Positions 1-33,120 of a stretch of 33,120 bases of DNA are shown piece by piece. Every line of letters begins with the position of its first letter. The stretch's first letter is position 1. Under the pieces are notes generated by a model that searched no databases, was not told where the DNA came from, and saw only the letters and a list, made by a program, of their open reading frames with translations. The stretch comes from Gammaproteobacteria bacterium (GTDB taxonomy: Bacteria > Pseudomonadota > Gammaproteobacteria > Pseudomonadales > Azotimanducaceae): NCBI GenBank assembly GCA_009919975.1, contig RGAU01000003.1, positions 1 to 33,120 of the forward strand, read 5' to 3'. Made by a program: the position numbers and the translations under genes.

Positions 1-456
1 GTGCTGCCGGAAGAGGCCTTCATCGACGCCCTTTACCCCTGGTTTGAACCGCGCACGGCACCCCTGGGCACCGCCGATCTACCCACCCTGCTCGCCAACG
101 AAGCGGTCGCCAAGCGCATCGACGATCTGGGTGTTCGCTACATGATCTGGGTGGACGGCGCGACCAACACCACGGACCAGGCGGGGTCCATGACCTGCAC
201 CATCAGCCCCGGGGGCGGCGGATGCTTCGGCTTCGTGACCTGGGCCCGGGATGCCTCCTACGAGGCGACGGTGTGGGACCTGAAAACGCAACAATCCTTG
301 GGACGCATTTCCAGCGACGCCAATGGCACCTCCTACATGCCGGCCATGGTTGTCCCCGTGCCCATCATCGCTCGGGTCCAGGCTCAGGCCTGCTCCGGCC
401 TCGCCGATCAGCTGGAAACCTTCCTGAGCGCTCCGGCCACGGAAAACGCAGGCTAG
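1..456 (+). CDS. C-terminal part of an uncharacterised protein (5' end outside window)
   Basis: The frame is open from base 1 to a TAG at 454-456, giving 151 residues. I do not recognise a named family. The visible part has no signal peptide or membrane segment. It has a glycine-rich stretch with a cysteine on each side (MTCTISPGGGGC), a WDLKT strand, and a late cysteine near the C-terminus. This looks like the compact end of an exported or lipoprotein-type domain, but that is an inference. The GTG at base 1 is only where the window starts, and the real gene probably begins upstream. The gene runs convergently to holB, with two bases between the stop codons. Confidence 0.6.
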   Translation: MLPEEAFIDALYPWFEPRTAPLGTADLPTLLANEAVAKRIDDLGVRYMIWVDGATNTTDQAGSMTCTISPGGGGCFGFVTWARDASYEATVWDLKTQQSLGRISSDANGTSYMPAMVVPVPIIARVQAQACSGLADQLETFLSAPATENAG

Positions 457-458
457 CC

Positions 459-3053
<2,595 letters not shown>

Positions 3054-3058
3054 GGTCC

Positions 3059-4300
3059 TTAATCGACGGCGCGGAAGATCAGGGTGCCGTTCGTGCCCCC
3101 GAAACCGAAGGAATTACTGAGCGCCGCCTTCACAGGCACTTCCCGCGCCGTTCCCGGAACGTAATCGAGATCGCAGGCGTCATCGGGGTTATCAAGATTG
3201 ATCGTCGGCGGCAGGACGCCATCGCGAATCGCGAGCACGCTAAAGATCGCTTCCACCGAGCCCGCAGCGCCGAGAAGATGCCCAATCATGGATTTGGTTG
3301 AGCTCACCGCCAGGTTCGGCTTATCGCCAAATACGGTCTTAATAGCCCGGGTCTCAGCGATGTCCCCCTGGGGAGTGGAGGTCCCGTGAGCATTGATATA
3401 GCCCACCTCCGAGGGATCCATGGCCGCAGAGCGGAGCGCGTTCTTCATAGAGGCCACGGCCCCCGCACCGTCTTCCGGGGGGCTGGTGATGTGATAGCCG
3501 TCGCCGCTCATACCAAAGCCCGCGAGCTCGGCGTAGATCGTCGCTCCCCGCGCCTTGGCGTGCTCATATTCCTCTAAAACGAGAACCCCAGCCCCGTCCC
3601 CAAGGACGAACCCATCCCGATCCCGGTCCCAGGGGCGAGACGCTGCCGCAGGATCATCGTTGCGAGCAGACAACGCCTTCATGGAGGAGAAGGCCGCAAG
3701 GGGCACGGGGGACGTCGCCATTTCCGCACCCCCCGCCACCATTACATCCGCGTCTCCGTCTCGAATGAGGCGACCAGCCATGCCGATGTTATGCGTACCC
3801 GTGGTACAGGCGGTGACGATCGCGATGTTGGGACCCCGAAGGCCATAGCGGATCGAGACATTCCCGGAAATCATGTTGATGACGCTGCCCGGGACGAAGA
3901 ACGGAGAAACCCGACGAGGCCCGCTTTTCAGTAGGGTCTCGTGGGTCTTTTCGATGGTCATGATGCCGCCGATGCCCGAGCCGATGGCCACGCCGTAGCG
4001 ATCGCCTTCCGCTTCCGGAATCTCCGTCAGCCCTGCGTCTTCCATCGCTTGACAGGCCGCTGCCATCCCATACTGCACAAAAACGTCAACGCGCCGTGCT
4101 TCCTTTGCTTCCATGCAAACGGTGGGATCAAAGCCCTTTACCGTCGCTGCAAACTGGACGCTGTAGTCGCTCACGTCGAAAGTTTCGATGGTTGCCGCGC
4201 CACTTTTCCCGGCAAGGATGCCAGACCAGGAGCTGACCACGTCGAGCCCAAGGGGCGACACCATTCCTAGGCCGGTTACCACGACTCGTCTACCGCTCAT
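3059..4300 (-). CDS. fabF: 3-oxoacyl-ACP synthase II (KAS II, FabF)
   Basis: FabF condenses malonyl-ACP with acyl-ACP in the elongation cycle of type II fatty acid synthesis. The 413-residue length is typical of FabF. The catalytic triad is present: Cys165 in [12 protein letters not shown], a histidine in [11 protein letters not shown], and a second histidine in [12 protein letters not shown]. The C-terminal loop [15 protein letters not shown] is intact. The ATG is preceded by AGGAG at good spacing. fabH is not in the cluster, so initiation of fatty acid synthesis must be encoded elsewhere or done differently. Confidence 0.97.
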
Positions 4301-4329
4301 GGTCGGTCTCCTGTGAACGCCACAGCGAA

Positions 4330-4350
4330 GCTCTGGAGAGGCTCCAGAGC
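4330..4350 (-). other. Perfect 9-bp hairpin between acpP and fabF
   Basis: GCTCTGGAG and CTCCAGAGC form a perfect 9-bp stem with a three-base loop in the 148-base acpP-fabF spacer. No T-run follows on the minus strand, so it is not a standard terminator. It could protect the 3' end of an abundant acpP transcript or attenuate reading into fabF; both roles are inferred. Confidence 0.5.
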
Positions 4351-4448
4351 AGGGCGCGGACGGACAAATAGGCTGCTAAGCGCGCTTGTGGGCGCAACCT
4401 AGCGGCGACCCCATCCCTCCCCGGCATGAGGTCGCGCAGCGTACCTTT

Positions 4449-4676
4449 TTACTGGTGCGCTAGGACGTAATCGATCGCTTCGCGAACGGTCGTGATCTTT
4501 TCCGCTTCCTCGTCGGGAATTTCCGTTTCAAATTCCTCTTCGAGAGCCATCACGAGTTCCACGGTGTCGAGGGAATCGGCACCAAGATCTTCAACGAAGG
4601 AAGCGTCGTCATTGACTTCGTCTTCCTTAACCCCCAGCTGCTCACAGATCAGTTTCGCGCCACGATGCGTCGCAAT
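4449..4676 (-). CDS. acpP: Acyl carrier protein with non-canonical start
   Basis: The carrier that holds growing acyl chains on a phosphopantetheine arm. It is not in the ORF track. Reading the minus strand gives a frame ending [16 protein letters not shown], with the conserved attachment motif [10 protein letters not shown] (Ser35 if the frame starts at ATT) and the acidic helix [15 protein letters not shown]. It sits between fabG and fabF, as expected. The frame has no ATG, GTG or TTG between the in-frame TGA upstream and the middle of the gene. The best placed candidate is ATT at 4676-4674, giving 75 residues (E. coli 78), but the only Shine-Dalgarno-like AAGGG (4701-4697) lies 20 bases upstream, which is too far. 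That AAGGG would suit a start near CGT TCC ACT. Helix I ([12 protein letters not shown]) also differs from the common IEERVKKIV. The start could be AUU, or this end may hold a sequence error. Confidence 0.85.
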
Positions 4677-4719
4677 TTTAGTGGAACGATTTAAAGCCCT
4701 TCAAGCTGGCGCGATGCCT

Positions 4720-5451
4720 CTAATTCATGTACAGACCGCCGTTGATGGCGATCGTCTCCCCCGTAATATAGCCCGCTCCCTCACTTGCAAGGAACGCCAC
4801 GAGGGCTGCCACTTCCTCCGCACCCCCAAAGCGCCCAAGCGCAATGGCTGATCGAAGCTGTTCCGTCACCCCTTCGTCGAGCGCGGCGGTCATTTCCGTT
4901 TCGATAAAACCCGGCGCAATAGCATTCACCGTAATGCCCCGGCTGCCCACTTCCTGAGCAAGGGCTCGAGTGAAGCCCTCCACGGCACCCTTGGAGGCGG
5001 CGTAGTTCGCTTGCCCGGCATTGCCCCGGCGCGCGATCACCGAAGAGACGTTAATGATGCGTCCAAAGCGGGCTTTCATCATGCCCCGGAGAAGCGGCTT
5101 GGTCACTCGGTAGAGGCCGTTGGTATTGGTATCAATCACCGACGCCCACTGTTCCGCGCTCATGCGCAGCATGAGGTTGTCCTGGGTGATCCCGGCGTTG
5201 TTAACGACCACCACGGGCGTTCCCAGCGCCGCCTCCACAGCCCCCAGGGCCGCGGCAACGGAGTCTTCCGAACGCACGTCCATGACCACGCCGAGATGCC
5301 CCTCCCCAAGGGCTTCGGTAATGGCTGCAGCGCCTCCCTCCGAGGTGGCGGTGCCAGCGACCCGATAGCCTTCGGCGGCGAGCTTTTGGGCAATGGCTGC
5401 CCCGATGCCTCGACTGGCCCCGGTCACCAGGGCGACGCGCGCCTCGCTCAC
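4720..5451 (-). CDS. fabG: 3-oxoacyl-ACP reductase (FabG)
   Basis: FabG reduces 3-oxoacyl-ACP to 3-hydroxyacyl-ACP with NADPH in the elongation cycle. The 243-residue protein is a short-chain dehydrogenase with the cofactor motif TGASRGIG (10-17), NNAG (84-87), and the catalytic Ser137, Tyr150 and Lys154 (NYAASKGAVEGF). The C-terminus GETIAINGGLYMN is that of genuine FabG rather than a general SDR. The GTG start overlaps the fabD stop codon (GTGA), and acpP follows within about 45 bases, so it belongs to the core fab operon. Confidence 0.97.
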   Translation of the reverse strand: MSEARVALVTGASRGIGAAIAQKLAAEGYRVAGTATSEGGAAAITEALGEGHLGVVMDVRSEDSVAAALGAVEAALGTPVVVVNNAGITQDNLMLRMSAEQWASVIDTNTNGLYRVTKPLLRGMMKARFGRIINVSSVIARRGNAGQANYAASKGAVEGFTRALAQEVGSRGITVNAIAPGFIETEMTAALDEGVTEQLRSAIALGRFGGAEEVAALVAFLASEGAGYITGETIAINGGLYMN

Positions 5452-6389
5452 AAGCCTGCCTCCAGGGCCTCACGGGTTTTATCCAGCGCCTCCGGGGTAC
5501 CCGTCGCATAGCAAGCCAGGGCCTTATCGATACGGCGCACCATGGTCGCCAGCACGGCCCCCGGGCCACACTCAACCACGGCCGTCAGACCGGCGGCACC
5601 CATGGCTTGCACGCTGCGCGTCCACTGCACCGGCGCGGAGAGCTGCACCAGCAGCTGATCCCGGAGCGCCGTGGGATCCTGCGTCGGCGCGGCGGTCACG
5701 TTTTGATAAACGGGAACGGTGGCGGGCTGAAAGCTAACGGCTTCAAGATCCGCGCGGAAGGCCTCCGCCGCCGGCGCCATAAGGGCGCTATGAAAGGGGC
5801 CGCTCACCCGGAGGCCCATGGCGCGCTTTGCCCCGCGGGCCTTACACCCCTCGATGGCGCGCTCCACGGCAGCGCTGTGCCCCGCAATCACGATTTGCCC
5901 CGGCGCATTGAAATTGGCCGGGGAGACCACTTCGTCCCCCGCAGCTTCTGCGCAGGCCTCAGCAATGGCGTCGTCGTCGAGGCCAAGAATGGCCGCCATG
6001 GCCCCCTGCCCTGCGGGAACCGCTTCCGCCATCAGTAAGCCGCGCCGGCGAACGAGGCGCACAGCGTCGCTCAGGCTTAGCGTGCCCGCGGCCACGAGGG
6101 CGGCGTACTCCCCAAGGCTGTGGCCAGCGACCGCTGCAGGCGCGAGGGCGCCCTGGCTTGCTAGGGCCCGAAGGGCTGCGATGGATGCCGTCAAAAGAAC
6201 GGGCTGGGTCTGCTCCGTGGCATCGAGGAGCTCCGCCGGCCCCTCAGAAGCGAGGCGCCAAAGATCGAGATCGATGGCACTGCTCGCCTCCGCGAAGGTC
6301 TCCCGAACCACCGGGTGGGCCTCCGCGAGGGCGTCGAGCATGCCAACGCTTTGCGCCCCCTGACCGGGAAAAACCAGAGCATAGGCCAT
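5448..6389 (-). CDS. fabD: Malonyl-CoA:ACP transacylase (FabD)
   Basis: FabD moves malonyl from CoA to the acyl carrier protein. The 313-residue protein has PGQGAQ near the N-terminus, the nucleophile elbow GHSLGEYAAL with Ser91, and the active-site histidine in GPFHSALM. Length and motifs are normal for the family. It begins 8 bases after rpmF ends. In most gammaproteobacteria plsX and fabH lie between rpmF and fabD, so this direct junction is unusual. Confidence 0.97.
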   Translation of the reverse strand: MAYALVFPGQGAQSVGMLDALAEAHPVVRETFAEASSAIDLDLWRLASEGPAELLDATEQTQPVLLTASIAALRALASQGALAPAAVAGHSLGEYAALVAAGTLSLSDAVRLVRRRGLLMAEAVPAGQGAMAAILGLDDDAIAEACAEAAGDEVVSPANFNAPGQIVIAGHSAAVERAIEGCKARGAKRAMGLRVSGPFHSALMAPAAEAFRADLEAVSFQPATVPVYQNVTAAPTQDPTALRDQLLVQLSAPVQWTRSVQAMGAAGLTAVVECGPGAVLATMVRRIDKALACYATGTPEALDKTREALEAGL

Positions 6390-6397
6390 GGAGGGAC

Positions 6398-6577
6398 CTA
6401 GTCGTCCTTGCCGTTGGTGACCTTACGACCGCGGTAGAAGCCGTCCGCCGATACGTGGTGGCGACGGTGCGTTTCCCCGGTGGTGGCTTCCGTGGACAGG
6501 GTGGGCCCGGAAAGGGCGTCGTGGGAACGACGCATGCCACGCTTGGAACGGGTTTTACGATTTTGTTGAACGGCCAT
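6398..6577 (-). CDS. rpmF: 50S ribosomal protein L32
   Basis: A small structural protein of the large ribosomal subunit, too short for the ORF track. The 59-residue product begins [20 protein letters not shown], which is nearly identical to the start of E. coli L32, and continues with the [16 protein letters not shown] segment. It is the zinc-free form, with no cysteines. AAGGAG precedes the ATG. It follows yceD, the usual partner, across a 48-base gap with a hairpin. Confidence 0.97.
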
Positions 6578-6602
6578 GGACTGCCTACTCCTTCACGATA
6601 AA

Positions 6603-6618
6603 GTCGGCTCCCGCCGAC
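6603..6618 (-). other. Hairpin in the yceD-rpmF spacer
   Basis: GTCGGC and GCCGAC pair across a four-base loop just upstream of the rpmF ribosome binding site. On the minus-strand transcript a run of seven U precedes the hairpin and UUUA follows it. It could modulate L32 expression or be an RNA-processing site. Only the pairing is seen; the role is inferred. Confidence 0.4.
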
Positions 6619-6625
6619 AAAAAAA

Positions 6626-7195
6626 CTAATTCTTGGGCTCTTGCCCGCCCTTCAGCTGCGCCAGGGCGGCGAAGGGGTTCTCCCGCTTCGGCGCCGGCTC
6701 CGGCGCGCCCTGATCCTGCACCGCGGCCCACCGTGCTTGAGCGTGGGGGCATGGCGCCTCCCGCACCGCGCAGGGCCGCTCCGGCAAGGCCAGAAGCAAG
6801 TCATCCTCAAATACTTCCGCCAGGGGAACCTTCTTTCCCTCAAGCGTGATCGGTTCTCGGGTGCCGGCGTAGAGGCCCTGAGCCATCTCGTCCCGAACCA
6901 CCACCAGGGCCACCTCCGCGGTCAGACCCAGCGGCTCCTTCCGCTCACAATTCGCGCAGCGCTGGAAACCGTCGAGCGTTACCGTGCCTTCAGCGCACGC
7001 GCGCCCTTCCTCATCGCGGAAGAAGCGAACGTCCACGGCCACCGCACCGCCCTCCCCCTCATTTCCCAAAGCCTGGGCGATGCGCGGAAACTCGGAAAGG
7101 GAGACCTGAACCGTGTAATGAGCGTCTTCTCGGGCCAGGCGGTAGGGTTCCAGTACCACGATCGCGTGCCCCCGGGGAAACAGGCGCGCAATCAT
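6626..7195 (-). CDS. yceD: YceD/DUF177 family 23S rRNA accumulation protein
   Basis: YceD-type proteins are needed for normal 23S rRNA levels, and their genes are paired with rpmF. From the ATG at 7195 the protein has 189 residues. It shows the family pair CANC (in FQRCANCERKE), the motif EVFEDDLLLALP, two further cysteines after it, and the typical C-terminus ENPFAALAQLKGG. The ORF track extends to a TTG at 7219, but the ATG at 7195 has a G-run at suitable spacing and fits the family start better. A GTG at 7159 is also possible, because a near-consensus promoter overlaps the ATG. Confidence 0.9.
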   Translation of the reverse strand: MIARLFPRGHAIVVLEPYRLAREDAHYTVQVSLSEFPRIAQALGNEGEGGAVAVDVRFFRDEEGRACAEGTVTLDGFQRCANCERKEPLGLTAEVALVVVRDEMAQGLYAGTREPITLEGKKVPLAEVFEDDLLLALPERPCAVREAPCPHAQARWAAVQDQGAPEPAPKRENPFAALAQLKGGQEPKN

Positions 7196-7218
7196 AGGGA
7201 TGCCCCCCGATCCTGTCA
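7191..7218 (-). promoter_or_regulatory. Near-consensus sigma70 promoter overlapping the yceD start
   Basis: On the minus strand TTGACA (7218-7213) is followed by a 17-base spacer and TATGAT (7196-7191). This is a perfect -35 box and a five-of-six -10 box at ideal spacing. Transcription would begin near 7184, after the ATG at 7195, so a transcript from it would need a later start such as GTG 7159, or would serve rpmF and the fab genes downstream. No experimental evidence is available here. Confidence 0.5.
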
Positions 7219-7288
7219 AAGGCCCAGAGCCCTCCTTTCGTCGTGTTAAGCTTTTGAGCTTTCAGGCAAAAACTCAGGAATTGGCGTC

Positions 7289-7867
7289 GTGCTCCCTGTT
7301 CTCGTGCTGGCCTCCCGATCCCCTCACCGTGCGAAGGTCCTCGAACGCCTCGGCGCCCCCTTCGAAACTCGCGACAGCGCGGTGGATGAAACCCCCATCC
7401 CTGGGGAAAGCCCCGCCCAGCGGGCCCAGCGCCTCGCCCTGGCGAAGGCCCAAGCCGTGGCAGCCAGCTGGGCCGGTCTCCTGCGCAAGCCCGGAACGCT
7501 GGCTAAGGCTCGGAGTCAGCTCCTCGCCAGCCGAGGCCAATGGATCACCTTCGAAAGCGCCCTGGCGGTGGTGCACAGCGGCACCGGGGCCCTTGCCCAG
7601 GGCGCCGCGCCGGTGCGAGTGCGCTTCGCCGAGCTTTCGGATGCCGAGCTCGACGGCTACCTCGCGGTGGAACAGCCCCTGGATGCCGCCGGCGCCCTGT
7701 ATTCCGAGCGGCTGGGGGCGGTGCTCCTCGAGGCCTGGGAAGGGGCTGACCCCTCAGCCCTCATTGGCTTGCCCCTTAACCTGCTCCATCGCCTCACCTC
7801 GGAGCTTGGCTACCCCCTCCTCACCACTTCCTGGGGGTCGCCTAGTCCTGCGCCTGAAGGGCCCTAA
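7289..7867 (+). CDS. YceF/Maf-like protein lacking the catalytic loop
   Basis: Maf proteins are nucleotide pyrophosphatases, and the YceF branch removes 7-methyl-GTP. This 192-residue protein is in the usual yceF position, divergent from yceD and beside rluC. It has the N-terminal LASRSPHR motif, VDETP, RLALAKAQAV, the late FAELSDAELDGYL segment and GLPLNLLHRL, all matching YceF. Between AKAQAVAASW and the GxL-KP segment, about 15 residues are missing. That stretch carries the GSDQ/GADT motif with the catalytic aspartate. No other reading frame supplies it. The protein is therefore probably inactive as a pyrophosphatase, or changed in function. The GTG start has AGGA upstream. The 3' end overlaps the convergent rluC by 26 bases. 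Confidence 0.85.
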   Translation: MLPVLVLASRSPHRAKVLERLGAPFETRDSAVDETPIPGESPAQRAQRLALAKAQAVAASWAGLLRKPGTLAKARSQLLASRGQWITFESALAVVHSGTGALAQGAAPVRVRFAELSDAELDGYLAVEQPLDAAGALYSERLGAVLLEAWEGADPSALIGLPLNLLHRLTSELGYPLLTTSWGSPSPAPEGP

Positions 7868-8825
7868 GCAGAGCCTCGAGATCCTCTGGCAGGGAGGCCT
7901 CGAAATGCCAGGGCGCCTGCTCCGGGTCCCGGGCGGGCACGGTCAGCGCCTGAGCATGAAGCGCCAGCCGCGGGACGGGCACGGCCCCCAAGGCCTTGCG
8001 CAGCGCCGTCGGCGCATACTTCTCGTCTCCCAGAATCGGAAAGCCCGCATGGGACAGGTGAACCCGAAGCTGATGGGTGCGCCCCGTTTCCGGCGTTAGA
8101 GACAGCAAAGTCGCCCCGGGCAGCCGTTCGGCCACGGAAACCTCCGTTCGGGCGGGCTTACCCGCCTGGGATACGCGAACAAAGCGTTCCCCGTTCCTAG
8201 CCAGCACCCGCTCCAGGGGCGCCTCTAGGCGCTTCAGATGCGCCGGCCAAGCCCCCGCGACCACCGCGAGGTAGCGCTTTTTAACCGTGCGTTCGCGAAA
8301 GGCTTGCTGCAAGTGGCGCAGCGCCGCCCGCCGCTTGGCCAGCAGCAGAACGCCTGAAGTGTCTCGATCCAGGCGGTGCGCCAGCGCCAGGGCCGGCGCC
8401 TCCGGCCAGGGGCTTAGGGCTTCCAAGGCCCCGAAACGCACGCCACTGCCCCCATGGGCAGCAAGCCCCGGGGGCTTCCCTAGCACCAGCACGTCTCGAT
8501 CTTCAAAAATCACCGCTTCCCGCACCTGCTTCCGGAGCGCCTCGGGCACCGTGGGTTCGGGACCTTGCTCAGCCGTTTGGTGCGGAGGAATGCGCAGCTT
8601 CTGCCCCGGCTGCACCCGGGTGGTGACCTTCACCCGGCCCCCGTCGAGGCGTACCTCGCCCTTTCGAACCATGGCGTAAACCCGGCTCTTGGGGACGTTT
8701 TTTAGGAGCCGGAGCAGCAGATTGTCGACTCGCTGCCCTCCCTCCCCGGACTCAATCTCGTACAGCCGGGCGCTGTGACGCTCGCCACCCCCGGAATGAT
8801 TGCTTTTCCCTTTTGATTGAGTCAC
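7842..8825 (-). CDS. rluC: 23S rRNA pseudouridine synthase RluC
   Basis: RluC isomerises specific uridines in 23S rRNA (in E. coli 955, 2504 and 2580). The 327-residue protein has an N-terminal S4 RNA-binding domain (QRVDNLLLRLLKNVPKSRVY, about 31-50) and an RluA-type catalytic domain with HRLDRDTSGVLLLAK, catalytic Asp about residue 153, and ETGRTHQLRVHL further on. The GTG start has AGGG at good spacing. The gene lies divergent from rne, the same pairing as in E. coli and Pseudomonas. Confidence 0.95.
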   Translation of the reverse strand: MTQSKGKSNHSGGGERHSARLYEIESGEGGQRVDNLLLRLLKNVPKSRVYAMVRKGEVRLDGGRVKVTTRVQPGQKLRIPPHQTAEQGPEPTVPEALRKQVREAVIFEDRDVLVLGKPPGLAAHGGSGVRFGALEALSPWPEAPALALAHRLDRDTSGVLLLAKRRAALRHLQQAFRERTVKKRYLAVVAGAWPAHLKRLEAPLERVLARNGERFVRVSQAGKPARTEVSVAERLPGATLLSLTPETGRTHQLRVHLSHAGFPILGDEKYAPTALRKALGAVPVPRLALHAQALTVPARDPEQAPWHFEASLPEDLEALLRALQAQD

Positions 8826-9262
8826 TTAAAAAACCCTGTTAACCTCGCCTCAAGGTCAGCCGCGGCGCTCGCTCCCCTGGGATCGCAGAGCCGCCCCGTG
8901 TTCGCCTGACCCGCCGCCGCCGAGCGCCCACGCGCCGCGTCGGAATGGAACACGCCGGGCAAGAAAAGTCCGGCTACGCCGATAGCGATGCTTAAAGCGC
9001 TATCGATCAATGAAGAGTACACGCGCTGGCGCAAGGTTGCGCGGCGTCAAGGATAGTGCGCAGGCCGCGATGAGCCGCGGCCGCCGGTAAGCGAAGCTAA
9101 GAAGCGACAGCTTAAGTCTCGCGCAGTTCGGGGGTTTTCGCCCCCTAGGCCCAAAGCCGCGCCCCCATGGCGCCGCCTAGCCCCTGCAAACCGTGGTCTC
9201 GCCATCGAGCCTGAGCCCTACCCTAACGCCCGCCCCGCCACGCCCTCACTTGAGTGCACAGC
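8826..9262. promoter_or_regulatory. 437-base divergent rluC-rne spacer
   Basis: There is no convincing gene here; the 70-residue minus-strand ORF at 8822-9034 has no family features. The length and position fit a long rne 5' untranslated leader, which in E. coli carries hairpins used for RNase E autoregulation. Pairing seen: an 8-bp inverted repeat CGATAGCG/CGCTATCG (8980-9005) and a GGGGG-TTTTCG-CCCCC hairpin (9130-9145). I could not place promoters for either gene with confidence. Confidence 0.5.
8980..9005. repeat. 8-bp inverted repeat in the rluC-rne spacer
   Basis: CGATAGCG and CGCTATCG are perfect complements separated by ten AT-richer bases. The element could be a regulator site or an RNA hairpin in a leader. 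The role is unknown. Confidence 0.45.
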
Positions 9263-12200
9263 ATGAAAAGGATGTTGATTAACGCCACCCAACCCGAGGA
9301 ACTTCGGGTTGCGCTGGTTGATGGGCAAAAACTTTACGATCTCGATATCGAATCCCGCATGCGGGTTCAAACCAAAGCCAACATTTATAAGGCGCGCATC
9401 ACCCGGGTAGAACCCAGCCTCGAAGCGGCCTTTGTCGACTACGGCGCCGAGCGCCATGGCTTCCTCCCCCTCAAGGAAATTGCCCAGGAGTACTTCCAAA
9501 AGAAAGGCGGAAACGGCGAAGGCCGGGCCAGCATTTCCGAGCTGGTGAAGGAAGGGCAGGAACTCATTGTCCAAGTTGATAAGGAAGAGCGCGGCACCAA
9601 GGGTGCGGCCCTCACCACCTTTATCTCCCTCGCCGGTCGCTACCTCGTCCTCATGCCGAACAATCCTCGCGCTGGCGGCATCTCCCGTCGCATCGAAGGG
9701 GAAGAGCGGGATCAGCTGCGGGACGCCATGAGCGGCCTCACCATCGAAGACGGCATGGGCGTGATCGTGCGCACCGCCGGTGTGGGCCGGAGCAGCGAAG
9801 AGCTCCAGTGGGACCTCGACTACCTTGGACAGATCTGGGAAGCCATCGGCCGCGCCGTGGATGAGAACCCCGCGCCCCAGCTGATCTACCAGGAAAACAA
9901 CGTCATCCTTCGGGCGATCCGGGATTACCTCCGGCAGGATATCGGTGAGGTCCTCATCGACTCTGCCGACGCCCATCGCCAGGCGCTGGAATTCATCCAG
10001 CAGGTCATGCCGAGCTACGAGAGCCGTATCAAGCGCTACGAAGATCCGGTCCCCCTTTTCTCTCGCTACCAGATTGAGACGCAGATCGAGACCGCCTTCC
10101 AACGCGAAGTGCGGCTTCCCAGTGGCGGCGCCATTGTGATCGATCCCACGGAAGCGCTCGTGTCCATCGATATCAACTCGGCTCGGGCCACCCGGGGCGC
10201 GGACATCGAGGAAACGGCCCTCAACACGAACCTCGAGGCTGCGGAAGAAATCGCCCGGCAACTACGCCTGCGGGACATGGGCGGCCTCATCGTCATCGAC
10301 TTCATCGACATGAACGCTTCCCGGAATCAGCGGGCAGTGGAAAACCGCATGCGCGATGCGCTTGAAGCGGATCGTGCCCGGGTGCAGGTGGGACGGATCT
10401 CCCGCTTCGGCCTCATGGAAATGTCCCGGCAGCGGCTCCGGCCCTCCCTCGAGGAAACCACGGCCATCATCTGCCCCCGGTGCACGGGGCAAGGCGTTAT
10501 CCGTAACGTGCGCTCCCTCGCCCTCTCCGTGCTGCGGATTTTGGAAGAGGAAACGCTGAAGGAGCGGAGTGCGGGGGTTCGCGCCATCGTCCCCGTGCCC
10601 ATTGCGTCGTTCCTTTTGAACGAGAAGCGCTCGGACATCACGGCCATCGAAGCCCGCAACGGCGTTCGAATCATGATCGTTCCCAATCCCAACATGGAAA
10701 CGCCCCACTTTGAGGTGGTTCGGGTCCGGGATGATCAGGTGGAAGCCCTTCTGTCCCAGGAAAGCCATGAGGTGGCAGAAGCGGTACTCGAGGCCAGCAC
10801 GGAGAACGGTTACGAAGCGCCGCCCATTCCCGAAGCCCAGGACGCCATTGTGAAGTCCGTGGCGCCCCAGCAGCCGGCGCCGGCGCAGGCCCAGGCGGAA
10901 GCTCCGGCAGCGCCCGCAGCCCCCGCGGCGACGCCCGTGCCCCAGGGCGGCTTCCTGAGCCGCTTGTTCAAGGGCCTCTTCGGCAGCCCAGCGGTCTCCG
11001 AGCCCTCAGAGGCCAAGACTCAGCAGGACGATAAAGAAGAAGAGCATAGCTCTGAGAACCGCAACCGCGGTGGCAACCGCAACCGCGGCGGGCGAAATCG
11101 ACGTCGCAGCGATCGCCCCCGTCGGAGCCCATCCGCGAACACGCAGGATGAGAACTCCAGCGACGACAGCACGGACAGCAGTGAGCAGGCCCGGGAAGGT
11201 CGGGGCAATCGCCGTCGCCGTGGTCGTCGCCCGAGCGACGAGAACGCAATCGATCAAGCCACCAACGACGACAGCGCTGAGAACGAAGAGAACGCTGATA
11301 ACGTCGGGGAAAACGACGGCCAGGGGGAGGACGATGGAAACCGTCGTCGTCGCCGCCGTCGCCGGGGCGGTCGGGGCCGTCGCCGTTCCCAAGACGGTAA
11401 TCAGGACCTGGACGGCAATAACGATTACGAGGACGAAGGCGCCGAGGACGATGACGACTTCGACGCCGGCGAAAGCGCCGTTGATCTGAGCGATGACGAC
11501 GACCTCACCCCACCCACGGAAGCCCACGTGCCGCCGGAAAACAGCCGTCGCCGGCCCCGCCGTGGCCGCGGTCGTGGCCGAGGCCGCACCGACGATGCGG
11601 CTACGACGGAAACCGCGACCGAGGCCAGCACCGACACCGCTGCGGAAGCCGCTAGCGACATCGCCGCCGAAGTTGCGCCTGCAGCCGTCGTGACTGCGGC
11701 CGACACCGCCCTGGCCGCTGAACCGGCAGCCGAAGAAGTCGCCGAGCCTGTGGCTGAAGAAGCCCTCGAGCCCGTGGCGGAAGAAGCCGGCGAGCCTGTG
11801 GCGGAAGAAGCCTTCGAGCCCGTGGCGGAAGAAGCCGTCGAGCCTGTGGCGGAAGAAGCCGTCGAACCTGTGGCGGAAGAAGCCGTCGAGCCTGTGGCGG
11901 AAGAAGCCGTCGAGCCTGTGGCGGAAGAAGTCGTCGAGCCCGTGGCAGAGGAAGCCGTCGAGCCCGTGGCGGAAGAAGCCGTCGAGCCGGTCAAGCCCGC
12001 ACAGGGGGCTCTTGCCCTCGAGGCGGACGCCACGGAAACCGTTGAAGCCCCTGTGGAGTCGGAAGCTCCGGCCCCAGAGGTTACGGTGGAAGCAGCCCCG
12101 GCGGCCCCGGCGACCGTAGCCCCAGCGGGCACCCGAGCCGCTAACGACCCTCGGAATGCAGGGCAGGACACCCGTCCGGTGGTGAGCATTGAGGACGGCG

Positions 12201-12322
12201 CTCCGGCTCGGCCTCAGCGTCCGGCGGTGACGAAGGCCCCAGAGCCCATCGCGCCCCTCGAGGCCATCCCAAGCGCCCGGGCGGCCAACGATCCGCGGCA
12301 GCAACGCGCCGCCGCGGAGTAA
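9263..12322 (+). CDS. rne: Ribonuclease E
   Basis: RNase E is the main endonuclease for mRNA decay and rRNA/tRNA processing and the scaffold of the degradosome. The ATG at 9263 gives MKRMLINAT, the standard family start, and 1019 residues (E. coli 1061); the track start at GTG 9254 is three codons too long. The catalytic half keeps E. coli numbering: Asp303 in [13 protein letters not shown], Asp346 region [10 protein letters not shown], and the zinc link C404-P-R-C407. After about residue 520 the sequence is low complexity: Arg-rich blocks ([31 protein letters not shown]) alternate with acidic blocks, as expected of an RNA-binding scaffold. Ten EPVAEEAx repeats follow, then two AANDPR motifs near the end, similar to the NDPR motif reported in Pseudomonas RNase E. 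The catalytic part is certain; the scaffold partners cannot be read. Confidence 0.97.
11744..11992 (+). repeat. 24-bp tandem repeat in rne (EPVAEEAx)10
   Basis: Ten head-to-tail copies of a 24-base unit (GAGCCTGTGGCGGAAGAAGC plus a four-base tail), with a final partial EPV, encode the octapeptide EPVAEEA followed by V, L, G or F. Several central copies are identical at the base level, so copy number may vary by slippage without changing the reading frame. Confidence 0.95.
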
Positions 12323-12337
12323 GCAAGCCTAGAAGCG

Positions 12338-12359
12338 CCGAGCCCCGCCCGGGGCTCGG
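12338..12359. terminator. Hairpin between convergent rne and murB
   Basis: CCGAGCCCC and GGGGCTCGG form a 9-bp GC-rich stem with a four-base loop, 15 bases after the rne stop codon and 12 before the murB end. There is no T-run on the plus side, so it would be a weak or factor-assisted terminator. It may serve both strands. Confidence 0.6.
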
Positions 12360-12371
12360 TTGCTCCCTCTC

Positions 12372-13385
12372 CTACAGGTGCAGTGGCTCTCGCTCTAGGC
12401 GCACCCCATAGCGCGCGTAGACGCTTGCTTGCACGGACCCCGCCAACCAGTCTACATCGTCACGAGTCGCCCCTCCGTGGTTCACCAGCACCAGCGCGTG
12501 CTGCTGCGCCATGCCCACGGGTCCCCTACGTCGACCGCGCCACCCCGCTCCCTGAATCAGCGCTGCCGCGGACACCTTGCCCCCCGACGCCGAAAAGGCT
12601 CGCAAGGCAAGCTCCGGAGCCCGAGCGCACAGCCGCTGAAAGGCCTCGGGAGATAGCTGGGGGTTCTTAAAAAAGCTTCCCACGTTCGGAAGGCGATGCC
12701 AGTCCGGCAGCTTTTCTGCGCGCAAAGCGCGCACGGCTTGGGCGAGATCGCTCGGCTGCGCTTGGGTCCTGGGAGAGAGGCGCTGCGCCAACCGCGCTTC
12801 AACCCCAGCGTAGCCCAACACGGGACGGCCGCTGCGATGCAGCCGCAGGCGCAGCGTCAGCACCAGATAGGCGCCGAGGCTTCGGCGAAAGCGCGAGTCG
12901 CGATAGGAAAAGGCGCAGTCCTTCGCCGACCACCAGGCGCACTGCCCGGTTCGAAGATCGAGCACCTCGAGCGCTTCCACCACCTCCTCAAGGCTTTGGC
13001 CGTAGGCGCCAACGTTCTGGACTGGAGCAGCGCCGACCGTTCCTGGGATCGCGCTAAGGTTTTCCAAACCCCAAAGCCTTTCCTGACAAGCCGCACGCAC
13101 CAGCGCATCGAGGGGCAGCCCCCCAAATACCTCGACGCGTCCATGGCGCTCAAAGCGGGGCGCTAGGGCCGCGAGATGCCAAACCGTCCCCGGAAGGCGC
13201 GGTGGCAGCAGCACGTTCGAGCCTTCCCCCAGCACGGTGATGCGCCCCCCGGGGGCGTCCTCCGCCCAAGCCAAAAGGGCGTCGCTGCGGCTTCGAAGGG
13301 TGCGCCCCCTCTCCGCACGGCAGGCTAAGGCCAACGTATTGCGGACCGAGAGATCGAGGAGAACGGGGGGAGAGGGTCCGCTCAC
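12372..13385 (-). CDS. murB: UDP-N-acetylenolpyruvoylglucosamine reductase (MurB)
   Basis: MurB is a flavoenzyme that reduces the enolpyruvyl group to make UDP-MurNAc for peptidoglycan. The track ORF runs to 13721 and includes 112 residues that overlap the divergent dehydrogenase and do not match MurB. A GTG at 13385 gives 337 residues (E. coli 342). Landmarks are the FAD-binding GEGSNVLLP, IPGTVGAAPVQNVGAYGQ, the YRDSRF segment, the proton-donor serine in NVGSFFKNP, and a final glutamate in LEREPLHL. It is a type I MurB. It is next to rne, as in Pseudomonas. Confidence 0.93.
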   Translation of the reverse strand: MSGPSPPVLLDLSVRNTLALACRAERGRTLRSRSDALLAWAEDAPGGRITVLGEGSNVLLPPRLPGTVWHLAALAPRFERHGRVEVFGGLPLDALVRAACQERLWGLENLSAIPGTVGAAPVQNVGAYGQSLEEVVEALEVLDLRTGQCAWWSAKDCAFSYRDSRFRRSLGAYLVLTLRLRLHRSGRPVLGYAGVEARLAQRLSPRTQAQPSDLAQAVRALRAEKLPDWHRLPNVGSFFKNPQLSPEAFQRLCARAPELALRAFSASGGKVSAAALIQGAGWRGRRRGPVGMAQQHALVLVNHGGATRDDVDWLAGSVQASVYARYGVRLEREPLHL

Positions 13386-13478
13386 CGCGGGGAACCGCTT
13401 AAGGTACACTGAGGCCCCCCGCCCGCGCCCCGCGCCGGGGCGGGCCAGTTTTTCATTCCACAGGGAGAGATGGGCCTT

Positions 13479-14249
13479 ATGAAGCTTGAGAACAAAGTTG
13501 CCGTCATTACCGGGGGGGCCTCGGGCCTGGGTCGCGCCACCGCCGAGAAAGTCATCGCCGCGGGCGGCAAGGTCGCCATTTTTGACCTCAATGAGCAGCT
13601 TGCCAATGCCACGGCCGAAGCCCTGGGCCCGTCCGCAAAGGCCTTCGCTGTGAACGTTTCCGATGAAGAGTCGGTAAAGGCTGCCATCGCCGGCACCCTC
13701 GAGGCCTTTGGGGCCATCCACATCAATGTGAACTGCGCTGGCGTGGGCGCCGCCGCTCGGACCCTGGGCCGGGATGGTGCTATGCCCCTCGCGACCTTCA
13801 ACTTCGTGCTTGGCGTGAACCTCATCGGCACCTTCAATGTCCTTCGCTTATGCGCAGAAGCCATGGCGAAGAATACCCCGGACGACGAAGACGGCGAGCG
13901 CGGCGTGATCATCAACACCGCATCGGTCGCGGCCTTCGACGGGCAAATCGGCCAGGCGGCCTATAGCGCCTCCAAGGCTGGGGTGGCAGGCATGACCCTG
14001 CCCATCGCACGGGACCTTTCCCGCACCGGGATTCGCGTGAACACCATCGCCCCGGGGATCTTTGAAACCCCCATGATGATGGGCGCGCCCGATCAGGTCC
14101 GCCTGCCCCTCATCGACATGGTGCAGTTTCCCAAGCGCCTGGGGGACGCTCCGGAGTTCGCGGCCCTTGCTGTGCACATGATGGAAAACACCTATCTCAA
14201 TGGCGAAACCGTTCGCCTCGACGGCGGCATCCGGATGCAGCCGAAGTAA
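13479..14249 (+). CDS. HSD10-like 3-hydroxyacyl-CoA dehydrogenase (SDR family)
   Basis: A short-chain dehydrogenase resembling human HSD17B10 and bacterial 3-hydroxy-2-methylbutyryl-CoA dehydrogenases, which oxidise 3-hydroxyacyl-CoA with NAD+ in isoleucine or fatty acid breakdown. Using ATG 13479 (MKLENKVAVITGG) gives 256 residues. Motifs are TGGASGLG (11-18), NCAG (85-88), and catalytic Ser149, Tyr162, Lys166 (AYSASKAG). HSD10-type segments include GVIINTASVAAFDGQIGQ and a C-terminus LNGETVRLDGGIRMQPK. Its Shine-Dalgarno AGGGAG suits 13479 better than the track start at 13470. It stands alone, divergent from murB, and is not part of the usual neighbourhood. The exact substrate is inferred. 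Confidence 0.85.
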   Translation: MKLENKVAVITGGASGLGRATAEKVIAAGGKVAIFDLNEQLANATAEALGPSAKAFAVNVSDEESVKAAIAGTLEAFGAIHINVNCAGVGAAARTLGRDGAMPLATFNFVLGVNLIGTFNVLRLCAEAMAKNTPDDEDGERGVIINTASVAAFDGQIGQAAYSASKAGVAGMTLPIARDLSRTGIRVNTIAPGIFETPMMMGAPDQVRLPLIDMVQFPKRLGDAPEFAALAVHMMENTYLNGETVRLDGGIRMQPK

Positions 14250-14260
14250 GGTGCGCATGC

Positions 14261-14288
14261 GCAGGCACCGGATTACTCCGGTGCCTGC
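14261..14288. terminator. Perfect 12-bp hairpin between convergent genes
   Basis: GCAGGCACCGGA and TCCGGTGCCTGC pair perfectly around a four-base loop. It lies 11 bases after the HSD10-like gene and contains the TAA stop codon of the selenoprotein gene on the other strand. No T-run follows on either strand. Termination for both genes is the likely role. Confidence 0.65.
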
Positions 14289-14800
14289 AAATTCCTCAGA
14301 ATTTCCTCCCAGGCAGCTTCCGCCAAGCCCACCATCTCCGCATCGGTCCGGTCCTGAATGGGATGGGGTACGAAGCAGCGCCGCGCTGGGAACGCCAGCG
14401 CCTCCGCCTGCACCTCCGCAGCCTCCACAAAGGCCGTAGAAGCCAGGAAGGCTCCGGGTACGCCACGCTGATCAAGATCTCGCAGGTCATGCAGACTGCA
14501 CGACGTACAAGAGCCTCAGTCAGCCAGCGCTTCCAGAACGAGGTCGCATTCCTCGGCAATCTGCTGGCGCAGCGCCGTAGGCGCAGGGCGGGTAAAAGTG
14601 GGCTTGCTGTAGCGCCGCACCTCAGCCCCGGCAGCCTTGAGCTTGCCTTCTACGTGATCGAGGAAAACATCGCCGCGAGGTTTAGAAATATCCAAAAGCC
14701 CCACCACCTTCCCCGCCACGGAAGCGGGAAGGGGCAGCGGCGTTCGGGCCGCCGGGGCGCTTTCCCCCGTCGGGTCCATCACCACCAAGCCAGTGCTCAT
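14273..14800 (-). CDS. UGSC-family selenoprotein (in-frame TGA read as selenocysteine)
   Basis: The track stops this ORF at 94 residues at a TGA (14518-14516). Reading on in the same frame gives U-GSCTSCSLHD and 80 further residues to TAA at 14275-14273, in all 175 residues with Sec95. Both halves match one family: before the TGA, KVVGLLDISKPRGDVFLDHV and KPTFTRPAP; after it, FVEAAEVQAEALAFP and CFVPHPI. The Sec-Gly-Ser-Cys motif is the signature of the UGSC family, in which Cys replaces Sec in some members. Cys98 and Cys101 follow. A fdhF-like hairpin starts 12 bases after the TGA. A strong AGGAG precedes the ATG, and the gene is 27 bases behind a thioredoxin-fold gene. The biochemical role is unknown; a redox function is inferred. 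No selA, selB, selC or selD is in the window. Confidence 0.9.
14486..14504 (-). promoter_or_regulatory. Putative bacterial SECIS hairpin
   Basis: On the mRNA strand GTCGTGCA and TGCATGAC pair (one G-U) around the loop GTC. The stem begins 12 bases and the loop 20 bases after the TGA. E. coli fdhF has UGCA-GGUC-UGCA at about the same distance. Size, position and the upper stem therefore fit recognition by SelB. The loop has one G where fdhF has GG. Confidence 0.75.
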
Positions 14801-14827
14801 GGCTGTGCTCCTTCTAAAGGCCTTTGT

Positions 14828-16237
14828 TTAAAGGCGAATCTCATGGGTTACGGGGCTGCTGCCGATGGTGCCGCTGGCCCCCCACCCTCCTATCACTGCG
14901 GAAAACATGCCGGCCTCACCCCCCGCGCGCACGAGGCGCAGGCCGCCCTCCCGGAATTTCTCGAAGCTGCGCTCCGCCAGGGCCGGTGGGAGGCCTTCCT
15001 CCATCCCGCCAGCGCCGCGAACAAGCTCCTGCCCAGGGCGCGTTAAATAGTCGCGGAGCGTTTTAATCACGGCCTCCTTACTCCACCCGGCGTCATGGAA
15101 GACCCGGGCGTGCTCCGGGGACACGACAAGGAACGCGTCCGCCGCCTGCACCATCTTGGGATGGGAGACCACCTTCAGAGCCTCGGCAAAGGAGCGGCAC
15201 AGGGGCTCAGGGGTACGGGCCTTTTGATCGACGATGCCCTGCACCCCATCGGCGGCGAAGAGGGTCACGCTGTTGGCGTTCCGAGCAAGGCCAGCGTCCT
15301 CATTGAGATTGGACCACTTGGGGTCCCCGTCCTCTGCAAAGCAGAAGGTGTACTTACCGGGGTTCCCCAGGGTGGCCCGGTCCACCCCCTGGGGTCGACC
15401 GCCACCAACGTTACGAATCACGAGCTGGAGCGCACGGCCAATCGTGGCATTCGCCCGGTTCCCCTGCCCCAGCGCATTGCCCTGACTATTCATGCCAATG
15501 GCCTTAGCGAGGGGACCACACACCACCACCATGGGACCGGAAAAATAGGTGGTGGCCAGAAGGCCGTGCATGCAAAAGGGCGGCAAAAGAGCCGCTTCCA
15601 CGGCGGCAAGCACCACGGGCAGGTACTCGGGCTTACAGCCCGCCAGCACGGCGTTGATAGCCACCTTCTCCACGGTGACGGGTACCAAGTTCGGAGGCAC
15701 ATCCCCCAGCACTTCCGCTGGATCCCGGGAGGTGCCCTCCAGCATGCGAGCGACCCGCTCTGGAGTGGGCGGCACCACGGGCAGGCCGTCGCTCCAGCCC
15801 CGATCAAAGAGCGCCTCCTGAATATCCTCCTCCTGCCCGAGGGTCACGCGCCGCGCGGCAAGGCGCTCCGCGCGCAGCCGCTCGCTGTGCGGCGGCGTGA
15901 CGGACAGGGAGGCGCAGCCCGGGCGCAGGGCCGGAAGCTCTGCCCCGAGGGTCGGGTCCTCGAGAATGCTTTGCCACGCCGCGCGTTCCCAACCTTCGCA
16001 GCGCGCGACTTCCTCTTGCCCGGAGAAAGCGATGAGGGCCGGCACAATTTCGACGCCGAGATCGAAGGAGGCCTTCAGCGTCACATCGTGCTGAACGCCA
16101 GGCACGGCGGGAAAGGCAGGATCATCCTGAGTCCAAAGCGCAACGGTTTCCCGCGGAGCCAGGGCCTCGAGCACCGGCGCGATGAGCTGGCAGGTGGGGC
16201 AATCGGCTTTCACGACCACAACATAGCGTTGACTCAT
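14828..16237 (-). CDS. Thioredoxin-fold protein with conserved C-terminal domain, partner of the UGSC selenoprotein
   Basis: The 469-residue protein starts at ATG 16237, which overlaps the kdsB stop codon (ATGA); the track start 26 codons upstream has no support. Residues 1 to about 90 look like a thioredoxin fold with the redox pair Cys13-Pro-Thr-Cys16 (KADCPTCQLI) and a cis-Pro region EIVPALIAF. From about 150 onward there is a long domain I cannot name, with DRGWSDGLPVVPPTPERV, an AGMN-like stretch AIGMNSQGNALGQGNRANAT, and a C-terminal glycine-rich end. From memory, proteins with this C-terminal domain lie beside UGSC genes in other genomes; that needs checking. The pairing suggests that the CPTC domain reduces, or is reduced by, the Sec centre. 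That is inference. Confidence 0.75.
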   Translation of the reverse strand: MSQRYVVVVKADCPTCQLIAPVLEALAPRETVALWTQDDPAFPAVPGVQHDVTLKASFDLGVEIVPALIAFSGQEEVARCEGWERAAWQSILEDPTLGAELPALRPGCASLSVTPPHSERLRAERLAARRVTLGQEEDIQEALFDRGWSDGLPVVPPTPERVARMLEGTSRDPAEVLGDVPPNLVPVTVEKVAINAVLAGCKPEYLPVVLAAVEAALLPPFCMHGLLATTYFSGPMVVVCGPLAKAIGMNSQGNALGQGNRANATIGRALQLVIRNVGGGRPQGVDRATLGNPGKYTFCFAEDGDPKWSNLNEDAGLARNANSVTLFAADGVQGIVDQKARTPEPLCRSFAEALKVVSHPKMVQAADAFLVVSPEHARVFHDAGWSKEAVIKTLRDYLTRPGQELVRGAGGMEEGLPPALAERSFEKFREGGLRLVRAGGEAGMFSAVIGGWGASGTIGSSPVTHEIRL

Positions 16238-17010
16238 CCGTTCTCCCCCACCCAGCTTTCCTGTAAGCGGGCCAAATCCTCGGGCGTATCCACCCCCCCG
16301 GGCACGGCCTCGCACGCCTCCGCCACGTGAATCCGTTCACCATAGGCAAGGACCCGAAGCTGCTCAAGGGCCTCGAGGCGCTCGAGCGTCGCCGGCGCCC
16401 AGGCCACAAAGCGGCGCAGCAGGCCGACCCGATAGGCGTAGAGCCCCAGGTGGCGCCAGCACGGAGCGGGTAGCGCCCTTTCGCCTTCAACCGCAGTGAG
16501 ATCCCGGGGCCAGGGAATGGGCGCCCGGGAGAAATAGAGGGCCGCGCCCGCCTCATCCATAACCACCTTGACGATATTGGGGTCGCGAAAGGCCTCGGGG
16601 CGAGTGATGGCCTCGCAGAGCGTAGCCATGGCCGCGCCGGAGCGCTCAAGGTTTGCAGCCACCTGACGCAGCACTGCTGCGGGTACGCAGGGCTCATCTC
16701 CCTGCAAGTTCACGACGATGGCGTCATCCTCCCAGCCCCGCACCCGGGAAACCTCTTCGATACGATCTGTGCCCGACGGATGGTTTGGGTCCGTGAGTAC
16801 CACCTCGGCGCCGAAGTCCCGGGCCACGCCCTCAATGCGCGCATCATCGGTGGCAATGACCACGCTTTCCGCCCCCGCGGCGCAGCCCCGGCGCCAAGCC
16901 TGGATCACCATGGGCGCATCCCCGAGGGGCGCTAGGGGCTTTCCCGGCAGGCGGCTCGAGCCATAGCGCGCCGGAATCACGATATGAAAGGGACCGCTAG
17001 GGTTGGGCAC
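16234..17010 (-). CDS. kdsB: 3-deoxy-manno-octulosonate cytidylyltransferase (KdsB)
   Basis: KdsB makes CMP-Kdo from CTP and Kdo for the inner core of lipopolysaccharide. The 258-residue protein has IPARYGSSRLPGKPL (13-27), VNLQGDEPCVP and the HLGLYAYR segment that are typical of KdsB. The GTG start overlaps the exbD end by 14 bases. In Pseudomonas lpxK and a small Trm112-like gene lie between exbD and kdsB, and neither is here. Its presence shows that the organism makes Kdo-containing lipopolysaccharide. Confidence 0.96.
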   Translation of the reverse strand: MPNPSGPFHIVIPARYGSSRLPGKPLAPLGDAPMVIQAWRRGCAAGAESVVIATDDARIEGVARDFGAEVVLTDPNHPSGTDRIEEVSRVRGWEDDAIVVNLQGDEPCVPAAVLRQVAANLERSGAAMATLCEAITRPEAFRDPNIVKVVMDEAGAALYFSRAPIPWPRDLTAVEGERALPAPCWRHLGLYAYRVGLLRRFVAWAPATLERLEALEQLRVLAYGERIHVAEACEAVPGGVDTPEDLARLQESWVGENG

Positions 17011-17425
17011 GCTTGCCCTCCTCTGTGTGCTGGGTTTCTAGCTTAAGGGATGAAAAGCCGGCCTGCTCCGCCAATGCTAAAAGCGCCAGGACCTCGCCAT
17101 GGGGGGCCCCCTGATCTGCCGCCAAGCTCAGCTCCCCGCGGCCCGCCGCGGCGGCCCGGCGGAGGGCCTCCAAGCGCGCGGGCGCAGCTTCGGGCAGGAG
17201 CGCGCCCTCCAGGGCCACTGCCCCCTCCGCGGAGAGGCTTAAGCGCACGGCGCGCTCGGGCACGGCGCCCTGGGCGCTCACCGCGGGGCGCTCGATGGTG
17301 AGGGCCCCGGGAGGATCGGGGAAGCGCGTCGCCACCATAAAAAAAACAAGAAGCAGGAAGAGCACGTCTACGAGGGGCGCGAGTTCCAGGGCGGGGGCCT
17401 CGAGGCGCCGGCGGGGAAAGCTCAA
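16997..17425 (-). CDS. exbD: Biopolymer transport protein ExbD/TolR family
   Basis: This is part of an inner-membrane proton-driven complex with ExbB that energises TonB- or Tol-type transport. The 142-residue protein has a short cytoplasmic start, one membrane helix with the conserved aspartate in LAPLVDVLFLLLVFFMV, and a periplasmic domain. It uses a TTG start overlapping the exbB stop codon (TTGA). The position before kdsB matches exbD of Pseudomonas. No tonB is in the window. Confidence 0.93.
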   Translation of the reverse strand: MSFPRRRLEAPALELAPLVDVLFLLLVFFMVATRFPDPPGALTIERPAVSAQGAVPERAVRLSLSAEGAVALEGALLPEAAPARLEALRRAAAAGRGELSLAADQGAPHGEVLALLALAEQAGFSSLKLETQHTEEGKRAQP

Positions 17426-18000
17426 GGCCTCGGCTCCGGTTGCAGCCAGGGCCCAAGGCAGTGCTCCAGGGCGTTCATCAGCTCATCCACCCGCCGGGAC
17501 AGTAGACGATGGGCCATGAGCGCCGGGATCGCGATGGTAAGCCCCGTGGCGGTGCTGATGAGGGCGGCGCCGATACCGCCGGCGAGGAGCGCTCCGGCTC
17601 CGCCCTCGAGCGCATCGAGGCTGGAGAACACATCGATCATCCCCAGGACCGTGCCCAGCATGCCGAGCAGGGGCGTGATCATGGCCAAAATCCCCAGCAG
17701 GGTGAGATAGCGCTCGAGGCCCTGAAGCTCCTGCGCCGCCTGTTGCTCCAGGGCCCCCTTGAGGCCCTCCCCCGGCCCCCGCGCCTGGGCCACGGCGAGC
17801 AAGCGCCCTAAGGGACTTGTACCCAGGGCCTCCGGGGCCACCCGGGCCAGGGTTTCCGCGGTCAGGCCCCGCAGCGCGGCGGGCAACACCCGCTCGGCTC
17901 GGAGGGCCAGAAGGCGCTCAAAAATCAAAGTGAGGGCCAGCACGGAGGCCAGCGCAAGGGGCACCATGGTGGGGCCACCGGCAAGGAACCATTCAAACAT
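17422..18000 (-). CDS. exbB: MotA/TolQ/ExbB proton channel protein
   Basis: The partner of ExbD in the proton-driven inner-membrane motor. Using ATG 18000 (MFEWFLAGGPTM) gives 192 residues. The track's longer start runs back into the flavoprotein gene and has no family support. An N-terminal membrane helix (about 10-30) and two more around 100-160 are visible, with the TolQ/ExbB motif ITPLLGMLGTVLGMID and the later IGAALISTATGLTIAIPAL. Its start overlaps the preceding gene by 8 bases. Confidence 0.93.
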   Translation of the reverse strand: MFEWFLAGGPTMVPLALASVLALTLIFERLLALRAERVLPAALRGLTAETLARVAPEALGTSPLGRLLAVAQARGPGEGLKGALEQQAAQELQGLERYLTLLGILAMITPLLGMLGTVLGMIDVFSSLDALEGGAGALLAGGIGAALISTATGLTIAIPALMAHRLLSRRVDELMNALEHCLGPWLQPEPRP

Positions 18001-19174
18001 CGGCAGTGTCTCCAAAGATGGGGGCAAGGCCGGCGGTGAGGAAGCGGCCCTCCGGATCCCAGTGCCCGCGCAGGGCCCGGAAGCGCTCAAGGTTTTTCCC
18101 ATAGCAATGTTCGAAGGCCGCCCGATCGAGGGAGAAGCGCTTGCCCCAGTGGGGCCGGCCACCGAAGGCTCGAAAGATCGGCTCAACGCAGTCGAAGAGC
18201 GGCCCATAGGGACGGCGTGCATCCTGGTGCACGGAGATCGCCGCCACCCGCTGCCCCTGCGTTGGGGACAGCCAGCCCCGATCCCCGGCAACGATGCGGT
18301 ACTCCACGGGCCAGGGTAGCTTTGGGAAATCCTTCAAAAGCGCTTGCCGGAGCTCACGGAAGCAGGCTGGCCCGGCCTCGAGGGGCACGGAGTATTCCAT
18401 CTCGTTAAAGCGTGCGTCCCGATCGCTTGGGAAGATCTGCCAAGCCGGCCCCCAACGCTCCCCCTCGCCCCCGAAGGGCAAGGGGTCGAGCTTTATGGAC
18501 CGACCAAGGGGAATCTCCCGGAGCTGCTTGAAGAGCGTTTCATCGCTCGCGGGAATCCACCAAAACTCCCCGTGGCGTTGGCTACGGAAGCGTGCGTGAT
18601 TCCCTTCAAAAAGGGTCTCGAAGGGGATCTTGGCATTGCGCTCGGCCAGCCCGTAGGCCGGGCGCAGGCGAAGGGCAAGGGCCGTCACGACCCCCAAAAG
18701 GCCTAAGTGAATACGGGTGCCATCTAACGTCTCAGGGCCCGTGAGCACGTGGATCCGCCCGTCCCCATCCACCAGGCGCATACCCGTGACCATGGCCGCT
18801 AGGGACGGCAGGGCCCAACCCGTGCCATGGGTGCCGGTAGCCAGGGCGCCAGCGAGGCTTTGGCGATCGATATCCCCCTGATTCGCCAGCGCGAGGCCGT
18901 GGGCCGCCAGCTTCGGTCCCAGGTCTGCCAAGCGTTGCCCGGCGCCCAGCCAAAGCTGGCCGTCCTCAAGGACCACACCATCAAGGCCCTCCAGGGAGCC
19001 TAGGGCATCGTCGGCACCCCAGAGGGGGGAAAAGCTATGGCCGGCGCCCACCACCCGGCGCACGCCCGAGCCCTGGGGCGCCGCAAGCCAGCGCTGCACC
19101 GCCGCTTCCGAGGGCAAGGGGATTAGCTCGGCTTCGGGAAAGTGCTGGGCCCCGGACCAGTTCTCCCAAGCCAT
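17993..19174 (-). CDS. FAD-linked sugar-lactone oxidase family protein
   Basis: The 393-residue protein belongs to the family of L-gulono- and D-arabinono-1,4-lactone oxidases. The N-terminal FAD-binding part has the GAGHSFSPLW motif (about residue 43) and GALATGTHGTG. The C-terminal ALO domain ends with the characteristic RPHWGKRFSL and a DPEGRFLTAGL motif. The ATG at 19174 overlaps the preceding stop codon by one base (TAATG), so the track start at 19243 is rejected. The histidine in GHS is the usual covalent FAD site in this family. The substrate is not certain. Co-transcription with a PLP enzyme and exbBD is unusual. Confidence 0.87.
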   Translation of the reverse strand: MAWENWSGAQHFPEAELIPLPSEAAVQRWLAAPQGSGVRRVVGAGHSFSPLWGADDALGSLEGLDGVVLEDGQLWLGAGQRLADLGPKLAAHGLALANQGDIDRQSLAGALATGTHGTGWALPSLAAMVTGMRLVDGDGRIHVLTGPETLDGTRIHLGLLGVVTALALRLRPAYGLAERNAKIPFETLFEGNHARFRSQRHGEFWWIPASDETLFKQLREIPLGRSIKLDPLPFGGEGERWGPAWQIFPSDRDARFNEMEYSVPLEAGPACFRELRQALLKDFPKLPWPVEYRIVAGDRGWLSPTQGQRVAAISVHQDARRPYGPLFDCVEPIFRAFGGRPHWGKRFSLDRAAFEHCYGKNLERFRALRGHWDPEGRFLTAGLAPIFGDTADV

Positions 19175-20337
19175 TACCAGGCGCCTCCCCGAGCGGCGAT
19201 GGGCCAGGCTTCGACGATCTCCTCGGCGTCGTTTTCGACCCAAAGCCAGTCGTAGAGATTCACCGTGGGATCGCAGTGGGACACGCGCAGGCGGAGCCGC
19301 TCCCCGAGGGCCAGGGCACCGCCATCGCCAAAGCGCACCACCCCGTGCTCATCACCGGCAAAGAAATAGCGCGCCCCCGGAAGATCCAGCACCGCGGGCA
19401 GGGGGGATGGCCAGAGGCTCTTAAGCCCCGCGTCCACCGTAATGGCCCCTTCCCGAGGCTGGCTGATCGCCGTGCTGTGGACCGTGAGCGCCGTTGCAAA
19501 GCTGTCCAAGAGGGTCCCCTCGGGGCCCTCAAGTACCCCATATTCCTGATCCATGAAGGCGTAGGAACCGCACTGAAGGTCGGTGTAGAGCCCCGCCGGG
19601 CCATCGTAGAAAACGCTGCCCGTGCCACCGCCGGTGAAGACGGCAACGGGAACGCCCTTCGCCTCCGTAGCCGCCACCAAGCCTCGCGCCGCCTCGTGAT
19701 GGGCCTCACAAGCCGCCTGCCGCTCCCCAGCCTCCGCAATGTGCTGCACTTGGCCGGCGTAATGCTGAAAGCCATGGAAAGCGAGGCCCTTCGCCTTGAC
19801 CACGGCCTCTACCCGAGCCAGGGCCTCGGGTCCGGGGGCGACGCCGGTGCGCCCCATGGCCGGATCGAGATCCACCAATACGGGCATGACCACCCCGGCC
19901 TGAGCGGCACGCTGAGCCAGGGCCTCGATGCCTGTAAAGCTGTCCACCACAAGCGTAAGATCGGCGCCGCTTACCCGAAGTGCGATCATGCGATCGAGGG
20001 CTTGGGGGGCCAGCACCGGAGAAGTCACGAGCAGGGGCCCTACCCCGGCTCGGGCCATTACCTCCGCTTCCCGCGGTTTTGCTACGCAAAGCCCGAGGGC
20101 GCCGGCAGCCAGCTGGCGCCGCGCCACCTCAGGGCACTTGTGCATTTTTCCGTGAGGTCGAAGGCCCAAGCCGTAGCCAGACACTAGAGATTGCATGGCG
20201 GTCAGATTGCGCTCGAAGGCGCTGCGCTGAAGCACGAGCGCCGGCGTGGGAAGGGCTTCCCGGGGCAGAGGCTGCTCAAGCACCACGGGGGCATCGGGCC
20301 CGTAGTGCCCCAGGGGCGTAGGAACGCCGTTGGCCAT
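19174..20337 (-). CDS. D-threonine aldolase-like, fold-type III PLP enzyme
   Basis: Members of this alanine-racemase-fold family cleave or dehydrate D-hydroxy amino acids such as D-threonine, D-serine or D-3-hydroxyaspartate, using PLP and a divalent metal. The ATG at 20337 with AGGGAGG gives 387 residues. The PLP lysine lies in LRPHGKMHKCP (about Lys64). FTGGGTGS binds phosphate, and the C-terminal metal site has His and Cys in SHCDPTVNLYDW. It is the first gene of a seven-gene overlapping operon that ends with the selenoprotein. Which D-amino acid it uses cannot be read. Confidence 0.87.
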   Translation of the reverse strand: MANGVPTPLGHYGPDAPVVLEQPLPREALPTPALVLQRSAFERNLTAMQSLVSGYGLGLRPHGKMHKCPEVARRQLAAGALGLCVAKPREAEVMARAGVGPLLVTSPVLAPQALDRMIALRVSGADLTLVVDSFTGIEALAQRAAQAGVVMPVLVDLDPAMGRTGVAPGPEALARVEAVVKAKGLAFHGFQHYAGQVQHIAEAGERQAACEAHHEAARGLVAATEAKGVPVAVFTGGGTGSVFYDGPAGLYTDLQCGSYAFMDQEYGVLEGPEGTLLDSFATALTVHSTAISQPREGAITVDAGLKSLWPSPLPAVLDLPGARYFFAGDEHGVVRFGDGGALALGERLRLRVSHCDPTVNLYDWLWVENDAEEIVEAWPIAARGGAW

Positions 20338-20389
20338 ACTGTCCTCCCTGTCGCCCACCGAGGCAGGACCACCTTGGCGCGGCAATTGC

Positions 20390-20403
20390 TAACACGAGTG
20401 TTA
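20390..20403. promoter_or_regulatory. Candidate palindromic operator
   Basis: TAACAC-GA-GTGTTA is a perfect 14-base palindrome in the divergent spacer between the D-threonine aldolase-like gene and the EAL-type gene. Size and spacing resemble TetR-type operators. No regulator gene is nearby, and the binding protein is unknown. Confidence 0.45.
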
Positions 20404-20458
20404 TTGATCCTTATCGCGGGTCCGGATCACCATCCCTCCACGGAGAGAGTGCCAAGAC

Positions 20459-21652
20459 ATGGAAAGGGACGCCACCAAAAGCCTGTTCCAGAACCCCCTG
20501 GGCCAGAGCCTTCAGCCGACGCTTCGGGACGATGGCGCGGGGCTTAGCCTCCTCCACCGGGGGCAGCGCCTTCGCAGCCGCTTTGCGCCGCTTATCTCCC
20601 GGGCCCACGGGCGCCCTGTGGCCTACCGGGCCACGGTGCAGAGCGATGCTGAGACCGTCGCCTTCCTGGAGGGCGAGGCCGATCTCGAGCTGACTGCTGC
20701 CGTGACGACCCTTCACATGCAGCAGTTTCAGGCGACCCACAAGGGCGCCGGCGCCTGGCTGGTGTTGCCCGTGCCCGGCCCGGCGCTCCAGGACGCGACG
20801 CTTTGGCCGCCCGTGCCCCAGGATCTCTTCGCCAGCGATGGCTTCACGCCTTCGGAAGTCATGCTCAGCGTGTCCGTCGATAGCGCCCAGGCAGCGGTGC
20901 TCGCCGACTTCGCCCAATATCATCGAGCCCTTGGCTTTACCGTGGAAGTTCGAGGGCTTTCCCCCCACCGTGGGGATCTTGCGCTGCTCTGGGCGGGGTC
21001 GCCGGAGCTCGTGACCCTCGACGCCGCCTTCCTCCCCACGGCCGAGGGCTCGCCCCGAAAACTGGGACAGCTTCGGGCACTGATCACGCTTTTGCACGAA
21101 AGTGGTGCGATGGTGGGGCTAGAAGGTCTCACCCAGCCGGAGGCGCTCCGCTGGGCGTTGGATACCCCTGTGGACCTTGTGAGCGGCCCCGCCGTGTGGC
21201 CCTGGGCATCCCCCGCGCCTACGACCGGGGGAAGCCCTCTTGCCGGACCGGCCGCCCTCCCCGCCTTCGAGAAGGCGCTCGCCGCCCTGCGCACGGGAGA
21301 CGCGCTGGAGACGGCCTGCGCCACCCTGCTATACGAAGCCGGGGTGCTGCGTTGCTACGTATTGAATGACCAGGGGGAGCAGCTGGTGGAAAACCTCTCT
21401 CCGGCGGGGACGCGCAGCGATTCGCGCTATTGGCCCCTGGCCCAGGCCGAGGGAGCGAGCTGGGCCCACCGCCCTTACTTCCGCCAGGCCCTCGCCCATC
21501 CCGGCGCTCTACTGGTGAGCGACCCCTACTTCTCCTTACCCGATGGCGGCCCCTGCCAGACCCTATCGGCAAGCTTTCTGTGCGACGGCCAGCGCCAGGT
21601 GCTGTGCTGTGATCTGGAGCTGCCCCGGCCGCCGAGCGTGCTTCGTCCCTAG
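20459..21652 (+). CDS. Degenerate EAL-domain protein with C-terminal Cache-like sensor
   Basis: The 397-residue protein looks like an EAL (cyclic-di-GMP phosphodiesterase fold) domain followed by a small ligand-sensing domain. Residues 35-270 follow the EAL pattern (PLISRAHGRPVAYRATV, then ELVTLDAAFL, then VGLEGLTQPEALRWA), but the EAL glutamate and the DDFG motif are missing and only the glutamate of EGVE remains. It is therefore probably not a phosphodiesterase, though it could still bind ligand. Residues about 300-390 (WAHRPYFRQAL, VSDPYFSL) look like a Cache/PDC sensor, without membrane helices. Similar two-domain proteins are known in gammaproteobacteria. It is transcribed alone, divergent from the PLP-enzyme operon. 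Confidence 0.75.
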   Translation: MERDATKSLFQNPLGQSLQPTLRDDGAGLSLLHRGQRLRSRFAPLISRAHGRPVAYRATVQSDAETVAFLEGEADLELTAAVTTLHMQQFQATHKGAGAWLVLPVPGPALQDATLWPPVPQDLFASDGFTPSEVMLSVSVDSAQAAVLADFAQYHRALGFTVEVRGLSPHRGDLALLWAGSPELVTLDAAFLPTAEGSPRKLGQLRALITLLHESGAMVGLEGLTQPEALRWALDTPVDLVSGPAVWPWASPAPTTGGSPLAGPAALPAFEKALAALRTGDALETACATLLYEAGVLRCYVLNDQGEQLVENLSPAGTRSDSRYWPLAQAEGASWAHRPYFRQALAHPGALLVSDPYFSLPDGGPCQTLSASFLCDGQRQVLCCDLELPRPPSVLRP

Positions 21653-21677
21653 GGGCGAGCACGCCATCCGAGCAGGG

Positions 21678-22508
21678 CTAGGCGCCCTTAAAGAAGGTGT
21701 CGTAGCAGTGGTTGGTGGCTTCCATAAAGCCCGGCACGGAGCCGCAATCGAAGCGCCGCCCCTTAAACTTGTACGCCATCACGCAGCCCTGCTGAGCCTG
21801 GGCCCGGAGCGCGTCGGTAAGCTGAATTTCACCGTTCTTCCCTGCCTCCGTGCTCTCGATGAGTCCAAAGATGTCGGGGGTTAGGAGATAGCGTCCAATC
21901 ACCGCCAAGTTGGACGGGGCCTCGGCGGGGTCGGGTTTTTCCACCATGTCCGTGACGCGGATCAAATCGTCGCTGATGGCCTCCCCGGCAATCACGCCGT
22001 AGGCGCCGATTTCCTCCTGCGGAACCTCCATCACCGCTACGATGGAGCAACGGAACTGGGCGTGGAGCCGGGCCATTTGGGCCAGCACCCCATCACTCCC
22101 GGGGTTCAAACAGAGATCGTCCGCCAGCACCACCCCAAAGGGCTCATCCCCCACAAGGCGCCGGCTGACGAGAATGGCATGGCCAAGGCCCTTCATTTCG
22201 TTCTGCCGGGTGTAGCTGAAGCTGGCCTGCTCCATCAGCGTGCGGATGCCTTCCAGCGCGGCTTCTTTTCCCGAGCCCGCGATCTGCGTCTCGAGCTCGA
22301 AGCTCACGTCGAAGTGATCTTCGATGGCGCGCTTGCCCCGCCCCGTCACAAAGCAGATATCTCGCATGCCCGCTTCCACCGCCTCTTCCACGCCATACTG
22401 GACGAGCGGCTTATTGACGATGGGGAGCATTTCCTTCGGCATGGCCTTCGTGGCCGGAAGAAAGCGAGTGCCGTAACCGGCCACGGGAAAAACGCATTTG
22501 GTAACCAC
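21678..22508 (-). CDS. galU: UTP-glucose-1-phosphate uridylyltransferase (GalU)
   Basis: GalU makes UDP-glucose from UTP and glucose-1-phosphate for envelope sugars and exopolysaccharide. The 276-residue protein has the nucleotide-binding VFPVAGYGTRFLPATKAMPKEMLP at 6-29, GLGHAILVSRRLVGDEPFGVVLADD, and VEKPDPAEAPSNLAVIGRY. It starts at GTG with GAGGTGA close upstream. It is separated by 25 bases from the convergent EAL-type gene. All landmarks are intact. Confidence 0.96.
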   Translation of the reverse strand: MVTKCVFPVAGYGTRFLPATKAMPKEMLPIVNKPLVQYGVEEAVEAGMRDICFVTGRGKRAIEDHFDVSFELETQIAGSGKEAALEGIRTLMEQASFSYTRQNEMKGLGHAILVSRRLVGDEPFGVVLADDLCLNPGSDGVLAQMARLHAQFRCSIVAVMEVPQEEIGAYGVIAGEAISDDLIRVTDMVEKPDPAEAPSNLAVIGRYLLTPDIFGLIESTEAGKNGEIQLTDALRAQAQQGCVMAYKFKGRRFDCGSVPGFMEATNHCYDTFFKGA

Positions 22509-22725
22509 AAACTCACCTCGGCAGAAGAATGTCGAAACATTGCAGCATGAACCGTGCCGGCCCGCTACCGCAGGACCATGACCGCGATCCCCCAGCGAGT
22601 TTCCCCGGTCGACGGCTAAGGGCGACGCTTTATATTCTAATTAGCTATATCGTTATTCTTTTATTTGAAACCCGAGCTCCTTCGGCGCACGATGGAAGGC
22701 CAAGAAGCACCGCTCGTCTGGGCCC

Positions 22726-22739
22726 TTGACCTAAGTCAT
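22726..22739 (+). promoter_or_regulatory. FNR/ANR-like binding site upstream of ccoN
   Basis: TTGAC-CTAA-GTCAT resembles the FNR consensus TTGAT-N4-ATCAA, with inverted arms. Its centre (22732.5) is exactly 41.5 bases upstream of the start site expected from the -10-like TAAAGT at 22762-22767, which is the class II FNR arrangement. The fnr gene in this window encodes the likely regulator. Confidence 0.65.
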
Positions 22740-22761
22740 GCGACTTCGGCCCCGGCGTCGC

Positions 22762-22767
22762 TAAAGT
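22762..22767 (+). promoter_or_regulatory. Probable -10 box of the ccoN promoter
   Basis: TAAAGT matches four of six bases of TATAAT. It lies at the spacing expected for a class II FNR-activated promoter and would place the transcript start near 22774, about 53 bases before the ccoN ATG. Confidence 0.5.
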
Positions 22768-22826
22768 AGCCATGGAAGCTGCGTAGCCTTTGCGCAGCGG
22801 CGGACAAAGGGGGTGATTACGGGCTC

Positions 22827-24296
22827 ATGAATACGCAGGTCAGCGCCGAACCATACGACACCGGCATTATTCGGGCCTTCGCCCTGGCCACGGTTTTCTG
22901 GGGCATCATCGGCATGTCCGTGGGCGTGCTCATTGCGCTCCAGCTCGTCTTTCCCGAGCTCAATACGCCCTGGGAATACTTTCACTTTGGCCGCCTCCGC
23001 CCCCTACACACCAATACGGTGATCTTTGCCTTCGGCGGCAATGCGCTCATCGGCACGTCCTACTACATCGTGCAGCGCACCTGCCAGGCTCGCCTGTTCT
23101 CCGACGCCCTATCGAAGTTCACCTTCTGGGGCTGGCAGACGGTTATCCTGGCTGCGGCCATCACCCTCCCCCTGGGCATGACCACCACTCACGAATATGC
23201 CGAACTTGAATGGCCCATCGATATCCTCATTGCCATCGTTTGGGTGGCCTACGCCATCAACTTTATCGGCACCATCGCCCGGCGTAAGCCCCAGCATATT
23301 TACGTGGCGAACTGGTTCTTTTTGGCCTTCGTCATCACCATCGCCGTGCTGCACATTTTCAATAGCATTCAAATTCCCGTATCGCTTACGAAGTCCTACT
23401 ACGTGCCCGCCGGCGCCATGGATGCCATGATCCAGTGGTGGTACGGCCACAATGCCGTAGGCTTTTTCCTCACCGCCGGCTTCCTCGGCATGATGTATTA
23501 CTTCGTGCCGAAGCAAGCGGGCCGGCCGGTGTACTCCTACCGCCTATCCATCGTGCACTTTTGGGCGCTGATTGCGATCTACATGTGGGCCGGGCCCCAC
23601 CACCTGCACTACTCGGCGCTGCCCGATTGGGCCCAGTCCGTGGGCATGGTGATGTCCCTGGTACTCCTAGCCCCCTCCTGGGGCGGCATGATCAACGGCA
23701 TCATGACCCTCTCGGGGGCCTGGGATAAGCTCCGCACCGATCCCATCCTGAAGTTCCTCGTGGTGTCCCTGTCGTTCTATGGGATGAGTACCTTTGAGGG
23801 CCCCATGATGGCCATCAAGACCGTCAACGCGCTTTCCCATGACACGGACTGGACCATTGGTCACGTTCACTCTGGCGCCCTCGGCTGGGTGGCCATGATG
23901 ACCATCGGCTCCATCTACCACATGCTTCCAGCGGTCTCCGGACGCCGCGCTGGCGAGATGTATTCCATTGCCCTGGTGAACGTCCATTTCTGGCTGGCCA
24001 CGGTCGGCACCGTGCTCTATATCGCTTCCATGTGGGTCAACGGCCTGCTCCAGGGGCTCATGTGGCGCGCCGTTAACGACGACGGCACCCTCACCTATAC
24101 CTTTGTGGAATCGGTGGTGGCGAGCGGTCCCGGCTACCTGGTCCGCGCCCTCGGCGGCCTGATCTACCTCACGGGCATGCTCATCATGGGCTACAACGTT
24201 CTGAAGACCATTTCCGTTCCGGCACCGGAGGCCCCCCGTCCCGCGGATAGTGCCCCCGATGCCGCCGCCGGCGCCGCTGCAGGAGCCGCCGCATGA
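22827..24296 (+). CDS. ccoN: cbb3-type cytochrome c oxidase subunit I (CcoN)
   Basis: The catalytic subunit of the high-affinity cbb3 oxidase, carrying haem b and the haem b3-CuB site, which reduces oxygen and pumps protons. The 489-residue protein has about twelve membrane helices. It shows [37 protein letters not shown] with the CuB histidine and a Tyr next to it, AGPHHLHYS with two histidine ligands, and HVHSGALGW late in the chain. It ends in an Ala/Gly-rich tail. Its stop codon overlaps the ccoO start (ATGA). Confidence 0.97.
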
Positions 24297-24898
24297 ACCA
24301 CGATCTGATCGAACGCAAAACCGGCCTCATGGTGACGCTGATCATCCTCGTGATCAGCCTCGGCGGTCTGGTAGAAATCCTGCCGCTCTTCAGCAGCGAA
24401 AGCACCACCACCCCCGTGGCCGGGCTCAAACCCCTAGCGGCGCTGGAGCTTGAGGGCCGCGATATCTACATTCGGGAGGGGTGCCACGTCTGCCATACGC
24501 AGATGGTTCGCCCCCTGCGCACGGAAACGGAACGCTACGGCCACTACTCCGTGGCCGGGGAAAGCGTTTACGAACACCCCTTCCTCTGGGGCTCAAAGCG
24601 CACGGGGCCGGATCTGGCCCGGGTGGGCGGCCGCTACAGCGATGACTGGCAGCGGGCGCACCTCTACAACCCCCGGGCCGTGGTCCCCGAATCCACCATG
24701 CCAGCGTTCCCCTGGCTCTTTGAGCGCACCCTCGATGGCGAGGAAACCGCCGCGAAGATGAAGGCTCTGGCCACGGTGGGCGTGCCCTACACGGACGCGG
24801 ACATGGCCGGCGCGCAAAGGGCCGTCGCCGGTCATTCTGAAGCCGATGCGCTGGTGGCCTACCTCCAGCAGCTCGGCACCCTGCTGAGCCGGAGGTAA
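24293..24898 (+). CDS. ccoO: cbb3 oxidase monohaem cytochrome c subunit (CcoO)
   Basis: CcoO is a membrane-anchored c-type cytochrome that passes electrons to CcoN. The 201-residue protein has one N-terminal membrane anchor (about 12-33), a single haem site Cys64-His-Val-Cys67-His68 ([13 protein letters not shown]), the motif [14 protein letters not shown], and a Met in STMPAFPW likely to be the other haem ligand. The ATG overlaps ccoN, and ccoQ follows two bases after the stop. Confidence 0.97.
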
Positions 24899-24900
24899 GC

Positions 24901-25077
24901 ATGGATCTGCCGCTGCTTCGCGGTCTCATGACCGTGGCCATGCTCCTCACCTTCCTTGGCCTGTTCCTTTGGGTATTCCGAGGCGGCAAGCACCGCTTTG
25001 ACGAGGCGGCAAAGCTCCCCTTTGCCGATGCTGAGGACACCCACTCCCCCACGGATTCGGAGACCCGCACGCCATGA
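24901..25077 (+). CDS. ccoQ: cbb3 oxidase subunit CcoQ
   Basis: A small subunit that stabilises the cbb3 complex, too short for the ORF track. The 58-residue product has one membrane helix (GLMTVAMLLTFLGLFLWVF), then a cytoplasmic tail with the family-typical FDEAAKLPFADA. It starts two bases after ccoO and ends in an ATGA overlap with ccoP, in the standard ccoNOQP order. Confidence 0.93.
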   Translation: MDLPLLRGLMTVAMLLTFLGLFLWVFRGGKHRFDEAAKLPFADAEDTHSPTDSETRTP

Positions 25078-25994
25078 CCGTCTTTTGGAGCATTTTTGTC
25101 ACCGTGGTGACCATCGGGACGCTCTTGGGGTCCTACTGGCTGCTCACCACGACGCGGAAAAGCGAAGTGAAGGATGGGGCCCACCTTGAGAAGGACCACA
25201 CCTTTGACGGCATCGCGGAGCTGGAAACACCTCTCCCCCGGTGGTGGTACTACCTGTTTCTCTTGACCATCGCCTTTAGCTTCGCCTACCTGGCGCTTTT
25301 CCCGGGGCTTGGAAACTTCAAGGGGCTTTTGGGCTGGAGCAGCACGGGGCAATGGGAGGGGGAAGTGGCCGCGGCGGCGGAGCGCTACAACCCTCTCTTT
25401 GAGCGCTACCTCGACACGCCCCTCCTCGCCCTCACGGAGGACCGGAAGGCCATGCGCATGGGCCAGCGCATCTTTGGAAACTACTGCGCCCAATGCCACG
25501 GCAGCGCGGCTCAAGGGGCCCATGGGTTCCCGAACCTTCGAGACCATGACTGGCTCTGGGGCAACAGCGAGGCCCAAATCCAAGCGAGCATTCGCCAGGG
25601 TCGGCAGGCGGCCATGCCCTCCTGGGCCGCGCCCCTCGGCGAAGAAGGGGTAAGGGCCATGGCGCAGTACGTACGCAGCCTCTCCGGCGCAGCCCACGAT
25701 GCCGCCCTCGCCGCGGAGGCCGCCCCCAAGTACAGCCTGTTTTGCGTCGCTTGCCACGGCCCCGCGGGCACGGGGAACATCGCCCTGGGCGCTCCAAATC
25801 TAACGGACAATATTTGGCTCTACGGCGGCTCCGCCGATGAGATCGCCTTTACCCTACGCCATGGCCGGAACGGACAGATGCCTTCCCACGAAGGGGTGCT
25901 GGACGATGCCCGCATCCACCTCGTCGCCGCCTATGTCCTGAGCTTAAGTAAAGGGGCGAGGGCCGCTGCCACCTCCACCGCGGCGGGACAGTAG
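25074..25994 (+). CDS. ccoP: cbb3 oxidase dihaem cytochrome c subunit (CcoP)
   Basis: CcoP is the dihaem cytochrome that accepts electrons for the oxidase. The 306-residue protein has an N-terminal membrane helix, a second one at about 58-76, and the motif HTFDGIAELETPLPRWW typical of CcoP. The two haem sites are Cys138-Ala-Gln-Cys141-His142 and Cys224-Val-Ala-Cys227-His228. Both domains also carry MPS motifs (AAMPSW, GQMPSH) with the axial methionines. The two-helix anchor is the long form of CcoP. Confidence 0.97.
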   Translation: MTVFWSIFVTVVTIGTLLGSYWLLTTTRKSEVKDGAHLEKDHTFDGIAELETPLPRWWYYLFLLTIAFSFAYLALFPGLGNFKGLLGWSSTGQWEGEVAAAAERYNPLFERYLDTPLLALTEDRKAMRMGQRIFGNYCAQCHGSAAQGAHGFPNLRDHDWLWGNSEAQIQASIRQGRQAAMPSWAAPLGEEGVRAMAQYVRSLSGAAHDAALAAEAAPKYSLFCVACHGPAGTGNIALGAPNLTDNIWLYGGSADEIAFTLRHGRNGQMPSHEGVLDDARIHLVAAYVLSLSKGARAAATSTAAGQ

Positions 25995-26026
25995 CCCGCC
26001 CCAAGGAAAAGGGAGCATCGCGAACC

Positions 26027-27415
26027 GTGAGCAAGGCGCAGCTTGATGGCCCTCGGCAGATCGACCTCTACGCGAGCCATGAGCCCATTCACGTCCGGCA
26101 GGTGCCGGGCTTCTTTAGCCAGCTGCGCCTCGCCCTTCGCTGGGGAGGCTTTGCCCTCCTTCTGGCTCTACCCTGGCTCAGCTGGAACGGCGAGCCCCTC
26201 CTGCGCCTCGATTTGCCCGCGCGCCATTTCCAGGTGTTCGGCTTCACCTTCTTCCCCCAGGATTTCATGCTGGTCTCCTGGCTCCTCATCATTGGCGCCT
26301 TTGCCCTCTTCACTTTCACCAACTGGCTGGGCCGGGTGTGGTGCGGCTACGTCTGCTTTCAGTCCGTGTGGTTTAGCCTCTTCATGGATCTCGAGCGCTG
26401 GGTGGAAGGCTCCCGGAACAAGCGCATTCGCCTAGCCAAGGCGTCCTGGACTGGGGAAAAGGTCCGGCTGCGGGCACTGAAGTGGCTGCTCTGGACGCTC
26501 CTCGCGGGAGCCACGGCCCTGTCCATCATGGGACTGTTTGTCCCGATCGACGCGCTCCTCGCGGGGCTCGCCACCTGGTCCCTGACAGGCTGGACCGTCT
26601 TCTGGTTGGGCTTCTTCGCCGTGGTGACCTTCCTCATGGGGGGCATCCTGCGGGAGCAGGCGTGCCTCTACATGTGCCCCTACGCGCGCTTTCAATCCGC
26701 TATGTTCGACCCGGACACGCTCATCGTTTCCTATGATGCGGCCCGGGGCGAGCCGCGAAGCGCGAAGAAGCGCGCCGCCGAGGGCGCCGGGGACTGCGTA
26801 GACTGCAGCCTGTGCGTCCAGGTATGCCCCACGGGGATTGATATTCGAAACGGTCTGCAATACGAGTGCATCAGCTGCGCCCAGTGCATCGACGCCTGCG
26901 ATACGGTGATGGACAAGCTCGAAAAGCCCCGGGGCCTCATCCGCTACACCACGGAGCACGACCTCGCAGGTAAGCCTTCGAAAACCTTTCGCCCCCGGCT
27001 CATCGGCTATGCCGCCGTGCTCCTGGCCATGATCAGCACCGTGGCCATCGCCACGGCGAACCGTGTCCCCCTGGAGCTTCAGGTGCTCCGGGATCGGGGC
27101 AGCCTCTATGGGCGCGTCACCACGGACGCCGGGGCCCTGCGCATCGAGAACGTCTATACCGTGCGCGTGGTCAACAAGGATCGGGCCCCGCGCACGGTCA
27201 CCCTCGCCGTGACAGGACTACCCGAGCTGACCATCGACGGCCCCCAAACCCTTGAGCTTGCAGGCCAGGAAGTGCGCACGGAAATCATCCGGCTCCTGGC
27301 ACCCCCCCCCGCTGCGCCCAATCAAGAATTGCGTTTCACCCTGACGGACACCGCTGATGCGGCGCTTAGGGTGGCCCGCGAGTCTCGCTTCCTTGCACCG
27401 GGGCAAACGCCGTGA
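26027..27415 (+). CDS. ccoG: Cytochrome oxidase accessory protein CcoG (FixG/RdxA)
   Basis: CcoG is a membrane iron-sulfur protein that reduces Cu(II) for assembly of the cbb3 copper centre. The 462-residue protein has several membrane helices, the WCGYVCFQSVW motif, CMCPYARFQ near the middle, and two ferredoxin-type cysteine clusters (CVDCSLCVQVCPTGIDI and CISCAQCIDACD). The C-terminal part is a periplasmic Ig-like domain. It starts at GTG, 33 bases after ccoP, and its TGA overlaps the GTG of fixH. Confidence 0.95.
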   Translation: MSKAQLDGPRQIDLYASHEPIHVRQVPGFFSQLRLALRWGGFALLLALPWLSWNGEPLLRLDLPARHFQVFGFTFFPQDFMLVSWLLIIGAFALFTFTNWLGRVWCGYVCFQSVWFSLFMDLERWVEGSRNKRIRLAKASWTGEKVRLRALKWLLWTLLAGATALSIMGLFVPIDALLAGLATWSLTGWTVFWLGFFAVVTFLMGGILREQACLYMCPYARFQSAMFDPDTLIVSYDAARGEPRSAKKRAAEGAGDCVDCSLCVQVCPTGIDIRNGLQYECISCAQCIDACDTVMDKLEKPRGLIRYTTEHDLAGKPSKTFRPRLIGYAAVLLAMISTVAIATANRVPLELQVLRDRGSLYGRVTTDAGALRIENVYTVRVVNKDRAPRTVTLAVTGLPELTIDGPQTLELAGQEVRTEIIRLLAPPPAAPNQELRFTLTDTADAALRVARESRFLAPGQTP

Positions 27416-27909
27416 GCCGCTCCGCCTTCGCCGCCAACCCCGCTCTCTGGCTCCTCATAGGCATGCCCACGGCCGCCGTGATCATGGGAGTGGTGATTGT
27501 CACCCTCGCCAGCAACGGCCCGACGGACCTGGTGCGCGACGACTACTACAAGGCAGGCCTTGCCATTAACGCCGATCTCACCGCCGAACAAGCAGGGGAA
27601 GCGCTAGGGCTGAGCGCCGCGCTCAGCGCACGCGGCCCCGGTCGCATGCTTGTGATGGTGTCGCAGCAGCGAGCGCCCTTCGATGCGGCGGAGGAACTGG
27701 TGATTGAGCTGCCCCACCCCACGCTGGCGACGCAGGACCTGCGCTTGTCTGCACCGGCCGTAGCCCCGGGACGCTGGGTAGCCGTGGCGCCGCGCTTTGC
27801 GGGCACGCGCACGCTCCTCGCCTATCCGCCCGATGGGCGCTGGCGCTTAAAGCGCTTCGGACTGCAGGTGCAGGACGGGCCAGCGCCCGGGGAGGTCTCG
27901 GCGCCGTGA
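27412..27909 (+). CDS. ccoH: FixH family cbb3 assembly protein (CcoH)
   Basis: A single-helix membrane protein needed for stable cbb3 assembly. The 165-residue product has an N-terminal membrane helix (LWLLIGMPTAAVIMGVVIVTLA), the FixH hallmark LVRDDYYKAGLAIN just after it, and a periplasmic beta-rich domain. It sits between ccoG and ccoI with GTGA overlaps at both ends, the standard ccoGHIS order. Confidence 0.92.
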   Translation: MSRSAFAANPALWLLIGMPTAAVIMGVVIVTLASNGPTDLVRDDYYKAGLAINADLTAEQAGEALGLSAALSARGPGRMLVMVSQQRAPFDAAEELVIELPHPTLATQDLRLSAPAVAPGRWVAVAPRFAGTRTLLAYPPDGRWRLKRFGLQVQDGPAPGEVSAP

Positions 27910-30368
27910 ATACGCTTAGCGCCGCTGCCCCTTCCGAGATCTCGCCGTCCAGCGCCACGGCGGAAGGGTGCTATCACTGCGGGCTCCCCATTCCCCCCGG
28001 AGAGATGCTCACGGTCCCCGCGGAGGGCGACGCCAAGCCCGTGTGTTGCCATGGCTGCGAAGCCGCCTACTACTGGCTGAAGGACCAGGGCCTGGATCGT
28101 TACTACGCCCTTCGAGAGGCGGGCCTTGGGCACGCGGCAAAGGCCGAGATGCCGGCCTGGGCCAGCCCGGAGGTGGCTGCTCGTTACGTCACGCGGGATG
28201 GCGAGAACGCGGAACTCGTCCTCGCCCTCTCCGGGCTGCGTTGTGCGGCCTGCGCTTGGCTTGCGGAAAAGGGCGTTGCGACCCTCCCGGCGGTGCAGCA
28301 CGCCCAGGTGCAGCTGGCGACGGAGCGCCTCCACCTGCGCTGGACCGGCGACGAAAGCGCCGTACCTGCCATCGCTGAACGCCTAAGTGCCCTGGGCTTC
28401 GACGCCGCGCCGGCCCGGAGCGAAGCCGCCGCGGAGCTCCGCCGAAAGGAGCACCGCAAGGGCCTGGCTCGCCTAGGCATCGCAGCGCTGATCACCATGC
28501 AGATTATGATGCTGTCCCTAGCGGATTACCTCGACCTGCTGAGCGACCTCACCCCCGCTTACCGCCAGCTCCTTCTTTGGGCCCAGGCGGTGCTGGCCAC
28601 GGTGCTCGTGACCACCTCCGCAGCCCCTTTCTTCCAGGGGGCCTGGCGCGCCCTGAAGCAGAAGCAGCTCACCATGGACGTGCCCGTGGCCCTGGCCCTT
28701 GGCCTCGCCTACGGGGCTAGCATCGCCCTCCTCGTCACAGGAAGAACGGCCCAGGGGGCCCACGTCTATTTTGACTCCCTGGTAATGTTCACCTTCTTCC
28801 TCCTTGCTGGGCGCTACGCCGAAGCGCGGCTACGGCACCAGTTTGCCCAGAGCGATCCGACCCTCGAGGACCTCCTCCCCTTAACGGCGCTGCGTCTGCG
28901 CAGCGGCGAGGCCGGGGAAGAGGCACGGGAGACGCTCCATCCCATGGACCTTTCCCCCGGGGATCGCATCCTGGTCAGCGCAGGCCAAACCGTGCCCTGC
29001 GAGGCCCTGGTGCTGGAAGGCTCGGCGGCCCTTCGACTTGATCATCTTACCGGGGAGGCCGCGCCCCAGCCCTGTAGCCCCGGCACAGCGGTCCCCGCGG
29101 GGGCCACGGTGCTCGACGGGGTCCTGACCCTGACCGTACGCCAACGGGCCTCCGAAGGTCGCCTGGCGGCCCTCCCCACCCTTCTGGCCCGGGCGCGGAA
29201 AAGCCAGAGTGGGGAAACGCCCCTCTTGGATCGCATCGCTCGGCACTTTTTCGCCTTTCAGCTGCTCATCGCCCTAGGCGCAGGCGTCCTTTGGCTGGTC
29301 CTAGCCCCGGAGCGGGCCTTCGAAATTGTGCTGGCCACGCTGATCATTGCCTGCCCCTGCGCCCTGTCCCTGGCCACCCCGGCGGCCCGGACCACCGGTG
29401 CCCTTGCCCTGCGTCAGCAGGGGCTGCGCCTGGGCCGGAGCGACAGCCTGGAGCGCCTTGCCTCCATTAACCGGGTCGTGCTCGATAAAACGGGGACGCT
29501 GACGGAGCCCACGGGCACCCTGTCCTGCCTCGAAGGCCCGGCCTCCGCCTGGGCCCTCGCCAAGGCGTTAGAGCGGGATATCGATCACCCCCTGGCTCGG
29601 GCCTTTCAGGCGCGCCCGGAAGCCGCGCCGGCGGTGAGCGCCCAGCGCGTGGTGGTCGGGGAAGGGGTCGAAGGCTGCGTCAACGGCATCGCCTATCGTC
29701 TGGGCCGGCCCCGCTTTGCCGGCACCGAAGGTACCGGTGTGGTGCTGAGCCGGGCCGATGCCGAAAGCCCTTCAGGGTGGACCCTCCTGGCTCGCTTCCA
29801 AAGCCAGGAAGCCCTGCGCCCGGAGGCGCCCGAGGCCCTCGCGGCCCTGCGCGCCCAGGGGGTGAAGCTGGCGCTTCTCAGTGGCGATCACGGCGATCGC
29901 GTCGCAGCGGTGGCCGCGGAGCTGGGCCTCGAGACCTGGGAAGGCGACGCCACCCCGGAGGCGAAGCTCGAAGCCCTGGCGCGCCTTCGCGCCGCAGGGG
30001 AACGGGTGCTTTACGTGGGGGACGGCTTAAACGACGCCCCAGCGTTGGGCGGCGCCGAAGTCTCCCTGGCCTTGGGTGCGGAATCGCGCTTCGCCCAGGA
30101 CGCTGCGGACATCGTCAGTTTCCGCCGCGATCTGCGCACCGTCCCCTATGCCCTGGGGATCGCCCGCAGCCAGCGCCGCCGGCTCCATCGCAACCTCCTG
30201 TGGGCCGCCGGCTACAACGTCGCCGCGGTGCCCCTGGCCGTCGCCGGGTTCGTGACGCCTTGGCTCGCGGCCCTGGGCATGACCCTGAGCTCCCTCATCG
30301 TGCTGGTGCATGCCCAGCGCCTGGCCCGGGATGGGGCGCAGCACCGGAGGGGCCTATGGAAAGTCTGA
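27906..30368 (+). CDS. ccoI: Copper-translocating P-type ATPase CcoI (FixI)
   Basis: A P1B-type ATPase that moves copper out of the cytoplasm for insertion into the cbb3 oxidase. The 820-residue protein has cysteine pairs at the N-terminus (CYHCGLPIP, CCHGCEAAYY), a heavy-metal domain with CAACAW (about 112-117), eight membrane segments, the metal-binding CPC at 483-485, the phosphorylation motif DKTGTLT (Asp527), HPLARA, and GDGLNDAP. The extra N-terminal cysteines are typical of CcoI/FixI rather than of general CopA. Its end overlaps ccoS by 13 bases. Confidence 0.96.
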   Translation: MNTLSAAAPSEISPSSATAEGCYHCGLPIPPGEMLTVPAEGDAKPVCCHGCEAAYYWLKDQGLDRYYALREAGLGHAAKAEMPAWASPEVAARYVTRDGENAELVLALSGLRCAACAWLAEKGVATLPAVQHAQVQLATERLHLRWTGDESAVPAIAERLSALGFDAAPARSEAAAELRRKEHRKGLARLGIAALITMQIMMLSLADYLDLLSDLTPAYRQLLLWAQAVLATVLVTTSAAPFFQGAWRALKQKQLTMDVPVALALGLAYGASIALLVTGRTAQGAHVYFDSLVMFTFFLLAGRYAEARLRHQFAQSDPTLEDLLPLTALRLRSGEAGEEARETLHPMDLSPGDRILVSAGQTVPCEALVLEGSAALRLDHLTGEAAPQPCSPGTAVPAGATVLDGVLTLTVRQRASEGRLAALPTLLARARKSQSGETPLLDRIARHFFAFQLLIALGAGVLWLVLAPERAFEIVLATLIIACPCALSLATPAARTTGALALRQQGLRLGRSDSLERLASINRVVLDKTGTLTEPTGTLSCLEGPASAWALAKALERDIDHPLARAFQARPEAAPAVSAQRVVVGEGVEGCVNGIAYRLGRPRFAGTEGTGVVLSRADAESPSGWTLLARFQSQEALRPEAPEALAALRAQGVKLALLSGDHGDRVAAVAAELGLETWEGDATPEAKLEALARLRAAGERVLYVGDGLNDAPALGGAEVSLALGAESRFAQDAADIVSFRRDLRTVPYALGIARSQRRRLHRNLLWAAGYNVAAVPLAVAGFVTPWLAALGMTLSSLIVLVHAQRLARDGAQHRRGLWKV

Positions 30369-30526
30369 TCCTGCTCATTCCCCTGTCCGTGCTACTCATT
30401 CTGATCGCTCTGAAAGCCTTCCTCTGGGCTGTGAATAGCGGGCAATTCGACGATCTTGACCGAGAGGCCGCCCGCATTCTCGAAGACGACGACCTCGCCG
30501 AGGGCAAGGAGGGCCGTTCCCCATGA
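30356..30526 (+). CDS. ccoS: cbb3 oxidase assembly protein CcoS
   Basis: A small membrane protein needed for haem and copper insertion into CcoN; absent from the ORF track in this frame. The 56-residue product has one membrane helix (LILLIPLSVLLILIALKAFLWAV) and the family-typical SGQFDDLDREAARIL. GGAGGG lies a few bases before the ATG inside the ccoI end, and its TGA overlaps the next ATG. Confidence 0.94.
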   Translation: MESLILLIPLSVLLILIALKAFLWAVNSGQFDDLDREAARILEDDDLAEGKEGRSP

Positions 30527-31254
30527 ACGATTTAGGCCTCCTCGCGGCCTTCACCGTGGGCCTTTTGGGCAGCAGCCATTGCCTTGCCATGTGCGGCGGT
30601 CTTGGTGCCGCGCTCGGCATGCGCTCCGGGAGCCAAGGCACCCTAACCCGCGATATCCCTCTTTATGCCGTGGGCCGGGTGGGCGCCTATGCCCTCCTGG
30701 GCCTGCTGGCAGGCAGCTTTGGCGCCGGGCTCCTCCTGGCGGCCCCGGAGCTGGTCTTTTCCCTACGCTGGCTCTCGGGCCTGTTGCTCATCGCCATGGG
30801 CCTCTACGTCACCAATCTCTGGCAGGGCCTCCGGGGCCTAGAGCGCCTGGGCGCCCGGGTTTTCACCTGGGTTCGCCAGCTGCCCGTGCCCGAGGGGCCC
30901 CTTGCGCCCCTGGTGCTCGGGGGCCTTTGGGGGCTTCTCCCCTGTGGCCTCGTGTATAGCGCCCTGGCCCTGGCCCTCAGCAGCGGCAACGGCCTTCAGG
31001 GGGCCCTTCTCATGGCGGCCTTTGGCCTGGGCACGGTGCCCGCGGTCACCCTGAGCAGCTGGGCAAGCGCCCCCGTCGCTGCCTGGCTACGACGCGACGG
31101 GGTCCGCTGGGCCGCCGGCGCAAGCCTCATCGCCTTTGGACTTTGGACCCTTAGCCACCCGGGGCCGGGAAGCGCCGCGCGCCTTTCCCAGCCCCTCTCA
31201 CTGCACCCAGACAATGGCCCACTCGGGAGGGATTGCCATGACCGCGCTGCTTAA
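30523..31254 (+). CDS. DsbD_2/TauE-like membrane protein, likely metal or redox accessory of cbb3 assembly
   Basis: The 243-residue protein has about six membrane helices and starts with the conserved SSHCLAMCGGLG, the HxxxMCGG motif of the DsbD_2 (cytochrome c biogenesis transmembrane-like) family, often named sulfite exporter TauE/SafE by pipelines. Genes of this family regularly follow ccoS, and a role in copper or redox handling for oxidase assembly is likely but not proven. It overlaps ccoS (ATGA) and the next gene by 17 bases. Confidence 0.85.
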   Translation: MNDLGLLAAFTVGLLGSSHCLAMCGGLGAALGMRSGSQGTLTRDIPLYAVGRVGAYALLGLLAGSFGAGLLLAAPELVFSLRWLSGLLLIAMGLYVTNLWQGLRGLERLGARVFTWVRQLPVPEGPLAPLVLGGLWGLLPCGLVYSALALALSSGNGLQGALLMAAFGLGTVPAVTLSSWASAPVAAWLRRDGVRWAAGASLIAFGLWTLSHPGPGSAARLSQPLSLHPDNGPLGRDCHDRAA

Positions 31255-31837
31255 GCTGTTGACCTCACCAGAACAGGGTTGGGCATCCATCGCCGAAAAG
31301 CCCCCATCCCTCTTTTCCGTGCTGGGCCTCCAGCTCACGGTGCTCGCCCTGCTCCCGGCAGCGGCCTGGTTCTACGGCGTCACCCATGCGGGCTGGACCC
31401 TGCCCTCGGGGGAACATACCTTCCGTATGACTGAGCAGAGCGCCTCCGTGATTATCGTGCTGTTCTACGGCGCCATGATTGTGGGCACCATCGCCCTCGG
31501 CGCCATGATCCACTGGATGAGCGACACCTACGGCGCCGAGCCGTCCTGGCAGAAATCCATGACCCTGGCGACCTACACCAACATGCCCCTGTTTATTACG
31601 GGCTGCGTGGGGCTCTGGCCGGCGCTGTGGTTCGACCTAATCCTCGGCACCGTCGCCGCCTGCTACGCCGTATACCTGCTCTACGTCGGCATTCCCCCCA
31701 TGATGGGCGTACCCCGGGAGCGGGGTTATCTCTTCGCCAGCGCCGCCCTAGCCGTGGGCCTGGTGATGTTCATCGGCCTCATGGGCGTGACCGTCATGCT
31801 CTGGGAAATGGGCGCCATGCCCGTCTTCACGGACTAA
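31238..31837 (+). CDS. YIP1-family membrane protein
   Basis: The 199-residue product has five likely membrane helices and the amphipathic start of YIP1-type proteins (LTSPEQGWASIAEKPPS). GGGAGG with a seven-base spacing selects the ATG at 31238; the longer track start at 31136 lies inside the preceding gene. The bacterial function is not established. Placement between the oxidase genes and fnr suggests co-expression with them. Confidence 0.85.
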   Translation: MTALLKLLTSPEQGWASIAEKPPSLFSVLGLQLTVLALLPAAAWFYGVTHAGWTLPSGEHTFRMTEQSASVIIVLFYGAMIVGTIALGAMIHWMSDTYGAEPSWQKSMTLATYTNMPLFITGCVGLWPALWFDLILGTVAACYAVYLLYVGIPPMMGVPRERGYLFASAALAVGLVMFIGLMGVTVMLWEMGAMPVFTD

Positions 31838-31851
31838 CGCCTGTCTCCCGA

Positions 31852-31881
31852 GGGCGGTTTTTCCTCGAAGGAAAACCGCCC
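31852..31881 (+). terminator. Hairpin after the cco-YIP1 operon
   Basis: GGGCGGTTTT pairs with AAAACCGCCC, and CCT pairs with AGG inside, with one bulged T and a three-base loop. It lies 14 bases after the YIP1 gene stop codon and 78 before fnr. No T-run follows, so termination strength is uncertain. Confidence 0.6.
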
Positions 31882-31959
31882 AGCGGCGCCTCCTACGCCC
31901 CTCCCAGGCCTAGAATCTTGCTAGCCTTGACCCCGGGAAAAGGGGGCAGAGAGAGGGCC

Positions 31960-32709
31960 ATGGAATCATCACGCCTTGCGACGAAAAACGTTGGCCACAG
32001 TTTTCAGCCTCAGTGTGAAAGCTGCAGCCTCAATAACCTCTGCCTGCCCATTGCGGTGGCAAACGAAGATCTCGGCCTTCTCGAGGAAATCATTGATCGG
32101 GGCCGCCCGCTGCATCGCGGCGACCACGTTTTCCGCGCCGGCGACGCCTTCGATGCGGTCTATGCTGTGCGCAGCGGCACCGTAAAGTCCTACAGCATCA
32201 CCACCGCAGGCGAAGAGCAGATCATCGGCTTTCACATGCCAGGAGAGATCTTCGGCCTCGGCGGCCTATCGTCAGGCCAGCATCCTAGCGGCGCCATTGC
32301 TCTGGAAACGGCGGCGGTGTGTCGTATTCCCTTCGATGAAATCGAACCCCTCTCTCGCCAGCTGCCTTCCCTTCAGCGCCACCTGTTTCATCTCATGAGC
32401 CGAGAAATCCAGGAAGACCAGCAGCTCATGCTTCTCCTCAGCAAGAAAACCGCCGAAGAGCGCATCGCCTCCTTGCTGCTTAGCCTGTCTTCACGCCTGC
32501 GCCGCCGGGGCCTTTCCGGCGCTCGCTTCCGCTTGCCCATGTCCCGGGGCGATATGGGGAACTACCTGGGCTTGGTGGTGGAGACGGTCTCCCGAGTGCT
32601 CACGCGACTGCAAAATAACGGCGTGCTAAAGATTCAGGGGCGGGAAGTGGAAATTCTCGAACCGCAGACCCTAGCTGATCTTGCCGGAACCCACTGGCAA
32701 GCCCCCTAA
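31960..32709 (+). CDS. fnr: FNR/ANR-type oxygen-sensing regulator
   Basis: A CRP-family regulator that holds an oxygen-labile 4Fe-4S cluster and activates genes when oxygen is low. ATG 31960 gives 249 residues; the track start is 111 codons upstream, inside the YIP1 gene and its spacer. The four cluster cysteines are present at Cys19, Cys22, Cys28 and Cys121, nearly the E. coli spacing (20, 23, 29, 122). The HTH has MGNYLGLVVETVSRVL with Glu, Ser and Arg for TTGAT recognition. FNR-like boxes at 22726 and at the window end are likely targets. Confidence 0.96.
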   Translation: MESSRLATKNVGHSFQPQCESCSLNNLCLPIAVANEDLGLLEEIIDRGRPLHRGDHVFRAGDAFDAVYAVRSGTVKSYSITTAGEEQIIGFHMPGEIFGLGGLSSGQHPSGAIALETAAVCRIPFDEIEPLSRQLPSLQRHLFHLMSREIQEDQQLMLLLSKKTAEERIASLLLSLSSRLRRRGLSGARFRLPMSRGDMGNYLGLVVETVSRVLTRLQNNGVLKIQGREVEILEPQTLADLAGTHWQAP

Positions 32710-32733
32710 CGCGGGAAGGAAATCCGAAAGGCC

Positions 32734-33045
32734 TTACGGGGTGCTCCCCTGCTGGCACGCGACGCATTCGGTTGCGAGGGGATCGGCGGTGAGTTGGTGA
32801 AAGGCCAGGGCGCCGTGGCACCGCTGGCAGGTTCCATACTCTTTCATGGCGAGGCGATCGAGCGCTTGATGCAGCTGGCGGAGCATCGCCACCGTAGCCA
32901 GCGCCCCCTCCGCTTGCCTCGCGTTACCCTCCCGGACGACCTGGGAAAGGGACCGGTCGATCGCCTGAAGGGCTTCATCCCGGCGATCGGTGAGGTCTAG
33001 GCGAAGGGCATCGCGCTGCCTGAAGGAAAAAACAGAAGGTTCCAT
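32734..33045 (-). CDS. DksA/TraR-type zinc-finger protein
   Basis: Proteins of this family bind the RNA polymerase secondary channel or resemble those that do. The 103-residue product has a coiled-coil N-terminal half (RDEALQAIDRSLSQVV) and a C4 zinc finger (Cys73, Cys76, Cys94, Cys97 in CQRC and CVAC). It is shorter than DksA (about 150 residues) and closer to TraR/YbiI-size members. It converges on fnr. A FNR-like box lies about 62 bases upstream of its ATG. Confidence 0.87.
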   Translation of the reverse strand: MEPSVFSFRQRDALRLDLTDRRDEALQAIDRSLSQVVREGNARQAEGALATVAMLRQLHQALDRLAMKEYGTCQRCHGALAFHQLTADPLATECVACQQGSTP

Positions 33046-33107
33046 GACGTCCCTGGGGTGCTAGCCATGACTTCCAAGAAGCCTAGCAGCAGGCAGCCCT
33101 AGGGCCC

Positions 33108-33120
33108 TTGACCTGAATCA
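33108..33120. promoter_or_regulatory. FNR/ANR-like site cut by the window end
   Basis: TTGAC-CTGA-ATCA matches the FNR consensus with one change in the first arm, and the final base is beyond the window. It may serve the DksA-like gene (minus) or a gene to the right. On the minus strand a TAGGCT sequence lies at the position expected for a class II -10 box (33085-33080). Confidence 0.6.

Follow-up and report, generated by a model that had tools for sequence, protein, structure and literature searches.

Glycine reductase is known to be served by a thioredoxin-related electron supply, and its selenoprotein B (GrdB, PF07355), like PrdB of D-proline reductase, carries a UxxC motif at the same place in an alpha/beta domain as does UGSC. 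UxxC selenoproteins are often assumed to be antioxidant peroxide or disulfide reductases. In the 2008 GOS selenoproteome study, UGSC figures among the commonest selenoprotein families of aquatic metagenomes and is reported fused to a domain named Unknown_1 (PMC2398784); its function is to this day given as uncharacterised (PMC13188914). Here we describe a gammaproteobacterial UGSC gene together with the gene of its regular partner, with this pairing, and not the envelope operon behind which the two genes lie, being the main finding. Partner, fused donor domain, trxB/trxA neighbours and a possible link to PrdB together provide a concrete, testable idea of UGSC function and the proteins with which to assay it. 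The UGSC literature searched, in which UGSC itself is known, yielded no description of the regular partner, the fused thioredoxin or the trxB/trxA neighbourhood.

The window, by which we mean the whole stretch of 33,120 nucleotides analysed, contains seven minus-strand genes arranged head-to-tail with overlaps or a short gap across 14273–20337, as delineated by open reading frames and profile matches. These are, in transcriptional order, a PLP enzyme of the D-threonine aldolase/BhcC type (19174–20337; PF01168 and PF14031, with NF045642 below its cut-off), an FAD-linked, ALO-type lactone oxidase-like gene (17993–19177; PF04030, PF01565), an ExbB/TolQ-like gene (17422–18000; PF01618), an ExbD/TolR-like gene (16997–17425; PF02472), kdsB (16234–17010; TIGR00466, 267 bits), the partner gene (14828–16237; 469 amino acids) and the UGSC gene (14273–14800; 175 amino acids with TGA read as Sec). 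KdsB clears the equivalog cut-off of TIGR00466; for ExbB and ExbD only the Pfam cut-offs are exceeded. The partner gene joins kdsB through a 4-nt ATGA overlap and is followed, after a gap of 27 nt, by the UGSC gene. A preliminary description of this DNA had given the same gene order with overlapping or short junctions, which stands, and had placed the run at 14828–20337, an interval that omits the selenoprotein gene. Because the genes overlap, one transcript comprising the pair and the kdsB operon is likely in this genome. No sigma-70-like promoter match occurs in 14000–20800, a result of little weight with 0.6 expected by chance, and no Rfam RNA family was found in the window. Downstream lies a convergent SDR gene on the plus strand (13470–14249; PF00106), and beyond it a minus-strand frame resembling murB.

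Scanning GTDB genomes turned up at least 569 partner relatives. Gene order was examined in the 80 best of them, which span Pseudomonadota, Actinomycetota, Acidobacteriota, Chloroflexota, Myxococcota, Gemmatimonadota and Thermodesulfobacteriota. UGSC adjoins the partner in 79 of these 80, downstream on the same strand in 76 and divergently in 3, and many of the partner–UGSC junctions are 4-nt overlaps; in the sole exception no UGSC gene was found on a contig that ends shortly past the partner. The window genome itself holds three UGSC genes, each with an adjoining partner gene (two in the order partner–UGSC, one in the order UGSC–partner with overlapping frames), and in a sample of 399 genomes from the phylum the two families occur in the same six. 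Some genomes carry natural fusions of UGSC and partner into one protein. Pairwise distances among the UGSC proteins and among their partners correlate with r 0.68, a value reached by none of 2000 permutations, and one that shared descent alone would also yield. The preliminary description had proposed comparing gene order around UGSC genes in many genomes, and had named a lack of conserved pairing elsewhere among the outcomes that would count against it; as can be seen, the pairing is conserved, and UGSC and partner are a conserved module that is widespread in bacteria.

The UGSC gene scores 134.7 bits against PF24696 (cut-off 25) and 143.2 bits against NF041046 (cut-off 125) and is thus, as had been called from the letters alone, a true UGSC selenoprotein gene, a member of the family from which a fusion was already seen in 2008 (PMC2398784), with Sec in its UGSCTSC motif. 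The in-frame TGA at 14516–14518 (minus strand) aligns with the TGA of relatives, in which the aligned codon of the adjacent UGSC gene is TGA in about 75–77 of the 80. Two relatives, both Geodermatophilaceae (Blastococcus, L055, and Geodermatophilus, L088), have TAG instead, and both genomes contain a matching tRNA-Sec with anticodon CUA, as published before for this family (PMC5330540). This codon swap is strong natural support for Sec at the UGSC site. Cys forms with a TGC or TGT codon also exist (e.g., L099, L103 and the haloarchaeal L141 and L155), and SelB and SelA genes, identified by eye from sequence, lie near the pair in 12 and 11 of the 80 loci, respectively. At 14486–14504 (minus strand), 14 nt past the TGA, a hairpin whose loop contains GU is probably the apical stem of a bacterial SECIS element. 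It folds in most relatives, the TAG loci included, with the stem 94.7% paired in the alignment; covariation in this alignment does not exceed that of shuffles, so that conservation alone backs the hairpin.

The partner, whose structure model is of high confidence (mean pLDDT 92), consists of two domains. Residues 1–115 (15893–16237, minus strand) match thioredoxins in the PDB by profile (E 0.0003) and by Foldseek and show, in sequence and model, the features of a thioredoxin: the fold, a CxxC at a helix start (CPTC at 16190–16201) and a cis-proline, with C13, T15, C16 and P66 of these motifs invariant in 76 relatives. CxxC, cis-proline and fold are those of thioredoxin (PF00085), from which the domain differs in having CPTC rather than CGPC, in being fused to a large domain and in scoring below the Pfam cut-off. 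The thioredoxin fold attributed earlier to the partner thus applies to the first ~115 of its 469 residues only, the remainder being a large conserved domain of another kind. This core (residues 121–469; 14831–15877, minus strand), which paralogues and distant relatives match alone, is hit by no Pfam or NCBIfam model over cut-off across its ~350 residues and has no clear match in the PDB. Foldseek matches of the partner to fumarase and selenophosphate synthetase, with TM scores of ~0.2 or less, were set aside. Outside the branch of the window the core occurs in partners that lack the thioredoxin domain, and also fused to UGSC; it is probably the domain that the GOS study named Unknown_1 (PMC2398784).

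Where the partner is unfused, thioredoxin-system genes are found nearby in several loci. An Arthrobacter locus reads trxB–trxA–partner–UGSC and a Roseovarius locus partner–UGSC–trxB, in Variovorax SRS16 trxB lies three genes upstream of the pair, and TrxB-like genes adjoin the pair in L018, L143 and G314. Overall, 6 of 19 unfused loci have a TrxB-like gene no more than 2.5 kb away, versus none of 80 thioredoxin-fused ones (Fisher p ~2e-5, with loci that are partly dependent on one another and with short flanks in some cases). When a gene stands by itself in certain genomes and is part of a fusion elsewhere, its product is usually a functional partner, which makes thioredoxin the likely electron donor of the pair.

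The model of UGSC (mean pLDDT 92.8) is an alpha/beta, Rossmann or flavodoxin-like domain with Sec at a helix start. A thioredoxin fold, which the GOS study assumed for the protein (PMC2398784), is not what the model shows and was rejected. Alignment of UGSC and PrdB profiles with hhalign, in which the Sec columns are matched, scores 71.7% (34 sequences) and 89.7% (108 sequences), pairwise scores that carry no database calibration, with the best of 52 unrelated control alignments reaching 17%; this is suggestive of kinship between UGSC and the Sec domain of PrdB. PF07355 finds no match at E up to 1 among 34 UGSC members in hmmscan. The partner profile gives no alignment with that of PrdA and shows no similarity to it, which rules out the core as a PrdA relative and leaves the system without a counterpart of the pyruvoyl subunit (PrdA/GrdE), so that what ties the system to PrdB is a pairwise profile score for a single subunit. 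A further difference from PrdB and GrdB is that the UGSC system is found in lineages that are aerobic and, frequently, on plasmids.

From these observations we consider it fairly probable that UGSC and its partner make up a thioredoxin-fed, two-component selenoenzyme, a single enzyme or complex acting on a small substrate and sharing no pathway with the envelope genes. Electrons would pass from NADPH via thioredoxin reductase (TrxB) to thioredoxin, either free or as the fused CPTC domain, which would reduce the oxidised Sec–Cys pair of UGSC (a catalytic Sec-x-x-Cys), upon which the reduced Sec would act on the substrate, with the partner core probably binding substrate or completing the active site. 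More tentatively, the substrate could be a small organic acid or amine, and the reaction a reductive cleavage or a reduction, as with D-proline and glycine reductase. We favor such a compound because of the likeness to PrdB and because of the gene neighbors in other genomes, which include TTT and TRAP solute-binding proteins, CoA transferases, PEP-mutase-like enzymes and phosphosulfolactate synthase. These surroundings vary greatly from locus to locus and single out no one substrate. In the window, the module lies at the tail of the kdsB operon, coupled to it by the 4-nt overlap and, on this reading, by no common pathway. It is also conceivable, though we put this forward with reserve, that we are dealing with a distinct selenoenzyme class, distantly akin to PrdB and GrdB through the Sec subunit alone, borne on chromosomes and plasmids in varied catabolic clusters, with Cys in haloarchaea, each form having its own small substrate and the branch of the window having absorbed its own thioredoxin.

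A thioredoxin-dependent peroxide or disulfide reductase, that is, an antioxidant enzyme that has no metabolite substrate, would equally combine a UxxC motif with a thioredoxin supply, and would suit the thioredoxin-fused branch, in which neighbors vary widely among loci and neither a common substrate pathway nor a common catabolic operon stood out. The model of UGSC, however, has neither a peroxiredoxin nor a thioredoxin fold, a core of ~350 residues always stands beside it, and the surroundings of many unfused relatives are catabolic, for which reasons we hold an antioxidant role to be rather unlikely. Forms in which UGSC is replaced point in yet another direction: fused relatives from Vibrio and Sporomusa have MGTS at this site, with no Sec and no Cys, and lie beside aconitase X/DUF126. 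Judging by these forms, part of the UGSC–partner family may do no redox chemistry. The scaffold as a whole could be basically non-redox, of a lyase, isomerase or hydrolase type; Sec or Cys would be a nucleophile in certain branches, and the role of thioredoxin would be limited to keeping it reduced. Nearly all other members have retained Sec or Cys together with the second Cys, and many are accompanied by trxB or carry a fused thioredoxin, which makes this reading improbable next to that of a thioredoxin-fed selenoenzyme.

Two further alternatives concern the window genome itself. Its assembly, which is 79% complete and in 390 contigs, yielded no selA, selB, selD or tRNA-Sec, the best tRNA-Sec candidate matching tRNA-Ser best and the best SelD candidate ThiL, and one might suppose that the Sec machinery was lost, that UGA is not read as Sec and that UGSC is a truncated remnant. 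Against this, all three UGSC genes of the genome stay in frame past their TGA and have hairpins after it, and Sec machinery is seen in relatives. With the assembly being so incomplete, and with a tRNA-Sec(UCA) present in L019, a relative in which the pair is likewise linked to kdsB, an assembly gap is the simplest reading of the missing genes, and a remnant is very unlikely. The other alternative, suggested in the preliminary description, has the pair forming an envelope redox system together with the genes for Kdo and ExbBD. The overlapping genes with their likely single transcript speak for it, as does kdsB upstream of the pair in two gammaproteobacterial relatives, L019 and L035. These two are, however, the only ones among the 80 in which kdsB adjoins the pair, and the UGSC–partner family extends to Actinomycetota and to haloarchaea, groups whose members for the most part do not make Kdo. 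On the neighborhood comparison we reject an envelope or Kdo role, to which we would assign next to no probability. A functional link with Kdo and proton-motor genes is not supported, and the convenient insertion that had been offered as its alternative is the better reading.

As kdsB linkage is confined to two of 80 relatives, it is probably a lineage-specific placement, judged from gene order. Most likely the pair came to lie behind kdsB either in a single lineage or on several occasions, with the tree not deciding between these: the kdsB-linked loci form one clade in 11% of bootstrap trees. Of the remaining genes of the operon, exbB and the PLP enzyme were detected by tblastn near the pair in L019 only, and exbD and the lactone oxidase in none of the 80, L019 having an ExbD-like frame by eye. 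The window shares exbB, exbD and kdsB, adjacent and in the same order, with the gammaproteobacterial arrangement exbB–exbD–(msbA–lpxK)–kdsB, from which it differs in that, by eye, no msbA- or lpxK-like gene separates exbD from kdsB. In L019 a long msbA-like frame, and in L035 an lpxK-like gene, lies upstream of kdsB. The convergent SDR gene is kept at the same place in both L019 and L035, at 67–68% identity.

In the window, kdsB follows exbD directly, with no gene between the two (16997–17010), whereas in the two gammaproteobacterial loci that carry kdsB beside the pair of UGSC selenoprotein and thioredoxin-domain partner, either a long msbA-like frame (L019) or an lpxK-like gene (L035) lies upstream of kdsB. 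Both of these loci also retain, in the corresponding position, the convergent SDR gene found at 13470–14249 of the window (67–68% identity), which may therefore matter to the local arrangement. The whole assembly, GCA_009919975.1, which is 79% complete, contains three UGSC genes with TGA, and a search of it for the Sec machinery found none of selA, selB, selD and tRNA-Sec.

Several relatives carry these genes in other forms. On a Paracoccus ferrooxidans plasmid (L142), the UGSC gene with TGA (4387–4956) either overlaps the partner or is fused to it in frame; its annotation splits the TGA-containing frame into two short hypothetical proteins, and selB is found 3 kb away. Fused UGSC–partner proteins are encoded on plasmids of Vibrio europaeus (L139, 4323–6008) and Sporomusa termitida (L140, 4320–6044), both with MGTS at the position of the UGSC motif, so that Sec and Cys are both gone. 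Genes for aconitase X and DUF126 are located near the fused gene in each. In locus L095, a divergent second UGSC-like domain (13–453), having CSTC in place of UGSC, lies 8 kb from the pair. Genome G314 holds two consecutive partner genes with a single UGSC gene (C1:4572250–4574632), and a TrxB-like (thioredoxin reductase-like) gene directly adjoins this array. Finally, two pseudomonadotal loci (L132 and L133) encode proteins resembling PrdB, the Sec subunit of D-proline reductase, with CPVC replacing Sec; on plasmids their annotation reads ‘glycine/sarcosine/betaine reductase selenoprotein B family protein’.
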